A DNA stretch of 64,000 bases, taken from NCBI GenBank assembly GCA_012512265.1, contig JAAZEM010000058.1, forward strand, positions 1 through 64,000. Direction: 5' to 3'. The stretch comes from Armatimonadota bacterium. GTDB lineage: Bacteria > Armatimonadota > JAAZEB01. Positions 1-64,000 of the stretch are shown here, piece by piece. The number at the start of each line of letters is the position of its first letter. The stretch's first letter is position 1. The translations under genes and the position numbers were made by a program. The notes below the pieces were generated by a model. The model was not told where the DNA came from. It did not search any database and was given only the letters and a program-made list of their open reading frames with translations.

Positions 1-219
1 ACCATTACTTACGCCGATCCCGGGTGGAAGGTGCTGGCGCGAGATACCGCCGGCCAGCCTGCCATCCTCGAGGCGGCGATTGGCCAGGGCCGGATCCTGG
101 TGATCGAGCCGAGCCTGGACCGCATCGCCGCCGGGAAGGAGACGGTGCCGGAGGGCGTGCGCGTAGAGGATTGCCGCCGCTTCATCGAGAACCTGATCTT
201 GTGGGCCATTGGCGGTTGA
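1..219 (+). CDS. 3' end of an unknown gene (partial)
   Basis: The reading frame is open from base 1 and stops with TGA at 217-219, giving the last 72 residues of a protein that begins outside the window. The visible part contains '[14 protein letters not shown]' and ends '[10 protein letters not shown]'. A glycine-rich strand followed by a terminal 'ENLxLWA' helix is reminiscent of the C-terminal ends of glutamine-amidotransferase-like (ThuA/DUF4159-type) domains, but the fragment is too short to assign. About 190 bp of non-coding sequence separate it from the next gene on the same strand. I infer only that it is a real coding tail. Confidence 0.5.
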
Positions 220-407
220 TCCGTCAGAGCATAGCGTGCAAAGGCCAGCGAGTGCACGGCCCTGAACGGCGCTTATCGAGGTTGCGGCCAGCCCGATGGC
301 GCAGGGGAGGCGCCGCTTGGGATGCGCGCCGGACTGGGCTGACGCTCCGGTGCGCCTGCGATGCCGTAAACCGGGCTGCCACGGCGGTCGCGTTCAAGGA
401 GGAGCCA

Positions 408-1103
408 ATGAGACGCATGCGGAGTTGTGAGAGCGGTTTCACGCTGATTGAGCTGCTAGTGGTCATCGCGATTATCGCCATTCTGGCGGCGATTCTCTTC
501 CCCGTTTTCGCGAGGGCGCGGGAGAACGCGCGCAAGTCGAACTGCCAGAGCAACCTGAGGCAGATCGCGATGGGGCTGGTGCAGTACGTGCAGGACTATG
601 ACGAAAAGATGCCGCACTGCCGCTACACGCCGGATTCGAACCAGTTGCCGTCGCCCTTCACCAGCGCGATGGTCAACTACTCGTGGCCCCATCTGGTCGT
701 GCCCTATCTGAAGAACACGGGCGTGATGAAGTGCCCCAGCGATGAACGCGCGCGCCCCACCTACCAGGGCAGTACGACCAACATGGAGGTGTGGTCGTAC
801 GGGCGTAACTATGGCTACTTCAACGGCGACAAGAAGGGGGCCGCGGAGGCCCTGGCGATGTCGGAGATCCCGCTCCCCGCGGAGACGATTATGCTTGGTG
901 AGGGCGACAACTGCAACCGGATCGGCCCGCGGCAAGTGAACTGGCCGGGCAGCGGCACCATCTCTATCGACAAGCAGATCTCCGCGCAGCTCCTCGAGCC
1001 CCGGCATATGGATGGCATGAACTTCGCCTTCTTCGACGGGCACGTGAAGTGGTTCCGGCATGGGGGGACGCCAGCCCGTCTCTACTCCGTCGAGGAAGAC
1101 TGA
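408..1103 (+). CDS. Type IV pilin-like protein, H-X9-DG family (copy 1)
   Basis: This 231-aa protein has a type III (prepilin) signal. A short basic leader ends in glycine and is followed by [19 protein letters not shown], with the +5 glutamate; prepilin peptidase would cut before the Phe. [16 protein letters not shown] follows the hydrophobic helix. Near the C-terminus is [17 protein letters not shown], the H-X9-DG signature of the DUF1559-type prepilin-associated family common in Planctomycetes and Armatimonadota. The protein is probably a secreted or pseudopilus-anchored surface protein; its ligand is unknown. The start at 408 is set by a good ribosome site (AAGGAGGA, 396-403) and by the correct leader length. 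Two paralogues lie at 3268 and 42016. No pilus assembly genes are in the window. Confidence 0.9.
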
Positions 1104-1122
1104 GCGGCCTCAGGATTCAGCC

Positions 1123-1162
1123 GGAACGGCCCTGGCGCCCCAACGGTCGCTGGGGCCGTTCC
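1123..1162. terminator. Bidirectional hairpin between prepilin 1 and GNAT gene
   Basis: The arms GGAACGGCCC (1123-1132) and GGGCCGTTCC (1153-1162) form a 10-bp stem between the convergent genes ending at 1103 and 1183. There is no T-tract, so termination is inferred from position and stem strength. Confidence 0.5.
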
Positions 1163-1182
1163 CACTCACGGGGCCGGCGAGG

Positions 1183-1692
1183 TCAATCCCCGCCGGCGAG
1201 TTCCTTGGCCATGCGGAGCGTCTCTACCGCGTAGCCGAGCGATTCGTAGAGGGTTCGTGCGGGAGTGTTGTGCGCGGCCACGTTCAGAGCGATCCGCTCC
1301 AGGCCGCGCGCGCGGGCCCACTCCTCGGCGCAGTCCATCAACCGCTTGCCCAGCCCCTTGCCCCGGCACGTGGGCGAGACGTACACCTCCAGCACGTAGG
1401 CGCGCGCCTCTCCCGTGAAACCGTGGCGGTTCTCCTGCACCCAGATGAAGCCGGCGCGTTTCCCCTGCCGGTTGCGCGCCACGAGTGCCGCGAAGGAATC
1501 TCCAGCAGCCGACCGAAACGCCTCGACCTGCGCGCTCACCTGACGGCGTACGTCGCGCGGGCTCAGGTGCCGCCGCAGATCGGGCGTCAGACTCTCCCAT
1601 GCGGTGCGTTCGTAGCGGCGGAGCATCCAGGGCCAATCCTCCGGCGCGGCCGGCGCGACGGAGAACTCCGGCTTTTCACTCTCCGCAGCCAT
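1183..1692 (-). CDS. GNAT-family N-acetyltransferase
   Basis: A 169-aa protein of the Gcn5-related acetyltransferase family, which transfers acetyl from acetyl-CoA to an amine; the substrate cannot be told from sequence. The acetyl-CoA pyrophosphate loop is visible as 'VSPTCRGKGLGKRLM' (the R/Q-x-x-G-x-G/A pattern). It is preceded by the 'AYVLEVYV' strand and followed by 'ALNVAAHNTPARTLYESLGY', typical of motif B. The start at 1692 is chosen over earlier in-frame ATGs because GGAGG sits 8 nt upstream. It lies 40 bp downstream of serS on the same strand and may be co-transcribed with it. Confidence 0.85.
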   Translation of the reverse strand: MAAESEKPEFSVAPAAPEDWPWMLRRYERTAWESLTPDLRRHLSPRDVRRQVSAQVEAFRSAAGDSFAALVARNRQGKRAGFIWVQENRHGFTGEARAYVLEVYVSPTCRGKGLGKRLMDCAEEWARARGLERIALNVAAHNTPARTLYESLGYAVETLRMAKELAGGD

Positions 1693-1732
1693 CGCTGTTG
1701 CCTCCGTGGCGCCGCGCGCCTGCATTGCGGGC

Positions 1733-2986
1733 CTATGCCCCCGGACCCGCGATAACCTCCACTCCCATGTAAGGAACCAACACCTCCGGCACGCGAATGC
1801 TGCCATCCTCCTGCTGATAATTTTCCATAATGGCTAGAATCGCCCGGCTGGTGGCAACGGCGGTGCCGTTGAGGGTGTGGACGAACTCGACCTTGCCGGT
1901 CTCGTTGCGCCGGAAGCGAATGTTGAGGCGACGCGCCTGATAGTCAGTGGTGTTGGATGTGGAAGTGACCTCGCCGTACTTGCCGCGGCCAGGGAGCCAC
2001 GCCTCCAGATCATACTTCCGATAGGCGGGCGCGCCCAAATCTCCCGCGGCGGTGTCGATGACTCGGAAGGGGAGACCCAGGCCCTTGAAGATCTTCACCT
2101 CGATGTCGCGCAGGCGCTCATGCCAGGCATCGGAATCCTCCGGGCGGCAGAAGACGAACATCTCCACCTTGCTGAATTGGTGGACGCGATAGAGGCCGCG
2201 GCTCTCGCGACCGTAGGAGCCGGCCTCGGTGCGGAAGCAATGCGAGAGCCCGGCGTAGGCCTTTGGCAGGGCATCCTCAGCCAGGATCTCGTTCATGTGG
2301 TAGCCGCCCAGGGTGATCTCCGCCGTGGCGATCAGCGAGAGGTCACTCTCCTCGATGTTGTAAATCTGCTTCTCCTGACCCCTGGGGTTGAAGCCAATGC
2401 CCTTGAGGACCTCCTGCCGGGCGAGATCCGGCGTCACCATCGGAAGGAAGCCCTCCTGCAGCACCTGATGGAAGGCATACTGCTGAAGCGCCAGGTCGAG
2501 CGCCACCAACCCGCCCTTGAGATAGTAAAAGCCAGATCCGGCTACCTCCGCGGCATGGCGAAAGTCGATGAGGTCGGCCGCTTCGCCCAGCTCCACGTGG
2601 TCCTTGGGGACGAAGGGGAATTGGGTCGGCTCGCCCACCACCTGGAGGATGCGGAAGTCCTCCTCGCCGCCTTCTGGCACGTCCGGGTGCGTCAGATTGG
2701 GGATCTGCTCCAACAGATCGCGCCACTCGGCCTCAATCGCCTGGAGGTCGGCTTCCGCCCGAGCGATCTGGTCGCCGAGAGCACGCAACCGCTCGCGCTG
2801 CTCTTCGGTCGGCTTCCCTTTAGAGCCAGCCTTCCGTTCCGCCCGCAGCGCCTCCACCTTCTGCAACGTCTGCGTGCGGCGCTGGTCGAGCTGCAGCCAC
2901 GCATCCAGGTTCAACGTCACGCGACGCCTCTCCAGGTTGCGCCGCACCTCTTCGGTATTCTCCCGTATCCATCTCGGATCCAACAT
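1733..2986 (-). CDS. serS: Seryl-tRNA synthetase
   Basis: At 417 aa this has the normal length of a bacterial class II SerRS, which charges tRNA-Ser and tRNA-Sec with serine. The N-terminal 100 residues form the expected helical, charged coiled-coil arm (LDPRWIRENTEEVRRNL start). The catalytic core shows motif 2 (FRTEAGSYGRESRG, then YRVHQF) and motif 3 (GTAVATSRAILAIMENYQQ) near residue 385. GGAGG lies 12 nt before the ATG. The GNAT gene follows closely on the same strand. No T-box leader is recognisable upstream. Confidence 0.97.
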   Translation of the reverse strand: MLDPRWIRENTEEVRRNLERRRVTLNLDAWLQLDQRRTQTLQKVEALRAERKAGSKGKPTEEQRERLRALGDQIARAEADLQAIEAEWRDLLEQIPNLTHPDVPEGGEEDFRILQVVGEPTQFPFVPKDHVELGEAADLIDFRHAAEVAGSGFYYLKGGLVALDLALQQYAFHQVLQEGFLPMVTPDLARQEVLKGIGFNPRGQEKQIYNIEESDLSLIATAEITLGGYHMNEILAEDALPKAYAGLSHCFRTEAGSYGRESRGLYRVHQFSKVEMFVFCRPEDSDAWHERLRDIEVKIFKGLGLPFRVIDTAAGDLGAPAYRKYDLEAWLPGRGKYGEVTSTSNTTDYQARRLNIRFRRNETGKVEFVHTLNGTAVATSRAILAIMENYQQEDGSIRVPEVLVPYMGVEVIAGPGA

Positions 2987-3267
2987 GCTTTGCTATCCTC
3001 CAAGCGCGGCTCCTGGAAGTTGGCGGGAAAGCCGCGCACCAACGCGAACTCATATGGCCGACCGGTGGATGTGCGGACGGCCCGTGTAGAAGAGACTTCT
3101 CTGCAGCGCCCGCATACTCCTCGCTACAGGAAGGCGATGAGCACGCACATGAAGGAAGCCTCCCCTGAAGCGCGAACTCTCTCTGTGAGGTCTTCCGCAA
3201 AGGAACGAACCGGGTTTCAGGCGTCCGGGCCTGCCGGTGTTCCATGGGGAGAGGAGAAATCTTCGGA

Positions 3268-3930
3268 GTGAACAGAAAGCAGTACGGTTTTACGCTCATT
3301 GAGTTGCTGGTCGTCATAGCGATAATCGCTATACTTGCGGCAATTCTGTTTCCCGTGTTCGCGCGTGCGCGAGAGAACGCGCGCAAGGCAAACTGCCTGT
3401 CCAACATGAAACAGCTGGGACTGGCGGTGATGCAGTACGCGCAGGACTACGACGAAGTGCTCCCGCCGACCTACAACGGTGGCAGCACGACCTACACGTT
3501 GCCCAACGGGAATCAGCATACGGGCGCGGTGTTGTGGCCTACGCTGCTCTATCCTTACGTGAAGAACACAGGGGTATACGTCTGCCCCAGTGATCCCAAA
3601 AAGTGGACGGGCACCTACACGGGCGAGATGTCCTACGGGATGAACACCTTTCAAGAGGAAGAGGCGCTGGCAACGATCACCAACCCGTCCGAGACGATGT
3701 TCCTGGCAGAGGCGGGTGGCGGCGACTCCTACGTCCTGGATGGCGATCCCGGTGGTACCAATGAAGAGATGCTCGGCTCCGCGGCCTATCCCATGGTTCC
3801 GCGGCACGGCGACGGCCTGACGAGCCTCTTCTGCGATGGCCATGCCAAGTGGATGCCGGCCAAAAGCGTCCCGCCGTACAGCCTAAACAGCCGCTACTGG
3901 AACGGCGCCTACACCGGGACCAATCCGTAG
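3268..3930 (+). CDS. Type IV pilin-like protein, H-X9-DG family (copy 2)
   Basis: A 220-aa paralogue of the protein at 408. It has a prepilin leader (NRKQYG before [19 protein letters not shown]), [16 protein letters not shown], and the C-terminal [17 protein letters not shown] (H-X9-DG). I prefer the GTG at 3268, because it leaves the short basic leader typical of prepilins and has an AGAGGAG-type site upstream. An ATG at 3244 in the same frame would add eight residues but lacks a ribosome site. The N-terminal 60 residues are nearly identical to copy 1 while the remainder diverges, as expected when only the secretion signal is under common constraint. The ligand or role of the globular domain is unknown. 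Confidence 0.88.
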
Positions 3931-3950
3931 CTCCTGGACACTTTCGGTGA

Positions 3951-3984
3951 GGGGCCCGCGCGCCGCCGCGATGGCGCGGGCCCC
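3951..3984. terminator. GC-rich hairpin between prepilin 2 and GH2 gene
   Basis: GGGGCCCGCGC (3951-3961) pairs with GCGCGGGCCCC (3974-3984), an 11-bp perfect stem placed between two convergent genes. TTGGTGTTT follows on the + strand. It probably serves both genes. Confidence 0.65.
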
Positions 3985-3999
3985 TTGGTGTTTATCGTC

Positions 4000-5760
4000 T
4001 CACTTCTCGATCGCGGCCTTGCGCGTCTGTGCCCGGCGGATCCGCTCGAGATCGAACTTCGGGCGCCGGTCGAAGGTGTAGATCCCGTTTTGCTCCTGAT
4101 AGACGTCGGTGAGCTGGGTATAGCAGTAGCCAAACATCAGCGGGTTGTCGAGGAGCACGGCGCAGAGCCCTTCGAAGCGCTCATAGAACTCCTCCAGGCT
4201 CTTCGGGCGCTCGCCATATCCCCACGAATCCTCGCCCGGCCTCGCTTCGGGGTTCCACCAGATCCCCCCAAATTCGCTCACGAAGTAGGGCTGCCCCCGG
4301 TAGGGGATCGACCAGGGTCGGTCGCTGGGGCCATTCTGGAACGGCTTCCCCTCGGCCAGGCCGGCTTGGCGCTGGCGCAGCTTCTCCGGGTCCTGTTCGT
4401 AGTCGTGGCTGTCATAGATATCGGATTCCGGCACGCGGTGCGAGTAGCCGGAGGCATCGAGGACCGGGCGCGTGGTGTCCATCGCCTTGGTGGCGAGGAA
4501 CATGCCGCGAGTGAGGTCGCTCAGCCCGGAGATCGCGTCGCCGATGGGCTGGCCTGTCTCGTTCAAGGGGCACCACCCGATGATCGACGGATGCGAGTAG
4601 TCGCGCTCCAGGACTTCGAGCCACTGCGTGATGTAGGTCGCCTCCGGGCGGTCGCGGTCGATGCCCCAATCGCCGAACTCGCCCCAGACCAGGTAGCCCA
4701 GTCGGTCGGCGTGATAGAGGAAGCGCTCCTCGAACACCTTCTGATGGAGGCGGGCGCCATTGAAGCCGGCCGCCATGCTCAGCTCGATGTCACGGCGCAA
4801 AGCCTCGTCGGTTGGCGCGGTGAGGATGCCGTCGGGATAGTAGCCCTGATCCAGCACCAGGCGCTGGAAGATCACCTCGCCGTTGATCTTCACCGCCTTG
4901 CCGTCGATGCTCACGCTGCGGAGGCCGGCATAGCTGGACGCCGAATCGATCACCTCCCCGTTGGAATCGAGGAGCTCGATCTCGATGTCGTAGAGGAACG
5001 GGTCGGAAGGCGACCAGAGGCGGCGGTGCTCGGCGGGGATCGCCAGGTCGAGGCGCGGGGCGAGGTCGAGGTCGGCGGCGCACTCGGCGGTGCAGACGAC
5101 CTGGCCATTCGCCTTGAGCGCGGCGCGCAGGCGGAGGCCGGGGCGGTTGGCGGAGATCGGCTGCTCCAAGCGGATCATGCTCCCTGCCACGTCCGGCGTC
5201 AGCCGGGGCCGGCGCAGGGCGCACTCCGGGACCGGCTCCATCCAGACGGTCTGCCAGATGCCCGTCGTGCGCGTGTAGTGGCAGCCGAAGTTTTCGTAAC
5301 GGGGAGACTGCTTGCCTCGGGGCTGGGGGGCGCGGGCGGAGTCGCGAGCGCGCAAGACGATGACGGCCGTCTCTCCAGGCTCGGCGACGCCGCTCAGGTC
5401 GCACGTGAACGGGGTGAACCCGCCCCGGTGCCGGCCGACCTCGACGCCGTTGACCCACACGGTGGCATCGTAATCAACCGCCTGGAAGTGGAGGAGTACC
5501 TTCCGGCCTTTCCACGCCCCGGGAATCTCGACCGCGCGGCGGTACCAGACGGCGTTGAGGAAGTCGGTGTTCCCGATTCCAGACAGCGTCGATTCGGGGC
5601 AGAACGGCACGAGGATGCGCCCGGCAAGAGGGCGCTCGCGCAAACCGCGCTCCAGGCCGGAGTCGCCGGCATCCACCTCAAACTCCCACTCGCCATTGAG
5701 GCACAGCCAGTCGCTGCGCACGAACTGCGGTCGCGGATACTCCGCCCTTGGCAGATCCAT
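4000..5760 (-). CDS. Glycoside hydrolase family 2 (beta-galactosidase/glucuronidase-like)
   Basis: A 586-aa GH2-type retaining beta-glycosidase. Order of domains: an N-terminal jelly-roll sugar-binding domain (about residues 1-190, with 'VWYRRAVEIP' and 'ATVWVNGVEVG RHRGG' hallmarks), an immunoglobulin-like domain (about 190-290), and a TIM barrel from about 290. The acid/base glutamate is E401 in 'CPLNETG' and the nucleophile is E496 in 'FVSEFGG'; the spacing is GUS-like. No signal peptide is seen, so it is probably cytoplasmic and acts on imported oligosaccharides; the exact sugar cannot be told. GAGAGGGG precedes the ATG at 5760, and an R1 repeat begins 68 bp upstream. Confidence 0.92.
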   Translation of the reverse strand: MDLPRAEYPRPQFVRSDWLCLNGEWEFEVDAGDSGLERGLRERPLAGRILVPFCPESTLSGIGNTDFLNAVWYRRAVEIPGAWKGRKVLLHFQAVDYDATVWVNGVEVGRHRGGFTPFTCDLSGVAEPGETAVIVLRARDSARAPQPRGKQSPRYENFGCHYTRTTGIWQTVWMEPVPECALRRPRLTPDVAGSMIRLEQPISANRPGLRLRAALKANGQVVCTAECAADLDLAPRLDLAIPAEHRRLWSPSDPFLYDIEIELLDSNGEVIDSASSYAGLRSVSIDGKAVKINGEVIFQRLVLDQGYYPDGILTAPTDEALRRDIELSMAAGFNGARLHQKVFEERFLYHADRLGYLVWGEFGDWGIDRDRPEATYITQWLEVLERDYSHPSIIGWCPLNETGQPIGDAISGLSDLTRGMFLATKAMDTTRPVLDASGYSHRVPESDIYDSHDYEQDPEKLRQRQAGLAEGKPFQNGPSDRPWSIPYRGQPYFVSEFGGIWWNPEARPGEDSWGYGERPKSLEEFYERFEGLCAVLLDNPLMFGYCYTQLTDVYQEQNGIYTFDRRPKFDLERIRRAQTRKAAIEK

Positions 5761-6298
5761 AACCGAACCCCTCTCTTGCGTATCCCCAGGAAGAGCTCTT
5801 CCTGGCTCAACGAGGCCGCCACTCCCCTGGGATTCCGAAATAAGGAGAGGACCGCCCTCATGCGCGGAGCTCGAAGCTCCGCGCTGCTTTCCGGCAAAGC
5901 CCCTTGGGGCTTCTCCTCCCAGCCACCGCCGTCTTGAGGCTTCTGGGAGTATCCCCAACCCAGCCCGGCAGGGCTTCGCTCGCAAGCAGCGCGGTGATTT
6001 ATCGCCGCGCGCCGGATTGCGCCCTGCCACCGAGGCTTCGGATTCCTTAGTGTCGGAATCTCAGGCCATTCCCTCTCGTGGCAGCCTCTCGGCGTTCTTC
6101 GCGACGAGGCACGGCCCTCTTCCAGCCGGCCTCCAGGCGCCAGGGGGGCGCCCTGCGTCTCCAGTTCGGTAGCCCGGGGGGAACTCTCCTGCCGTGGGCC
6201 GAATCTTCACGCGTGTGTGCCCGACTGTTCATGACCAGATCGCGGAGCAGCCGCCGAATGCCAGGCCCCGCCAAGGCGGGCACGCCGTCGGAGGTTTC
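5761..6298. other. Intergenic region holding repeat R1 copy A
   Basis: This 538-bp gap lies between the divergent GH2 gene and the ACT-domain gene. It contains the 236-bp R1 element (5828-6063). The remaining 235 bp (6064-6298) hold no convincing gene, promoter or repeat; only the GGAGG site before the ACT gene is recognisable. Confidence 0.6.
5828..6063 (-). repeat. Dispersed repeat R1, copy A (MITE-like, 236 bp)
   Basis: One of three copies, the others at 34865 and 50899. The ends are inverted repeats: TGGGATTCCGAAATAAGGA at 5828-5846 and the complement of TGAGATTCCGACACTAAGGA at 6044-6063. The interior matches the other copies at nearly every position and contains several short hairpins, including GCGGAGCT-TCG-AGCTCCGC. 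No open frame is conserved among the copies. Length, terminal inverted repeats and lack of coding capacity fit a non-autonomous transposable element; no flanking target duplication is evident. Confidence 0.8.
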
Positions 6299-6871
6299 AT
6301 GCCTGATTATATCGTCTCGGTGATGGCGCGCGACCGGGCGGGGATTGTCGCCGGGGTCTCCTCGGCGCTTTACGACCTGGGCGCGAACATCACCCACCTG
6401 AACCAGACCGTCGTGCGCGGTTACTTCACAATCATCCTTTCTGCGTCGCTGCCGGAAGGCGTGGAGATCGAGACCGTGCGCCGCCGCGTCGAGAGCGCGG
6501 GCAGCCCGGGAGAGCTGCAGGCCGTCGTGGCACCCTATGCGCCGGTGCCGCCCGCGGTGGCCGGCGGGGGCGAGGCGTTCATCCTGGCCGTCCTGGGGCG
6601 CGACCGCCCGGGGATCATCGCACGCGTCACCGGCTACCTGGCGGAGCAGGGGATCAACATCGAGGAGTTCACGGCCAACGTCGTCGAGGGCAACTTGGTG
6701 CTCATCCTGAGCGTTCGCGTGCCCGCCTCGCTCGACATCGCCGGGGTGCAGAGCGCCATCGAGGCGGTGGGGCAGGAGTTTGGGATTACGGCCAGCCTGC
6801 AACATGAAAACGTCTTTCGCGCGACGAGCGAAGTGCATGCCGTCGCGCGGCTGCGCTCCGCCCGGCGGTAA
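6299..6871 (+). CDS. Double-ACT-domain regulatory protein
   Basis: A 190-aa protein made of two ACT domains. The first is at about residues 1-80 ('VSVMARDRAGIVAGVSSAL' then 'ANITHLNQTVV'), the second at about 95-175 ('LGRDRPGIIARVTGYLAEQG' then 'INIEEFTANVV'). ACT pairs bind amino acids and tune enzymes or regulators, as in GcvR and the single-ACT UPF0237 proteins. The next gene, 45 bp away, is DUF711/UPF0210, and the ACT (UPF0237) - UPF0210 pairing is a known conserved neighbourhood in other bacteria, so the two probably act together. Unlike UPF0237, this copy is a tandem duplication. GGAGG sits just before the ATG. Confidence 0.88.
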   Translation: MPDYIVSVMARDRAGIVAGVSSALYDLGANITHLNQTVVRGYFTIILSASLPEGVEIETVRRRVESAGSPGELQAVVAPYAPVPPAVAGGGEAFILAVLGRDRPGIIARVTGYLAEQGINIEEFTANVVEGNLVLILSVRVPASLDIAGVQSAIEAVGQEFGITASLQHENVFRATSEVHAVARLRSARR

Positions 6872-6916
6872 AGGGCCAGGGGCCCGCTGCCCTCAACCAT
6901 GCTCTAAGGGAAAGAG

Positions 6917-8287
6917 ATGCTCTCATCCGAGGATATCCTGACGACTGTTTCCATGCTCCAGAACGAGCACCTCGACGTGCGTGCCGTCACCCTGGGGATC
7001 GATCTCTTCTCGTGCGCCGACCGAGACCCGGAGACGCTCTGCCGCCTGGCGCGGGAGAAGATCCTGCGCCACGCCGGGGGCATCCAGGAGGCGTGCCAGC
7101 GCGCCGTGGAGCGCTATGGCATCCCGATCGTCAACCGGCGCATCGCGCTCAGTCCGGTGGCGCCACTTGTGGCGGAGCATGAGCCAGAAACGCTGCTGCG
7201 ATTCGCGCGCATGCTCGACGCGGTTGCCGAGGAAGCAGGCGTCGATTTCATCGGTGGCTGGACGGCCCACGTGCAAAAGGGGATGACGCTCGCCAGCCGG
7301 GCGCTGATCGATTCCCTTCCCGACGTCCTCTCGGAGACGACCCACCTCTGCGCGTCGGTGAACGCTGCCTCGTCGCACGCCGGGATCAATATGGATGCCC
7401 TCTTACTCCTGGGGCGCAAGATCCGCGAGATGGCCGAGCGCACCGCCGACCGCGACGGCTTTGCCTGCTGCAAGCTGGTCATCTTTGCCAACCAGCCGGA
7501 GGACAACCCCTTCATGGCGGGTGCCTACAAGGGCCTGGGCGAGCCGGAGTGCGTGGTGAACATCGGTGTCAGCGGCCCGGGCGTGGTGAAGCGCGCCATC
7601 GAGCGCCTGCGCCAGTCGGGCGAGCCGCTCACCCTGGGGGATATCGCCGAGGAGATCAAGCTGACCGCATTTCGGGTGACCCGCGTGGGTGAGCTAATCG
7701 GGCGCGAGGTGGCCGCCTCCCTGGGCGCCGAGTTTGGGATCGTGGACCTCTCGCTGGCGCCGACGCCCTCGGTGGGCGACAGCGTGGGCGAGATCCTCGA
7801 GGCGATGGGTGTGCGCCACGTTGGCGGCCCGGGCTCGACCGCGGCGCTGGCGCTCCTCAACGATGCTGTGAAGAAGGGAGGCGCCTTCGCCTCGTCGTCG
7901 GTGGGCGGTCTCTCCGGGGCGTTCATCCCGGTGGCGGAGGATGCTGCTCTGGCGGCCGCCGCGGAGGCCGGCCACCTGCGCGTGGAGAAGCTGGAGGCGA
8001 TGACCGCCGTCTGCTCCGTGGGCCTCGATATGGTGGTGCTCCCCGGCGACACCACGGCGGAGACCCTCGCTGCGCTGGCCGCCGACGAGCTGGCGATCGG
8101 CGTCGTCAACCGGAAGACAACGGCGGTGCGCCTGGTGCCGGTGCCGGGCAAGCGCGCGGGCGACCGCGCCGTCTTTGGCGGGCTGTTCGGCGAGAGCCCG
8201 ATCCTCCCGATCCCGACGGGCGCCTCCGATGACTTCGTTCGCCTGGGCGGGCGGATTCCCGCGCCCCTGGTCAGCCTCAACAACTGA
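6917..8287 (+). CDS. DUF711 / UPF0210 family protein
   Basis: This 456-aa protein matches the UPF0210 (DUF711) family over its full usual length. Recognisable stretches include 'LDVRAVTLGIDLFSCAD' near the N-terminus, 'IPIVNRRIALSPVA', and the glycine-rich 'HVGGPGSTAALALLNDAVKKG'. The family is widespread and structurally related to glycyl-radical-type alpha/beta barrels, but its biochemical role is unproven; association with the ACT protein suggests amino-acid-dependent control. AGGGA lies upstream of the ATG. It ends only 10 bp from the convergent cysA stop, with no room for a separate terminator. Confidence 0.9.
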   Translation: MLSSEDILTTVSMLQNEHLDVRAVTLGIDLFSCADRDPETLCRLAREKILRHAGGIQEACQRAVERYGIPIVNRRIALSPVAPLVAEHEPETLLRFARMLDAVAEEAGVDFIGGWTAHVQKGMTLASRALIDSLPDVLSETTHLCASVNAASSHAGINMDALLLLGRKIREMAERTADRDGFACCKLVIFANQPEDNPFMAGAYKGLGEPECVVNIGVSGPGVVKRAIERLRQSGEPLTLGDIAEEIKLTAFRVTRVGELIGREVAASLGAEFGIVDLSLAPTPSVGDSVGEILEAMGVRHVGGPGSTAALALLNDAVKKGGAFASSSVGGLSGAFIPVAEDAALAAAAEAGHLRVEKLEAMTAVCSVGLDMVVLPGDTTAETLAALAADELAIGVVNRKTTAVRLVPVPGKRAGDRAVFGGLFGESPILPIPTGASDDFVRLGGRIPAPLVSLNN

Positions 8288-8297
8288 CCCGCTCGCT

Positions 8298-9401
8298 TCA
8301 GATGTAGTACATCTCGGCTGGGGCGTTGTGCTCCTCGTCGGGCGGCTGGAGAAGTAGCGCGCCTGGTTCCTTGGGACGCACGCAGACGACCATCTCCGGC
8401 GCGAGCGCGAGCTCGTGGTAGCGCTCGCGGGGAAGCTCCACGTGCACCGGATCGCCCCACTCCGCGACGAGATCGAGCTTTACCAGGGGGCCCGCGGCGT
8501 TCACGTGGCGCACGCGCGCCCGGAAATGGCCCTCGCCATTCGCCTCGCGCGAGACGTCCAACAGGTGCGGGCGGGTGAGGGCGATGGCGGTGCCCTCTTC
8601 CCTCGCCAGGCCGTTCGGAAGCGGGAGCGCGAGCGTTCCCAGGTGGGCGTATCTGCCGCGCACGCGGAGGCGCAGCCGGTTCACGCTGCCCAGAAACTGG
8701 TAGACAAAGGGTGTGGCCGGCTTGTGATAGACCTCTTCGGGCGTGCCCACCTGCTCGACGCGCCCGGCGTTCATCACCACCACCTGATCCGCTACCTCGA
8801 GCGCCTCCTCCTGGTCGTGGGTGACGAAGACGCTCGTGATCTTCAGCTCTTCATGGAGCCGGCGCAGCCACGCGCGCAGGTCGCGGCGAACGCGGGCATC
8901 CAGGGCGCCAAACGGCTCGTCGAGGAGGAGCACCTTGGGGCGCACGGCGAGCGCGCGGGCGAGGGCCACGCGCTGGCGCTGTCCGCCCGAAAGCTGCGAG
9001 GGCATCCGGCTGGCGTAGTCTTCCAGCTCCACCAGGCGCAACAGCTCCTTCACGCGCCCGCGGATCTCCTCCTCCGAAGGCCGGGAGCGCCGTGGCTGCA
9101 CGCGCAGGCCAAACGCCACGTTCTCGAACACCGTCATGTGTCGGAAGAGGGCGTAGTGCTGGAAGACGAAGCCGACCTGGCGGTCGCGCGCGCTGAGCGG
9201 CGTGGCATCCACGCCGTGAAGGAAGAGCTGGCCCTCGTCGGGCATCTCCAAGCCCGCGATGATGCGGAGGATGGTCGTCTTCCCCGAGCCGGACGGGCCG
9301 AGTACCGCCGCGAGCTGGCCCGTGGGAATCGTCAGCGAGACCTCGTTCAGCGCGGTGAACGATCCAAAACGCTTTGTCAGGCGATCAATCTGGATGCTCA
9401 T
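8298..9401 (-). CDS. cysA: Sulfate/thiosulfate ABC importer ATP-binding protein
   Basis: A 367-aa ATPase of the CysA type that powers sulfate uptake at the cytoplasmic face of the membrane. It shows Walker A 'GPSGSGKTT', the Q-loop 'FVFQHYALF', the signature 'LSGGQRQR', Walker B '[12 protein letters not shown]' and the H-loop '[10 protein letters not shown]'. The C-terminal 120 residues form a TOBE-like regulatory domain. Its ATG overlaps the cysW stop codon (ATGA), so the two are translationally coupled. It is the last gene of sbp-cysT-cysW-cysA on the minus strand. Confidence 0.95.
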
Positions 9402-10267
9402 GCGAGTTCCTCGGAGTCTTGTCCGGCGCGGCCGGACCGTCGGGCGAGCAGGCTCTTGGCCGCCAGGGTGACCAGCGCGAGAAGCGTGAGCAGCGACGCC
9501 ACGGCGAAGGCCGCGGCGAAGTTGTACTCGTTGTAGAGAATCTCCACGTGCAGCGTCATGGTGTTGGTGAGCCCGCGGATATGCCCCGAGACGACCGATA
9601 CGGCGCCGAACTCGCCCATGGCGCGCGCGCAGCAGAGAATCGTGCCGTAGAGCAGGCCCCAGCGGATGTTGGGGAGGGTCACGCGCCAGAACATCTGCCA
9701 CCCGCTGGCCCCCAACACCAGCGCGGCCTCCTCCTCTTCGCTCCCGCGGGCCTGCATCACCGGGATCAGCTCGCGCGCCACGAAGGGGAAGGTGACGAAG
9801 GCGGTCGCCAGTACGATCCCCGGCGTCGCGAAGATGATCTTCAGGTGATGCGCTTCCAGCCAGGCCCCGAGCAGACCGTTCGTCCCAAAGAGGAGCACGA
9901 ACACCATGCCCGCGATCACCGGCGAAACGGCGAGCGGCAGGTCAATCAGGCTGACGAGCACGCTCTTCCCCCGAAACTCGAAGTTGGCAATCGCCCAAGA
10001 GGCCGCGATCCCGAAGATCAGGTTCAGCGGAACGGCGATGACCGTGGCGAGCAGTGTGAGCCGGATAGCGGCCAGCGCGTCCGGGTCGCTGAGGGCCCAC
10101 CAGTACTCGGCCAGGCCGTTCGAGAACGCTTCTTTGAAGATGGCGGCCAGGGGCACGAAGAGAAAGAGCACCAGGAAGAGCAGGGCCGTGGCGATCAGCA
10201 GGCGGCGGATCCACGGGGGATCTTCCGTCACGCCGTCGGGAAGTGTCTTGGTCTTGGTTGCGTTCAT
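9398..10267 (-). CDS. cysW: Sulfate ABC importer permease CysW
   Basis: This 289-aa integral membrane permease has six predicted transmembrane segments, the first at '[20 protein letters not shown]'. The cytoplasmic EAA-type loop '[22 protein letters not shown]' contacts the ATPase, and '[17 protein letters not shown]' follows, as is typical of CysW. It forms a heterodimeric channel with CysT. It starts 16 bp after the cysT stop and overlaps cysA by four bases. Confidence 0.94.
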
Positions 10268-10283
10268 GCGTCCCCTCCCGAGA

Positions 10284-11117
10284 TCACTGGCCGGCGAGGC
10301 GTTGCTGCCGCGCCTGTAGCAGGTTGATCGCCAGCAACAGCGCGAAAGAGAGCCCCAGGAGCACCACGGCGATGGCGGTGGCGCCCTCGGTATCGAACTG
10401 CTCCAGCTTGGTCATGATGAGGAGCGGCGCCACCTCGGTGCGCATCGGCATGTTGCCCGAGATGAAGACGACCGAGCCATATTCTCCCAAAGCGCGAGCG
10501 AACGCCAGCGCAAACCCGGTGAGCACCGCCGGGAGCACCGGCGGGAGAATCACCCGGCGGAACGTCTGCCAGCGACTGGCGCCCAGGCTCGCCGCCGTCT
10601 CCTCTTCGGCCTTATCCAACCCCTCCAGGACCGGCTGCACCGTGCGCACCGCGAACGGCAGCCCAATGAACGTCAGGGCGATGAGTATCCCCAGCGGGTT
10701 GAACACCGCCTGCACGCCCAGATGGGCGAGAGGTCGGCCCAGCCATCCTTCCGGGCCGTAGATGGCGGTGAGCGCGATTCCCGCGACGGCGGTTGGGAGC
10801 GCGAAGGGAAGGTCGACCAGGGCATCCACGATATCCCGGCCAGGGAAGCGGTAGCGCACCAGCACCCAGGCGACCAGGAACCCGAAGAAGGCGTTGATCA
10901 GCGCCGCGCCGAGCGAGGCGAGCAGGCTGAGCCGGTATGAGGCGATCACCCGGGGCGCGGTGACCGCTTCCCAGAATGCCTGCCAGCCCATCGTGGAGCT
11001 CCGCAGGAAGATTGTGGAGAGCGGGAGCAGCACGAGCAGGCACAGGTAGAAAAGGCTGAGGCCCAAGGCGGGTCCGAACCCCGGGAGAACGCCTCGGCGA
11101 AGGCGCCGGCTGGGCAA
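10284..11117 (-). CDS. cysT: Sulfate ABC importer permease CysT (CysU)
   Basis: A 277-aa permease with six transmembrane segments, the EAA loop 'EEETAASLGASRWQTFRRVILP', and 'ARALGEYGSVVFISGNMPM', the CysT counterpart of the CysW motif. I place the start at the TTG at 11117: AGGAGG stands six bases upstream and the protein then opens 'PSRRLRRG' directly before the first membrane helix. Earlier in-frame starts would run through repeat R2. The R2 element ends a few bases upstream of this ribosome site, separating the gene from sbp. Confidence 0.92.
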   Translation of the reverse strand: MPSRRLRRGVLPGFGPALGLSLFYLCLLVLLPLSTIFLRSSTMGWQAFWEAVTAPRVIASYRLSLLASLGAALINAFFGFLVAWVLVRYRFPGRDIVDALVDLPFALPTAVAGIALTAIYGPEGWLGRPLAHLGVQAVFNPLGILIALTFIGLPFAVRTVQPVLEGLDKAEEETAASLGASRWQTFRRVILPPVLPAVLTGFALAFARALGEYGSVVFISGNMPMRTEVAPLLIMTKLEQFDTEGATAIAVVLLGLSFALLLAINLLQARQQRLAGQ

Positions 11118-11134
11118 CGCGAACCTCCTTTCGT

Positions 11135-11309
11135 TTAGCCCGAAGTATTCACCAGAATACTTCAAAAAGAGAAGTCTCTTGTCTGGTGACACACCGTTGC
11201 CGCTACAAGCGCCCGGAGGCAGGGTGTTTTCGGGGGCAATGCCCACGAACCCGTGCCACGCCTGGCAGTAAGACTTCTTTTCATTATTCTGATGAATAAT
11301 GCGGGTTAG
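11135..11309. repeat. Dispersed repeat R2, copy 1, between sbp and cysT
   Basis: A 175-bp element whose ends are imperfect inverted repeats (TTAGCCCGAAGTATTC at left; complement of the right end CTAACCCGCATTATTC). Each end continues into a perfect hairpin: GAAGTATTC-ACCA-GAATACTTC (11142-11163) and CATTATTC-TGAT-GAATAATG (11282-11301). A related, partly duplicated copy is at 41538. It carries no gene and interrupts the sulfate operon between the binding-protein gene and the permease genes. Terminal hairpins recall IS200/IS605 ends, inverted termini recall MITEs; the class is unresolved. Confidence 0.75.
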
Positions 11310-11371
11310 TGGCGTCCGGGGCTGCACCGCGGGTGGCGGCGCCGACCCATGGCCGCAAAAGCCCCGTGGCA

Positions 11372-12388
11372 TCACCGTCCGGGCACGTAAATCTGATCGA
11401 AGATCCCGCCATCCGCGAAGTGCTTCGCGTGCGCTTTAGTCCACCCGCCGGCGATCTGGTCGATGGTGTAGAGCCGGGTGCGCGCGAACTGGCTCGAGTA
11501 CTTCTTCGCCACCGCGGCCAGGCGCGGACGGTAGTAGTGGCGCGCCGCGATCTCCTGGCCCTCGGGGCTGTAGAGATAGCGCAGATATGCCTCGGCAACG
11601 CGGCGCGTGCCCCGGCGGTCGACCACGCGGTCGACCACGGCCACCGGCGGCTCGGCCAGGATACTCGTGGGCGGGGTGACCAGGGTGAACTGGCCTTTGC
11701 CGAGCTTGCTCATCACCATCAGGGCCTCGTTCTCCCAGGCCAGGAGCACGTCGCCGATGCCGCGCTCGACAAACGTGGTGGTCGAGCCGCGCGCGCCCGT
11801 GTCGAGCACCGGCACGTTCTTGAAGAGCCGGGTGACGAACTCTCGCGCCTTCGCCTCGTTCCCGCCCGATTGCCGCATCGCGAACCCCCAGGCGGCCAGG
11901 TAGTTCCAGCGCGCGCCGCCAGAGGTCTTCGGATTCGGCGTGATCACTTTGACATCAGGGCGGATCAGATCGCTCCAATCGCGAATCCGCTTCGGATTGC
12001 CGCGGCGGACTAAGAAGACGATCGTCGACGTGTAGGGCGCGCTTCGGTGGGGGAGGCGGTTCTGCCATCCCTGGCGAATCAGGCCAGCCTTCTGGAGCGC
12101 ATCCACGTCATACGCCAGGGCCAGGGTGACGACGTCGGCCTCCAGACCATCGATCACGGCGCGGGCTTGCTTGCCGGAGCCGCCGTGCGACTGGCGTATC
12201 GACACGCGTTGCCCCGACTTCTGCTTCCAATAGCGCGTGAAAGCCCGGTTGAACTCGCGGTATAACTCGCGGGTTGGATCGTAGGAGGTATTCAGGAGCG
12301 TCACATCGGCGCGCGCGCCCGGGGCAGATAGCATCCCCAGGACCGCGGCCAAGAGCAGGCCGAGGGTGCTTGTCAGTCGGTATCGCAT
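11372..12388 (-). CDS. sbp: Sulfate-binding periplasmic protein
   Basis: This 338-aa solute-binding protein delivers sulfate to the CysTWA importer. The first 27 residues are a Sec signal peptide (basic MRYR, hydrophobic [12 protein letters not shown], cleavage near APGARA). The mature part opens '[20 protein letters not shown]', the family hallmark. It also contains '[13 protein letters not shown]', '[13 protein letters not shown]', '[17 protein letters not shown]' and 'LLAWENEA', the sulfate-site segments. It is the first gene of the cys cluster. The 250 bp to cysT contain repeat R2, so whether the four genes form one transcript is unclear. Confidence 0.95.
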
Positions 12389-12911
12389 CTCTCTCCTCGT
12401 GCGTCCAAGGCGTTCGACCGCGTTTCGGTGAAGCCCGCAGCCTGGCCTATTGTATCACCCATCATCCCGGTTCCGCCTTCCTCTTCAGGCCAGACATTAG
12501 CAGAATCGGGCCACATCTGGCCTCACCGGGGCCCGGTTGTTTTGCTTGACACCCTTCTTCGTTTCGTGTAGAATCGACCTGTAGGCAGGAGAACCGGCGG
12601 GAGTATGCCTTCCGGTGAAAGCGGGTGGCGCCGGTCGCCTCCGTCATTCCTCCAGACTGGTACGGTTTGCCCGACACCCCTGGCCAATCTCGTGGTGTCA
12701 TGCCTCTCCGTGCCGGCGATGATCCCGTGCTGCTCCGAGTTCTGGTGGGGCCGGGCTGCGGGCTGGGTGTGCCAAGACACTCGGATGAGGAGCAGCTCCC
12801 TCCGAATGGCGCCTGGGTTCCTCTTATCAACGGGCACTTGTGACCTTTGGCGGAGGTGACGCGGGCAGAGGGCGTTGTTCGGATAGATGCCGAGATAAGG
12901 AGACAGGTACG
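12389..12911. other. Intergenic region: argD promoter and long leader
   Basis: The 523-bp gap separates the divergent sbp and argD genes. It holds the strong promoter at 12546-12574 and then about 330 nt of sequence before the argD start. The leader contains inverted segments such as ACCGG (12594) with CCGGT (12618) and a possible 84-codon reading frame from 12605 that ends in tandem arginines at 12859. I find no recognised riboswitch. For sbp only a TACAAT hexamer (complement of 12449-12454) without a good -35 is seen. Confidence 0.5.
12546..12574 (+). promoter_or_regulatory. Sigma-70-type promoter of the arginine cluster
   Basis: TTGACA (12546-12551), a 17-bp spacer and TAGAAT (12569-12574) form a near-consensus housekeeping promoter directed towards argD. 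The predicted start of transcription is near 12581, leaving an untranslated leader of about 330 nt. Confidence 0.8.
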
Positions 12912-14099
12912 TTGTCCACGTTGCAGGAGATCCAGGAGCTTGATAGCGCCCACGTCATGCATTGCTTTGCCCGGCTGCCCGTCTGCTTCGTCCGTGGCGA
13001 GGGGGCCCGGCTGTGGGATACGGAGGGCAAGGAGTATCTGGATTTCCTGGCGGGGATCGCGGTCTGCGCCCTGGGCCACTGCCACCCGCGGGTGACGGAG
13101 GCAATCCGCGAGCAGGCCGGCCGGCTAGTCCACACCTCCAACCTCTACTACAACGCCGAGCAGGCGCGCCTTGCGCAGCTCCTGGGCGAGCTTTCCGGCG
13201 GATATAAAGCGTTCTTCGGAAACTCGGGCGCTGAGGCGAACGAGGGCGCGATCAAGCTGGCGCGCAAATGGGGCAAGCTGAACCGCGGCCCGGAGTGCGT
13301 CACGATCTTCACCGCGCTCAACTCGTTCCACGGGCGCACGCTCCTCACCGTCTCCGCAACCGGCCAGGAGAAGGTCAAGAAGAATTTCGATCCGCTGATG
13401 CCCGGTTTCGTGCACGTGCCCCTGAACGACCTGGCGGCGCTGGAGGCCGCGGTGGATGAAAACACCCTGGCGGTGATGCTGGAGCTCGTGCAGGGCGAGA
13501 GCGGGATCCACCCGTGCGATCCGGAGTATGTGAAGGCGGTCCGCCGCCTGTGCGACGAGCGGAAGATGCTCCTCATCCTGGATGAGGTGCAATGTGGCCT
13601 GGGCCGGACGGGCGCATTTTTCGCGTGGCAGCGCTACGGCGTCACGCCGGATATCTTCACGCTGGCAAAGCCGATTGCCAACGGCGTTCCGATGGGCGTG
13701 GTGATGGCGCGCCCGGGCGTGGCCGAGGCGTTCCAGCCGGGCGACCACGGCAGCACCTTCGGGGGCACGCACCTGGCGTGCGCCGCAGCGACGGCGGTGC
13801 TCGAGACGATGCGCGACGAGCGCCTGCCGGAGCGCGCGGAGGAGATGGGGCGCTATTTCATGGGCCGGCTGAACGCCTTGCGCGAGAAGCACGCGAAGAT
13901 CAAGGAAGTGCGCGGCCTCGGCCTGATGGTGGGCATGGAGCTCCAGGTGCCGGAGGCAAAAGCGGTGATGCTCCGCTGCCTCGAGAACGGCCTGGTGATC
14001 AATGCGACAGGCGATACCGTCTTGCGCTTCCTGCCGCCGCTAATTGTGACGCGAGACGAGATCGACCGGGCGGTCGAGATCCTCGACGACTCGTTATGA
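12912..14099 (+). CDS. argD: Acetylornithine aminotransferase
   Basis: A 395-aa class III PLP-dependent aminotransferase that converts N-acetylglutamate semialdehyde to N-acetylornithine, step four of arginine synthesis. Visible features are 'DTEGKEYLDFLAGIAVCALG' at the N-terminus, 'FFGNSGAEANEGAIKLAR', 'NSFHGRT', 'LILDEVQCGLGRTG' and the PLP-lysine segment 'FTLAKPIANGVPMG'. I choose the TTG at 12912 because AAGGAG lies nine bases upstream and the encoded start 'STLQEIQELDSAHVMHCFAR' is typical of the family. It heads argD - Clp_N protein - argF - argG - argH. Confidence 0.95.
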   Translation: MSTLQEIQELDSAHVMHCFARLPVCFVRGEGARLWDTEGKEYLDFLAGIAVCALGHCHPRVTEAIREQAGRLVHTSNLYYNAEQARLAQLLGELSGGYKAFFGNSGAEANEGAIKLARKWGKLNRGPECVTIFTALNSFHGRTLLTVSATGQEKVKKNFDPLMPGFVHVPLNDLAALEAAVDENTLAVMLELVQGESGIHPCDPEYVKAVRRLCDERKMLLILDEVQCGLGRTGAFFAWQRYGVTPDIFTLAKPIANGVPMGVVMARPGVAEAFQPGDHGSTFGGTHLACAAATAVLETMRDERLPERAEEMGRYFMGRLNALREKHAKIKEVRGLGLMVGMELQVPEAKAVMLRCLENGLVINATGDTVLRFLPPLIVTRDEIDRAVEILDDSL

Positions 14100-14140
14100 C
14101 CGTTTGATGGCTCGCCTTGCTGATGAGAGAGAGGGTTGCC

Positions 14141-15139
14141 ATGTGGGAGCAGTTCACCGATCGCACCAGCCGGGCGCTCTTCTTCGCGTATGCGGAGGCA
14201 GCGCGCTTGGGCGCCGAGCGAGTGGGCGCGGAGCACCTTCTCCTCGGCCTGGCGAGGGATCGCGATAGCGTCGCCACGCGCGTACTGGGCCGGCTGGGCC
14301 TCCCTGGCGCCCGGGTGCGCCAGGAGATGGTCAAGCGGCTCGCGGCGCCCCAGGATGCGCCAGGCGGCGAGATCGCGCTCGATCCGGGCGTAAACGAGGT
14401 TTTCAACCTGGCGCTGGAGGAGGCGCGGGCTCTTGGCTACGACGCGATCGGCCCGGAGCACCTGCTCCTCGGGATCCTCCGCCACGGGCAGAGCGAAGCC
14501 GCGCGGCTCTTCGCCGATTGGGGGATCGACCTGGAGAACGCCCGGCGCGAGGTCGTCTACTTCGCCAGCGGCGGGCACGATAACCCGCTGGAGATCCCCG
14601 GGTGGCAGCGGTTCCGGGCGCGCGCCCGCCGGGTGATCTCGCTCGCGCAGGACGAGGCGCTTGCCTTTGGCCAGGAGAAGGTGGCCCCGGAGCACCTGCT
14701 CCTCGGGCTGATCCGCGAGGAGGACTGCTTCGCGGCCCGGCTGCTTACGCGGTTGGGCGCAGATCTGGACCGGATCCGCGAGGATGTCGAGGCCCGGCTT
14801 GGCCAGCGGGGACATGGCTCGGCGAAGAATGTGGAGCTGGAGGAATCAGCGCGCCGCGTTCTGAGCGCGGCCGTTGAGGAAGCCTGGAGCGATTTCGAGA
14901 GTGACGTCGGCACGGAGCACCTCCTCCTCGGGCTCATCCGGGAGGGCGAGGGGATCGTCGCCGACACGCTCGGCGCCGCGGGGGTGAGCCTGGAGAGGGC
15001 TCGCCAGGAGACGGTGGCTGCTTTGAGCGGGTTTGCCTCGCTGCGCACCGTGGTCCGCCAGCGAGTGGCCGAATCGCTGGGGCGGCAGCGCGGGCCCAAG
15101 AAGGCCCAGGCGAGTGAGGAGCAACCTGGCACGACGTGA
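14141..15139 (+). CDS. Clp_N-repeat protein without ATPase domains
   Basis: A 332-aa protein built from four Clp repeats, that is two Clp_N domains, each repeat marked by EHLLLG: 'GAEHLLLGLARD', 'GPEHLLLGILRH', 'APEHLLLGLIRE' and 'GTEHLLLGLIRE'. In ClpA/ClpC/ClpB this domain binds adaptors or substrates and is followed by AAA+ modules; here none follow and the protein ends in a short basic tail. It may therefore be an adaptor or a decoy for a Clp chaperone; this is inference. I start at ATG 14141, preceded by GAGAGG, rather than the TTG at 14117. It sits 41 bp after argD. Confidence 0.88.
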   Translation: MWEQFTDRTSRALFFAYAEAARLGAERVGAEHLLLGLARDRDSVATRVLGRLGLPGARVRQEMVKRLAAPQDAPGGEIALDPGVNEVFNLALEEARALGYDAIGPEHLLLGILRHGQSEAARLFADWGIDLENARREVVYFASGGHDNPLEIPGWQRFRARARRVISLAQDEALAFGQEKVAPEHLLLGLIREEDCFAARLLTRLGADLDRIREDVEARLGQRGHGSAKNVELEESARRVLSAAVEEAWSDFESDVGTEHLLLGLIREGEGIVADTLGAAGVSLERARQETVAALSGFASLRTVVRQRVAESLGRQRGPKKAQASEEQPGTT

Positions 15140-15298
15140 CCGGCCTGGGCGTGGGTCGCTGCTGGGTGGCATGGGCGTCTGCCCTGTCGGCGTGCCAGGC
15201 CTGGGGACGGCTCTCGTCGCCATGGGAAGGGAAGGAAGGCGCCACTCTGGGAGTGGCCGGCACCGGCGATGGAGTCGCCATCGAGGAGGAGTAGGCAA

Positions 15299-16327
15299 GT
15301 GTCTCTTGAGCGCGCGCTGAAGGAACTGGAAAGTGCTATCGCTGGCCTGCACGCGGCATTGGCCGAGTCGGGTGAGGGGAAGTTTCACGTGTCGGATGCC
15401 CTCCGGGGCCGGTGCCTGACGTCGATTGCCGACCTGTCGCTCGCCGATCTGGGGCTGATCCTGAACACGGCGACCGCCTTGAAGGAGCTGCTCAAGCGGA
15501 CGCCGTCAGTGATGCCCCCGCTCCTGCGGGGCAAGACGCTCGCGATGGTCTTTGAGAAGCCCTCTCTGCGCACGCGCGTGAGCTTCGAGACAGGGATGAC
15601 GCAGCTCGGGGGCCACGCGATCAACCTGCAGCCGGCGGAGATCCAGCTGGGCAAGCGTGAGAGCATCGGCGATGCCGCCACCACCCTCGGCCGCATCTGC
15701 GATGGGATCATGGCGCGCACCTTCGCCCACGAGACGGTGCTGCAGCTCGCCGCGCACGCCGGCGTGCCCGTGATCAATGGGCTGAGTGACCGCGAGCATC
15801 CCTGCCAGGCGCTGGCCGATTTCATGACGATCCGGGAGAAGCTGGGCGAGCCGAGGGGCCTTGCGATCACCTGGGTGGGCGATGGCAACAACGTCTGCCA
15901 CTCCAACTTGCTCCTCGCCGCCAAGTTTGGGGCGCACTTCACCGTGGCTTGCCCCGAAGGCTACGAGCCGGACGCGGAGATCCTGGAGACCGCGCAGACG
16001 ATTGCCCGGGAGAGCGGCTCGCGCATCGCCGTGACGCACGACCCACGCGCGGCTGTGAAAGACGCGGATGTGATCTTCACGGATGTTTGGGCGAGCATGG
16101 GCCAGGAAGCAGAGCAGGCAGAGCGCGCCCGCGCCTTCGAGGGGTTCCAGGTGAATCAGGCCCTTGTGGAGCTCGCCAAGCCAGAGAGCATCGTCCTCCA
16201 CTGCCTGCCGGCGCACCGCGGCGAGGAGATCACCGACGAGGTGATCGATGGCCCGCACTCCGTCGTCTTCGATGAGGCGGAGAACCGCCTCCATGCGCAG
16301 AAAGCGGTGCTCGTGCTACTGATGTGA
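15299..16327 (+). CDS. argF: Ornithine carbamoyltransferase
   Basis: This cytoplasmic enzyme joins carbamoyl phosphate and ornithine to give citrulline. Diagnostic segments are 'FEKPSLRTRVSFE' (carbamoyl-phosphate site), 'HPCQALADFMTI' (HPxQ), 'VWASMGQE' (ornithine SMG loop) and 'HCLPAHRGEEI' (catalytic Cys). From the GTG at 15299, which has a strong GAGGAGGA site, the protein is 342 aa, about 30 longer than usual. A second GTG at 15389 with an upstream GAGGGGA would give 312 aa, the normal family length. The N-terminal extra segment has lower GC at third positions, so the start is uncertain while the product is not. Confidence 0.95.
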   Translation: MSLERALKELESAIAGLHAALAESGEGKFHVSDALRGRCLTSIADLSLADLGLILNTATALKELLKRTPSVMPPLLRGKTLAMVFEKPSLRTRVSFETGMTQLGGHAINLQPAEIQLGKRESIGDAATTLGRICDGIMARTFAHETVLQLAAHAGVPVINGLSDREHPCQALADFMTIREKLGEPRGLAITWVGDGNNVCHSNLLLAAKFGAHFTVACPEGYEPDAEILETAQTIARESGSRIAVTHDPRAAVKDADVIFTDVWASMGQEAEQAERARAFEGFQVNQALVELAKPESIVLHCLPAHRGEEITDEVIDGPHSVVFDEAENRLHAQKAVLVLLM

Positions 16328-16406
16328 AGTCTACCTCGGATAGCCGGAAGGGAAGGCCCGAGCGGCTGTTCGCACTCTGCCGTCCTCTATGGACTGGGGG
16401 GTTCCT

Positions 16407-17600
16407 GTGAAGAAGATCGTGCTTGTCTATAGCGGAGGATTGGATACCTCCGTCTGCATACCGATGGTCCGCGAGGACTATGGCTATGATCACGTGATTA
16501 CCGTAACGGTGGATGTGGGCCAGCCGGCGGAAGATATTCGCCAGGCGGAGGCCAAGGCGCGCGCGCTAGGCACCGAGCACTACACCGTGGATGCCAAGGA
16601 CGAGTTTGTCCGCGATTACATCTTCCCATCGATCCGCGCCAACGGCGACTACATGGGCTATCCGATCAGCACGTCGATCGCGCGGCCGCTGATTGGCCTG
16701 AAGGCGGTGGAGATCGCGAAGCGCCTGAAGGCAGACGCCTTCTGCCACGGCTGCACGGGGAAGGGGAACGACCAGTTCCGCATCGAGTTCCCGATGCGCG
16801 CGTTCTGCCCGGAGATGCCGATTATCGCCCCGATGCGCGAGAAGAACCTCACGCGCTCCGAGGAGATCGAGTACGCGAAGCAGAAGGGCGTGCCCATCAG
16901 CCAGAGCGTGGAGAAGATCTGGTCCATCGATGAGAATATCTGGGGCCGCTCCATTGAGGGCGGGCGCCTGGAAGAGCCCGACTTCGCCCCGCCCGAGGAG
17001 ATCTTCCAGTGGACCAAGGGCCACGATGCCTCCCCGAACACCCCGCGCCGGATCTCCATCACGTTTGAGGACGGCGTGCCCGTCGCCCTGGACGACGAGC
17101 GGATGGGTGGCCTGGCGCTCGTGCAGCGCGTGAATGCCATCGCGGGCGAGTACGGCGTCGGCCGCATCGATATCATGGAAGACCGCATGCTCGGGCTGAA
17201 GGTGCGCGAGAACTACGAGTGCCCGGCGGCCGTGACCCTTCTCACGGCGCACCGCGCCCTCGAAGCCCTGGTGCTCACGCGTCCGGAGCTCGATATGAAG
17301 GCGATCGTCGACCGCAAGTGGAGCGAGCTCGCCTATCAGGGCCTGTGGTTCGACCCGCTGAAGGAAGACCTCGACGCGTTCATCGCCGCCACCCAGCGCC
17401 GCGTCACCGGCACCGTCTTCCTCGAGCTGTTCAAGGGACACGCGAAGGTGATCGGGCGCCGCAGCCCCTGGGCGCTCTATAGCGAGGACCTGGCGTCGTT
17501 CGATAGCAAGAGCTTTGACCAGCGCGAGGCGGTTGGCATGGTCAAGAATCACGGCATGCAGAGCCGGATGTACCTGCAACTCAAGTCGAAGCTTGCCTGA
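16407..17600 (+). CDS. argG: Argininosuccinate synthase
   Basis: A 397-aa N-type ATP-pyrophosphatase that condenses citrulline with aspartate. It has the PP-loop 'VLVYSGGLDTSV' at its very N-terminus, 'PISTSIARPLIG', 'CHGCTGKGNDQFR' and 'IDENIWGRSIEGG', all conserved in ArgG. The GTG at 16407 gives the standard MKKIVLVYSGG opening and has a G-rich site five bases upstream; an ATG at 16389 would add six residues. It is 79 bp downstream of argF and followed by a hairpin before argH. Confidence 0.96.
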   Translation: MKKIVLVYSGGLDTSVCIPMVREDYGYDHVITVTVDVGQPAEDIRQAEAKARALGTEHYTVDAKDEFVRDYIFPSIRANGDYMGYPISTSIARPLIGLKAVEIAKRLKADAFCHGCTGKGNDQFRIEFPMRAFCPEMPIIAPMREKNLTRSEEIEYAKQKGVPISQSVEKIWSIDENIWGRSIEGGRLEEPDFAPPEEIFQWTKGHDASPNTPRRISITFEDGVPVALDDERMGGLALVQRVNAIAGEYGVGRIDIMEDRMLGLKVRENYECPAAVTLLTAHRALEALVLTRPELDMKAIVDRKWSELAYQGLWFDPLKEDLDAFIAATQRRVTGTVFLELFKGHAKVIGRRSPWALYSEDLASFDSKSFDQREAVGMVKNHGMQSRMYLQLKSKLA

Positions 17601-17630
17601 GTGGCGATAAGCGATACGGGGTGCAAAATC

Positions 17631-17660
17631 GACGGCGGGCAGGAGCCTCTGCCCGCCGTC
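17631..17660 (+). terminator. Hairpin between argG and argH
   Basis: GACGGCGGGCAG (17631-17642) and CTGCCCGCCGTC (17649-17660) form a perfect 12-bp stem with a six-base loop. TCTGCTCG follows, without a T-tract. It may be a partial terminator or an mRNA-processing or stability element inside the cluster. Confidence 0.55.
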
Positions 17661-17703
17661 TGCTCGCATCCCGCGTTGCACCTCCCCATCCCCGAAACCG
17701 AAG

Positions 17704-19083
17704 ATGAGAACACTGTGGAGCCATGGCGAGGAGCGGCCGGCGGAGGTGCTGGCCGAGGAGTGGGGCGCGTCGTTCGCGTTTGACGCGCGGCTGCTTCCCT
17801 ACGATGTGCGCGGCTCGATCGCGCACGCGCGCATGCTGGGCGCAACCGGGATCATCACCCCGGAGGAGTCTGCCCGCATTGTCGCCGGCCTGGAGGAGAT
17901 CCTGCGCGAGTGGGAAGCCGACCCGACGGTGCCCGTCACCGAGTACGAGGATGTGCATACCTACGTCGAGGCGCGGCTGACCGAGAAGATTGGCGAGACC
18001 GCGCGCAAGCTGCACACGGCGCGCTCGCGAAATGACCAGGTGGCGCTCGACGCCCGCCTCTTCGTCAAAGACGCCGCCGGTGAGGTGCGCGAGGGCATTC
18101 GCCACTTCCAGCGGGTGCTTGTCGAGCGCGCCGAAGAGCTGGCGGACGTCATCCTTCCCGGCTACACTCACCTGCAGCACGCCCAGCCGGTCTCTCTCGG
18201 GCACCACCTGATGGCCTACTTCTGGATGATCGAGCGCGACTATGCCCGGTTCGGTGGCGTGATCGACCGTGCCGACTGGATGCCCCTCGGTGCAGGCGCC
18301 CTGGCTGGCACCACCTTCCCCATCGACCGGCAGCAGGTCGCCCGGGAGCTCGGCTTCTCGCGCGTGGCCCCCAACAGCCTCGACGCCGTCTCCGATCGCG
18401 ACTTCATCATCGAGTTCGTCTCCGCCAGCGCCCTGCTGATGGTCCACCTCTCGCGCCTCTGCGAGGAGCTGATCCTCTGGACCAGCCGCGAGTTCGGCTT
18501 CTGCCGGCTGGACGACGCCTTTACCACCGGCTCCAGCATGATGCCCCAGAAGCGCAATCCCGACCTGGCCGAGCTGATCCGCGGCAAGAGCGGGCGCGTC
18601 ACCGGCAGCCTCGTCTCCCTCCTCATGATGGTGAAGGGCCTGCCCCTGGCCTACAACAAGGATATGCAGGAGGACAAGGAGCCGCTCTTCGACGCGGCGG
18701 ATACCGTGCGCGGGTGCCTCAAGGTGATGGCCGCGATGATCCAGACCGCGCGCTTCAATCGTGATCGCCTTGCGGCGGCCACCCGGGGCGACTTCTCCAC
18801 GGCGACCGACCTGGCCGATTACCTGGTCCGCAAGGGTCTCCCGTTCCGCGATGCGCACGACGTCTCCCGCCGGATCGTCATGGCCTGCCTAGAGCAGGGC
18901 CGGGCGCTGGAGGATCTCTCCCTGGACGAGCTGCGCTCCTACAGCCCGCTCTTTGAGGAGGATGCCCTCCTGGAGGTCTCGCCCGAGCGAAGCGCCGCCC
19001 GGCGGACGAGCGAGGGGGGCACCGCGCCCGAGCGCGTCCGCGAGCAGATTGCTCAGGCGCGAGAGCTCCTCGGCGGCGTGTAG
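17704..19083 (+). CDS. argH: Argininosuccinate lyase
   Basis: This 459-aa fumarase/aspartase-superfamily enzyme splits argininosuccinate into arginine and fumarate. It carries the superfamily signature 'GSSMMPQKRNPD' with the catalytic serine loop, 'HTARSRNDQVALDARLF', 'GYTHLQHAQPVSLGHHL' with the catalytic histidine, and 'YNKDMQEDKEPLFD'. The N-terminal 'WSHGEERPAEVLAEEW' is a slight variant of the usual lead-in. It is the last gene of the arginine cluster. Confidence 0.96.
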   Translation: MRTLWSHGEERPAEVLAEEWGASFAFDARLLPYDVRGSIAHARMLGATGIITPEESARIVAGLEEILREWEADPTVPVTEYEDVHTYVEARLTEKIGETARKLHTARSRNDQVALDARLFVKDAAGEVREGIRHFQRVLVERAEELADVILPGYTHLQHAQPVSLGHHLMAYFWMIERDYARFGGVIDRADWMPLGAGALAGTTFPIDRQQVARELGFSRVAPNSLDAVSDRDFIIEFVSASALLMVHLSRLCEELILWTSREFGFCRLDDAFTTGSSMMPQKRNPDLAELIRGKSGRVTGSLVSLLMMVKGLPLAYNKDMQEDKEPLFDAADTVRGCLKVMAAMIQTARFNRDRLAAATRGDFSTATDLADYLVRKGLPFRDAHDVSRRIVMACLEQGRALEDLSLDELRSYSPLFEEDALLEVSPERSAARRTSEGGTAPERVREQIAQARELLGGV

Positions 19084-19206
19084 GTTCCGCGTCCACACCG
19101 CGCACCGCGCCCTCTCGCGGGAGCAAAGAAAACCTCTCCCGGCGCAGGAAGCTGCCCGGCGGTGGCGAACACCCTGGCACCGCTCGCGGCACGGAGGGAG
19201 AGGGAG

Positions 19207-20709
19207 ATGGCGACACTGCTCTCGCAGGGAATGAGCGCATCGCTGATGGCGCCAGGCGCCGGCAGGGAAGCTGCGATCCCGATCGGCTCGCGCCTGGAGC
19301 TGATGGTGGATGACTTCCTGATCGAGCGCCTGGAGGGCGGCGCCCGGCAGGTGCTGCACCATCCAATTCCGCGCGAGGTCGTCCTGGTGCACGACGCGCC
19401 CTGGGAAGGGAGCGGGTGCAACTACTACAGCGTCTTCTGCGACGGCGACCTCTACCGAATGTACTACCACGGCTGGCAGCTGGGCTCGCCCAAGGGCGCC
19501 GCGGACACGCCGCATCCGCTGGTCACCTGCTACGCCGAGAGCCGTGACGGCATCCACTGGGAGAAGCCGTCGCTCGGCCTGGTGGAGTACGAGGGTTCGC
19601 GGGCGAACAACATCGTGCTCGCGACCGGCGAGCTCGACGGGGTGCCGATCTGTGCCGGGCACATCGCCTTGTGCAAGGATGAAAATCCCGACGCCGCGCC
19701 GGAAGCACGCTACAAGGCGCTCGCGGTCTCGTGGGAACTGAAGGGACTGATCGCGCTGGGCTCGCCCGACGGGTTTCACTGGCGTCCCCTCTCGAAGGAG
19801 CCGGTGATCACGAAGGGCGCGTTCGACTCGCAAAACCTGGCGTTCTGGGATTCGGCGCGCGGTGAGTACCGCGCCTACGTCCGCTTCTTCGATGGCGGCT
19901 GCCGAGGAATCCTCACGGCAACGTCGCCGGATTTCCTCCATTGGACCGAACCATTGCCCCTGGAGTATCCCGGCACGCCGAAGGAGCAGCTCTATACGAA
20001 CCAGGTCAAGCCGTATCACCGCGCGCCGCATCTCCTTCTGGGCTTCCCCACGCGCTACGTGGAGCGGGGATGGTCGCCCTCAATGGAGGCGCTGCCGGAG
20101 CTGGAGCACCGCCGGCTCCGCTCGCGCGCATGCGACTGGTATGGCATGGCGCTTACCGAGGGCCTCTTCATGAGCAGCCGCGACGGGCGCACCTTCCGCC
20201 GATGGGGCGAGGCGTTTCTGCGCCCCGGGCCCGAGCGCCCGGATACCTGGAACTACGGCCACCAGTACATCGCCTGGCATCCCGTCGAGACCGCCGCGAG
20301 CCTGCCCGGCGCGGCGAACGAACTCTCGCTCTATGCCACCGAGAGTTATTGGACCGGCACCTACACGCTTCTCCGGCGCTATACCCTCCGCCTGGATGGG
20401 TTCGTTTCGGTGAACGCGCCGCTGAGCGGCGGCGCGGTGCTCACGAAGCCGATCCGGTTCGAGGGAAGCCGGCTGTGGCTCAACTTCTCCACCTCGGCGG
20501 CTGGCGCGGTGCGCGTCGAGATCCAGGACGCATCCGGCGCGCCGATTCCCGGGTTTGCCCTGGCCGATTGCCACGAGACGTTCGGCGATTCTATCGAGCG
20601 CCCGGTGGTGTGGAAACGCGGAAGTGACGTGAGCGCCCTCGCCGGACGGGCGGTGCGCCTCCGCTTCGAGCTGAGCGATGCCGACCTCTACGCCTTCCGG
20701 TTCCGGTGA
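19207..20709 (+). CDS. Five-bladed beta-propeller glycosidase-like protein (GH32/43-like)
   Basis: A 500-aa protein with recurring propeller-blade motifs: 'SRDGIHWEKPSLGLVEYEG', 'SPDGFHWRPLSKEPV', 'TSPDFLHWTEPLPLEY' and 'SRDGRTFRRWGEAFL'. These are the SxDGxxW blades of GH32/GH43/GH68-type and related proteins. An early 'LMVDDFLIE' and a C-terminal beta-sandwich (about 400-500, 'RLWLNFSTSAAGAVRVEIQD') complete the fold. I cannot identify all catalytic acids, so hydrolase activity is not certain. No signal peptide is seen from the ATG at 19207, which has GGGAGAGGGAG before it. It ends 5 bp from the convergent M14 gene. Confidence 0.75.
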   Translation: MATLLSQGMSASLMAPGAGREAAIPIGSRLELMVDDFLIERLEGGARQVLHHPIPREVVLVHDAPWEGSGCNYYSVFCDGDLYRMYYHGWQLGSPKGAADTPHPLVTCYAESRDGIHWEKPSLGLVEYEGSRANNIVLATGELDGVPICAGHIALCKDENPDAAPEARYKALAVSWELKGLIALGSPDGFHWRPLSKEPVITKGAFDSQNLAFWDSARGEYRAYVRFFDGGCRGILTATSPDFLHWTEPLPLEYPGTPKEQLYTNQVKPYHRAPHLLLGFPTRYVERGWSPSMEALPELEHRRLRSRACDWYGMALTEGLFMSSRDGRTFRRWGEAFLRPGPERPDTWNYGHQYIAWHPVETAASLPGAANELSLYATESYWTGTYTLLRRYTLRLDGFVSVNAPLSGGAVLTKPIRFEGSRLWLNFSTSAAGAVRVEIQDASGAPIPGFALADCHETFGDSIERPVVWKRGSDVSALAGRAVRLRFELSDADLYAFRFR

Positions 20710-20714
20710 GCGAG

Positions 20715-22490
20715 TTACCGGGCGTAGAACTCATCGATGCCCTCGGCGAATGCCCGGCCCCAGTCGAAATAGCCCTGCTGGGTACATTCGCCCTCGCCGA
20801 AAATCTCGATGGAGTAGGCCAGGCGGGCGCTCGCTTCGAAGCGCATCCACCCGGGCGCCATCCGGCGCAGGTCGATCACGCCGGACGTGACGAAGCTCTC
20901 CATCTTACGCCAGAGGACGGGGTAGGCTTTCCCCTGCAGGCGCTTCTTGATGCAATCGACCAACCGCAGGGCATCCGCTTCGGTCGCCTCGTCCGCGAGC
21001 TCTCGACCGAAGGTCGAGAAGGAGGTGGAGCGTTCCGGGGTGCACCAGCCGTGGAAGTCCATGAAGAGATCAATCGGACGCCCGCGCTCCGCGAGCTGTT
21101 TCGCGAAATGCTCCACGTGCCCCACCTCCGGCGTGGTGCCCAGGCCCCACTGGCGGTTCATGTTCCCCACAGGGCAATAGAGGTTGCCGCCGGCGATGCC
21201 GTCCGGGTCCATCATCGGCACGACGTAGGTGACGCAGGAGCGCCGGAGCCGGGCCGCGCCGGGGTCATCCGAGAGAAGGTAGCGGCAGAGCCCCTCCAGG
21301 GCGAGCGCCCCGGTCGTCTCCAGATCGTGCTGGAGCGTCGTGAAGAAGAGGACGCGCTTCTCAGCTTCCGGCACGGCCGGGTCTGTGATCGTGTAGTAGC
21401 GAAGGTCTCGGCCCTCGCGCGTCTTGCCAAGCACGCCCGCGGTGAAGTAGGGGCTGGCCGCGTTCCGGGCGATGAAGCGCGTCACGCGCTCTCCCGTGAA
21501 GGGGAAGAAGGAGCAGATCCAGGCCGGCGAGCGCGTGAAGCGGTGCTTGAACGTCAGGCAGCTCCCATCCTCGCTCCATGACTTCTCAGCGACGCCGGTC
21601 CAGTTCTCGCCGTCTTCGCTGACGACCGGAATGCGCGTGCCGTTGCCCGACGTGCTCTCGCGGGAGAAAGGCGCCGGGTTGACGTGGAAAGTGATCTCGC
21701 GCCCGGCGCATCCCTCTACCCGGAAGTGGAACCACAGGTAGGGAGAGCGCGGGCCCTCCTCCGGGACGGCATAGACGTAGAACTCATCAGGGCCGATCTG
21801 CTTCACTTTGCCTAGCGCGGCGTTATCGAAGCCGGCAACTAGGCGCACGGGCCCGCCGCGCCGCTCCGGGGCGAGGTCATACACGGAGGAGAAAGGCGGT
21901 TCGAAGCCGCCGTTTTTCAACCGGTTGGCCGCGCCCGGTTCGGCCTCGCCGAAGAAAGCGTCGTCGTACCACACAGTGCCCACGCCATAGAGGTAGAGGA
22001 GGAATCGCGTGCGCACGATGCCTTCGTCCACCCGGACTTCGCCCTCCACGCGCTTCCATTCCGTGGATGGCTCCAACCGGCGGAGCGCGAGTTGCTTGGA
22101 TCCCTTCTCACCCTCGCGGGTGTAGGCGTCCAGAATCATCATGGGCCTGCCGGTGAGCCCTGGCCCGGTGCGATAGGCGAAAGCATACCGGTACACCTTG
22201 CCGGTGGGCAGGGCCGTCTCGCGCCTGAACTCCTGGACGAGGGAGAGGCGCGCGTTCTCCTCGTTGGTGAAGCCGGTGATCTTCACGCTGCCCCGTCCGG
22301 CAAGCGCGCCGCCTATCTCGGTGCAGACGCGGTGCGTCCCCGGGGTTGGCTCTCTCACTTGCCATCCCGGCACTCCGGCCACCTCCTGGGCGGCGACGGG
22401 AAGGCACGAGCAGAGCGAGAGACCGACAAGCAATTGACCCACACGGCGCGTCCGCGCGCCGAACTCCCGAAAGCATGAAAGAACGCCCAA
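20715..22490 (-). CDS. Secreted M14-family zinc carboxypeptidase
   Basis: A 591-aa exported peptidase. A Sec signal (GARTRRVGQLLVGL, then SLCSCLPVAAQ) is followed by a beta-sandwich region (about residues 35-330) and an M14 catalytic domain. The zinc site reads 'LQHDLETTG' (HxxE), then 'MDFHGW' (third ligand); the general base is in 'AYSIEIFGEG'. It also has 'VPMMDPDGIAGGN' and 'NMNRQWG', the substrate-site loops. I choose the TTG at 22490 because GGGAGGAG stands seven bases upstream and it yields a clean signal peptide. It likely trims peptides or cell-wall peptides outside the membrane; substrate unknown. Confidence 0.88.
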   Translation of the reverse strand: MGVLSCFREFGARTRRVGQLLVGLSLCSCLPVAAQEVAGVPGWQVREPTPGTHRVCTEIGGALAGRGSVKITGFTNEENARLSLVQEFRRETALPTGKVYRYAFAYRTGPGLTGRPMMILDAYTREGEKGSKQLALRRLEPSTEWKRVEGEVRVDEGIVRTRFLLYLYGVGTVWYDDAFFGEAEPGAANRLKNGGFEPPFSSVYDLAPERRGGPVRLVAGFDNAALGKVKQIGPDEFYVYAVPEEGPRSPYLWFHFRVEGCAGREITFHVNPAPFSRESTSGNGTRIPVVSEDGENWTGVAEKSWSEDGSCLTFKHRFTRSPAWICSFFPFTGERVTRFIARNAASPYFTAGVLGKTREGRDLRYYTITDPAVPEAEKRVLFFTTLQHDLETTGALALEGLCRYLLSDDPGAARLRRSCVTYVVPMMDPDGIAGGNLYCPVGNMNRQWGLGTTPEVGHVEHFAKQLAERGRPIDLFMDFHGWCTPERSTSFSTFGRELADEATEADALRLVDCIKKRLQGKAYPVLWRKMESFVTSGVIDLRRMAPGWMRFEASARLAYSIEIFGEGECTQQGYFDWGRAFAEGIDEFYAR

Positions 22491-22661
22491 CCGCAGACTC
22501 CTCCCAAAGAGATTCAAGAGCGATTTCACCGCGCCAGATGCGCGCTCCTCTCTCTGCGAGCATCGCCGGGTCTGCTGTGGGTGATTGGCGGCGCGGACGA
22601 AGTGCCGCGCTTCTGAGGGGAAGGGGCGCGGGGAGGGCGGGGAAGGGGGCTTCAAACGCGC

Positions 22662-22686
22662 GAAGGGAGCCCTGGGGGCTCCCTTC
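22662..22686 (-). terminator. Terminator of the zinc-ribbon gene
   Basis: On the minus strand a perfect 10-bp stem (AAGGGAGCCC with GGGCTCCCTT, 22663-22685) lies 20 bp after the stop codon of the gene at 22705. It is followed by GCGCGTTTGAAG. Confidence 0.6.
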
Positions 22687-22704
22687 ATCGGTTGGATTCG
22701 GCTG

Positions 22705-22983
22705 TTACCAGCGCCCGCGCCGTGGGCGCTCGTCGTAGTCGTATTCGTCATCGCGGCCGCCGCGTCGGTCGCGGTCACGCCCGCGGCTGCTGAAGCTGCC
22801 ACCCATCGGTGCGCTCATTGCCTCGTTCTGCTGGCGCATCCGCTCCATCTTGCGTGCGGCGCGGCAGGCTGGGCACCGCGTGGGATCGCTGAAGCCCTTC
22901 TGCGCGAAGAACTCCTGCTCACCGGCGGTGAACACGAACTCCGCGCCGCAATCGCGGCAGGCCAGCGTCTTATCTGCTGCCAT
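22705..22983 (-). CDS. Small zinc-ribbon protein with RG/RD-rich tail
   Basis: A 92-aa protein with two CxxC pairs, 'LACRDCGAEFVFTAGEQEFF' and 'RCPACRAARK', forming a zinc ribbon of the 'probable zinc-ribbon' family (CxDCGxxFxFTAGEQxFY...CPxCR). The C-terminal 35 residues are rich in Arg, Gly, Asp and Tyr (SSRGRDRDRRGGRDDEYDYD), an arrangement often seen in RNA-binding or disordered tails. AAAGGAGG precedes the ATG at 22983. It is monocistronic, with its own terminator and a candidate promoter at 23135-23162. Nucleic-acid binding is inferred. Confidence 0.82.
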   Translation of the reverse strand: MAADKTLACRDCGAEFVFTAGEQEFFAQKGFSDPTRCPACRAARKMERMRQQNEAMSAPMGGSFSSRGRDRDRRGGRDDEYDYDERPRRGRW

Positions 22984-23442
22984 CTCCTCCCGACCTCCTT
23001 TCGTAAAAGCGTTCCCGGTGCGAGGCACTCGCCCGCATCGCCCAACGTCCGGAGAGCATGGGAAACCGATGGCAGCCACACTCTTGCAGGGGCTATTCGT
23101 CATCAGAGCCACACCGGGGTATAAACTGGCGCCTATTATAGCATGAATCGTGCCAGATGAATACACCCGCGGCGCGGTCTCTCCGGATCTCGCGAGCGCA
23201 TCGAGAAACCATTTCCGGATGGGCTTCCCGAGGGCTGACACATCCGCCGGGTGCCGGATGAAAGAGGAGCCGGATGGCTGCAGGCATAACTCTGTACCGC
23301 CTGCCGGAGGGGAGTCCTGCCTGCGGTGATACGGGAGCCCCCTGCCTGCGGGAAGCGCGCCTCGATGTCAACGTCGGCGAGAAGAAGCCCGGCCAGGCAT
23401 GGCCGCGTTCACTTCTCTCGCTCGCTGGGGAGGAGTAATCGG
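22984..23442. other. Intergenic region between divergent zinc-ribbon and oxidoreductase genes
   Basis: This 459-bp gap contains a candidate promoter for the minus-strand gene (23135-23162) and the GGGGAGGAG site for the plus-strand gene. No additional gene, repeat or hairpin of note is seen. Confidence 0.5.
23135..23162 (-). promoter_or_regulatory. Candidate promoter of the zinc-ribbon gene
   Basis: On the minus strand, TATAAT (complement of 23135-23140) is preceded by TGC (extended -10) and, 16 bp upstream, by a poor -35 (ATTCAT). The leader would be about 145 nt. Confidence 0.4.
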
Positions 23443-24459
23443 ATGGCTCTGAAAGTTGGTTTCATCGGCGTCGGTGGCATTGCCCGCCGGCACCTGGAGA
23501 ACGCGCGCAAGCGCGAGGATATCGCCATGGTCGCTTTCTGCGACGTGGTGCCGGAGCGCGCGCGCAAGTGCGCCGAGGAGTTCAACGGCAACGCCTACGA
23601 GAACTTCGTTGAGCTCTACGATAAAGAGAAGCCCGATGCCGTCATCATCTGCACGCCCCCGTTCGCCCACGGTGATATCGAGGAGGAGGCGGCGCGCCGC
23701 GGCATCCACTTCTTCGTCGAAAAGCCCGTCGCCGTCAACATGGAGACGGCGAACCGCATCGCCCGGATCGTTGAGGAGGCGGGGATCATCACCCAGGTCG
23801 GCTACATGTACCGCACCTCCGAGGCGATCAAGAAGGTGCGCGAGCTCCTATCCACGCGCGCCATCGCCATGGTGCAGGCGCATTACTACATGCCCGGGCT
23901 TCCCTCTCCCGGATGGTGGCCGAAGATGGAGTTGGGCGGCGGGCAGCTCGTTGAGCAGGCAACGCACATGCTCGATCTGGGCCGCTTCCTGGCCGGCGAG
24001 GTGGCCGCGGTCACCGGGCGCACCGCGCGCGTGCGCGATTGGACGCCGCCGGCGGGCTATCAGCCCGGCCCTGGCCTGCTGAAGTACTCGGACTCCTTCG
24101 AGATCCCGGATACCACCGCCCTGGTTTTGCAGTATGAAAGTGGCGCTCTCGGCACGCTGAGCTGCTCGCTGGTGCCGCAGAAGTCCTGGGATGTCGGCTT
24201 CAAAGTGGTGGCGGATGGCCTGCTGGTCACCATCGAAGGCGCCAACGCGCGCTGGGTGGGGGATGAAGAGGGCGAGATGAAGGCTGGGCCCAACTATCCC
24301 GCCTACGTGCTCTACGAGTTCTTCGATGCCGTCATGGCCGGCAAGAAGACGGATATCCCCTACGCGGAAGGGGTGCGCAGCCTCGCCGTCTCGCTGGCCG
24401 GATACGAGTCGGTCAAGCGCGGGGGCGCTCCTGTCGCCCTATCCGAGCTCGTCGGCTGA
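23443..24459 (+). CDS. Gfo/Idh/MocA-family NAD(P)-dependent oxidoreductase
   Basis: A 338-aa oxidoreductase with an N-terminal Rossmann fold ('VGFIGVGGIARRHLENA', GxGxxA/G type). The conserved 'FVEKPVAVNMETANRI' (the EKP lysine) and 'QVGYMYRTSEAIKKVREL' follow. The C-terminal alpha/beta domain contains 'GGGQLVEQATHMLDLGRFLAG', with the catalytic His. The family oxidises or reduces sugars, inositols and their amines; the substrate is not predictable here. GGGGAGGAG precedes the ATG. It may act in sugar breakdown with the MDR dehydrogenase that converges on it. Confidence 0.9.
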   Translation: MALKVGFIGVGGIARRHLENARKREDIAMVAFCDVVPERARKCAEEFNGNAYENFVELYDKEKPDAVIICTPPFAHGDIEEEAARRGIHFFVEKPVAVNMETANRIARIVEEAGIITQVGYMYRTSEAIKKVRELLSTRAIAMVQAHYYMPGLPSPGWWPKMELGGGQLVEQATHMLDLGRFLAGEVAAVTGRTARVRDWTPPAGYQPGPGLLKYSDSFEIPDTTALVLQYESGALGTLSCSLVPQKSWDVGFKVVADGLLVTIEGANARWVGDEEGEMKAGPNYPAYVLYEFFDAVMAGKKTDIPYAEGVRSLAVSLAGYESVKRGGAPVALSELVG

Positions 24460-24480
24460 GAAACGCGCAGCTCACATGGA

Positions 24481-24529
24481 GTGATCGGGCTTCGTCCTGC
24501 CATCGAATGGCAGGGCGAGGCCCGATCAC
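24481..24529. terminator. Long near-perfect hairpin between convergent genes
   Basis: The 49-nt segment folds on itself with about 22 base pairs counting G-U pairs (outer arms GTGATCGGGC / GCCCGATCAC; inner arms CCTGCCAT / ATGGCAGG; loop CGA). It lies 21 bp after the oxidoreductase stop and 47 bp before the end of the opposing dehydrogenase gene, so it can terminate both. No T-tract. Confidence 0.65.
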
Positions 24530-24576
24530 GTGTCACGAGCCTCCCGCTCCATTATGCCGCCAGGTGCCCCGTGGCC

Positions 24577-25542
24577 TCACGGCCGGAAGCCGATCTTCAG
24601 GGCCTGCTGCTGCCGGAGGAGGGCGACGCCCTCCGCATAGCGTTCGAGGGGGAGCTCCACGGAGATGAGCGGACGGAGATCCAGCTTGCCGGCGGCGATC
24701 ATCTCCAGGGCATACTCCGCGGCCGCACGGTGATGCCCGGCGTATCCCACGACCGTGAGCCCTGAGTGCGTCCGGGCGTAGGTGTAATCGTGCCGCTGGA
24801 CGGCGAAGAGGGCCACATGCCAGCGCACGCGGTCCATGAAGAAGCGGACGGCATCCGGGTAGCCGGCGCAATCGACCCCAACTTCCAGGCACTCCGCGCA
24901 GTGCCGGTGGGGATAACGCTCGATGGTGGCGGGATCGTGGGGGTCGAGGGCTTCATCCACGGCGTAGCCGGTGGCCAGGTCGCGGCGTGCGGGGTGAGGC
25001 TCGAAGCCGGTCACGGAGGCGGCGCCCTCGGCGCGGAGCATCTGGGCGGCGATCATCCCGGCGGGCCCGAGCCCGTTGACGGCAGCGCGCTTACCCTCGA
25101 TCGCTCCCAGGCGCTTGAGAGGCAAGATCGAGACAGCCACACACATCGCCAGTTCCAGCGAGGCGACGGCGCGATCCTCCACATGGTCGGGCACGGGCAG
25201 GAGGTTTGCCTCCAGGTGGTTGACGAACTCGGCGTAGCAGCCCTGGCGGTGGTGCCCGGCATCGCGCCAGGCAGCCACGCGCTGGCCCACCCGGAAGGCG
25301 GTGACGTCCTCGCCGATCGCATCCACCACGCCCACCATCTCGTGGCCGGGCTGGCCGGCGGTGTAGGGGTAGGAGATCTGCTGCCCGACAAACATCGGCT
25401 CGCCGGCATCGAGGTGGAGATCCCATTGCGGGCAGGTGTTCACCAGGGTCACGCGCACCCGCACCTCGCCTGGCCCCGGTTGGGGCATGGCGATATCGAC
25501 CACTTCGGCCCGTCCCGGGGCCTGGATCTGTAGCGCTCTCAT
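24577..25542 (-). CDS. Zinc-type medium-chain dehydrogenase (MDR family)
   Basis: A 321-aa alcohol/polyol dehydrogenase-like protein. The N-terminal GroES-like domain carries 'NTCPQWDLH' (catalytic-zinc Cys region) and 'AGQPGHEMVGVVDAIG' (GHE). The cofactor domain contains 'AAVNGLGPAGMIAAQMLRAEG'. It lacks the four-cysteine structural-zinc lobe of classical ADHs, so it is shorter than average. The substrate is unknown; a sugar or sugar alcohol is plausible given the neighbouring Gfo/Idh/MocA gene. GGAGGGGGAG lies upstream of the ATG at 25542. Confidence 0.85.
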   Translation of the reverse strand: MRALQIQAPGRAEVVDIAMPQPGPGEVRVRVTLVNTCPQWDLHLDAGEPMFVGQQISYPYTAGQPGHEMVGVVDAIGEDVTAFRVGQRVAAWRDAGHHRQGCYAEFVNHLEANLLPVPDHVEDRAVASLELAMCVAVSILPLKRLGAIEGKRAAVNGLGPAGMIAAQMLRAEGAASVTGFEPHPARRDLATGYAVDEALDPHDPATIERYPHRHCAECLEVGVDCAGYPDAVRFFMDRVRWHVALFAVQRHDYTYARTHSGLTVVGYAGHHRAAAEYALEMIAAGKLDLRPLISVELPLERYAEGVALLRQQQALKIGFRP

Positions 25543-26041
25543 GACTCTGCTCCCCCTCCAGGAGTGGTGCGCTGCTGCCTCCACGCCGGCCTCCGTGTGC
25601 CAAAGAGGCCGGTCGCGACCCGTGGCAAGGCACGCTCACCCCCAGTGCTTTTCACGCTCTCGCCAGGCGATTCCTTGGGCCTCAGCGCGGTTGTCCCCCG
25701 GCCATGGGCCGGCATCGATACCACGGATGAAGGTGACGGACACGGATGGGGAGGTGCAGGCACCTGGAACCTGCACACGCGTGGGTGTTAAGCCGGAGAA
25801 CGTACTGCCCGCACACGGCATCACACCAAAGCCCATCAGCTCTTCCACTCCCATTTATCTGTATTCATCTTCTAACGCTGCGTCCGCGCGATTTGAGGCA
25901 GGCATCCGCTGGCGCGCGTCGAACTCCCAGAAGCGGTTGAGGATCGCCGCTGGGAAGTGAGTGGGGCTGTCTAACCTACCTTCAGAGACGGCAGGTACGC
26001 CTTTCGCGCGGTGATCTGGGAAGAGCCTTGGGCGTGGCTAG
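25543..26041. other. Intergenic region with repeat R3a
   Basis: A 499-bp gap between the divergent MDR gene and the FlhG-like gene. It contains an R3 repeat (25711-25754) and just after it a small hairpin (GTGCAGG ... CCTGCAC, 25754-25774). The other sequence shows no supported gene; short open frames there have weak ribosome sites and unusual composition. Confidence 0.5.
25711..25754 (+). repeat. Dispersed repeat R3, copy a
   Basis: The core reads ATACCACGGATGAAGGTG then ACGGACACGGATGGGG. Closely matching cores occur at 51143 (same strand) and 58638 (opposite strand). Each copy is intergenic and is followed by a short GC-rich inverted segment. Confidence 0.65.
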
Positions 26042-26941
26042 ATGGAGACGGCTTCTGTGAGGGACCAGGCGGATAGTCTACGCAATCTGATGCGCCAAAC
26101 GCAAGAGGTAAGGCGGACGCGTCCACCATCCGGTGAAGCGGCGCGGGTAATCACGATCTGCAGCGGTAAAGGAGGCGTGGGGAAGACGAGTATCACCCTG
26201 AGCCTGGCCTACGCGATGATGCAGCGTGGCGCGCGCGTGCTCGTTCTGGACGCCGATCTTGGAATGGCGAACGTGGAAGTCCTTCTGGGAACGAGCAGCG
26301 CATATAACCTGCTGCATGTCATCCGCGGGATGAAGAGCCTGCGCGATGTGGTGGTCGAAGGCCCACGCGGGCTGCGGTGGATTCCTGGAGGCTCTGGCGT
26401 CGCCGAACTCGCCGATTTGACCGCGGATCAGCTCCACTCGCTGGTCGCTTCGTTTGGCGAGCTGGACGCGACGACGGACGTCCTCCTGATCGATACCGGG
26501 GCGGGCATCTCGCGCACGGTGACGAGCTTCATTCAGGCCGCCGATGAGGCGATTGTCATCTGCACGCCGGAGCCCACCTCGATCACCGATGCCTATGGGG
26601 TGATCAAGACGGTGAGCGCCGGGGAACGGCCGATCCCCCTCTCTCTGCTGGTGAACCGCGCGGTGAACGACCGGGAGGCGATGGACGTGGGGCGAGGCGT
26701 GCAGCGCGCCGCGCGCCGCTTCCTCAACCGGGATGTCAGCGTGCTGGGCTATCTGCCGGAGGATCCGCTGGTGGCGCGTGCAGTTCGGGCGCAGCAGCCG
26801 TTCTTCCTGATGCAGCCCTCGGCGCGTGTCTCCCGCTCGGTGGACCAGGTGGCCGCCAAGCTGATCCACCAGGAGCAGGAGGGCGCGCGCCCCAAGGGGC
26901 TGGGTGCCTTCATCAAACGTTTTGCCAGCTTCTTCGAGTGA
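26042..26941 (+). CDS. FlhG/FleN-like MinD-family ATPase
   Basis: A 299-aa deviant-Walker ATPase: 'CSGKGGVGKTS' (residues 40-50) with the MinD-type signature lysine, 'VLDADLGMANVEVLLG', and 'LLIDTGAGIS'. The N-terminal 'RDQADSLRNL' matches the DQAxxLR motif by which FlhG activates the GTPase FlhF, and the mid-region 'PEPTSITDAYGVIK' is also FlhG-typical. FlhG sets flagellar number and position at the membrane. No flagellar or flhF gene is in this window, so it may act on pili or another polar system. The C-terminus ends in an amphipathic, phenylalanine-rich helix (FIKRFASFFE) that could bind membrane. Confidence 0.85.
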   Translation: METASVRDQADSLRNLMRQTQEVRRTRPPSGEAARVITICSGKGGVGKTSITLSLAYAMMQRGARVLVLDADLGMANVEVLLGTSSAYNLLHVIRGMKSLRDVVVEGPRGLRWIPGGSGVAELADLTADQLHSLVASFGELDATTDVLLIDTGAGISRTVTSFIQAADEAIVICTPEPTSITDAYGVIKTVSAGERPIPLSLLVNRAVNDREAMDVGRGVQRAARRFLNRDVSVLGYLPEDPLVARAVRAQQPFFLMQPSARVSRSVDQVAAKLIHQEQEGARPKGLGAFIKRFASFFE

Positions 26942-27098
26942 GAACACACCGCGGCTCCAGGAGCTGCCATCGATGGCGGCGAAGGAGGGGGCAACCGCGG
27001 GCCGCCGCCCTGAAGGCATCCGGAGTCGTGCCGGGGCTGCCTCGTGGCGAGTCTTTATCGGCATCGGCGGGCGCTCTGCCCGGGATGAGAGGTAAACG

Positions 27099-30000
27099 AT
27101 GCGTTATCTGATGCTCTGGATCCTGATGCTTCCCCTGGCTGTCGCAGCCGCGGCGCCTGAAGAAAACGCGCCCGCCCCAGAGATCCACGACCTCTATATC
27201 ATCCCCGAGCTCCGGGGGGAGACGGTCGATCTGAAGGTGCGCTGGACGACCCCCACGCCGACGCGCGGGCGCGTGGCCCTGGCAGATGGCAATCGTGTGG
27301 TAGAAGAGGATCCCTCTTGCCTGCGTGGCTCGACGAACGCGCGCGACCGGGGCGAGGGATGGGCCAACAACCATCGCGCCACGATCGCAGACGTGCCGGG
27401 TCGGGGGCCCTGGCGCATCCGCATCACTGCCGTCGACCGCCAGGAGCGCGTGGCCGAGCGGGTTGCCACCGCCACTCTGGAGCAGCGCGCCCAGAAGGGC
27501 CAGGAGGGCAAGGTCGCGCTCAGAATCCTCGGTTACGCGCCAGAGCGCGAGGGTGAGGTGGCTGCGACCGGTATTCCTTTCCCGAGAGGGGTGCTCTTTG
27601 ATGCCTCGCAGCTGCGCGCGCGTGCCGCGGATGGGCGTCTGGTGCCGGTGCAGGCCGAGGTGTGGAGCCGGTGGCCGGGCGATGGTAGCATCAAATGGGT
27701 GCTGGCAGCGCTGCCGGCGCCGGGCCCGGAGGTGACCCTGGAGTATGGTGTGCCGGCCGTCGCCCCGAAAGCCCCGCTGCGCGTGACCGAGACCCCCGAC
27801 GCGATCACCCTGGATACCGGAGCGGCCCGGCTGGTGGTCCCCCGGCGCGAGGGGGTGGCGGGCGGGTTCTTCCGCGGCCAGGAGCGCCGCGCCGGCTTCC
27901 CCGTCTCCGTGCTGGTGGATGCCGAGAGCCACCGCCTGCAAGGCCGCATCCTCCGCGCGGTGGTGGAAAATGGTCCCGCGCCGGCGCTGCGAGCGGTCGT
28001 CCGGGTGGATGGCGAGCACGCCGCCCAGGGACAGGCAAGGCCGCGCTACCCGTTCACACTGCGAATCCACGCGTGTGCTGGCGCCTCTGGGTTCCGCGTC
28101 TTCCACACCTTCGAGAACGACCATATCGCGCAGGAGATGACGCCGTTCCAGGCGCTGGAGCTGCGCTTCCCAGGCGCGGTGGCGACGACTGTTGTGGGCG
28201 AGCGCGCGCACCCGCTGCCGGCGGGCGCCCGGCTTTTCCAGCAGGAGGATAACCGCTACGTGCTCACGGCACCCGCCTCCGGCGAAGGGAAGCACGCGGC
28301 CGGGTGGGTGAACACGGCGCAAGGCGCGCGAATCGGGGTGCGCCACTTCCGCGAGCAGTATCCGAAGAGCATCGAGGCCGCGCCCGACGCCACCGTGATC
28401 GGCCTGCTCCCGGCACTGCCCGGGCCGATCTACGATGGCCGGCCCGAGGAGCCGAAGCTGTTCGCCTACCTGCGCGGCGGGCGCTACACCTTTCGCCAGG
28501 GCTTTGCAAAAACGCACGAGCTGTATATCGACGTGGCGGGAGACGCGCGTGCCCAGACGCGCCTGGACGAGCCGCTGGTCCTGGCCGCGCCTCCGGAGTG
28601 GTATGCCCGTGGCGCCCTGCGCGCGTTGGGCCCGCTGGAGACGGAGTGGGCCGGCTACAATGCGATCACCGCGCGCAACCTGGAGATGTTGCTCGAGCGC
28701 CGAGAGGCCGAGCGCGAGCTGGGCCTCATGCACTTTGGCGACTGGTTCGGCGAGCGCACCTGGAACTGGGGCAACCTGGAGTATGACCTCCATCACGGTC
28801 TCTTCCTGCAGTTTGCGCGCACGGGTGACCGGCGCTTCTTCGACCAGGCGGTGATCAGCGCGCGCCATCAGATGGATGTGGATACGATCCATCATCACCG
28901 CGAGCCAGCGCGCGTCGGCCAGCAGTGGATCCACTCGGTGATGCATACCGCCGGCTACTACCCGAAGGAGTTCCAGGGGATGGGCCGGTATGCCGCGGAG
29001 GGGTGGTCGGACAATCGCGGCCACGTCTGGGCCGGGGGCCTCTTCGACGCGGCGCTCTTCACCGGCGACCGGCGCGCCTGGGAGGTGGCGACGCGCATCG
29101 CTGATTGGGCGGCGGGCCCGCAGATCACCAACTTCGACTTCGGCAACGCGCGCGAGCCCGGGTGGATGCTCATTCTCGTCATGAGCGCCTACAACGCCAC
29201 CGGTGACCCGTTCTACCTCAATGCCGCGAAGCGGATGATCGAACGCGTGCGTGAGAAATCGCACCCCGATGAAGGGTTCTATGCCCACCCGCTTCCCCGT
29301 GGCCACTGCGAGTGCGACCCGCCGCATCGTGGCGAGGCCGGCTTCATGATGGGCGTGCTGATGACCGGCATGAAGATGTACTACGAGGTGACCGGAGACG
29401 AGCGGGTAGCCGATGATATTGTGAAGGCGGCGCGCTTCCTGGTGAAGACGATGTGGGAGCCGGAGAAGCTCGGATTCCGCTACACGTCCTGTCCGAAGAC
29501 AAACGTCACCTACTCCTCCGCCACGATCGAGCTGGAGGGGATCGCGTTTGCCGCGCGCCGCGCCAACGACCCGGCCCTGGCGGAGATCTGCCAGCAGGCC
29601 CTCGCAGCGGCTCTGCCGACCCTCTCCGGGGCGGGGAAGGGGATGGGCTTCTACCTGCGCTCCGCACCGCAGATGCTCGACGCCGTCGCCGCCTTGCCAG
29701 GCCCCTCTTTCGATGACTATCGCCGGCGCATGGAGGCGCTCGTGCGCTCGCCAGCGCGCCGGCCGTACCCAGGGCCTCTCGGCAACCCGGATTACGAGGA
29801 AGGGCACGACGGCTGGGGGGCGCGAACCGGCTTCTCTCTGGCGATCGCGCCGGAAGCCGCGCACTCCGGGCGCGCCGGCGCCCGCGTCACGGGCAAGGGC
29901 AGGGGGCAAAATGAATATCTGGTGACGATCTACGACACCGGCGGCACCAACCCGATGGAGATCACCGGCCTGGAGCCGGGAAAGACGTATCGCGTCTCCG

Positions 30001-30638
30001 CCTGGGTGAAGGTGGACCGGATCACCCCGGGCGCGCCCGCGCCTAGTATCCGCTGCTCCATCCGCGACCGCGAGCGCACGCGCGAGAGCTTCGTCTCCAA
30101 CGCCTATGATCTGAATCGCCTCGGCACCTGGCAGCGCCTGGAGCGGGTGTTCCAAGCGCCCGACCACACCTTCTCCGCCTACGTCGCGGTGAACACGAAC
30201 ACGCGCGAGGAGGTCGAGATCGATCTCAGCGTGGATGACTGGAGCCTGGCCCCGGCCGGTCCGGACGCCGCGGCGACGCCGGCGCGCCTGGTGGCCGATG
30301 CCGCCACGGCGACGCTCGGAGAAGGAACAACGCGAGAACGCATCGCGCCACCCCTTGGCTTCGCCGCGGTTTCCGGGGGTGAGGCCCGCTGGACACTTCA
30401 GGTACCCCGCGAGGGAGAGTACTACCTGTGGGCGCGCGTGGCAGGGGCCGGGGCGGAGCTCCGGATAGGGAATACGACCGTCTCACTCAAGCCTGCGGGA
30501 GGCGAGTGGAACTGGGTCCGCTGGGAACGCCCGCTCCGGCTGCCTGCCGGCGAATGCGTCATCACCGCGCGTCTGGCGGGAAAGGATGCGCGTTTGAGCC
30601 GGATCGTGGTCACGGACGAGGCGCTGGCCGCGCGGTGA
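27099..30638 (+). CDS. Secreted PL26/YetA-like rhamnogalacturonan lyase with C-terminal binding domains
   Basis: A 1179-aa exported protein. A signal peptide (MRYLMLWILMLPLAVAAAA) is followed by a fibronectin-III-like domain (about 25-130). The PcRGLX/YetA-type N-terminal domain comes next (about 135-290, 'ATGIPFPRGVLFDASQLR', 'VQAEVWSRWPGDGSIKWV'), then the second beta-domain and an alpha/alpha barrel (about 500-880, with 'WNWGNLEYDLHHG' and 'PHRGEAGFMMG'). Two beta-sandwich modules end the protein (about 890-1045, CBM4/9-like; about 1060-1175, CBM6/35-like). PcRGLX-type enzymes remove disaccharides exolytically from rhamnogalacturonan I; activity here is inferred from fold. AGAGG precedes the ATG. 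Confidence 0.8.
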   Translation: MRYLMLWILMLPLAVAAAAPEENAPAPEIHDLYIIPELRGETVDLKVRWTTPTPTRGRVALADGNRVVEEDPSCLRGSTNARDRGEGWANNHRATIADVPGRGPWRIRITAVDRQERVAERVATATLEQRAQKGQEGKVALRILGYAPEREGEVAATGIPFPRGVLFDASQLRARAADGRLVPVQAEVWSRWPGDGSIKWVLAALPAPGPEVTLEYGVPAVAPKAPLRVTETPDAITLDTGAARLVVPRREGVAGGFFRGQERRAGFPVSVLVDAESHRLQGRILRAVVENGPAPALRAVVRVDGEHAAQGQARPRYPFTLRIHACAGASGFRVFHTFENDHIAQEMTPFQALELRFPGAVATTVVGERAHPLPAGARLFQQEDNRYVLTAPASGEGKHAAGWVNTAQGARIGVRHFREQYPKSIEAAPDATVIGLLPALPGPIYDGRPEEPKLFAYLRGGRYTFRQGFAKTHELYIDVAGDARAQTRLDEPLVLAAPPEWYARGALRALGPLETEWAGYNAITARNLEMLLERREAERELGLMHFGDWFGERTWNWGNLEYDLHHGLFLQFARTGDRRFFDQAVISARHQMDVDTIHHHREPARVGQQWIHSVMHTAGYYPKEFQGMGRYAAEGWSDNRGHVWAGGLFDAALFTGDRRAWEVATRIADWAAGPQITNFDFGNAREPGWMLILVMSAYNATGDPFYLNAAKRMIERVREKSHPDEGFYAHPLPRGHCECDPPHRGEAGFMMGVLMTGMKMYYEVTGDERVADDIVKAARFLVKTMWEPEKLGFRYTSCPKTNVTYSSATIELEGIAFAARRANDPALAEICQQALAAALPTLSGAGKGMGFYLRSAPQMLDAVAALPGPSFDDYRRRMEALVRSPARRPYPGPLGNPDYEEGHDGWGARTGFSLAIAPEAAHSGRAGARVTGKGRGQNEYLVTIYDTGGTNPMEITGLEPGKTYRVSAWVKVDRITPGAPAPSIRCSIRDRERTRESFVSNAYDLNRLGTWQRLERVFQAPDHTFSAYVAVNTNTREEVEIDLSVDDWSLAPAGPDAAATPARLVADAATATLGEGTTRERIAPPLGFAAVSGGEARWTLQVPREGEYYLWARVAGAGAELRIGNTTVSLKPAGGEWNWVRWERPLRLPAGECVITARLAGKDARLSRIVVTDEALAAR

Positions 30639-30856
30639 ACCCTTGCGAGTGCCGTCGCGTCTGAAAGGATGCCGGTGGCATGGCCGGATGCCGTCTCCCA
30701 CCGGCCCTGCGATGCGCTCCCTCGCAGAAAAGTCCCTTTGGGAACGCGGGACGGCAGCATGGGTCTATTAGAGTAACCGGCAGAGAGGGTTCTCGTGGGA
30801 GCAGGCCCGAGGCGCATACCCAGGTGTTGAAAGTTGAAAGCGGGAGGTTGGCAACA

Positions 30857-32410
30857 GTGAGCGAGATGCTGAAACAGAGCAGGGGAGCGGCGCTGTGGAT
30901 CAGCGCGTTGGCGCTCATGATCTCATTGGTGGGCGTGACGACCGCCCGGCAAGCGGGCGCGCAGGAGCGCGGCCCGCTGACGCGCGAGCAGGCGCGGGCC
31001 CTTGAGCAACTGGAGGAAGCGTTCACCGCCATCGCGGATGCCGTCGAGCCGGTGGTGGTGCAGATCAAGGTGGATGCGGCACGCCCGCGCTTCCGCAGTA
31101 ACGAGGAGAACGAGGGCATGCCGGATCGCCCGGACGATTTCTTCCGCCAGTTTCCGTTCGGCCCGAACCTGCGTCCGGTGCCCCCGCGTGGCGCGGGTGG
31201 AACCGGGTCGGGCGTTATCGTGAAGATCGATGGCCACGACGCCTACATCCTCACCAATGCGCACGTCGTGAACGGCGCATCCAACGATGCGATCACCGTG
31301 GTCTTGCAGGATGGCACGACCATCTCCGGCAAGTCGAAGGTCACGGTGCGCGGGATTGATACGAAGACCGACCTGGCGGTGTTGAAGGTGATCACCGAGA
31401 AGCCGCTCAGCCCGAAGCACTATCAGGCAAAGCTGGGCGATTCGGACAAGGTGCGCGTGGGCCAGTGGGCGGTGGCGATTGGCTCGCCCTTCGGTCTGGC
31501 CTCCACCTTCACCGTAGGCGTGATCAGCGCGCTGGGCCGGGCGCAGACGATCCAGGACACGACTTACACGAACTTTATTCAGACCGACGCGGCGATCAAC
31601 CCGGGCAACAGCGGTGGCGCGCTTGTGAACATCCGCGGCGAGGTGATCGGGATTAATACCGCGATTGCCACCGGCGGCACGCGCTCCAGCGCCGGCGTCG
31701 GCTTCGCCATCCCGATCAACAAGGCGAAGCGCGTGATGGAGCAGCTCATCGCCACCGGGCGCGTGGCGCATGGCTTCATCGGTGTCCTTGTCGGTGACCT
31801 GACCGAGGATCTGCAGCAGCTCGCGAAGGTGAAAGAGGGAGTCTTCGTTCAGGATGTGACGGCCGGCGGGCCCGCGGAGAAGGCCGGTATTCAGCCGGAG
31901 GATGCCATCGTCGCGTTCAACGGGAAGCCCCTGCGCACGAAGGAAGAGCTCATCGAGCTGGCGAGCAGCACCCCGCCGGGCACGGACGTGGAGCTGAAGA
32001 TCGTGCGCAAGGGCCAGGTTGTGATGAAGCGGGTGAAGCTGGGAGAGCTGCCGACCGAAGAGACCCCGGTAGCCTCCGGCGCGGGCCAGGGCGACGACCG
32101 CGCGGCGAAGCTGGGTCTGCGCGTGGACGAGATCACCCCCGAGGTCGCGCAGCGGCTCAAGCTTCCGGACAACCTGAAGGGGATCGTGATCACGCGCGTC
32201 CAGCCGGGGAGCCCGGCGGAAGAGGCTGGCCTGCGCGCCGGTGATATTATCACGCAGGCCAACAGCAAGCCTGTGACTAGCGTGGCCTCCTTCCGGCGCA
32301 TCGTGGAGGCGCTCAAGGAGAAGGAGCTCCTCTTCGTTCGTATCTCCCGCTATGCCGGGGGCGATACGCCTATCCGCCAGACGATACCGGTCAAGCCGGT
32401 GCAAGAGTGA
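30857..32410 (+). CDS. htrA: HtrA/DegP-family serine protease with two PDZ domains
   Basis: A 517-aa envelope protease/chaperone. An N-terminal membrane segment (GAALWISALALMISLVG) acts as anchor or signal. The trypsin-like domain has H136 (TNAHVV), D172 (KTDLAVL) and S252 (GNSGGA). Two PDZ domains follow, at about 285-375 ('GFIGVLVGDLTEDLQQLA') and 400-500 ('LGLRVDEITPEVAQRL'). It degrades misfolded envelope proteins. I use the GTG at 30857, with GGGAGG nine bases upstream; longer in-frame versions lack a ribosome site. A strong hairpin at 32424 ends the transcript. Confidence 0.95.
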   Translation: MSEMLKQSRGAALWISALALMISLVGVTTARQAGAQERGPLTREQARALEQLEEAFTAIADAVEPVVVQIKVDAARPRFRSNEENEGMPDRPDDFFRQFPFGPNLRPVPPRGAGGTGSGVIVKIDGHDAYILTNAHVVNGASNDAITVVLQDGTTISGKSKVTVRGIDTKTDLAVLKVITEKPLSPKHYQAKLGDSDKVRVGQWAVAIGSPFGLASTFTVGVISALGRAQTIQDTTYTNFIQTDAAINPGNSGGALVNIRGEVIGINTAIATGGTRSSAGVGFAIPINKAKRVMEQLIATGRVAHGFIGVLVGDLTEDLQQLAKVKEGVFVQDVTAGGPAEKAGIQPEDAIVAFNGKPLRTKEELIELASSTPPGTDVELKIVRKGQVVMKRVKLGELPTEETPVASGAGQGDDRAAKLGLRVDEITPEVAQRLKLPDNLKGIVITRVQPGSPAEEAGLRAGDIITQANSKPVTSVASFRRIVEALKEKELLFVRISRYAGGDTPIRQTIPVKPVQE

Positions 32411-32423
32411 CCCTCTGATTGCC

Positions 32424-32460
32424 CCCGGCGCCCCGGCGGTATCTCCGCCGGGGCGCCGGG
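32424..32460 (+). terminator. 16-bp GC hairpin after htrA
   Basis: CCCGGCGCCCCGGCGG and CCGCCGGGGCGCCGGG form a perfect 16-bp stem around the loop TATCT, 13 bp after the htrA stop. There is no T-tract. Confidence 0.75.
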
Positions 32461-32550
32461 CACGCCGGTATGCCCCGGAATCAGAACGGCCCGCCTTCGC
32501 CTCGTTAGAGAGGGGGCGGGCCGTATGCTGTGGATAAACTGGGGTATGGA

Positions 32551-32838
32551 TCAGGAAACTACGCGGACGCAGTTCAGAGTGCCGAACTCGTTTGGGGAGC
32601 GGCGGTCGCAGAGAGGATCATCCGCCCAGTCACCGTCCACGACAAAGCGGTACTGGTACTCGCCCACGGGTAGGGTGAGGGTTGCCTTCCACAGGCCAGA
32701 TGCATCACGCTTCATCGGTTTGTCGGTCGGATCCCAACCGTTGAAGTCGCCCGCCAGAGAAACGCTCTGGGCATCGGGCGCGTGGAGCGTAAAGGAGACG
32801 CGTTTGCGGGCCGAAGTGCTCTTCACGGCCGTTGGCAT
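32551..32838 (-). CDS. Stand-alone CBM48 (glycogen-binding) protein
   Basis: A 95-aa protein that is essentially one early-set beta-sandwich: 'RVSFTLHAPDAQSVSLAGDF' then 'NGWDPTDKPMKR', and 'GLWKATLTLPVGEYQYRFVVDG'. This is the CBM48/AMPK glycogen-binding pattern with its aromatic sugar-contact residues. Normally the domain is fused to branching or debranching enzymes or kinase subunits; here no partner domain is present. GGAGGGAG lies before the ATG at 32838. It probably binds alpha-glucan or acts as an adaptor; function is inferred. Confidence 0.85.
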   Translation of the reverse strand: MPTAVKSTSARKRVSFTLHAPDAQSVSLAGDFNGWDPTDKPMKRDASGLWKATLTLPVGEYQYRFVVDGDWADDPLCDRRSPNEFGTLNCVRVVS

Positions 32839-33047
32839 CTGATACTCCCTCCCTTCCTCTCTTGGAAGGACCGGTGCACGGTCGTATCCTCCCACACTCA
32901 GGCTTCTTCTGCTGACCCCCGGTTCCTGCTCCAATAGGCGGCGATAGGCCATGGGGCCGTTCGTCTCTATCTTACCCCCTAAATGCGCCCGAGTCAAGAC
33001 CATTCTGACAGGGGCCGGGCACGCGCAGGCAGGAGGATCGGCCGCCG

Positions 33048-33998
33048 GTGGGGAATCGTGTGGCGATGATCCTTACAGTGACGCTCAATACGGCAGTCGA
33101 CAAGACCTACGTGGTTGAAGGCTTCGATCCGCGGGGCATCCACCGCCCTTGCGTTACCTTGACGACGGCTGGCGGCAAGGGGGTGAATGTGGCCCGGGTC
33201 TGCGCGATCCTTGGCTGCGAAGTGGTGGCCACCGGTTTTGCCGGCGGGCATACCGGCGATTTCATCCTCTCGGAGCTGGAGCGCTCGGGTGTCCTCCCCG
33301 ATTTTGTGCGTGTCGAGGGGGAATCGCGCGTCTGCGTGGAGGTGGTCGACCCAGATCAGGGAGTTCACGCCAAGTTCAACGAGCCCGGACCGCATGTGAC
33401 GGCGATGGACGCGGTGCGCCTGGAGTCGAAGATCTCCGGGTGGCTCGAGCGTGCCCGGCTCGTCGTCCTCTCTGGGGGCGGACCGCCGGGGACCCCCTCG
33501 GATTTCTACGCGCGCCTGATCTGTCGGATCCGCGCGGCGGGCGTTCGGGTGTTGCTCGACACCTCAGGCGAGTTGCTGCGCCGCGGGGTGGCGGCGGCGC
33601 CCTATCTGGTGAAGCCGAACGCCGAGGAACTGGCCGATCTCATGGGCACGCCGGTCACCTCGCCGGAAGAGGCAGCCCGGGGCGCGCGGGCCCTGCTACA
33701 GAGCGGCGTGGCGGTCGCGGCTGTATCGCTCGGGGAGCAAGGCGCGGTGTTGGCCCATGGCACGGACCTGCTGTATGCGGAACCCCCATCCACGGATGTG
33801 GTGAGCACGGTTGGATCGGGCGACTGCATGGTGGCCGGCTTTGCCGCGGCACTCGTGCGCGGCATGGAGACGGAGGCCATGTTACGCCTGGGTGTAGCGG
33901 CAGGCACCGCCAACGCAGCGGTGTTGGGACCGGGGCTCTGCACCCGTGCCGAAATCGAGCGACTGGCGCCGCAAGTCAAAATCGCCTCGCTCAGTTAG
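33048..33998 (+). CDS. PfkB-family phosphosugar kinase (1-phosphofructokinase/tagatose-6-P kinase type)
   Basis: A 316-aa ribokinase-fold kinase. It opens with 'MILTVTLNTAVDKTYVVEGF', carries 'TTAGGKGVNVARV' (substrate GG motif) and 'STVGSGDCMVAGFAAAL' (PfkB signature 2 with the catalytic Asp). These resemble FruK/LacC enzymes that phosphorylate fructose-1-P or tagatose-6-P. Together with the class II aldolase at 37202 it can feed hexose phosphates into glycolysis; exact substrate uncertain. The GTG at 33048 has AGGAGG upstream. Its stop overlaps the convergent gene by four bases. Confidence 0.88.
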   Translation: MGNRVAMILTVTLNTAVDKTYVVEGFDPRGIHRPCVTLTTAGGKGVNVARVCAILGCEVVATGFAGGHTGDFILSELERSGVLPDFVRVEGESRVCVEVVDPDQGVHAKFNEPGPHVTAMDAVRLESKISGWLERARLVVLSGGGPPGTPSDFYARLICRIRAAGVRVLLDTSGELLRRGVAAAPYLVKPNAEELADLMGTPVTSPEEAARGARALLQSGVAVAAVSLGEQGAVLAHGTDLLYAEPPSTDVVSTVGSGDCMVAGFAAALVRGMETEAMLRLGVAAGTANAAVLGPGLCTRAEIERLAPQVKIASLS

Positions 33999-34783
33999 CG
34001 CGAGGCTTGGGAAGCCTGGCGCAGCACCTGGCGGACGCTCTCCTGGAACGTGCCTACCTGTGCCTCCAGATCGGCGAGCTCTTCAGCGGCGCGCCGGACG
34101 GCATCGGAGCCATCGGCCGGACTGGCCTGGACGGCGACGATGCGCGAACGGAGGTTGGTGAGCGCCGCAAGGATCCGGGCAATCTCGGCGCGCAGGCGCT
34201 CGCGGGTATGCCCCAGTTCCAGACAAGTCTGCGCCTGCGACTCGAGCGAGCGCGCCGCTTCGGCGTATTGCTCCTGAACGAAGCGGTCGCTGGCTGCATC
34301 GGCGCGCGCGCGCATCGCTTCCGCCCGGCGGAGGAACTCCGTGGCCTCGTTGGCACGTAGGTGGTCGTCGAGGGTGTGCCAGAGCCGAGAGAGCTCGCGC
34401 ACTCTCTTGGCCAACTTGCGCGCCCCCCCCGGAGCGCTCGAAAGAAGCTGCCGGGTGCCACGATTGCCATTGCGCACCAGGTGAGCGATCTCAGCTGCGA
34501 GCGCCGAGGCCTCTCGCGACCACTCCTCCGGATCCTCTTCCTTGGGCTTGACGCGTGGCCCCCAGCGCCAGCCTCGCTCCCTCGCGGGGATGGGCGGCGA
34601 GGGGACGCGAAGCCGCTCTCCCAGGGCGTAGCGAAGCAACCAGGCAACGACCAAGAATGGCAGCAGCAGCGTAATCACGAAGACTGTCAACGCCACCACC
34701 GCCTTCAGCGCCAGTAGCGCCGCGCCTGCCACTACGATGCCCAGTCCAACGAGTAAGAGAACTCGGAACAGCGTTCCGAACAT
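33995..34783 (-). CDS. Membrane-anchored coiled-coil protein, unknown function
   Basis: A 262-aa protein not recognised as a known family. Residues about 5-55 form a two-helix membrane hairpin (VLLLVGLGIVVAGAALLAL; VFVITLLLPFLVVAWLL). The rest is charged, alpha-helical and coiled-coil-like, rich in Arg, Glu and Ala, with heptad stretches such as 'LESQAQTCLELGHTRERLRA'. The layout (membrane hairpin plus cytoplasmic coiled coil) could suit a scaffold or PspA-like stress role, but nothing proves this. A TTGACC-18-TATAAT promoter lies 34 bp upstream, followed outward by repeat R1 copy B. Confidence 0.72.
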   Translation of the reverse strand: MFGTLFRVLLLVGLGIVVAGAALLALKAVVALTVFVITLLLPFLVVAWLLRYALGERLRVPSPPIPARERGWRWGPRVKPKEEDPEEWSREASALAAEIAHLVRNGNRGTRQLLSSAPGGARKLAKRVRELSRLWHTLDDHLRANEATEFLRRAEAMRARADAASDRFVQEQYAEAARSLESQAQTCLELGHTRERLRAEIARILAALTNLRSRIVAVQASPADGSDAVRRAAEELADLEAQVGTFQESVRQVLRQASQASR

Positions 34784-34816
34784 GGCCCCTTGCCTTTCAA
34801 GAACCGTGCCTTGATC

Positions 34817-34846
34817 ATTATACCATCCGGCGTAACACCGGGTCAA
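34817..34846 (-). promoter_or_regulatory. Promoter of the membrane coiled-coil gene
   Basis: On the minus strand TTGACC (complement of 34841-34846), an 18-bp spacer ending in TGG, and TATAAT (complement of 34817-34822). The -35 and nine bases upstream of it are identical to the ispG promoter at 50851-50880. Confidence 0.75.
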
Positions 34847-34864
34847 ACCGCGCCCGATGCGGCC

Positions 34865-35100
34865 TGAGATTCCGACATAAGGAGTTCGAAGCCTCGGAGG
34901 CAGGGCGCAACCCGTCGCGCGGCGATAAATCACCGCGCTGCTTGCGAGCGAAGCCCTGCCGGGCTGGGTTGGGGATACTCCCAGATGTCTCAAAAAGGCG
35001 GTGGCTGGGAGGAGAAGCCCCGAGGGGGCTTTGCCGGAAAGCAGCGCGGAGCTTCGAGCTCCGCGCGTGCGCGCGGTCTTCTCCTTATGTCCGAATCCCA
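34865..35100 (+). repeat. Dispersed repeat R1, copy B (MITE-like, 236 bp)
   Basis: Terminal inverted repeats TGAGATTCCGACATAAGGA (34865-34883) and TCCTTATGTCCGAATCCCA (35082-35100). Internal hairpins include GCGGAGCT-TCG-AGCTCCGC (35046-35064), GCCCC-GAG-GGGGC and AGCCC-TGCC-GGGCT. It matches copies at 5828 (inverted) and 50899. Confidence 0.82.
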
Positions 35101-35491
35101 GCGATGTGGCTGGAACTGCAATCTACTGGCTGATCGCCACGGGTTCCCGCCTACGATGGGTGCTCGCGAGATCGGCCACCGCAATGCGCTGGGTGGTTCC
35201 ACAATGGCCGGCCGCGATGCGTTTACGGCCCGGGTGCTGGGTAGCAGCGCGAGTTTTCAGGCATGCGCGCCTATTGGTCCGGCCCGCCCCCTCTTCCATT
35301 CCAGCGGCGCTGGGGCATGCCGCCGGGCGGGGTTTACCACGCATGATGCGGTGGTATCACTGGTTGTCGAGAGGGCCAAAAGACGCTGCTGCCACTGGCC
35401 CGCCGCCGGATACGTTGGCGGTGGGGTGACGCATCGATTGGCGCCGGGCTATCGCGCCCGACCGGAGCCCTCGGGAACGGGAGCACGCCGA

Positions 35492-37078
35492 ATGCCGCAG
35501 AGTAGGGTGGGGCTGCAAGAACAGGGCCTGGTCAACCTGGGACGGATGTACTGGAATCTCTGCCCCGCGGTGCTGGTGGAGCTGGCACTGGCGCGGCGTG
35601 AGGGAATCCTGGCGAGCACCGGCGCGCTGGCGGTGAAGACCGGGGCGCGAACCGGACGGTCGCCCAAGGACAAGTTTATCGTCGAGGATCCGGCCAGCCG
35701 CGACCAGATTCACTGGGGCCGAGTGAACCGGCCCTTCCCGCGCGAGCAGTTCGAGGCGCTCTATACGCAGGTCCTGGGTTATCTGCAGGGCCGAGATGTC
35801 TTCGTGCTGGACGCGATGGCAGGGGCCGATCCGCGCTACCAGGTGCCAATCCGCGTGGTCAACGAGTTGGCGTGGCATAATCTCTTCGCGCGCCAGCTCT
35901 TCCGCCGGATCAGCGTGGAGGAGCAGCACGCACACCGCCCGGAATACACCGTGATCGCCGCTCCTGGGTTTCAGGCGGATCCTTCACGGCATGGCACCCA
36001 CTCGGAGGCGTTTGTCATCCTCGATTTGGAGCGCAAGCTGATCCTGATCGGCGGCACCCGCTACGCCGGCGAGATGAAGAAATCGGTCTTCAGCGCGCTC
36101 AACTACGAGCTGCCGCGCCGTGGGGTCTTTCCGATGCACTGCGCTGCCAACGTGGGCCCCGAGGGCGATGTCGCGCTCTTCTTCGGGCTCTCGGGCACGG
36201 GGAAAACGAGCCTTTCGGCAGACCCAAAACGGCGCCTCATCGGCGATGACGAGCACGGGTGGAGCGACGATGGCGTATTCAACTTCGAGGGTGGGTGCTA
36301 CGCCAAGTGCTTCCGCCTCTCTCCCAAGTACGAGCCGCAGATCTGGAACGCGCTTTGCTTTGGCGCCGTGCTGGAAAACGTGATCCTTGACCCGGAGACG
36401 CACGTGCCGGACTATGATGATGATTCGGTCACGGAGAACACGCGCGCGGCCTACCCGGTGGAGTTCATTGAGAACGCGATGGTCACAGGCGTTGCGGGCC
36501 ACCCAACGACCGTGCTCTTCCTTGCCGCAGATGCGTTTGGAATCCTGCCCCCCATCGCCCGGCTGAACCGGAATCAGGCGCTCTACCACTTCCTCTCCGG
36601 CTACACGGCCAAGCTGGCCGGCACCGAGACAGGGATGGGCGATGAGCCGGAGGCCACCTTTAGCACCTGCTTTGGGGCGCCCTTCCTGCCTCTGGCGCCC
36701 GGCGTGTATGCCGATATGCTTGGGCAGCGTCTGGATCGCCACGGCTCGCGCGTCTATCTGGTGAACACCGGATGGGTGGGAGGGCCGTATGGGGTGGGGA
36801 GCCGGATCAGCATCGCCTACACCCGGGCCATGGTTGATGCGGCGATCTCGGGCCGCCTGGAGGGCGTTGCCTGGCGCACCGACCCGGTCTTTGGCATCGA
36901 GGTGCCGACTGAATGCCCGGGCGTGCCCACCGAGATCCTCGACCAGCGCTCTACGTGGGCGAGCCCGAGCGAGTATGACCATCGCGCCCGTGAGCTGGCA
37001 GAGCGGTTTATACGCAACTTCGCGCAGTTCAAAGATGTTTCGAAGGAGATCTCTCAGGCAGGACCTCGCCTAGGCTAG
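35492..37078 (+). CDS. pckA: Phosphoenolpyruvate carboxykinase (ATP)
   Basis: A 528-aa cytoplasmic enzyme that converts oxaloacetate and ATP to PEP, the first committed step of gluconeogenesis. It shows '[10 protein letters not shown]' (oxaloacetate site), '[20 protein letters not shown]' running into '[10 protein letters not shown]' (P-loop kinase-1a) and '[18 protein letters not shown]' (metal site kinase-2). The ATG at 35492 has GGAG nine bases upstream and gives the usual family length. A hairpin at 37114 follows, then fba. Confidence 0.97.
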
Positions 37079-37113
37079 GGCGAAACCGAAAAGTGAATAG
37101 TGCAGGAGCACGG

Positions 37114-37142
37114 ACGCCGCGCGCCTGCTGCGCGGCGTTTCG
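37114..37142 (+). terminator. Terminator after pckA
   Basis: ACGCCGCGC (37114-37122) pairs with GCGCGGCGT (37130-37138), followed by TTTCGTC. It lies 36 bp after the pckA stop. Confidence 0.65.
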
Positions 37143-37201
37143 TCGCGTCTGGCGCATAATGGCCTGATTGCCACCACTATCTCAGAGAGGAGCCCTTTGC
37201 T

Positions 37202-38197
37202 ATGCCGTTGATGACCACCAAGCCGATGTTCGATCTCGCTTATGACGGCGGGTTCGCGATCGGCGCCTTTAACGTCAACAACATGGAGATCCTCCAGGGG
37301 ATCATCGAGGCCGCCAAGGAAGAGCGCGCCCCCCTCATCCTCCAGATCTCCAAGGGTGCCCGCGAGTACGCGAAGATGGTGTACCTGCGCGCCCTGATCA
37401 ACGCCGCCGTCGAGGATTCGGGCGACCTTCCGATCGCCATCCATCTCGATCACGGCGACAGCGTCGAGCTGTGCAAGCAGTGCGTGGATGACGGCTTCAC
37501 CAGCATCATGATCGACGCCTCGAAGCACCCCTTCGAGGAGAACATCCGGATCACCAAGGAAGTCGTCGATTACTGCCACCCGCGCGGCGTCACCGTCGAG
37601 GCGGAGCTGGGCCAGCTGGGCGGCATCGAGGAGCACGTGGTCGGCGTCGATGACCCGATGAAGCACCTCACCGACCCGAACCAGGTGGCCGAGTTCTGGC
37701 AGCGCACCGGGTGCGATTCGCTCGCCGTTGCCATCGGCACCAGCCACGGCGCCTACAAGTTCAAGAGCGCGCCGAAGCTCGCCATCGATCGCGTCTCCGA
37801 GATCATGGAGAAGGCCCCCGGCCTGCCGCTCGTCATGCACGGCAGCAGCAGCGTTCTCCAGGAGTTCGTCGAGGAGATCAACAAGTACGGCGGCAACATG
37901 CCCAACACCATGGGCGTTCCCGAGAGCGCCGTCACTCAGGTCTCGCAGATGGGCGTGTGCAAGGTCAACATCGATACCGACCTGCGCCTGGCTCTCACCG
38001 CCAAGATCCGCAAGACCTTCGCCGAGAAGCCGGCCGAGTTTGACCCGCGCAAGTACCTGGGCCCCGGCCGCGAGGCGATCAAGGAGATGGTGAAGCACAA
38101 GCTGCACGTGCTTGGCGTCGCCGGCAAGGCGGATGCCGTGATCGATCAGTGGAAGAAGCTCGGTTGCCCCGTGCCTGACTACTACAAGAACAAGTAG
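37202..38197 (+). CDS. fba: Fructose-bisphosphate aldolase, class II
   Basis: A 331-aa zinc aldolase that interconverts fructose 1,6-bisphosphate with dihydroxyacetone phosphate and glyceraldehyde 3-phosphate. It has 'GAFNVNNMEILQGIIEAA', the zinc-binding 'IAIHLDHGDS', 'VEAELGQLGGIEE', 'AIGTSHGAYKF' (Zn His and phosphate site), 'LVMHGSSS' and 'KVNIDTDLRLA'. GAGAGGAG precedes the ATG at 37202. It follows pckA after a terminator. Confidence 0.97.
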   Translation: MPLMTTKPMFDLAYDGGFAIGAFNVNNMEILQGIIEAAKEERAPLILQISKGAREYAKMVYLRALINAAVEDSGDLPIAIHLDHGDSVELCKQCVDDGFTSIMIDASKHPFEENIRITKEVVDYCHPRGVTVEAELGQLGGIEEHVVGVDDPMKHLTDPNQVAEFWQRTGCDSLAVAIGTSHGAYKFKSAPKLAIDRVSEIMEKAPGLPLVMHGSSSVLQEFVEEINKYGGNMPNTMGVPESAVTQVSQMGVCKVNIDTDLRLALTAKIRKTFAEKPAEFDPRKYLGPGREAIKEMVKHKLHVLGVAGKADAVIDQWKKLGCPVPDYYKNK

Positions 38198-38249
38198 TCC
38201 CGGCGATAGATGGAGTGGCTGCCTCGCGGCCCTCTAACTCAGTCATGCG

Positions 38250-38274
38250 GACCCTCCTCGCTCGGGGGAGGGCC
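38250..38274. terminator. Possible hairpin after fba
   Basis: CCCTCC and GGAGGG (38252-38257 with 38267-38272) are flanked by partly pairing GG/CC bases, 50 bp past the fba stop and before the convergent C45 gene. There is no T-tract; weak evidence. Confidence 0.4.
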
Positions 38275-38313
38275 CGCCCGGGCTAAACACCTCTTCCCAC
38301 AGTGGGCGCTGGT

Positions 38314-39609
38314 CTATGCGCGCGCTAGTTCCTGGAGCGCCGCCAGGTTCTCCATCGCCTGCCTCTGAACCCACGTGTCGAGCAACTTTTCCGCTTTAGC
38401 AGCGTGCCCGCTCGTCAGGAGCGCGCGTGCTTCCTCCCGAATCGCCTGCTGGCGGGCATAAATCGCTCGCTCCATCTCTTCATACCGCTTGATCTCTCCC
38501 GTAACGGCCTGCCCGGCCCGATCCACGCTCCCATCGATGAGCGCGCGCGGCGTCTCGCGGATCCCCATGAAGAGCGGGAAGGCGAGAGAGCGCGCCGGAA
38601 AGGTGACCCACGCGGTTGTGAGCTTCTCCGGGCAGGTCCGGTCGATCTCAACCGTCATCCCGGAGATAGAGGTCTCAAGGCAGAGCGACGGGTGGCGCGA
38701 GACGTTGTGGAACGTGGTGAACTCCACGGGATGCGGAGCCTGGCGCAGCGCCTCCGCGCCGGGAGTGTCGGCGCGCAGGCTGAAATAGACGCCCTCGGGG
38801 TGGAGACGAGACTGCACTTCGACGGCGTTGTTGCTCACCTCCAGGGCCGTGCCCTCCCGATCCACGAAAAGCCAGTGGGTGCCCGTCTTGGCCCCGCCCG
38901 CGTACCACCCGCGGCTGACAAACTCGCGGATGATCTCCAGCGCTTCCGCGCAGCACGACGCACGCTCCGCGATGTGGCGGAGGATGAAGGTGTTCATCAT
39001 CCCTCGGAAGCGCGGCCGGACCTCATCAAGCCCCATCATATCGGCCGACCCGGCGAGCCCGCGCTCGTTCACCATCATCATCGCGGCGAGAACGCTCGCG
39101 TCGCTCACCGCGAGGAACGCCTGAATCCCCGGTGACGTGGAGCGGAGCACGAAAGCCGATTGCGCCCGGGCAACGTTATCGCGCGTCTTGTGGAAGAGGA
39201 TCGCGTTTCCCGCCGTCTCCGCTGGCGCGATCGTGTAGGAGGTGCATTCATCCTCGCTCGCGGCCGGATCAGGCGCGCTCTCCTCCTCATGGAGGAAGAG
39301 CCCGCGGTAGACCCCGGCGATAAACGCGAGGTAAAGCTCGCCCTCGACTCCGGCGGCGCGGGCGATGCTGTGCGCTTCCTCGATCCAATGGGGCGCCAAT
39401 TGTTCGGCGATCTCAACGAAACGCCGCGACCGGGCGATAAGCACGTCAGTCGTCAGGCCGCGCTCCCTCGCCGGCGCCAGGAAGAGCGACTCCAGATCAT
39501 TGTGGATGGTGCTCCTGTTTGTCTCGCCCCAGAGCGTGCCAACTGCCTTCGGAGAGCCAGAGAGAGCAATGGCTGGTGCATCCGCGCGCGTATCACGAGA
39601 TTGTGACAT
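38314..39609 (-). CDS. C45-family autoproteolytic acyltransferase/hydrolase
   Basis: A 431-aa Ntn-hydrolase-like protein of the acyl-CoA:6-aminopenicillanate acyltransferase (C45) group. The predicted self-processing site and N-terminal nucleophile is C122 in 'EDECTSYTI'. Conserved downstream segments are 'LFHKTRDN', 'VNERGLAGSADM' and 'REGTALEVSNNAVEV', the usual C45 beta-strands. Members hydrolyse or transfer acyl groups on amides and peptides; the substrate here is unknown. The start at 39609 has GGAGGG seven bases upstream. No signal peptide is visible. The divergent neighbour is nadE. Confidence 0.85.
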   Translation of the reverse strand: MSQSRDTRADAPAIALSGSPKAVGTLWGETNRSTIHNDLESLFLAPARERGLTTDVLIARSRRFVEIAEQLAPHWIEEAHSIARAAGVEGELYLAFIAGVYRGLFLHEEESAPDPAASEDECTSYTIAPAETAGNAILFHKTRDNVARAQSAFVLRSTSPGIQAFLAVSDASVLAAMMMVNERGLAGSADMMGLDEVRPRFRGMMNTFILRHIAERASCCAEALEIIREFVSRGWYAGGAKTGTHWLFVDREGTALEVSNNAVEVQSRLHPEGVYFSLRADTPGAEALRQAPHPVEFTTFHNVSRHPSLCLETSISGMTVEIDRTCPEKLTTAWVTFPARSLAFPLFMGIRETPRALIDGSVDRAGQAVTGEIKRYEEMERAIYARQQAIREEARALLTSGHAAKAEKLLDTWVQRQAMENLAALQELARA

Positions 39610-39740
39610 CCGTTCACCCTCCAGGGCCGGGCTGGACGCCGGCCGTCGGTGGTTGCTTCCACGCCGCACCCGACCCCTCCTGCGCCGACTTGATCCGGCC
39701 GGGCGAAATGCGCCCGCGCATTCGCCCGGCGTGCTGAGCG

Positions 39741-39769
39741 TTGCGAGCAGACAGGCGTTATGCTAGAAT
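39741..39769 (+). promoter_or_regulatory. Promoter of nadE
   Basis: TTGCGA (39741-39746), a 17-bp spacer ending in TGC (extended -10) and TAGAAT (39764-39769), 38 bp before the nadE ATG. Confidence 0.65.
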
Positions 39770-39807
39770 AAAGAGGCGGTGAATGCCCCGCCAGGAGGAC
39801 ATACAGA

Positions 39808-41541
39808 ATGCAAACGCTACGAATTGGCCTGTATCAGATGAACGCCTGGGTGGGCGATCTGGACCGGAACGTCCAGACGATCCTGACGGCCCTGGAGGAG
39901 GCCCGCGCCCGAGGGGTGGACGTGGTTGCCTTTCCAGAGCTCGCGATCACTGGGTGCCCGCCCGACGACTTGTTGCTGAGACCCCGCTTTCTCCAGGAAA
40001 ACCGGCGCGCGCTCGAGCGCGTGGCCGCGGCGACCACGGGCCTGACGGCCATCGTCGGCTTCGTCGACTTCCAGGAGAGCCTTTTCAACGCTGCCGCCGT
40101 CCTCCATAATGGCCATCTCGCCGGGGTACACCACAAGCGCGTTCTCTCCAGGTCGGGTGCGTTTGACGAGACGCGCTACTTCCAGCCGGGCGAGGAAACC
40201 CGCGTCTTCTCGCTGGGTGGCGTCGCTTTCGGCGTTACCATCGGCGAGGAGGGCTGGGCTCCAGATGGGCCGGCCAGCACCCAGTGCCTCCTGGGAGGGG
40301 CGCAGGTGGTTTTCAACCTCAGCGCCGCGCCCTTCGTGATGGGCCAGCGGCCCGCTCGCGAGCGGAGGCTTGCTATCCGGGCCGCCGAGGATGCCTGCTT
40401 CCTCGCGTATCTCAACGGCACGGGCGGCCAGGACGAGCTCGTCTTTGATGGCGGCTCGGTGCTCCTCGGGCCGGATGGCGAGATGCTCCTGCGCGCGCCC
40501 GTCTTTGCCGAGACGCTGGTGGTCGCCGATCTTGACCTCTCGAGCGTGACCCGCGCGCGCCTGCGGGATCCCTCCTGGGGGCAGCGTCGGCGGGCGCGCC
40601 AGGCCGGAGGCGAGGCGGTGGAGCGGGTGATCCTGGAGCCGGTTGCACTGAGGCCGGACCGCCCACCGGTGGCGGCGGAATCGGCTCCCGTGCCGGATCG
40701 CCTGGAAGAGGTGTACACCGCGCTGGTGACCGGCACACGCGACTACGTGACCAAGAACGGCTTCAAGGATGTGGTGATCGGGCTCAGCGGCGGAATCGAC
40801 TCGGCGATGGTCGCGTGCATCGCCGTCGATGCCCTAGGCAAGGAGCGCGTCGTCGGGGTCAACATGCCCTCGGTCTACTCGTCGGAAGAGACGCGCGCGG
40901 ACGCCCGCCTGATTGCCGAAAACCTGGGGATTCGCTTCCTGACGATCCCGATCCAGGAGACGTTTGAGGCATACACGCGCCAACTCGCCGAGGTGTTTGC
41001 CGGTCGCAAGCCCGATCTCACCGAGGAGAATCTGCAGGCGCGCATCCGGGCCAACCTGCTGATGGCGCTCTCCAACAAGTTCGGCTATCTCGTTCTCTCC
41101 TCGGGCAACAAGAGCGAGGTGGCCGCGGGTTATGCTACGCTCTACGGCGATACGGCCGGCGCCTTCTCCCCGATCAAGGATGTGCCCAAGACGCTCGTAT
41201 GGGCGCTCGCGGAGTATCGGAATACGCTCAGCCCGGTGATCCCGGAGACCACGATCCGGCGTGAGCCGACGGCGGAGCTGCGCCCCGACCAAAAGGACAC
41301 CGACTCACTGCCGCCTTACGACCTTCTCGACAGGTTCGTGGCGCTCTACGTCGAGGAAGAGCGGAGCGCCGATGAGATCATCGGCCTCGGATACGACGAG
41401 GAGCTGGTCCGGCGCGTGACCCGCATGATCGACCGCGCCGAGTACAAGCGTCGGCAGGCGGCGCCCGGCGTGAAGATCACCGCGAGGGCGTTTGGCATCG
41501 ACCGACACGTGCCGCTCACTCACGGCTATCGCGAGCTCTAA
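39808..41541 (+). CDS. nadE: NAD+ synthetase with nitrilase-like domain lacking the catalytic Cys
   Basis: A 577-aa protein with the two-domain layout of glutamine-dependent NAD+ synthetase. The N-terminal nitrilase-type domain (about 1-270) has E44 (FPELAITG) and K110 (HHKRVL). The position of the nucleophilic cysteine (normally ICEDxW) reads 'TIGEEGW', with Gly146 (codon GGC). The synthetase domain has 'VIGLSGGIDSAMVACIAVD' (ATP PP-loop) and 'SSGNKSEVAAGYATLYGD', all intact. It should therefore adenylate and amidate deamido-NAD+ with free ammonia but probably cannot hydrolyse glutamine. GGAGG lies 10 nt before the ATG. Its TAA stop lies inside the left end of repeat R2. Confidence 0.94.
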   Translation: MQTLRIGLYQMNAWVGDLDRNVQTILTALEEARARGVDVVAFPELAITGCPPDDLLLRPRFLQENRRALERVAAATTGLTAIVGFVDFQESLFNAAAVLHNGHLAGVHHKRVLSRSGAFDETRYFQPGEETRVFSLGGVAFGVTIGEEGWAPDGPASTQCLLGGAQVVFNLSAAPFVMGQRPARERRLAIRAAEDACFLAYLNGTGGQDELVFDGGSVLLGPDGEMLLRAPVFAETLVVADLDLSSVTRARLRDPSWGQRRRARQAGGEAVERVILEPVALRPDRPPVAAESAPVPDRLEEVYTALVTGTRDYVTKNGFKDVVIGLSGGIDSAMVACIAVDALGKERVVGVNMPSVYSSEETRADARLIAENLGIRFLTIPIQETFEAYTRQLAEVFAGRKPDLTEENLQARIRANLLMALSNKFGYLVLSSGNKSEVAAGYATLYGDTAGAFSPIKDVPKTLVWALAEYRNTLSPVIPETTIRREPTAELRPDQKDTDSLPPYDLLDRFVALYVEEERSADEIIGLGYDEELVRRVTRMIDRAEYKRRQAAPGVKITARAFGIDRHVPLTHGYREL

Positions 41542-41783
41542 CCCGAAGTATTCACCAGAATACTTCAAAAGAAGGCTCTTGCCTGGTGGTACACCGTTGC
41601 CGCCACAAGCGCTTAGCCGGAAGTATTCACCAGAATACTTCAAAAGAAGGCTCTTGCCTGGTGGCACGCCGCTGCTGCCACAAGCGCCTGGCGGCAGAGT
41701 GTTTTCGGGGCTGTGCCCAAGAGCCAGCGCCGCGCCTGGCAGAGAGACTTCTTTTCATTATTCTGATGAATAATGTGGGCTAG
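41538..41783. repeat. Dispersed repeat R2, copy 2, with internal tandem duplication
   Basis: Left end CTAACCCGAAGTATTC (41538-41553), right end GAATAATGTGGGCTAG (to 41783), inverted to each other. The left hairpin GAAGTATTC-ACCA-GAATACTTC occurs twice (41545-41566 and 41620-41641) because a 75-bp unit is duplicated in tandem. The right hairpin CATTATTC-TGAT-GAATAATG is at 41756-41775. A further partial copy of the internal segment (GCGGCAGAGTGTTTTCGGGG) follows at 41783-41825. The element overlaps the nadE stop codon. Confidence 0.78.
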
Positions 41784-42015
41784 CGGCAGAGTGTTTTCGG
41801 GGCTGTGCCCACGAACCCGATTCTGAGAACAGGGTAGCCTAGCTGGCCGGCGGCGCGCGCCGCCGGGACCAGGGCTTGACACCCCATGTCCTCCCGGGCT
41901 ACAATACCGCCAAGCGCCCGGGGTGGAGTGCGCGTTGCGCCCACGGGTTCGGTAGGGCCTGAGAACGTGGGCCATACCCCGCACGCGCCGGGAGCCCCGG
42001 GGGAGGGAGCGAGCG
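41542..42015. other. Intergenic region with repeat R2 and prepilin promoter
   Basis: A 474-bp gap. It is filled mostly by repeat R2 copy 2 and its partial internal duplicate (to about 41825), then the promoter at 41876-41905 and a leader of about 105 nt before the third prepilin gene. No gene is seen. Confidence 0.55.
41876..41905 (+). promoter_or_regulatory. Promoter of prepilin gene 3
   Basis: TTGACA (41876-41881), an 18-bp spacer and TACAAT (41900-41905) upstream of the gene at 42016. Confidence 0.75.
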
Positions 42016-42687
42016 ATGCGACGCGCCAAAACGCGGGGATTTACCCTGATCGAGCTGCTTGTTGTGATCGCTATCATCGCCATCTTGGCAGCGATCCTCT
42101 TCCCGGTCTTCGCGCGCGCGCGAGAGAGCGCGCGCAAAGCCAACTGCCAGTCGAACCTGAAACAGATCGGCTCGGCGCTCAACATGTACGCGCAAGACTA
42201 CGATGGGATGTACGTGCGCTATGGGGGTACGCTCCTCTGGTCTGAGAAGATCGAGCCATACGTGAAGAACTCCGGCGTGTTCCTCTGCCCCAATAAGGGC
42301 GGGTGGACGACCACGACGCCCTGCTCCGAGAATAACCACCCGCCGGAGTCGGAGTTCCGGCAGAAGGGCAAAGGGATCAGCTACGGGTACAACAACTTCA
42401 CCGAGACCTATGGCGAGGTGAACGGCGTTTCGGGCTCCCAGGGCTTCGGCTTGGGCTACGGCTACTCCGACGCGCAGATCCACCTTCCCGCCGACACCAT
42501 CGCCGTGGGCGACGCCGTCTGCCCGCGGTGGCGCGGCAAGGACCACGTGGACAACTTCAACAGCGGCAGCAAGTCGTACCTCCGGCATACGGACGGGGCA
42601 AACTTCCTCTTCGTGGATGGCCACGTGAAGTGGCTGAAGAAGCTGCGCTACTGCCAGTTCGACGCCGGCCGGACGGCCGATTGGTAG
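42016..42687 (+). CDS. Type IV pilin-like protein, H-X9-DG family (copy 3)
   Basis: A 223-aa paralogue of the proteins at 408 and 3268. The leader MRRAKTRG precedes [19 protein letters not shown], then [16 protein letters not shown], and the C-terminal [17 protein letters not shown] gives the H-X9-DG motif. The central domain contains a cysteine pair (FLCPNKGGW ... TTPCSENN) not aligned with the other copies. GGAGGGA precedes the ATG. It has its own promoter (41876) and terminator (42723), so it is monocistronic. Probably a surface or pseudopilus protein of unknown ligand. Confidence 0.9.
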
Positions 42688-42722
42688 CGCCCGCCGATAC
42701 GCCTCTATCGCTGGAACACCTC

Positions 42723-42763
42723 AGGCCTCTTCCCATGCTCGCTGGGAGGGGCCTTTCTCTGTT
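42723..42763 (+). terminator. Intrinsic terminator of prepilin gene 3
   Basis: GGCCTCTTCCCA (42724-42735) pairs with TGGGAGGGGCC (42743-42753), followed by the pyrimidine run TTTCTCTGTT. It is the most classical terminator in the window. Confidence 0.8.
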
Positions 42764-42783
42764 GCCGGAGACCATCGCCATGC

Positions 42784-42813
42784 TGGACGCGGGTGGGATC
42801 CCAGGGGTATAAT
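42784..42813 (+). promoter_or_regulatory. Candidate promoter of polA
   Basis: TATAAT (42808-42813) with a weak -35 (TGGACG, 42784-42789) 18 bp upstream. Because the -10 overlaps an in-frame ATG at 42812, the translation start is more likely the ATG at 42836. Confidence 0.5.
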
Positions 42814-42835
42814 GGACCCGGGAGCCCGCGAACGC

Positions 42836-44776
42836 ATGAAGAGACCGCAGTTGAGCCTGTTCGATAACCTGGAGCCGGAGCCATGGCCCAACCATCCGGA
42901 AGCGCGCGCGCCACAGGCGGATCCCGCCGCGGCGGCGGCTGAGCCGCCACGGCACGTGTCCCAGCTCTCCCTCTTCACCGAGGATGAGGGTGGCGCGGAG
43001 CGTGACCTCCCGGAGGGCTTCCGCCTCGTCGATACAGAGGATGCCCTGCAAGAGCTGATCCGCGAGCTGGCTGCGGCGCCGCTCTTCGCCTTCGATACCG
43101 AGACAACGGCGCTCGACCCGATGGTCGCGGAGCTGGTAGGCTTGAGCTTCTCCACGAGGCCGGGGAGCGCGAGTTATGTGCCGGTTGGACACACGCGCGG
43201 CCGGCAGGTGGAGCGGTCGCGCGTGCTGGACGCGCTGAGACCGGTGTTCGAAGATGGAACTCGCCCGAAGGTGGGCCACAACCTGAAGTTTGACCTGCGC
43301 GTGCTGGAGCGGGCAGGCGCGCGCGTCGCCGGGCCATATTACGACACGATGATCCTGGCGCATCTCGTGCGCGAGGAGGGGAGCCACGGCCTGAAGGAGT
43401 GCGCGCGCCACTACCTCGGGCGCGAGATGACCTCCTTCGATGTGCTCACCTCCCGCGGCCGGCACCCACTGCAGTCACTCCCGACCGCGCTCGTGGCCCG
43501 CTATGCCTGTGATGACGCCGATGCGACACTCTCCCTGTGGGAGAAGCTCTCCCCCGAGATCGCCGCCGCGGCGCTGGAGCGGGTCTTCCAGCTGGAGAGC
43601 GAGCTTCTCCCGGTGGTGGCGCAGATGGAGAGCGACGGCGTCGCCATGGATGCCGGCTACCTGACTGCGCTGGCAACCGATCTGGAGAAGCAGATCGAGG
43701 CAACGGCGGAGGCCTGCTACCAGGCGGCGGGAACCCGGTTCAACCTGAACTCGCCGCGGCAGATCGCGACCATCCTCTACGAGCGCCTGGGGCTGAACGC
43801 GACTCGGCACACAACGATGGGGCCCTCCACCGGAGAGCCGGCGTTGAAGGCGCTTGCTGGAACCCATCCACTCCCCGCGCTCATCCTGGAGCACCGGGAG
43901 CTGAGCAAGCTCCGGAGTACCTACGCGCTGGGGCTGTTGCGGAGTATCTCGCTGGAGACGAGGCGCGTTCATCCCAGTTTTCAGCAGATCGGCGCCCGGT
44001 CGGGGCGCTTCAGCTGCGCCCACCCGAATCTGCAAAACCTGCCCAAGGACTCGGCGAACACGATCCGGAGGGCGTTCGCGGCGGCGCCGGGGCACCTGCT
44101 CGTCTTCGCGGATTACTCGCAGATTGAACTGCGCATTCTGGCCCACTACTCGGAAGATCCGGGTCTGCTTGCTGCCTTCCGAGAGGGGGAGGATGTGCAT
44201 GCGCGCACAGCAGCGGAGATCTTCCGGGTGCCGCTCGATTCGGTGACATCTGTTCAGCGGCAGGTTGCCAAGGGAATCAACTTTGGGCTGGTTTACGGCA
44301 TGAGCTCCCAGGGGCTCGCGGCGCAGCTCGGCATCTCGCAGGCGCAAGCAGAACGCTACATCGAGGCCTACTTCGGGCGCTACGCTGGTGTGCGCCGCTA
44401 CATGGCCGAGATGGTCGCGCGGGCACGCGAGCAGGGCCATGTGACCACGCTTCTGGGCCGGAGGCGGCACGTGACTGGCCTCGATTCGTCCAACCCGCGC
44501 ATTCGGGGGCAAGCCGAGCGGCAGGTGATCAACGCGCCGATTCAGGGGAGCGCCGCCGATATCATCAAGCTCGCGATGGTCCGGCTGGCACCGCACCTCC
44601 CGGCTTTCCGGGCGCGAATGATCCTGCAGGTTCACGACGAACTAGTAATAGAGGTGCCCGAGGAAGAGGCGGAGGGTCTGCGGCGAACGATCGTCTCGGT
44701 GATGGAGCAGCCGCCCACGCCAGAGTTTCGGGTTCCCCTCTGCGTGGAGGTTGAGATGGGAAGCACCTGGCGCTAG
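42836..44776 (+). CDS. polA: DNA polymerase I lacking the 5'-nuclease domain
   Basis: A 646-aa family A polymerase. A 60-residue tail contains QLSLF twice (Q5-F9 and Q43-F47), the consensus of beta-clamp-binding peptides. The 3'-5' exonuclease (about 60-250) has all DEDDy residues: D87 and E89 in 'FDTETT', the 'GHNLKFDLRVL' Asp, and 'YACDD'. The polymerase domain shows motif A 'VFADYSQIELRILAHYS', motif B 'RQVAKGINFGLVYG' and motif C 'LQVHDELVIEVP'. Usual Pol I is about 900 aa and begins with a FEN-type 5'-nuclease; that domain is absent, with no sign of a frameshift upstream. It should proofread and extend but not remove RNA primers. Confidence 0.95.
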   Translation: MKRPQLSLFDNLEPEPWPNHPEARAPQADPAAAAAEPPRHVSQLSLFTEDEGGAERDLPEGFRLVDTEDALQELIRELAAAPLFAFDTETTALDPMVAELVGLSFSTRPGSASYVPVGHTRGRQVERSRVLDALRPVFEDGTRPKVGHNLKFDLRVLERAGARVAGPYYDTMILAHLVREEGSHGLKECARHYLGREMTSFDVLTSRGRHPLQSLPTALVARYACDDADATLSLWEKLSPEIAAAALERVFQLESELLPVVAQMESDGVAMDAGYLTALATDLEKQIEATAEACYQAAGTRFNLNSPRQIATILYERLGLNATRHTTMGPSTGEPALKALAGTHPLPALILEHRELSKLRSTYALGLLRSISLETRRVHPSFQQIGARSGRFSCAHPNLQNLPKDSANTIRRAFAAAPGHLLVFADYSQIELRILAHYSEDPGLLAAFREGEDVHARTAAEIFRVPLDSVTSVQRQVAKGINFGLVYGMSSQGLAAQLGISQAQAERYIEAYFGRYAGVRRYMAEMVARAREQGHVTTLLGRRRHVTGLDSSNPRIRGQAERQVINAPIQGSAADIIKLAMVRLAPHLPAFRARMILQVHDELVIEVPEEEAEGLRRTIVSVMEQPPTPEFRVPLCVEVEMGSTWR

Positions 44777-44877
44777 GGGGGCATTGGCGCGCCCGTCGGC
44801 GCGACATGGAACGGCGCTACCCAGTCCGGGCCACTCGCGCGAGGGATGACGCACGATGACCTGCGAGGGAGATACAT

Positions 44878-46959
44878 TTGAGGATCGAGAGAGAGAAACT
44901 CCATCCGTCCGCCCTGGAGGTGGCCGCGCGCTTGCGGAGCAACTATGCCGATGTGCCGCTGGTCGCCCTGGGGCAGACGGTGTTTTGGGACGAGCCGGTG
45001 AAGGCGGCGCTGTGTATGGTGCTCGAAGCGCTTGCCCCGGGCTCGCATACCTTTGCGATTGGCATCAACGACCACGACTACTTCTCGAAGACATCCGCGC
45101 CTTTGCCCACCGACGCGCCCTTTGCCATCCTTGAGCATAACGATGGCACCACGCACGACCTGTGGGTGGCAACCGGCGAGCTCTCCATGCTCTTTGGCGG
45201 CGAGACGGTGCTCACGCGCGAGCGCCTCCACGGGTGTGGCGTTGAGGTGGAGAAGGTGGCCAAAGGCTGTCCCGAAGGCCGCGAGGCGTGCATCGACCGG
45301 ATCACCGCCGCTTGGGGGTGGCGAGGGATCGCGCAGACGGGGGATCACCGGCACATCGCCCACGAGATTCGCCTGAGCGACGTGCTTCCGTGGCTGACCG
45401 AGATCCTGGAGTGGGGCTTCCGCGAGAGTGCCGCCCTGCTAGAGGGGGAGGATGCGCGCGAGTCGGCCGAACGCTTTGGCGAGGAGGTGGTGGAGTGGCT
45501 CCGCCGTTTCGACCACGAGCACCCGGGCGCACTCCTCTCCGATGCCTATCAGGAGGCGCACCGGCTCTTCTTCCGCAAGCTGGCCGGGTGCAATCCCGAC
45601 CGCGTGGCGACCTTCACCTCCACCGATCTCTTCCTCTTCAACCGCGAAACCGTAGAGCGCCCGCGGTTCGCCCTCCTCAACCTCTTCCTGAAGCCGGAAT
45701 CGCGCGAGATCGCCTGTGCCGCCTACGATGCCGCCGTCGAGGGAAGCAACACCTACACGCTCGACCGCTTTGGCGAGGGCGCCATTCCGTTTGATCTGGT
45801 GGTGCCGGCGGGACGGGGTACCTTGCGCATCCTGGACGATGCCGTGGTGGTGGAGACCCCGGAGCCGATCCGGATGCCGGTGCCTAGGCGCATCGAGAGC
45901 GCGCGCGAACTGGCGGAAGTGGTCGAGGATCACTTTGGCCAGAACACGACGCTCATCGGCAAGGGACATGTTTTCGTCTGCATGGTGACCGCCGAGGCGA
46001 TCCTGGTGTTCCACGAGAGCGGCTCTGCCTACGTGCATCGCACGGCGCGCCTGATGCAGACCCTCGCCGATCGCGGGTTCTCGGTGCCGCTTTACCCGAT
46101 CCTGCGGATCCGTCACCACACCTGGGACGCCCTCGCCGGATGCGGCGTCCGGTTCCGGCTGCCGGAGCACCTTGCCGCCGCTTTTGGGGCGCCGGTGGTC
46201 ACGGCGACGGAGTTCGCGACGCGCTGGCAGGAGGTGGTGGACGCGGAGAAGCGCCTGCTCCAGGAGATCTCGGCGCTCTCGAGCCCGCGCGAGTTGGTCT
46301 CGTTCCTCGGTGCCCGAGACGATGGCGAGTGGCTGCGGCGCCTGGAAGAGTACACGCGGGCACACGACCTCCTCCTGGAGATCCGCGACCGCTCGCGCGT
46401 CTACGAAGAGCGCAGCCGGCAGATCTACGAGGAGATCCAGCGGCTGAAGAGTGAAGCCCTGGAGATGGAGCGAGAGAAAGGCGAGAACTTCCGGCGGACG
46501 ATCAAGCCGTTGCGCGAGCGCCTCTTCGAGCTGGCTCAGGAGGGCGTCGTTGATGGGCCCGAGGTAGAGGAGTTGCAGCGCCAGATTGAGGCGCACGAGG
46601 CGCCTCGGGCGCACGTGGACGCGGAGATTCGCGCGCGGCGCGAGCGCGTGGCTGCCCTGGAGAACGAGGCGAAAGAGGTGCGCAAGGCGCGCATGGAGAA
46701 CGAGAAGGGCCCCGCGGCAGTGGCCGCGCGCCAGGCGATTGCCGAGGTGGAGAAGGAGGCAGAGCGCGCCAAACTCCAGCTCGTTCGTCGTGCCCTCTTG
46801 GTCTCGCTCGGGCTGCCCGCGTGCAACCTGCGCCCAACGGCGTGGTGGTTCCCCCTGGTCGATCCCAGCGGCGAGTGGTTCCGGAACCTGGCGCACCGGA
46901 TGGAGCTGCGCTTCGAGCGCCTCGGCCCCGTGGACCCGGCCACCGGAGGCGGCGCGTGA
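44878..46959 (+). CDS. Unknown 693-aa protein with C-terminal coiled coil, coupled to dapF
   Basis: I do not recognise this protein with confidence. The N-terminal half is globular ('LVALGQTVFWDEPVKAALCM', 'FAIGINDHDYFSK', 'LEHNDGTTHDLWVATGELSM'). Residues about 480-650 are a long charged coiled coil. The order GQ...P...K then DHD, with a terminal coiled coil and 'LGLPACN', faintly recalls the BshC cysteine-adding enzyme of bacillithiol synthesis, but identity is low and this is speculation. The TTG at 44878 has GAGGGAG six bases upstream. Its stop overlaps the dapF GTG (GTGA), so the two are translated together. Confidence 0.8.
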   Translation: MRIEREKLHPSALEVAARLRSNYADVPLVALGQTVFWDEPVKAALCMVLEALAPGSHTFAIGINDHDYFSKTSAPLPTDAPFAILEHNDGTTHDLWVATGELSMLFGGETVLTRERLHGCGVEVEKVAKGCPEGREACIDRITAAWGWRGIAQTGDHRHIAHEIRLSDVLPWLTEILEWGFRESAALLEGEDARESAERFGEEVVEWLRRFDHEHPGALLSDAYQEAHRLFFRKLAGCNPDRVATFTSTDLFLFNRETVERPRFALLNLFLKPESREIACAAYDAAVEGSNTYTLDRFGEGAIPFDLVVPAGRGTLRILDDAVVVETPEPIRMPVPRRIESARELAEVVEDHFGQNTTLIGKGHVFVCMVTAEAILVFHESGSAYVHRTARLMQTLADRGFSVPLYPILRIRHHTWDALAGCGVRFRLPEHLAAAFGAPVVTATEFATRWQEVVDAEKRLLQEISALSSPRELVSFLGARDDGEWLRRLEEYTRAHDLLLEIRDRSRVYEERSRQIYEEIQRLKSEALEMEREKGENFRRTIKPLRERLFELAQEGVVDGPEVEELQRQIEAHEAPRAHVDAEIRARRERVAALENEAKEVRKARMENEKGPAAVAARQAIAEVEKEAERAKLQLVRRALLVSLGLPACNLRPTAWWFPLVDPSGEWFRNLAHRMELRFERLGPVDPATGGGA

Positions 46960-47792
46960 GCCAGAAGAGACGCTTTACCAAGGTCCAGGCCGCCGGCAAC
47001 GACTTCATCCTCTTCGACTGCTTGCAAGAGCCGGAGCTTCCGTGGTCCTCGCTTGCCCCCCGGCTGTGCGACCGTCACCGCGGCATCGGTTCGGATGGCC
47101 TGCTGATCGTGCTCCCCTCGGTGGGGGCGGATTTCCGGATGCGCATGTTCAATCCGGACGGCACCGAGGATTTCTGCGGGAATGGCCTGCGCTGCGTCGC
47201 GCGCTATCTCCACGCGACCGGTCTGCACCGCCAGAGCGAGCTCATCCTGGAGACGATCCAGGGCGCGCGCCAGCTCCGTTTCCTTCTGGGCGACGGCACG
47301 CCGGGGATCGAGGCGAACATGGGCGTGCCGCGCTGGGATGCCGCCGCCATCCCGGCGCGGGGCCCGGCGGATCCTCTCGTGGGCGTGCCCCTCGAGGTGG
47401 CCGGCGTGCCCTTCGTCCTCACGTCGCTCTCCACGGGAACGGCGCACACCGTCCTTTTCCGCGAGGAGTTGCCCGACGACGCGCTCTTCCTCTCGGTGAG
47501 CCCGGCGCTCGAGACGCACGAGTGGTTCCCGGAACGGACCAGCGTCCTGTGGTGCCAGGCGGAGGTCTACGGCCGCCTGCGCCTGCGGATCTGGGAGCGC
47601 GGCGTGGGAGAGACGCTCGCGTGCGGCTCGGGCGTGTGCGCGGCCGCCGCGGCCGCCGTCCGCCACGGCCTTGCCGGCAAGGAGCGGGTGGAGGTGTTCT
47701 GCCCCGGGGGAGCGTTCCAGGTCCGCTGGGAAGGCTCAGAACAGTGGCTTCGCGGCCCGGCGGAGATCGTCTTCGAGGGAAGCCTCAGCTGA
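46956..47792 (+). CDS. dapF: Diaminopimelate epimerase
   Basis: A 278-aa PLP-independent epimerase that converts LL- to meso-diaminopimelate for lysine and peptidoglycan. The two catalytic cysteines are C74 in 'DFCGNGLRC' and C223 in 'ACGSGVCA'. 'KVQAAGNDFILFD' at the N-terminus and 'CDRHRGIGSDGLL' are family hallmarks. I use the GTG at 46956, which overlaps the preceding stop codon and has GGAGG six bases upstream. The 3' end overlaps the convergent M28 gene by eight bases. Confidence 0.95.
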   Translation: MSQKRRFTKVQAAGNDFILFDCLQEPELPWSSLAPRLCDRHRGIGSDGLLIVLPSVGADFRMRMFNPDGTEDFCGNGLRCVARYLHATGLHRQSELILETIQGARQLRFLLGDGTPGIEANMGVPRWDAAAIPARGPADPLVGVPLEVAGVPFVLTSLSTGTAHTVLFREELPDDALFLSVSPALETHEWFPERTSVLWCQAEVYGRLRLRIWERGVGETLACGSGVCAAAAAAVRHGLAGKERVEVFCPGGAFQVRWEGSEQWLRGPAEIVFEGSLS

Positions 47793-48954
47793 GCGGCTGC
47801 TCCAGGTGATCCACGCGGTGGACAAGGCCCACGAGCAGCCGGCCAGCGGCATCCACGCCCTCCCAGGCGACCCGGGAAGGGATGTCGGCTGGCGTGTGAA
47901 CGCGGCGGAGACCGCGCCCCACTGAGAGGAGGGTGAGCGCCGGGATCCCCCGGTAGGCCGCCGGATAGTGGTCGGTCGCCGCTCCGGCGGGCAGGTAGAC
48001 GCTCCTCACGTCGAGCCTCTCTTCCGCGGCGACCTCCAGCACCACCTGCGCCAGGCGGGCGCCCGTGCCCACCGGCGGGATCCCGAAGTGCGAGAGGACC
48101 CCGATGGCTCCTCCCGCCCCCAGAGTATCCAGGTTCACCACGAGAGGCGCCGGACCCAGGGCGTCGCCATGACTTTGCAGGAAGCGCGCCGCGCCGGCCA
48201 GGCCCTCCTCCTCGGCATCGGTGAAGAGCAGCGTCACCCGGGTGCGGCTGAGCGGCGTTTCGGAGAGCTGGCGCGCCATTTCCAGCAGGATGCCCACTCC
48301 CGTGGCGTTGTCCAGGGCTCCGGGCGATGCGTTTCCGGAGCGGTTCGCGCCCAGCACGAGGAGGCCGATGGCGCTGAGGCTTCCCGCTACAAGCACGCCC
48401 GCCGGGGAGATGACGTGCCCCCTCGCCAGTGTGCCGAGGAAGGCGCTGGCGCACAGGAAGATGCCCCCGCCGATCACGGCGAACGCCGCCGCCATCCTCG
48501 CCGGGATCGGGAGAGATTGCGACTTCGAGTCGTAATGCGCCATCAGGATCAGGTGGCGGTCAGCGTCCGCTGGGGCCGGGATCTCCACCACCACGTTGAT
48601 CCCTTCGTGTTGCACTCCCCTGTCCAGCAGGCGCTCGATGCCGCGATTCCAGCGGGTGGCGGGCAGGCCGGCGAGAAACCCCAGGAGCAGGAGCGCCATC
48701 GCAGTGGCCGGACTGGAGGGGTAGGTGAAGGTGGCGGCGAGGACAACCCCGGCGACGGCGAGGAGGGCGAGCGGGAGCGCGAGCTCCATCAGGACCGGCG
48801 AAAAGGTGAACGGCTCGAGGATCGGATCCAGGCCGGCGGCGCGCAGCTGCGCTACGATGTGCCCGCGGGCGCGCGCCGAGCCCTCGGAGCCAGAGCGGCG
48901 CGGGAAGGCGATCGCTACCGCGTCCGCATGCGCGCGTTCTGCCTGAAAACGCAT
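47785..48954 (-). CDS. M28-family metallopeptidase with transmembrane helices inside the catalytic domain
   Basis: A 389-aa aminopeptidase-like protein. The five M28 zinc ligands are visible in order: H in 'LMAHYDSK', D in 'GALDNATG', E in 'FTDAEEEG', D in 'VNLDTLG' and H in 'RRVHTPAD'. Two hydrophobic helices (LPLALLAVAGVVLAATF; TAMALLLLGFLAGL) precede the first ligand. Two more (AAFAVIGGGIFLCASAFL; VLVAGSLSAIGLLVLGA) lie between ligands one and two. The peptidase is thus probably embedded in or tethered to the membrane. AAGGAAGG precedes the ATG. Substrate unknown. Confidence 0.86.
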   Translation of the reverse strand: MRFQAERAHADAVAIAFPRRSGSEGSARARGHIVAQLRAAGLDPILEPFTFSPVLMELALPLALLAVAGVVLAATFTYPSSPATAMALLLLGFLAGLPATRWNRGIERLLDRGVQHEGINVVVEIPAPADADRHLILMAHYDSKSQSLPIPARMAAAFAVIGGGIFLCASAFLGTLARGHVISPAGVLVAGSLSAIGLLVLGANRSGNASPGALDNATGVGILLEMARQLSETPLSRTRVTLLFTDAEEEGLAGAARFLQSHGDALGPAPLVVNLDTLGAGGAIGVLSHFGIPPVGTGARLAQVVLEVAAEERLDVRSVYLPAGAATDHYPAAYRGIPALTLLSVGRGLRRVHTPADIPSRVAWEGVDAAGRLLVGLVHRVDHLEQPLS

Positions 48955-48982
48955 CGGCCTTCCTTCCCAGCCCGGGGCGCGC

Positions 48983-49405
48983 TTAGGAAGCCGCCTTTCG
49001 CTTTTGGGCGCGCCAGCCCCGCTCGGTGATGAACTGGTTCCGCGAGTTGTAGTAGTAAACCCGCAGCGAGGCGAGGGGAATCCCGTGCCGGCGACAGAGG
49101 CGCGTCGCCTCCTCCAGACATTCCTCGGGCACGTAGAGAAAGAACTTCGGTGCCAGCAGCTGGAACAGCTTCCACTCCGACGCGCCCGCGCTCAGCGTCG
49201 AAGCCGTCTCCACCGCAGCGATGGCCGCCAGGCGCCCGGTGTGCTTCTCGAACGCGACGATGTCCGGCGTCACGTCGTCGCCGCCTGGCACGGGCACCGC
49301 TCGCCGGGGAGCGTCGCCCACGTTGGCGTGGACCTCCCAAATCGGCACGCGCATCTTATGCGCCACGTTTGCCGCTGCGACGTCGTGCTCTTGCTCCGCT
49401 GCCAC
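48983..49405 (-). CDS. Unknown 140-aa protein
   Basis: No family recognised. The protein is a compact alpha/beta sequence with 'TPDIVAFEKHTGRLAAIAAV' followed by 'ETAS', 'LLAPKFFLYVPEECLEEATR' and 'LASLRVYYY'. The D...E-x(n) layout followed by 'FFLYVP' strands is loosely like restriction-endonuclease-fold proteins, but the expected catalytic lysine is not in place, so I make no functional call. The GTG start at 49405 has GAGAGGAG 10 nt upstream. It lies between ispG and the M28 gene on the same strand and may be co-transcribed. Confidence 0.65.
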   Translation of the reverse strand: MAAEQEHDVAAANVAHKMRVPIWEVHANVGDAPRRAVPVPGGDDVTPDIVAFEKHTGRLAAIAAVETASTLSAGASEWKLFQLLAPKFFLYVPEECLEEATRLCRRHGIPLASLRVYYYNSRNQFITERGWRAQKRKAAS

Positions 49406-49540
49406 TCCCGGTTAACTCCTCTCGGCTTCCCCAATGCCCGGCCGGCTCGTGAGATCAACGGCCTCGATGCCTGCCCATGGGAGGAAGCTCGCCCGGGGCG
49501 ATCTCTCCTGGCTGGCCGCGAACGCCGGGCCTCCGGCGGT

Positions 49541-50749
49541 TCACGATGCCGGCGGGTCGACCCAGCGCCCATCTGCCTTGATCAACGCAACCAGCTCACG
49601 CACGCCGTCTTGTTCGGGAACGTCCGTCTTGACGAGCTCGTGCCCCCGGTAGAGGGCAATGACGCCGCGGCCGCGGCCGACGTAGCCGTAGTCGGCGTCA
49701 GCCATCTCGCCCGGCCCGTTGACAATGCACCCCATGACGGCGATGTTGAGCCCGGCGAGGTGCCCTGTTGCCGCCTTCACCTGGGCGAGGACGGTGGGGA
49801 GGTCGAACCGCGTGCGCCCGCAGGATGGGCAGGCGATGAACTCTGTCTTGGTGCGCCTGAGGCCCAGCGCCTGGAGGATGTCGTAGCAGACCGGGATCTC
49901 CTCGAGGGGATCCTCGGAGAGCGAGACGCGAATCGTGTCTCCAATCCCCTCGGCCAGGAGCGTGGCGATCCCTGCGGTGGATTTGATGCGCGCATAGTCG
50001 CCGTCGCCCGCCTCGGTGACGCCAAGGTGAATCGGGTAATCCATGCCCAGGGCATCCATGCGCCTCGCGAGGAGCCGGTTGGCCTGGATCATCACCGCCA
50101 CCCGAGAGGCCTTCAGCGAGATGACGAGCTCGCGGAAATCGTGCTTCTCGCAGAGGCGCACGAACTCTAGCGCCGATTCCACCATCCCCTCGGGCGTGTC
50201 ACCATAGCTCATGAGGATGCGGTCGGAGAGCGAACCGTGGTTGACACCGATGCGCAGTGCCGCGCCCGATTCCCGGCAGGCTTCCAGCACAGGAAGAAGG
50301 TCGCGCTCGATGGCCTCCAGGTGCTCCCGGGTCTCCTCCTCGGTGTATTCAATGCCTGTCCGGCGCTTGCGGTAGACGAACAGCCCCGGGTTGATGCGCA
50401 CCTTATCGACATGCCGGGCGACTTCGACGGCGATGCGCGTGCCGTCGTGGTGGACATCGGCGGCCAGGGGCACGGATAGGCCGCGGCGCTTCAGGAGAGC
50501 GCGGATCTCTCCGATGGCGCGCGCGCCTTCCATGGTGGGCGCTGTCACGCGCACGATCTCGCAGCCGGCGCGGTACAGGCGCTCGATCGCATCCACGCAC
50601 GCGGCCACATTCCGCGTCGGCACGTTGATCATCGACTGGACGACGACCGGATGGTCGCCGCCGATGATCACGTTCCCAACGCGCACCGGGCGCGTCCGCC
50701 GCCGCGGCAGCGCCGTGGCGATACTGGTGTTTCTGTCCACGCTGCTCAT
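49541..50749 (-). CDS. ispG: 4-hydroxy-3-methylbut-2-enyl diphosphate synthase
   Basis: A 402-aa iron-sulfur enzyme of the MEP isoprenoid pathway that converts ME-cPP to HMBPP. The N-terminal TIM barrel opens '[20 protein letters not shown]' and contains '[12 protein letters not shown]' and 'RIGVNHGSL'. The C-terminal domain has the 4Fe-4S ligands in '[11 protein letters not shown]' (two Cys) and '[13 protein letters not shown]' (third Cys). Its length is typical of the two-domain bacterial form. The ATG at 50749 has GGGAG upstream and the promoter lies at 50851-50880. Confidence 0.97.
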
Positions 50750-50850
50750 CTCTTGCTCCCGCTGGGGTTTCGAGGGCGGAGATACTCCATGCGCGCACCG
50801 GCAGGCGATGGGGAGGATGGGCGCCGGCGCGCGGCCTGCCTCGCACGGTG

Positions 50851-50880
50851 ATTATAGCACACCGGATCATGGTGGGTCAA
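50851..50880 (-). promoter_or_regulatory. Promoter of ispG
   Basis: On the minus strand TTGACC (complement of 50875-50880), an 18-bp spacer ending GTGTGC (extended -10) and TATAAT (complement of 50851-50856). It is about 100 bp upstream of the ispG start. Confidence 0.78.
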
Positions 50881-50898
50881 ACCGCGCCACAGCTATAC

Positions 50899-51135
50899 TG
50901 AGATTCCGATCATAAGGGATCCGAAGCCTGGGAGGCAGGGTGCAACCCGGCGCGCGGCAATAAATCACCGCGCTGCTTGCGAGCGAAGCCCTGCCGGGCT
51001 GGGTTGGGGATACTCCCAGATGTCTCAAAACGGCGGTGGCTGGGAGGGGGAGCCCCGCAGGGGATTTGCCGGAAAGCAGCGCGGAGCTTCAAGCTCCGCG
51101 CGTGCGGGCGGCCTTCTCCTTATGTTGGAATCCCA
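50899..51135 (+). repeat. Dispersed repeat R1, copy C (MITE-like, 237 bp)
   Basis: Left end TGAGATTCCGATCATAAGG (from 50899), right end TCCTTATGTTGGAATCCCA (51117-51135), inverted to each other. The interior is nearly identical to copies A and B. The hairpin GCGGAGCT-TCA-AGCTCCGC keeps its stem with a changed loop. Its distance to the neighbouring -35 element (18 bp) equals that of copy B. Confidence 0.82.
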
Positions 51136-51140
51136 GGCTT

Positions 51141-51180
51141 CCATACCGCGAATGATGGTGACGGACACGGACGGGGTGCC
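51141..51180 (+). repeat. Dispersed repeat R3, copy b
   Basis: Core ATACCGCGAATGATGGTG then ACGGACACGGACGGGG, matching copies at 25718 and 58638. It starts five bases after the right end of R1 copy C. Confidence 0.62.
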
Positions 51181-51320
51181 CGTCCCCCGTTCGGGAGCGC
51201 GCGGTTGGCTGCGGGACAAGCGTGCGGTTTTCATCGGAGGCAGGATTGGTGGTCTTGGAGGCGAATAGATAATGAGTACTGGTTCTTGGCTTTGAAGTGG
51301 AAGAGGAGTGACCACCAACC

Positions 51321-52886
51321 ATGGCAGATAGTGATGCCGGGCGGAACGCGTTGCTCGAGAGTCTCCATGCGCTGGAGGTGCGAGCACTGCAGGTGCTGGG
51401 CTCGCGCGAGCAGGTGGACGAGGAAGAGCTCGCGGAAGCCGCCGGGATTCAGGAAGCGCAAGCACGCACCGCGCTGGGTTGGCTGCTGAGCAAGGAGTTG
51501 GTCTATGTCGTCTCCGAAGAGACGCGGCGCGAGGTGCGCCTCACGGAGACGGGGGAGAGCTATGCGGAGCGTGGAACGCCGGAAGAGCGGATCTGGCGCC
51601 ATCTGCGCTCGGCAGGCCCCACGGCGATGCCGGCGCTGATCGCGGCCGCCGGAATCGAGAAGGAAGAGCAGAGCGGCGCCATCGGAATGCTGCGCGCCAC
51701 GGGCGCGATCACGATCGGCCCGGGCGGCATTGTCTCGGCGCCGGACACGGCCGAGCCGGAGGTGGTCGCCCGAGGGCGAAACCTCCTGCGCGCCGTGCAG
51801 GAGCGCCAGCCCGCGCCGCTCGAGAGCTTTACCGAGGAGGAGCAACAGCGCCTCCAGGAGATGGCCGGCGGAAAGCGCAAGGGGAAGGGCCTGGTCTCGA
51901 TTGACGTGCGCCGGCACCGCGAGTACGCGCTCACCGAGGAAGGGAAGGCGCTCGTCCAGCTGCTCGCCGAGCGCGGCTACCGCGAGGAGGTCTCGCAGCT
52001 CACCCCCGCGATGCTCCAGGATGGCTCATGGCGTCAGGTGCGCTTCCGGCCCTACTACATCGGACTGAACCCGCCGCGCGCCCTCGCGGGCAAGTTCAAC
52101 TCCTACGGCGAGTTTCTCCAATTCGTGCGCTCGAAGCTTGTGGCGATGGGCTTCACCGAGGTGCGCGGGTCCCTGGTCGAAAACGAGTTCTGGGACATGG
52201 ACGCGCTTTACATGCCGCAGTTCCATCCCGCGCGCAACGTGCACGACGTCTACTTCGTGAAGGAGCCGGAATACTCCGAACCCGTGCTAGAGCCGTTCGC
52301 CACTCGTGTGGCCCAGGCGCATGAGAATGGCGGCGATACCGGCTCGCGCGGCTGGGAGTATCGGTTTGACTTGCAGCGAAGCCGCCGCCTCATCTTGCGC
52401 TCGCAGGGCACGGCGCTTTCCGCGCGCACGCTCGCGGCCGGCGCGTGCATTCCGGGCAAGTACTTCGCCGTCGCGCGCTGCTTCCGCTACGACCAGGTGG
52501 ATGCCACCCACGCCAGCGACTTCTTCCAGGTCGAGGGAATCGTGGTGAGCGAGAGCGTGAACTTCCGCACGCTCCTCGGCCTGCTGAAGCTGTTCGCGGT
52601 GGAGATTGCCCGCGCCACCGAGGTGGTCTTCGCGCCGGCCTACTTCCCCTTCACCGAGCCTTCGGTAGAGATGCACGCGAAGCATCCGACGCTCGGATGG
52701 ATGGAGCTGGGCGGCGCCGGCCTCTTCCGCCCTGAGGTGACGCGGCCGCTGGGAGTGAGCGAACCGGTGATCGCTTGGGGCCTGGGCGTCGATCGCATGG
52801 CCATGCTGGCCCTGGGTCTGCACGATATTCGCGACCTCTTCTCGGCGGATCTCGACCTGGTGCGCACGCGGAAGTTCAACCCCTGA
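51321..52886 (+). CDS. pheS: Phenylalanyl-tRNA synthetase alpha subunit, archaeal/eukaryotic type
   Basis: A 521-aa class II synthetase subunit. Bacterial PheS is about 340 aa with an N-terminal coiled coil; here the first 200 residues are instead winged-helix-like modules ('GIQEAQARTALGWLLSKELV', 'LTEEGKALVQLL'), as in archaeal and cytosolic eukaryotic PheRS. The catalytic core also reads archaeal: 'YYIGLNPPRALAGKFNSYGE', 'ENEFWDMDALYMPQFHPARN', 'SDFFQVEGIVV', 'WMELGGAGLFRPEVTRPLGV' and the terminal 'AWGLGVDRMAMLALGLHDIR'. AAGAGGAG lies 13 nt before the ATG. It forms an operon with pheT 75 bp downstream. Confidence 0.95.
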   Translation: MADSDAGRNALLESLHALEVRALQVLGSREQVDEEELAEAAGIQEAQARTALGWLLSKELVYVVSEETRREVRLTETGESYAERGTPEERIWRHLRSAGPTAMPALIAAAGIEKEEQSGAIGMLRATGAITIGPGGIVSAPDTAEPEVVARGRNLLRAVQERQPAPLESFTEEEQQRLQEMAGGKRKGKGLVSIDVRRHREYALTEEGKALVQLLAERGYREEVSQLTPAMLQDGSWRQVRFRPYYIGLNPPRALAGKFNSYGEFLQFVRSKLVAMGFTEVRGSLVENEFWDMDALYMPQFHPARNVHDVYFVKEPEYSEPVLEPFATRVAQAHENGGDTGSRGWEYRFDLQRSRRLILRSQGTALSARTLAAGACIPGKYFAVARCFRYDQVDATHASDFFQVEGIVVSESVNFRTLLGLLKLFAVEIARATEVVFAPAYFPFTEPSVEMHAKHPTLGWMELGGAGLFRPEVTRPLGVSEPVIAWGLGVDRMAMLALGLHDIRDLFSADLDLVRTRKFNP

Positions 52887-52961
52887 CGTCCTCCCACGGC
52901 GAGAGCTTGTGGGGTTCCAGCATGGAACCTGCGGGGTTAGTGTGTGATTGGAACAGAATAG

Positions 52962-54659
52962 ATGCCGACAATAACAGCACACTTGCGTGATTTGCAGACC
53001 CTCATCGGCAGGGAGATATCGCTCTCGGAGCTGGAAGAGCGAATGCCGCTGGCCAAGGCGGAATTGAAGCGCGACGAGGATGGCGAGCTGACCATTGAGT
53101 TCAACGACACCAACCGGCCCGATCTCTGGTCGGCCGAGGGGTTGGCCCGGCAGATCCGCGCCTATGAGGAGGGGAAGTCGCGCTCCTACACTTGCTTTGT
53201 CTCTCCCAAGGAGGCCCCCTCGGTTGCGGCGAGCAGCGAGGCGATCATCCATGTGAGCCCCGCATTGCAGGAGGTGCGTCCTTACATCGCGGCCTTCCTG
53301 GTGAAGGGGATCACCATCGATGACGAGGGGCTACGCCAGCTCATCCAGAGCCAGGAGAAGCTCTCGGAGAACTTTGGGAACAAGCGTGCCGCTGTCTCCG
53401 TGGGGACGTACCGTGCCGCGCACATCACCTGGCCGGTGCGCTATGCCGACACCGATCCCGGGAGCACCTCGTTCGTGCCGCTTGGCTTCGACGAGCCGAT
53501 GACGCTGCGCGAGATCCTGGAGCGCCATCCCAAAGGGATCGACTATGGCTATACCCTGGAGGGGAAGGCCCGCTACCCGCTGCTTATTGATGCCAAGAAT
53601 GAGATCCTCTCCTTCCCGCCGATCATCAACAGCCGCACCCTCGGCGAGGTGAAGGTCGGTGACGACTACCTCCTGATCGAGATCACGGGCACCGAGATGC
53701 GCCAAGTGCTCCTGGCGTGCAACATCCTCGCCGCCAACGCGGTGGACCGGGGCGGCCAGGTCTCTCCGGTACGCTGCGTTTATCCCTACGACACGCCGTT
53801 CGGGCGTGAGGTGGTGACGCCGTACGATTTCGGCGACTCGACGCTCGTGACCGCCGGCGAGATGGCGCGGGTGTTGGGCCAGGAGGTGCCCCTGGACGAG
53901 GTGGCCACGAAGCTGACCGCCTATGGCGTCGGGGTGACGCGAGAAGCGGATGGGTTGCGGGTGACGCTTCCGCCCTACCGGCGCGATTACATGCACCCGG
54001 TGGATGCTATCGAGGATTACCTGATCAGCGCCGGCTACAACAGCTTCGAGCTGGAGATGCCCTCGGATTACACCGTCGGCGAGCTGACCGCCATCGAGCA
54101 ACTCGCGGCGCACGTGCGCGGTATCGTCGTCGGCCTGGGCTTCGTCGAGATCATGACGAATGTGCTGACGGCCAAAGCAGACTGCACGGAACGCGTCGGC
54201 CTGCCGGACGAGCGCGTAGTCGAGATCGCCAACGTCATGTCGGAGCTGTACGCGGTGCTGCGCAACTCGCTGGTGCCCTCATTGTTGCGCATGGAGGGAA
54301 TCAGCTCGCGGGCCACCTATCCGCACCGGGTGTTCGAGCTGGGCGAGGTGCAGGTCTATGATGAGACCGCCGACCTGAAGAGCCGCACCGAAGTGCGCCT
54401 GGCGGCCATCATCGCCCACTCCACGGCCAGCTTCTCCGAGGCGCACTCCTACCTCGATGGTCTCTTCTACTACCTGGACCGGGCCTACGAGCTCGCCCCG
54501 GTGAATCGGGGCACCTTCATTCCTGGGCGCGCCGGCGAGATTCTCGTGGGAGGGAAGTCCGTCGGCTTCATCGGCGAGGTCCATCCCGAGGTGTTGGAGA
54601 AGTGGGGCATCACCATGCCCTGCGCTCTCTTCGAAATCACCCTGGACGCGCTTCTCTAA
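52962..54659 (+). CDS. pheT: Phenylalanyl-tRNA synthetase beta subunit, archaeal/eukaryotic type
   Basis: A 565-aa beta subunit. Bacterial PheT is about 800 aa with an EMAP/tRNA-binding N-terminus and a C-terminal FDX-ACB domain; both are missing, matching the shorter archaeal form. Diagnostic segments are 'FNDTNRPDLWSAEGLARQIR', 'RPYIAAFLVKGITID', 'SFPPIINSRTLGEV' (B3/4 region), 'VTPYDF', 'PPYRRDYMHPVDAIEDYLIS' (B5) and 'GRAGEILVGGKSVGFIGEVH'. It pairs with PheS to form the alpha2-beta2 enzyme. A terminator follows at 54666. Confidence 0.94.
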   Translation: MPTITAHLRDLQTLIGREISLSELEERMPLAKAELKRDEDGELTIEFNDTNRPDLWSAEGLARQIRAYEEGKSRSYTCFVSPKEAPSVAASSEAIIHVSPALQEVRPYIAAFLVKGITIDDEGLRQLIQSQEKLSENFGNKRAAVSVGTYRAAHITWPVRYADTDPGSTSFVPLGFDEPMTLREILERHPKGIDYGYTLEGKARYPLLIDAKNEILSFPPIINSRTLGEVKVGDDYLLIEITGTEMRQVLLACNILAANAVDRGGQVSPVRCVYPYDTPFGREVVTPYDFGDSTLVTAGEMARVLGQEVPLDEVATKLTAYGVGVTREADGLRVTLPPYRRDYMHPVDAIEDYLISAGYNSFELEMPSDYTVGELTAIEQLAAHVRGIVVGLGFVEIMTNVLTAKADCTERVGLPDERVVEIANVMSELYAVLRNSLVPSLLRMEGISSRATYPHRVFELGEVQVYDETADLKSRTEVRLAAIIAHSTASFSEAHSYLDGLFYYLDRAYELAPVNRGTFIPGRAGEILVGGKSVGFIGEVHPEVLEKWGITMPCALFEITLDALL

Positions 54660-54665
54660 GCAGAA

Positions 54666-54712
54666 CGCGCGGCTGAATGCGTCGCCTGATCGGGCGGGCG
54701 TTCAGCCGCGCG
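54666..54712. terminator. Hairpin after pheT
   Basis: CGCGCGGCTGAA (54666-54677) pairs perfectly with TTCAGCCGCGCG (54701-54712). It starts seven bases after the pheT stop and lies before the convergent BON gene, so it may serve both. Confidence 0.7.
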
Positions 54713-54785
54713 CCCTTCAGATGATTCAGTCAGTGGATCCGCCCGCGCTGGACGCGGGCGCGTTCACAGTCGCGTAGAGCTCCTG

Positions 54786-55031
54786 TCACGAACCGTAAGA
54801 GACCTCGAGGACGACGTCGCGAATGCCCGGAATGCGCCTGATGTTCTGCGCGACGATCTGCATCTCATCTTCGAGGCTGACGTTGACCGTGCCGCGCATG
54901 AGGCGTACCCGTCCGGTGATGTAGACGACGCCGTGTATTGCGCGGGTGTTGACCTGCGTGATGTCGAGAGCGCTGCGCTTGGCGAGCTCGCGCTGGACGC
55001 GGCGAGACGTCTGCGTATCTTCGAGTGGCAT
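54786..55031 (-). CDS. Small BON-domain protein
   Basis: An 81-aa protein consisting of one BON-like domain: 'VQRELAKRSALDITQVNTRA', 'HGVVYITGRVRL' and 'IVAQNIRRIPGIRDVVLEV'. BON domains bind phospholipid or other ligands and usually occur in periplasmic proteins, but no signal peptide is present here. The start at 55031 has GAGGAGAG just upstream. It is 73 bp downstream of the MgtC-like gene and probably part of proS-mgtC-BON. Confidence 0.78.
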   Translation of the reverse strand: MPLEDTQTSRRVQRELAKRSALDITQVNTRAIHGVVYITGRVRLMRGTVNVSLEDEMQIVAQNIRRIPGIRDVVLEVSYGS

Positions 55032-55104
55032 CGTACTCTCCTCTCTCGGCGGAACATCCACCGGTGTGCGAAGCTGGAGAGTGCGGTGCGTCAGCGCCGG
55101 GCGG

Positions 55105-55782
55105 TTATTCCCACTCGACCTCTTGGACTCCAGGAAGCGTGATCAGAGCGCGGGTGAGTTCCTCCCGGCTCGTGTGGGGAGGCACACGCAGGAGGAAATG
55201 GAGACGCTGCACGCCCTGTGAGTCTGGACGGCTGGAGCCGACGCTCCCGATCATGACTCCACGATCGGCGAGGGCGCCGAGCACCGCGCTTATTTCCGAG
55301 TGCGTGATCGCGAGGTGGAGGCCATGCACCTGGCGATGCGAGAGCATGCGGGCCTCCACATGACTGAAGAGTGTGAGTATCAGGAGTACGAGAAGGGTGG
55401 CTGCGGCGGCGAGGAGCAGGTAGCTGCCGCCCAGGCCAGCCGCCAGACCAATGGCCGCGACGGTCCAGAGGCTGGCGGCGGTTGTCAATCCCCGGATGAT
55501 GCTACCCTGGCGCAGGATGGTGCCGGCGCCCAGGAAGCCGATGCCGCTGACCACTTGGGCGGCGATCCGCCCCGGGTCTGCGGCTGAGCCCCCTGTGACT
55601 GCGGGTGAGCTGGCGCCCAGTGAGACGAGCATTACAAGGCAGGCGCCCACGCACACCAGAATATGGGTGCGGAAGCCGGCGGGACGGTCGTGCGCCTCGC
55701 GCTGCCACCCGATCGCCCCGCCAAGGGCGCAGGCTGCGGCCATGCGAAAGATGGCCATGCCTAGCTCATCCGGCCCCACCAT
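55105..55782 (-). CDS. MgtC/SapB-family membrane protein with ACT-like C-terminus
   Basis: A 225-aa inner-membrane protein. The N-terminal 140 residues hold about five helices with the MgtC signature: 'AAACALGGAIGWQREAHDRP' then 'AGFRTHILVCVGACLVML', 'QVVSGIGFLGAGTILRQG' and 'IRGLTTAASLWTVAAIGLA'. The C-terminal 80 residues ('LHLAITHSEISAVLGALADR' to the end) form an ACT-like regulatory domain. MgtC proteins act in magnesium limitation and acid or virulence adaptation through ATP synthase or transport control. The start at 55782 (AGGGAG three bases upstream) lies within the last codons of proS. Confidence 0.9.
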   Translation of the reverse strand: MVGPDELGMAIFRMAAACALGGAIGWQREAHDRPAGFRTHILVCVGACLVMLVSLGASSPAVTGGSAADPGRIAAQVVSGIGFLGAGTILRQGSIIRGLTTAASLWTVAAIGLAAGLGGSYLLLAAAATLLVLLILTLFSHVEARMLSHRQVHGLHLAITHSEISAVLGALADRGVMIGSVGSSRPDSQGVQRLHFLLRVPPHTSREELTRALITLPGVQEVEWE

Positions 55783-57496
55783 CCGCTCCCTGAAGGATTG
55801 CGGCGATCCGTTCGAGCGCGGCATCCACCGCCTCCTCATAACGATCCGGGGCTCCGCGCCGGCGAACTTCCACCTTGCCCTCGCCCGCGAGACGCCCAAC
55901 GACGACCTGGATCGGAATCCCGATCAAGTCAGCATCCTTGAACTTCGCGCCCGCGCGCTCGTCGCGGTCATCCAGGAGAACCTCGACGCCTTGCTCCTGC
56001 AGCCGGGCGTAAACTTCTTCGGCCAACCGCGTCTGCGCCTCGTCACGGGTGTTCATGATGAGCACCAGGACGTGGAACGGGGCGATCGGGATCGGCCAGA
56101 TCATGCCATTCTCATCGTGGAATTTCTCGATGGCGGCCTGTGCCGTGCGCGTGATCCCAATGCCGTAAGAACCCATCACGAGCGGGCGCTCGTTGCCATC
56201 GGCATCGGTGTAGTTGGCGCCGAGGGCGATGGAGTACTTCGTGCCCAGCTTGAAGATATTGCCCAGCTCGATTCCCGGGTTCGCCTGGAGAGTTCCTTCG
56301 CAGAGCGGGCACCTCTCTCCCGCCTGCGTGTTGCGGATATCCGCCCAGCCGGTGACCGCGAAGTCGCGGCCGTGGTTCACGTTGAGCAGGTGCGTATCCC
56401 CAGCGTTGGCGCCGGTGACGAAGTTCGCCATGCCCTGCACCGCCAGGTCGGCGATGATGGCATCCACCTTCAGGCCGACGGGCCCCGCGAAGCCAACGGG
56501 GGCCTGCGTCACGCGAACGACCGTCTCGGCATCCGCCATCTCGACGGCCGCTCCGACGGCGCGTTTCAGCTTCGTCTCGTTCAGCTCGTGATCGCCACGA
56601 ACCAGCGCGGCGATCACGCGGTCGCCTGAGGTGTAGAGGAGCGTCTTCACGAGGCGCGATGCGGGCACCTTCAGGAACTCGGAAACCTGCTCGATGGTTT
56701 TCATGTCCGGGGTGGCCACCGGGCGCATCTCCTGGTAGGCCTCCGTGGCCGGCGCCGGCGGGGCAGATTGCTCGTAGGAGCGCGCCACCTCCATGTTGGC
56801 GGCATAGTCACACCGGTCACAGTAGATCACGGTGTTCTCGCCTGCGTCCGTATCGACCAGCAGGGTGAACTCGTGGGCAAACTTCCCGCCCATCAGCCCG
56901 GTGTCCGACTCGACCATCCTCACCGGGAGGCCCATGCGCGCGAAGGCGCGATGATACGCCTCGGCCATCACCTGGTAACTGCGATCGAGCCCACTCTCAT
57001 CCGCGTCGAGGCTGTAGGCATCCTTCATGATGAACTCTCGCCCGCGCAGCAGGCCAAACCGCGGGCGGATCTCGTCGCGGAACTTGGTGGCCACCTGGTA
57101 GAGGTTCATCGGGAGTTGGCGGTAAGAGTGGACCTCGTTGGCCGCCAGGAAGGCGATCACCTCTTCATGCGTGGGGCCAAGCACGCTGGGAAAGCCGCGC
57201 CGGTCCTCAAAGCGGAGGAGCTCCTTGCCATAGTCATCCCAGCGTCCGGTGCGCTGCCACAGCTCGCCGGGCTGGACAATCGGCATCAGGATCTCCTGGG
57301 CGCCTGCAGCATCCATCTCTTCACGGACGATCTGCTCGATCTTGCGCAGGACGCGCCACATGAGAGGCAGGTAGGTGTAGACGCCGCTGGTGAGGCGGCG
57401 GATATAGCCCGCGCGGAGGAGCAGCTTGTGGCTGATGAGCTCCGCCTCGCCGGGCATTTCGCGCAAAGTCGGGAAAAACAGCTGTGAGGCCCTCAA
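55766..57496 (-). CDS. proS: Prolyl-tRNA synthetase (bacterial type)
   Basis: A 576-aa class II synthetase with the bacterial arrangement: motif 1 and 2 region ('LGPTHEEVIAFLAANEV', 'KFRDEIRPRFGLLRGREFIM'), an inserted editing (INS) domain at about 230-390 ('SEFLKVPASRLVKTLLYTSG'), motif 3 ('GSYGIGITRTAQAAIEKF') and a C-terminal anticodon-binding domain. It charges tRNA-Pro and can clear misacylated Ala. The ATG at 57496 is about 28 nt from the predicted transcription start of the promoter at 57531. The MgtC gene overlaps its 3' end. Confidence 0.97.
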   Translation of the reverse strand: MRASQLFFPTLREMPGEAELISHKLLLRAGYIRRLTSGVYTYLPLMWRVLRKIEQIVREEMDAAGAQEILMPIVQPGELWQRTGRWDDYGKELLRFEDRRGFPSVLGPTHEEVIAFLAANEVHSYRQLPMNLYQVATKFRDEIRPRFGLLRGREFIMKDAYSLDADESGLDRSYQVMAEAYHRAFARMGLPVRMVESDTGLMGGKFAHEFTLLVDTDAGENTVIYCDRCDYAANMEVARSYEQSAPPAPATEAYQEMRPVATPDMKTIEQVSEFLKVPASRLVKTLLYTSGDRVIAALVRGDHELNETKLKRAVGAAVEMADAETVVRVTQAPVGFAGPVGLKVDAIIADLAVQGMANFVTGANAGDTHLLNVNHGRDFAVTGWADIRNTQAGERCPLCEGTLQANPGIELGNIFKLGTKYSIALGANYTDADGNERPLVMGSYGIGITRTAQAAIEKFHDENGMIWPIPIAPFHVLVLIMNTRDEAQTRLAEEVYARLQEQGVEVLLDDRDERAGAKFKDADLIGIPIQVVVGRLAGEGKVEVRRRGAPDRYEEAVDAALERIAAILQGADGGAG

Positions 57497-57890
57497 TCCA
57501 ATCCCTCCGAGTCTCTTTCAGGTTGGCGGTATTGTAGCACACGCTCGGGCGAAGCGCAAGCCAGGCGAGCGCCAACCCCAACTGGCACGGTCTCTGCAAG
57601 GACCCGAGTCAGCCGCTGAAGGGGAGCGCCGGCGAGAGCCTGCGTCAGACCGCACCGATGCCGGCAAAACGGTGGCGGCCCGCCGAGTTTAGCCGATTCC
57701 GCCCCCGGGTATATGGCAACCAACTCTAAGGGAGGGAGATCGGGGGATAGCGAGGAGAGGCGCTGCCGTCAGGTGAGGAGAGCCGCCGATCTGGGGTGAG
57801 AAGGGCCTCGCATCTTTCTTGGATGCGCCCGTGGGATCAGTGCCGGACCGCTAACGAAAGGGGCAATGGGGTTGAGGGGGGAGCGCGACG
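57497..57890. other. Intergenic region with proS promoter
   Basis: A 394-bp gap between divergent genes. The proS promoter is at 57531-57559. The remainder holds no recognised gene or repeat; GGGGGGAG precedes the small plus-strand gene at 57891. Confidence 0.5.
57531..57559 (-). promoter_or_regulatory. Promoter of proS
   Basis: On the minus strand TTGCGC (complement of 57554-57559), a 17-bp spacer ending GTGTGC and TACAAT (complement of 57531-57536). Confidence 0.65.
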
Positions 57891-58208
57891 ATGATAACGT
57901 TTCTAATTCTACTGACGGTGCTGGCACTGAGTATGGTCCTGCTGGCGCGTGCCCTGGGCCGGATGGACCGGAACGTCGCGCCGCCTGTGCCGGTGGAGGA
58001 ATCGAGCGCGCCAGAGCAGACGGGCCTGGGCGATCCGGAATGGAACATCGTGATACGCCACCAGTGCGAGCCAATCAACTGCCCCAATTTGAAAGGGAAC
58101 CCGCGGCAGCCCGGCAAAGAACCCGGCTGCCAGGTTTGCGCGGCTCTCTTCTTGGAGCGCTACGGGGAGCGCCTCCTCAACGAGCAGCGCGAGGGCCGCA
58201 ACCGCTAG
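57891..58208 (+). CDS. Small membrane-anchored protein with conserved-looking cysteines
   Basis: A 105-aa protein of unknown function. The first 22 residues are a single membrane helix (MITFLILLTVLALSMVLLARAL), followed by a Pro/Glu-rich linker. A compact C-terminal segment contains H-x-C-x5-C ('IRHQCEPINCPN') and later CxxC ('GCQVCAALF'), which could bind a metal. GGGGGGAG precedes the ATG, and a long hairpin at 58217 ends the gene. I infer a real, monocistronic gene; the family is not recognised. Confidence 0.7.
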   Translation: MITFLILLTVLALSMVLLARALGRMDRNVAPPVPVEESSAPEQTGLGDPEWNIVIRHQCEPINCPNLKGNPRQPGKEPGCQVCAALFLERYGERLLNEQREGRNR

Positions 58209-58216
58209 ATGTATCG

Positions 58217-58253
58217 GGCCGGATCGACCAGGGGGGCTTGGTCGGCCGGCCCA
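58217..58253 (+). terminator. Hairpin after the small Cys protein
   Basis: GGGCCGG (58217-58223) with CCGGCCC (58247-58253), and an inner stem CGACCA / TGGTCG, make a long interrupted hairpin nine bases after the stop codon. It is followed by AAAGCCTG. Confidence 0.6.
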
Positions 58254-58318
58254 AAGCCTGTCCCCTCTCAGGGCTTCGCCGCGTGAAGCCTGCCCCCGGT
58301 GCACGGTCGCCCGCGCCA

Positions 58319-58534
58319 TCAATCGTCGCATCCCAGGAGGGAGCGCATCTGCTCTAGCACTTCCGCGCGCCGCTCGCCATGCCTTCGGATATCGGCTATG
58401 TCGTCCAGATTGACGTAGATCTTAGTGATTCCCTCCAGATCGAACGGCCCGAGGTTTAGCACCAGCCATCCCTCCTCGGACTCCTTGCCTCCATGGTGAC
58501 TGACAATCTCCATCCGCTCTTTGGGGAAATCCAT
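58319..58534 (-). CDS. Unknown 71-aa protein
   Basis: A small acidic alpha/beta protein ('GWLVLNLGPFDLEGITKIYV' then 'NLDDIADIRRHGERRAEVLE'). No family recognised. The evidence that it is real is an excellent ribosome site, AAGGAGG six bases before the ATG at 58534, together with a well-balanced protein composition. It is isolated between the small Cys protein (convergent) and lnt (divergent). Confidence 0.62.
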   Translation of the reverse strand: MDFPKERMEIVSHHGGKESEEGWLVLNLGPFDLEGITKIYVNLDDIADIRRHGERRAEVLEQMRSLLGCDD

Positions 58535-58637
58535 CGTAGTCCTCCTTAACGTCCCCTGAGGCGGTATTCCACACCGTCGCCCCTTTCCCTTTCCGGAGTC
58601 GCATCTGGATTACAGCACTCCCCCGCGGGAGCCCGGC

Positions 58638-58676
58638 CCATCCGTGTCCGTCGCCCTCATCCGCGGTATTGATGCC
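58638..58676 (-). repeat. Dispersed repeat R3, copy c
   Basis: On the minus strand the core reads ATACCGCGGATGAGGGCG then ACGGACACGGATGGGC, followed by a small GC-rich inverted segment (GCTCCC ... GGGGAG). It matches copies at 25711 and 51141 and lies just upstream of the lnt promoter. Confidence 0.62.
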
Positions 58677-58688
58677 CTTCGCTCGCGC

Positions 58689-58717
58689 TTGTTCCATCTG
58701 CGGGGCAATGGTATAAT
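58689..58717 (+). promoter_or_regulatory. Promoter of lnt
   Basis: TTGTTC (58689-58694), a 17-bp spacer ending TGG, and TATAAT (58712-58717). Transcription would begin close to 58724, leaving almost no leader before the first start codons. Confidence 0.6.
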
Positions 58718-58726
58718 GCACCTGTG

Positions 58727-60322
58727 ATGAGACGGGGGATTGTGATGGGGGCGCTGGGAGCGGTGGCGACCGGCGCCATGCTAGCGGCGCTCTTTCCGAA
58801 TGTGGGCGCGTCCGGCATGGCCTGGGTCGCGCTCGTGCCCCTGATCCTGGCGGCCCGGGCGTCCACCCCCCGAGGCGCGGCGTGCCAGGGCTTCGCCGCC
58901 GGCGTGCTCTTCTTCCTCATCCTCATCGAGTGGATCCGCCTCTTCGATACCACGGCCTGGATTGCCGCGTCGCTGGTCCTCGCTGCCTATGTGGCGCTCT
59001 TCGCCCTGCTCGTACGGCTGCTGGCGCCCGCGCCGACCGGTTGGAGGGCGCTCCTGGTGCCCGCGTCCGCCTGGACAGCTCTGGAGTGGGCGCGCGGCCT
59101 GGGGACGTTTGGGTTCACCTGGGGCGGCCTGGCCTATTCACAACATGGCAACCTACCGCTGCTCCAGCTGGCAAGCGTGACCGGCCCCTATGGCATCACC
59201 TTCCTGATCGCGGCGGTCAACGCCGGGCTTGCCTCAATGATCGGCGTGGCGTGGTCGGGCAAGCCGCTCGCCGGACGAGAAGGCGTCTCGCCACGCTCCG
59301 GCGACCTGCGCGGCACGCTCGCCCGCCTTGGGGTGGTGGTGGCGGCTGTGGGTCTCTGCGCGGCCTGGGGATATTACCGACTGCACCGGGATGCGGGTGC
59401 GGCCCCAAAGGTGCGGGTCGCGGTGCTTCAGGGCGCCCTGGGTTGGGAGGGCGACCGCTTGCCGCGCGTCACCGACGCGATGCGGGAGAGCAGCGAAGTC
59501 TACCTGCGCCTGACGGAGGAAGCGGCGCGCCAGGGGGCCCAGATCGTGATCTGGCCGGAAAGCTCCGTGCCGGGGCAGGTGGAGCTGGATCCGGGGCTGC
59601 GGCCGCTCCGCGAGGCGCTCGTGGCTACGTCCACGCGCCTGCGCGTGAGTCTTCTGGTTGGCAGCTCGCATAGAGACGAGGCGGGACGCCTGCTCAACTC
59701 CACGTTTCTCTACACGCCCGATTCCGGCTTGGCCGGGCGCTACGACAAGGTTCACCTGGTGCCGTATGGCGAGTTCACGCCCTGGCGCCAGCCTCTCGAT
59801 TTCCTCTACCGCCACTTCCCGGTAATCGACCACGAGTTTCATCCGGGCAAGGGGCATTTTCCCTTGCGGGCGGGCGAGGCCCCCGTGGGCGTGGCAATCT
59901 GCTTCGAGTCGGCCTTTCCCGGGATTGCCCGTGCGTTGCGCCGGGCCGGCGCGCGCCTCCTGGTGGTGATGACGAACGATGCCTGGTTTGGAGAGCGCTC
60001 GGCCACCTGGCAGCACTATCACATGGCCGCCTTCCGCGCCGTCGAGAGCGGGGCGGCCGTGGCCCGAGCCTCGACATCCGGGATCACCGCGCTCATCGAT
60101 CCCTACGGGCGCGCGATCACGGAGACTCGGCTTTTCGAGCGCACGCTTCGCGTGGGCGATCTCCCACTGGCGCAGAGACCGACGCCCTACCAGTTGGCCG
60201 GCGACGTCATCGCCTGGCTCAGCGCCCTGGCCATCCTGCTCCTCCTGGGTATCCAATGGCGCCGGTCGCGCCGGAGCATGGCCGGCCTCCAGGGCCCGGC
60301 AACACCCAAGGCGGAAGCCTAA
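58727..60322 (+). CDS. lnt: Apolipoprotein N-acyltransferase
   Basis: A 531-aa inner-membrane enzyme that adds the third acyl chain to lipoproteins. The N-terminal 200 residues contain several membrane helices ('LGTFGFTWGGLAYSQHGNL' is the conserved loop). The nitrilase domain has the Glu-Lys-Cys triad in 'IWPESSVPG', 'YDKVHLVPYGEF' and 'AICFESAFPG'. A last helix (VIAWLSALAILLLLGIQW) closes the protein. The start is uncertain: GTG 58724 or ATG 58727 would be nearly leaderless given the promoter at 58712, while ATG 58745 has GGGGGA five bases upstream and removes six residues. Confidence 0.95.
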   Translation: MRRGIVMGALGAVATGAMLAALFPNVGASGMAWVALVPLILAARASTPRGAACQGFAAGVLFFLILIEWIRLFDTTAWIAASLVLAAYVALFALLVRLLAPAPTGWRALLVPASAWTALEWARGLGTFGFTWGGLAYSQHGNLPLLQLASVTGPYGITFLIAAVNAGLASMIGVAWSGKPLAGREGVSPRSGDLRGTLARLGVVVAAVGLCAAWGYYRLHRDAGAAPKVRVAVLQGALGWEGDRLPRVTDAMRESSEVYLRLTEEAARQGAQIVIWPESSVPGQVELDPGLRPLREALVATSTRLRVSLLVGSSHRDEAGRLLNSTFLYTPDSGLAGRYDKVHLVPYGEFTPWRQPLDFLYRHFPVIDHEFHPGKGHFPLRAGEAPVGVAICFESAFPGIARALRRAGARLLVVMTNDAWFGERSATWQHYHMAAFRAVESGAAVARASTSGITALIDPYGRAITETRLFERTLRVGDLPLAQRPTPYQLAGDVIAWLSALAILLLLGIQWRRSRRSMAGLQGPATPKAEA

Positions 60323-60347
60323 ATCGGGCGCGCACCCCGGAGAATAA

Positions 60348-60386
60348 GAGAGCCGCCCTGCCCGGCGGTGGGGCAGAGCGGCTCTC
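60348..60386. terminator. Bidirectional terminator between lnt and nrdJ
   Basis: GAGAGCCGC (60348-60356) and GCGGCTCTC (60378-60386) with an inner CTGCCC/GGGCAG stem form a long hairpin between the two convergent stop codons. Confidence 0.65.
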
Positions 60387-60401
60387 AACGGCCTGGCTAG
60401 A

Positions 60402-62930
60402 TTAGCACTCGCTATGGCCGCACGCGTGGCAGGTCATGCACCCCTCCTCGTGGACGAACGCTGCCTGCCCGCAGGCGGGGCAGAGGTCGGCCGCGATGGA
60501 TGTGGTGGTGTCCGCAATCGGATCGGAGAGCTCGTCGGGCACGACGTGGCCGTTCCCGTTGCCTTCCACGCCGTAATGCTCCTCCAGGGCCTGGGCCACT
60601 GCGTCGGGGAGCGAGCGGACGCGGTCTCTGCCGAAGCCGATCCAGCGGGCACCGCCGATGCCCTTCAGCTGGTTGACCATCTCGCGGATGCGATCCAGCG
60701 GTGAGAGGGGCGAAGCGATCCGGAGGACCAGCGACATCAGGCGGCCGATCGCCTCCGCCATCGCCTTGACATCGGTGCCACCCTTGCCAATGTCCACGAA
60801 GACCTCGAAGGGGCGCCCATCCTCGTCGTTGTTCATGGTGATGTGCGCGGTGCCGGCCGGCGTCTTCTTGCTGACCGTGACGCCAGCGCGCTTGTAGGGT
60901 CGGGGGCGCACCTTGGGCACATCTGGAGCGGGAGCCGGCACGGCGGCGGGCGCCTTCTCGGGCTCCTTCTCCTTGCGCAAGAGCACCTGCTCATCGCGCG
61001 AGCCGTCGCGGTAGATCGTGCCGCCCTTGCAACCCAGCCGGTACATCAGCTCATAGAGTCGGCGCGTCTGCTCGACGGTGTAGCTGTTGGGCACGTTGCA
61101 CGTCTTAGAGATGCTGGAATCGACCCAGCGCTGGACGGCGGCCTGCACGCGCACATGCTCCTCGGGGGTGAGGTCCATGGCGGTGACGAAGAAGTCGGGG
61201 AGTGGTTCTCCCGGATTGCTCTCCTGCCACTCGCGCACAATCGCGACGTTCTCCTCATGCACGCCCAGGCGGCTCTTGCGGAGGTAGGTCCAGGAGTAGA
61301 ACGGCTCGATACCGGTGGATGTGCCGACCATGGTGCCGATGGTGCCGTTGGGGGCCTGGGTGAGCAACGTCACGTTGCGCATCCCCTTCTCGCGAACCAT
61401 GCTGCGGATGCTCTCCGGCATCGCCTGCATGTAGCCGCTTCGCAGGAACTTCTCGGCATCGAAAGCGGGGAAAACGCCTTTCTCCATGGCGAGCTCGGCA
61501 GAGGCGGTGTAGGCCTCGCGAGCGATAAACTCGTAGAGCCGGTCAATGAACCGCTCGGACTCGGCCGTGCCATAGCGAATGCCCAGGCGGATGAGCATCT
61601 CTGCCAGGCCCATGGTGTTCAGGCCGATGCGGCGCTCCGACTTTTGCTGTCGCTCATTCTCCTCAAAGAAGTAGGGTGTGGCATCGATCACGTCGTCGAG
61701 GAAGCGAACGGCGTAGCGGATCGCTTGGCCCAGGGGAGCCCACTGAACCTCGCCATCGGCGACGAACCGGGCCAGGTTGACCGCGCCGAGGTTGCACACG
61801 CCCCAGGCGGGAAGGCCCTGCTCGCCGCAGGGGTTGGTGCACATGATCGGCGCGTAGTACCAGGAGTTGGACATCCGGTTGTAGCGGTCAACGAAGAAGA
61901 CTCCCGGTTCGGCGCTGGCCCAGGCGCTTTCGATGATGGCGTTCCAGATCTCGCGTGCCGGGCGTGTCTTGTGCACGATGACCGGCTTGCCCTTTGCCCG
62001 CCACGCCTCGAGGTTGCCATCCCACTCGGTATCGTAGTCGGGATCGCTCGTATCGGGGAAGAGCAGCTCCCACTCGCGGTCTGCCTCCACGGCGGCCATG
62101 AAGTCATCGGTGATCCCCACGCTGATGTTGGCGTTGGTGATCTTGCCGGCTTCGCGCTTGGAGTGGATGAAATCGAGCACATCCGGGTGCCAGACGTTGA
62201 GGATGAGCATCAGCGCGCCGCGCCGCGAGCCCCCTTGCTCGATCAGCCCGGTGACGAAGGAGTAGAGCGCGCCCCATGAGACCGACCCGGAAGAGCGGCC
62301 GTTGACGCCGCGCACGTAGGCGTGCCGGGGGCGGAGACTGGAAAGGTTGATCCCCACGCCGCCGCCGCGCGACATGATCTCCATCATGTTGGCGAGCGTC
62401 TTCACGATCCCCTGGCGGGAGTCGCGCGGGCTGGGAATCACGTAGCAGTTGTAGTAGGTCAGCGCCTGGTCCGTGCCGGCTGCCGCCAGGATGCGCCCGG
62501 CGGGCACGAACTTCCAATCATCCAGCAGCCAGCGAAACTTCTCTTCCCACTCGGCGGCGTGTTCGCCCTCCACGGCCGCGATCCCGCGCGCCACCCGGGC
62601 CATCATCTCCTCGGGGCGCGTCTCGAGCGGCTTGTCGATCTGCTCGATGGCGCGCTGCTGGAGCGTGCCGTCGCGCAAGCGCACCATCACGGAGCCGTCC
62701 TGGATCTCGGTGACGGTGCCGATCTCGCGCTGCCCCGTTTTCACGTCGGTGCAGACGACCACGGTATCGCCCACGGCAAGCGTTTTCTTGCTTGCGTCTT
62801 TCAAGGCATACCGGTCGAGAAAGATCTTCTCACCCAACTCGCTCAGCGCATTCGCCCCGGTCGCAGGCGGCTCGGGTGAGGGGGCAGGCGCGGCCGCCGA
62901 TTGCCGCGTCTTGGCTTTGGGGGTTCCCAT
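60402..62930 (-). CDS. nrdJ: Adenosylcobalamin-dependent (class II) ribonucleotide reductase
   Basis: An 842-aa enzyme that makes dNTPs from NDPs with a B12 radical, independent of oxygen. The first 45 residues are Ala/Pro-rich. The catalytic barrel shows 'YNCYVIPSPRDSRQG' (redox Cys), 'SRGGGVGINLSSLRP', 'NPCGEQGLPAWGVCNLGAVN' (radical Cys) and 'APNGTIGTMVGTSTGIEP'. The C-terminus ends in a zinc-ribbon-like CPACG ... CMTCHACGHSEC tail that can re-reduce the active site. ATG 62930 is chosen because AAGGAG lies six bases upstream. nrdR lies 180 bp upstream on the same strand. No cobalamin riboswitch is evident in between. Confidence 0.95.
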   Translation of the reverse strand: MGTPKAKTRQSAAAPAPSPEPPATGANALSELGEKIFLDRYALKDASKKTLAVGDTVVVCTDVKTGQREIGTVTEIQDGSVMVRLRDGTLQQRAIEQIDKPLETRPEEMMARVARGIAAVEGEHAAEWEEKFRWLLDDWKFVPAGRILAAAGTDQALTYYNCYVIPSPRDSRQGIVKTLANMMEIMSRGGGVGINLSSLRPRHAYVRGVNGRSSGSVSWGALYSFVTGLIEQGGSRRGALMLILNVWHPDVLDFIHSKREAGKITNANISVGITDDFMAAVEADREWELLFPDTSDPDYDTEWDGNLEAWRAKGKPVIVHKTRPAREIWNAIIESAWASAEPGVFFVDRYNRMSNSWYYAPIMCTNPCGEQGLPAWGVCNLGAVNLARFVADGEVQWAPLGQAIRYAVRFLDDVIDATPYFFEENERQQKSERRIGLNTMGLAEMLIRLGIRYGTAESERFIDRLYEFIAREAYTASAELAMEKGVFPAFDAEKFLRSGYMQAMPESIRSMVREKGMRNVTLLTQAPNGTIGTMVGTSTGIEPFYSWTYLRKSRLGVHEENVAIVREWQESNPGEPLPDFFVTAMDLTPEEHVRVQAAVQRWVDSSISKTCNVPNSYTVEQTRRLYELMYRLGCKGGTIYRDGSRDEQVLLRKEKEPEKAPAAVPAPAPDVPKVRPRPYKRAGVTVSKKTPAGTAHITMNNDEDGRPFEVFVDIGKGGTDVKAMAEAIGRLMSLVLRIASPLSPLDRIREMVNQLKGIGGARWIGFGRDRVRSLPDAVAQALEEHYGVEGNGNGHVVPDELSDPIADTTTSIAADLCPACGQAAFVHEEGCMTCHACGHSEC

Positions 62931-63109
62931 GGGTTGCTCCTTCATTACAGCTTCTCTTATCCCAGGAGACGGCGGAGTCAGCGGTGGCTTCGCGCGCATG
63001 GCGGGGGCGTCGCGAGCCAATGCAATGACGTCTCCTCAGGCAGAGCGCGGCTCGTGCCGCGCGCGCTCGTACTCCTATGTCGTTTCCACGCCGGTCGATG
63101 CCGGCGGAA

Positions 63110-63619
63110 CTATCTCTCGTAGGGGAGGCGGGGTTGGCGCTGCTGCGACTGCTCTCTCTCCTCGTGGCCGAGAACGTCTACCAACTCTCGGAACTGGGTG
63201 ACGTCGCGAAACTGACGATAAACGGAGGCATAGCGCACATAGGCGACGTGGTCCAGCTCTCGCAGCCGCGCCATCACCATCTCGCCAATCTCGACGCTGG
63301 CGACCTCGCGATCCGACCGGTTGATGATCTCCCGGTCGATCTCCTCGGTGATCCGCATGAGCACGTCGGCATCGACGTTGCGCTTGTGGCAGGCCGTCTG
63401 GAGACCCCGCAGGATCTTCCCGCGATCATACGGCTCCCGACGGCCGTCCTTCTTGACGACCATCAAGCGCCGCTCCTCGATCTCCTCGTAGGTGGTGAAA
63501 CGCTTGCCGCATTCGTTGCACTGCCGCCGGCGTTTCGTTGCCTCCCCGTCTCGGATCTCGCGGGAGTCAATCACTTTGTCCTGTGAACCTCCGCAGTATG
63601 GGCACTTCAACGATGCCAT
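63110..63619 (-). CDS. nrdR: Transcriptional repressor NrdR
   Basis: A 169-aa regulator of ribonucleotide reductase genes. The N-terminal zinc ribbon reads 'KCPYCGGSQDKVIDSREIRD' with a second pair in 'RRQCNECGKRFTTYE'. The ATP-cone follows ('MVVKKDGRREPYDRGKILRG'), which senses ATP/dATP. ATG 63619 gives the standard MxxLKCPYC start. It is immediately upstream of nrdJ on the same strand, its expected target. Promoter at 63648-63677. Confidence 0.97.
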   Translation of the reverse strand: MASLKCPYCGGSQDKVIDSREIRDGEATKRRRQCNECGKRFTTYEEIEERRLMVVKKDGRREPYDRGKILRGLQTACHKRNVDADVLMRITEEIDREIINRSDREVASVEIGEMVMARLRELDHVAYVRYASVYRQFRDVTQFRELVDVLGHEEREQSQQRQPRLPYER

Positions 63620-63647
63620 CCCCCTACAAGATGTGGTATGGTGACCC

Positions 63648-63677
63648 ACTATAGCACACCAGATATGCGCCTGTCAA
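63648..63677 (-). promoter_or_regulatory. Promoter of nrdR
   Basis: On the minus strand TTGACA (complement of 63672-63677), an 18-bp spacer ending GTGTGC (extended -10) and TATAGT (complement of 63648-63653), about 30 bp before the nrdR start. Confidence 0.78.
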
Positions 63678-63744
63678 GGAGTTCAGCGGCGATTGTGAGT
63701 GTCAAAGAGGGGCAGGAAGAGCGACGGGCTTCCGGGGGCCGGCT

Positions 63745-64000
63745 TCACTGCGCCGCGAGGCGTTGTGCCGCCTGGATCTCTGCGATAACGGCGGGATCCG
63801 TCTCCGTCGCCAGGGCGGCGCGCAGAGCCGCGACCGCCTCTGGGGTGCCTATCCGGCCGAGCGCCCAGGCGGCGTGCGCGCGCAGGAGGGGGTCGGAGTC
63901 GGCGAGGGCACGCGTCAGCGCTGGGATGGCGGCTGGATCGCGCGTGTTGCCGAGGGCGATGGCGGCGTTGCGGCGCAGGCCGCTCCATTTCGCGCGCTTC
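63745..64000 (-). CDS. queG: Epoxyqueuosine reductase, C-terminal HEAT region (partial)
   Basis: The last 85 residues of a protein that enters from the right edge and stops with TGA at 63747-63745. 'LRRNAAIALGNTRDPAAIPA' followed by 'LRAHAAWALGRIGTPEA' matches the C-terminal HEAT-like repeats of QueG, which reduces epoxyqueuosine in tRNA wobble-base synthesis. The iron-sulfur part lies outside the window, so a different HEAT-repeat protein cannot be fully excluded. Confidence 0.78.
   Translation of the reverse strand, partial: KRAKWSGLRRNAAIALGNTRDPAAIPALTRALADSDPLLRAHAAWALGRIGTPEAVAALRAALATETDPAVIAEIQAAQRLAAQ

Follow-up and report, generated by a model that had tools for sequence, protein, structure and literature searches.

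A short PolA of an Armatimonadota bacterium carries two clamp-type motifs and no 5'-nuclease domain

What might a bacterium do with a polymerase that is, in effect, a natural Klenow fragment bearing two clamp-type motifs? The question is raised by a polA-like gene in a stretch of Armatimonadota DNA of 64,000 nucleotides, called the window here, whose product we refer to as the short PolA (Table 1). The initial annotation of the locus saw in it a rewired polymerase for Okazaki fragments or repair, in which a double clamp tether had replaced the 5'-nuclease, with a separate nuclease encoded elsewhere. What that annotation said of the protein itself has stood, namely the loss of the nuclease, the intact catalytic motifs and the two clamp-type motifs; the Okazaki role with a separate nuclease has not. 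We think it probable that the short PolA is an accessory, clamp-tethered, proofreading polymerase that fills gaps beside a normal Pol I, in a role like that of Pol II.

Table 1. Features of the polA-like gene and its surroundings, in window coordinates
Feature	Position	Strand	Remarks
polA-like gene, 646 aa	42836..44776	+	ATG at 42836, stop at 44776; disordered tail, 3'-5' exonuclease and family A polymerase, without 5'-nuclease
N-terminal tail, residues 1-55	42836..43000	+	predicted disordered, pLDDT <50
Clamp-type motif 1, QLSLF, residues 5-9	42848..42862	+	QPSLF in the orthologue
Clamp-type motif 2, QLSLF, residues 43-47	42962..42976	+	QPSLF in the orthologue; occupies the linker-motif position of many Pol I proteins from Chloroflexota and Bacteroidota phyla
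3'-5' exonuclease domain, residues 63-242	43022..43561	+	PF01612; DEDDy intact
Family A polymerase domain, residues 275-645	43658..44770	+	PF00476; catalytic residues intact
TATAAT, possible -10 element	42808..42813	+	consensus match only

A Pfam search of the protein found the exonuclease and polymerase domains and no third one; the 5'-nuclease families PF02739 and PF01367 are absent. All five residues of the DEDDy exonuclease (D87, E89, D153, Y223 and D227) are kept, as are D426, K479, Y487, H600, D601 and the other polymerase residues that were checked. The nearest solved structures by sequence are E. coli Pol I and its Klenow fragment, and the predicted fold matches them with a TM score of 0.83-0.85 over the query. 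In the AlphaFold2 model, built with 30 sequences, pLDDT is mostly above 90 beyond the low-scoring tail. Where does the protein begin? An alternative in-frame ATG at 42812 would add eight residues, and because it overlaps the TATAAT sequence, which the window has in just one other place on its + strand, the start given in Table 1 is likelier. The gene 3' of the polymerase, at 44878-46959 (+), begins with TTG and encodes 693 aa without a Pfam match.

Are the two QLSLF sequences of the tail more than accidents of composition? When the 58 residues of the tail region were shuffled 200,000 times, 36 of the shuffles contained QL[SD]LF and none contained it twice or more, so the pair reported by the initial annotation is real and beyond chance. 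In the 5-Mb genome, read on both strands and in all frames, the DNA pattern for Q-L-S/T-L-F occurs in 17 places, two of which lie in this gene. The sole orthologue found, from a sister genus (genome G001), has 648 aa, is 64% identical to the short PolA and keeps both motifs in position as QPSLF. Leucine 2 is thus not conserved, and we count the proline at this position against our preferred reading; the key positions 1, 4 and 5 of QxxLF are all retained. The clamp-motif consensus is QL[S/D]LF, in its broader form QxxLF, and positions 1, 4 and 5 weigh most (PMC12309361). Between the two proteins the motif residues are identical at 8/10 positions, the remaining tail at 13/46. One might suppose that the gene is a decaying, functionless fragment of polA with incidental motifs, since it is present in just two genomes and its binding to the clamp is something we infer. 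To this we give hardly any credence: two genera whose proteins are 64% identical both have an unbroken frame, the catalytic residues are all kept, and the motifs are conserved well above the rest of the tail.

The same genome offers other proteins for comparison. Its DinB has QLSLF in the C-terminal part, and its RNase HII (PF01351; L203:1474-2337 (-), on contig C117) has QLTLF, a possible clamp motif, near the C-terminus. On the strength of these two proteins, QLSLF would seem to be the clamp motif that this genome uses. DnaN is encoded in the genome, and a QLSLF peptide binds the clamp of B. subtilis with a KD of 3.8 uM and that of E. coli with submicromolar affinity (PMC12309361). The short PolA has the features of a β-clamp client, with QxxLF-type motifs in a segment predicted to be flexible and their conservation in the sole orthologue found, and would presumably bind the clamp through one or both motifs of its tail. 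Two further occurrences of the motif were seen in the genome. A metallo-β-lactamase-fold protein, YycJ/WalJ-like by eye (contig C18, L198:598-1518 (+)), terminates in QLSLF, possibly a clamp motif, and in a putative DNA methyltransferase-like protein (L206, contig C141) QLSLF lies within a low-complexity stretch.

Does the short PolA replace Pol I? Contig C16 of this genome carries the gene of a PolA of 890 aa, with PF02739 (E 2.4e-60), PF01367 and PF00476. It forms a clade with 100% support with the PolA proteins of two other members of the family (G001 and G002), and that clade rules out contamination as its source; by this phylogeny the bacterial family has inherited the C16 PolA vertically as its Pol I. 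Its exonuclease has lost 5/5 of the DEDDy positions, all of which the short PolA keeps. The reading in which a clamp-tethered short PolA, together with a stand-alone 5'-nuclease, has taken over Okazaki-fragment maturation has in its favor the clamp-type motifs and the missing nuclease domain. We nevertheless hold it to be highly improbable, as a full-length PolA of the vertical lineage, with an intact-looking 5'-nuclease, is present in the same genome, which is what the initial annotation itself had named as telling against replacement. The other observation that it had named as refuting, close orthologues devoid of the motifs, was not made. Nor was a stand-alone 5'-nuclease found; the sole match to PF02739 in the genome is the C16 PolA itself. 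Pol II (PolB, family B) was likewise not found in this genome, and two DnaE-type polymerases were.

The activities of Pol I thus appear to be split over two proteins, with proofreading in the short PolA and the 5'-nuclease in the C16 PolA. Is such an arrangement peculiar to this genome? None of the vertical Pol I proteins tabulated from the phylum has the full DEDDy set. A second type of PolA, full-length, with an intact 3'-5' exonuclease and separate from the exonuclease-dead Pol I of vertical descent, occurs in the phylum, in several families besides this one, and was found in G002 (contig C172, L130), G035, G005, G007, G016, G017, G074, G087, G100, G101 and G207; some of these genomes have both types together. 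G002, the third family member, has no short form and carries instead the full-length, exonuclease-active protein on C172. An exonuclease-active PolA therefore recurs beside an exonuclease-dead one, full-length in some genomes and short, with clamp-type motifs, here. In the genome of the window, the division of labour between the two PolA proteins is unusual but understandable.

How might the two proteins work together? The C16 PolA, with its nuclease kept and its proofreading residues lost, would serve in primer removal and nick translation. Anchored to the β clamp by one motif of its flexible tail, or by both, the short PolA would stay at primer ends and would fill gaps processively and accurately, at repair patches, at post-replicative gaps and at ends left by DinB, which it would extend or correct. 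We propose processive, accurate filling because proofreading is kept, the 5'-nuclease is absent and a clamp tether is likely; a polymerase so constructed could fill gaps and could not carry out nick translation. Nicks left by the short PolA would then be handed over to the full-length PolA and ligase for removal of flaps or primers and for sealing. This hand-over is suggested by the complementary endowments of the two proteins, Pol I having a nuclease without proofreading residues and the short PolA the reverse. Both the gap-filling role and the hand-over are steps that we infer.

Why two motifs? They could raise affinity for the clamp, or they could fill both clefts of one clamp dimer. In E. 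coli, the α and ε subunits of Pol III are described as occupying both clefts of the clamp dimer (PMC13220808). A stronger version of the idea, which we regard as doubtful, is that the two motifs, 33 mostly disordered residues apart, would sit in both clefts at once, so that the short PolA, as a bivalent, clamp-locking family A polymerase, would hold the clamp against DnaE and DinB and supply the proofreading that the cell's own Pol I has lost. The motifs might instead be a general recruitment tag, and the short PolA a back-up or translesion-extension polymerase that works with DinB on the clamp. The identical QLSLF of this genome's DinB speaks for such a partnership, as does the fact that E. 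coli Pol II has roles of this kind (PMC12926913); among the genes nearby, however, none was seen that would link it genetically to DinB or to the damage response, and we consider the partnership unlikely.

The preferred reading, an accessory gap-filling polymerase, may be set against the polymerases already described. With the Klenow fragment of E. coli Pol I (PolA1) the short PolA has in common the exonuclease and polymerase domains, the fold and the catalytic residues; where the 5'-nuclease of Pol I would be, it has a tail of 55 residues that contains the two clamp-type motifs. Of the domains expected of PolA1, the Pol I orthologue, it thus has the exonuclease and the family A polymerase and lacks the FEN-like domain. 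A PolA1-like minor group, family A polymerases that also lack the FEN domain, has been described (PMC12926913), and going by its description the short PolA fits that group in outline; the group is discussed for cases in which a canonical Pol I is missing or has been replaced, whereas the present genome has one. PolA2/APEX likewise lacks the FEN domain, has a QxxLF motif and is accessory to Pol I, as we propose for the short PolA (PMC12926913). It differs in having a dead exonuclease, its motif lying in a loop within that domain, where the short PolA has a live exonuclease and its motifs in the N-terminal tail; moreover, PolA2/APEX is described as restricted to Actinobacteria and the present genome belongs to the Armatimonadota. 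In a 2026 survey of >3000 genomes, the Actinobacterial PolA2 was called the first family A polymerase of bacteria in which a clamp motif has been identified (PMC12926913), and Pol I of B. subtilis is said to contain a QLxLF motif (PMC12309361, 2025). E. coli Pol II resembles the short PolA solely in its manner of working, with proofreading, a clamp motif and no 5'-nuclease; it belongs to another polymerase family (B), of which the short PolA is not a homologous member. We therefore liken the short PolA to accessory proofreading polymerases in how it would work, and claim for it no membership of a named accessory group.

Could the gene have come from a phage? The phage-related PolA3 shares with the short PolA an intact exonuclease and the lack of a FEN domain (PMC12926913), and a domesticated prophage gene of the PolA3 type might account for both. 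Several observations make this very unlikely. The best match among solved structures is Klenow, diverse phage polymerases match the short PolA at ~22-32%, and the top matches from phage collections (up to 44%) resemble bacterial PolA. A search of 50,697 phage records and a scan of viral contigs brought up no close relative from a phage. Nor was a phage or prophage link seen that would tie the short PolA to PolA3. The composition of the gene equals that of the adjacent genes, and every neighbour to which Pfam assigned a family has a housekeeping function (PEP carboxykinase, aldolase, NAD synthase, DAP epimerase, GcpE and PheS). On these two grounds, composition and neighbours, any transfer of the gene is not recent.

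Where, then, did the short PolA arise? Among the matches listed from 291 genomes of the phylum, a nuclease-less PolA with this tail is present only in the genome of the window and in G001, two genera, and one of these two genomes is 80% complete. No further orthologue was found in 81 Chloroflexota, 33 Bacteroidota and 33 Pseudomonadota genomes or in a scan of one collection of genome contigs. The short PolA falls among bacterial PolA proteins, and its nearest neighbour is unstable between trees: a careful tree places it with Chloroflexota (support 91/80), a quick one with Pseudomonadota (support 95). AU tests did not reject its being a truncated vertical PolA (p 0.47) or a truncated form of the second, exonuclease-active type (p 0.55). 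No neighbourhood is shared with G001, as the downstream genes differ and the G001 contig stops upstream, and the comparison of the two showed no operon partner or conserved neighbourhood that would point to a repair pathway. The window also contains dispersed repeats. One, of ~226 nt, lies at 34876-35101 and 50911-51136 and, inverted, at 5818-6064, in copies 86-93% alike; translated stretches similar to it occur on other contigs (e.g. L114). In the other, a 75-nt unit is followed by an 86-nt unit, at 41539-41688 (the 75-nt unit in tandem) with 41702-41787, and again at 11139-11213 with 11228-11313.

Is a clamp-type motif at this place confined to the short PolA? We took a census of full-length Pol I for the motif Q-x-[SDGNT]-[LM]-F in the ~100 residues that precede the exonuclease domain. 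The motif is present in this linker in 20/30 loci from Chloroflexota (L214-L243), in 12/30 from Bacteroidota (L244-L273) and in 0/30 from Pseudomonadota, the 30 loci of each phylum being the best-scoring of a wider draw, so that the fractions may not hold phylum-wide. In the phylum of the window it was found in 1/34 vertical Pol I proteins and 0/11 of the second PolA type. By shuffling, ~0.2 motifs at most would be expected in each set; outside the linker there are 0 motifs in ~26,000 residues each of Chloroflexota and Pseudomonadota Pol I. Five further Bacteroidota proteins (L249, L252, L254, L261 and L272) have, by eye and with some start codons as predicted, a motif near the N-terminus, ahead of the 5'-nuclease. 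Motif 2 of the short PolA, just ahead of the exonuclease domain, occupies the linker position, and motif 1 resembles the N-terminal one; the census proteins differ from the short PolA in keeping the 5'-nuclease and in having, for the most part, one motif. These counts suggest that Pol I of Chloroflexota or Bacteroidota commonly bears a clamp motif in a disordered segment. For Bacteroides Pol I, no report of a clamp motif was found in the literature searched, outside of which most subscription journals lie. One consequence of the census is that the manner in which Pol I is recruited to gaps becomes directly testable in Chloroflexota and Bacteroidota. Another possible site for a clamp motif is seen in PDB 6vde, whose molecule is named DNA polymerase I and which has QLSLL in an insertion of the exonuclease-like domain.
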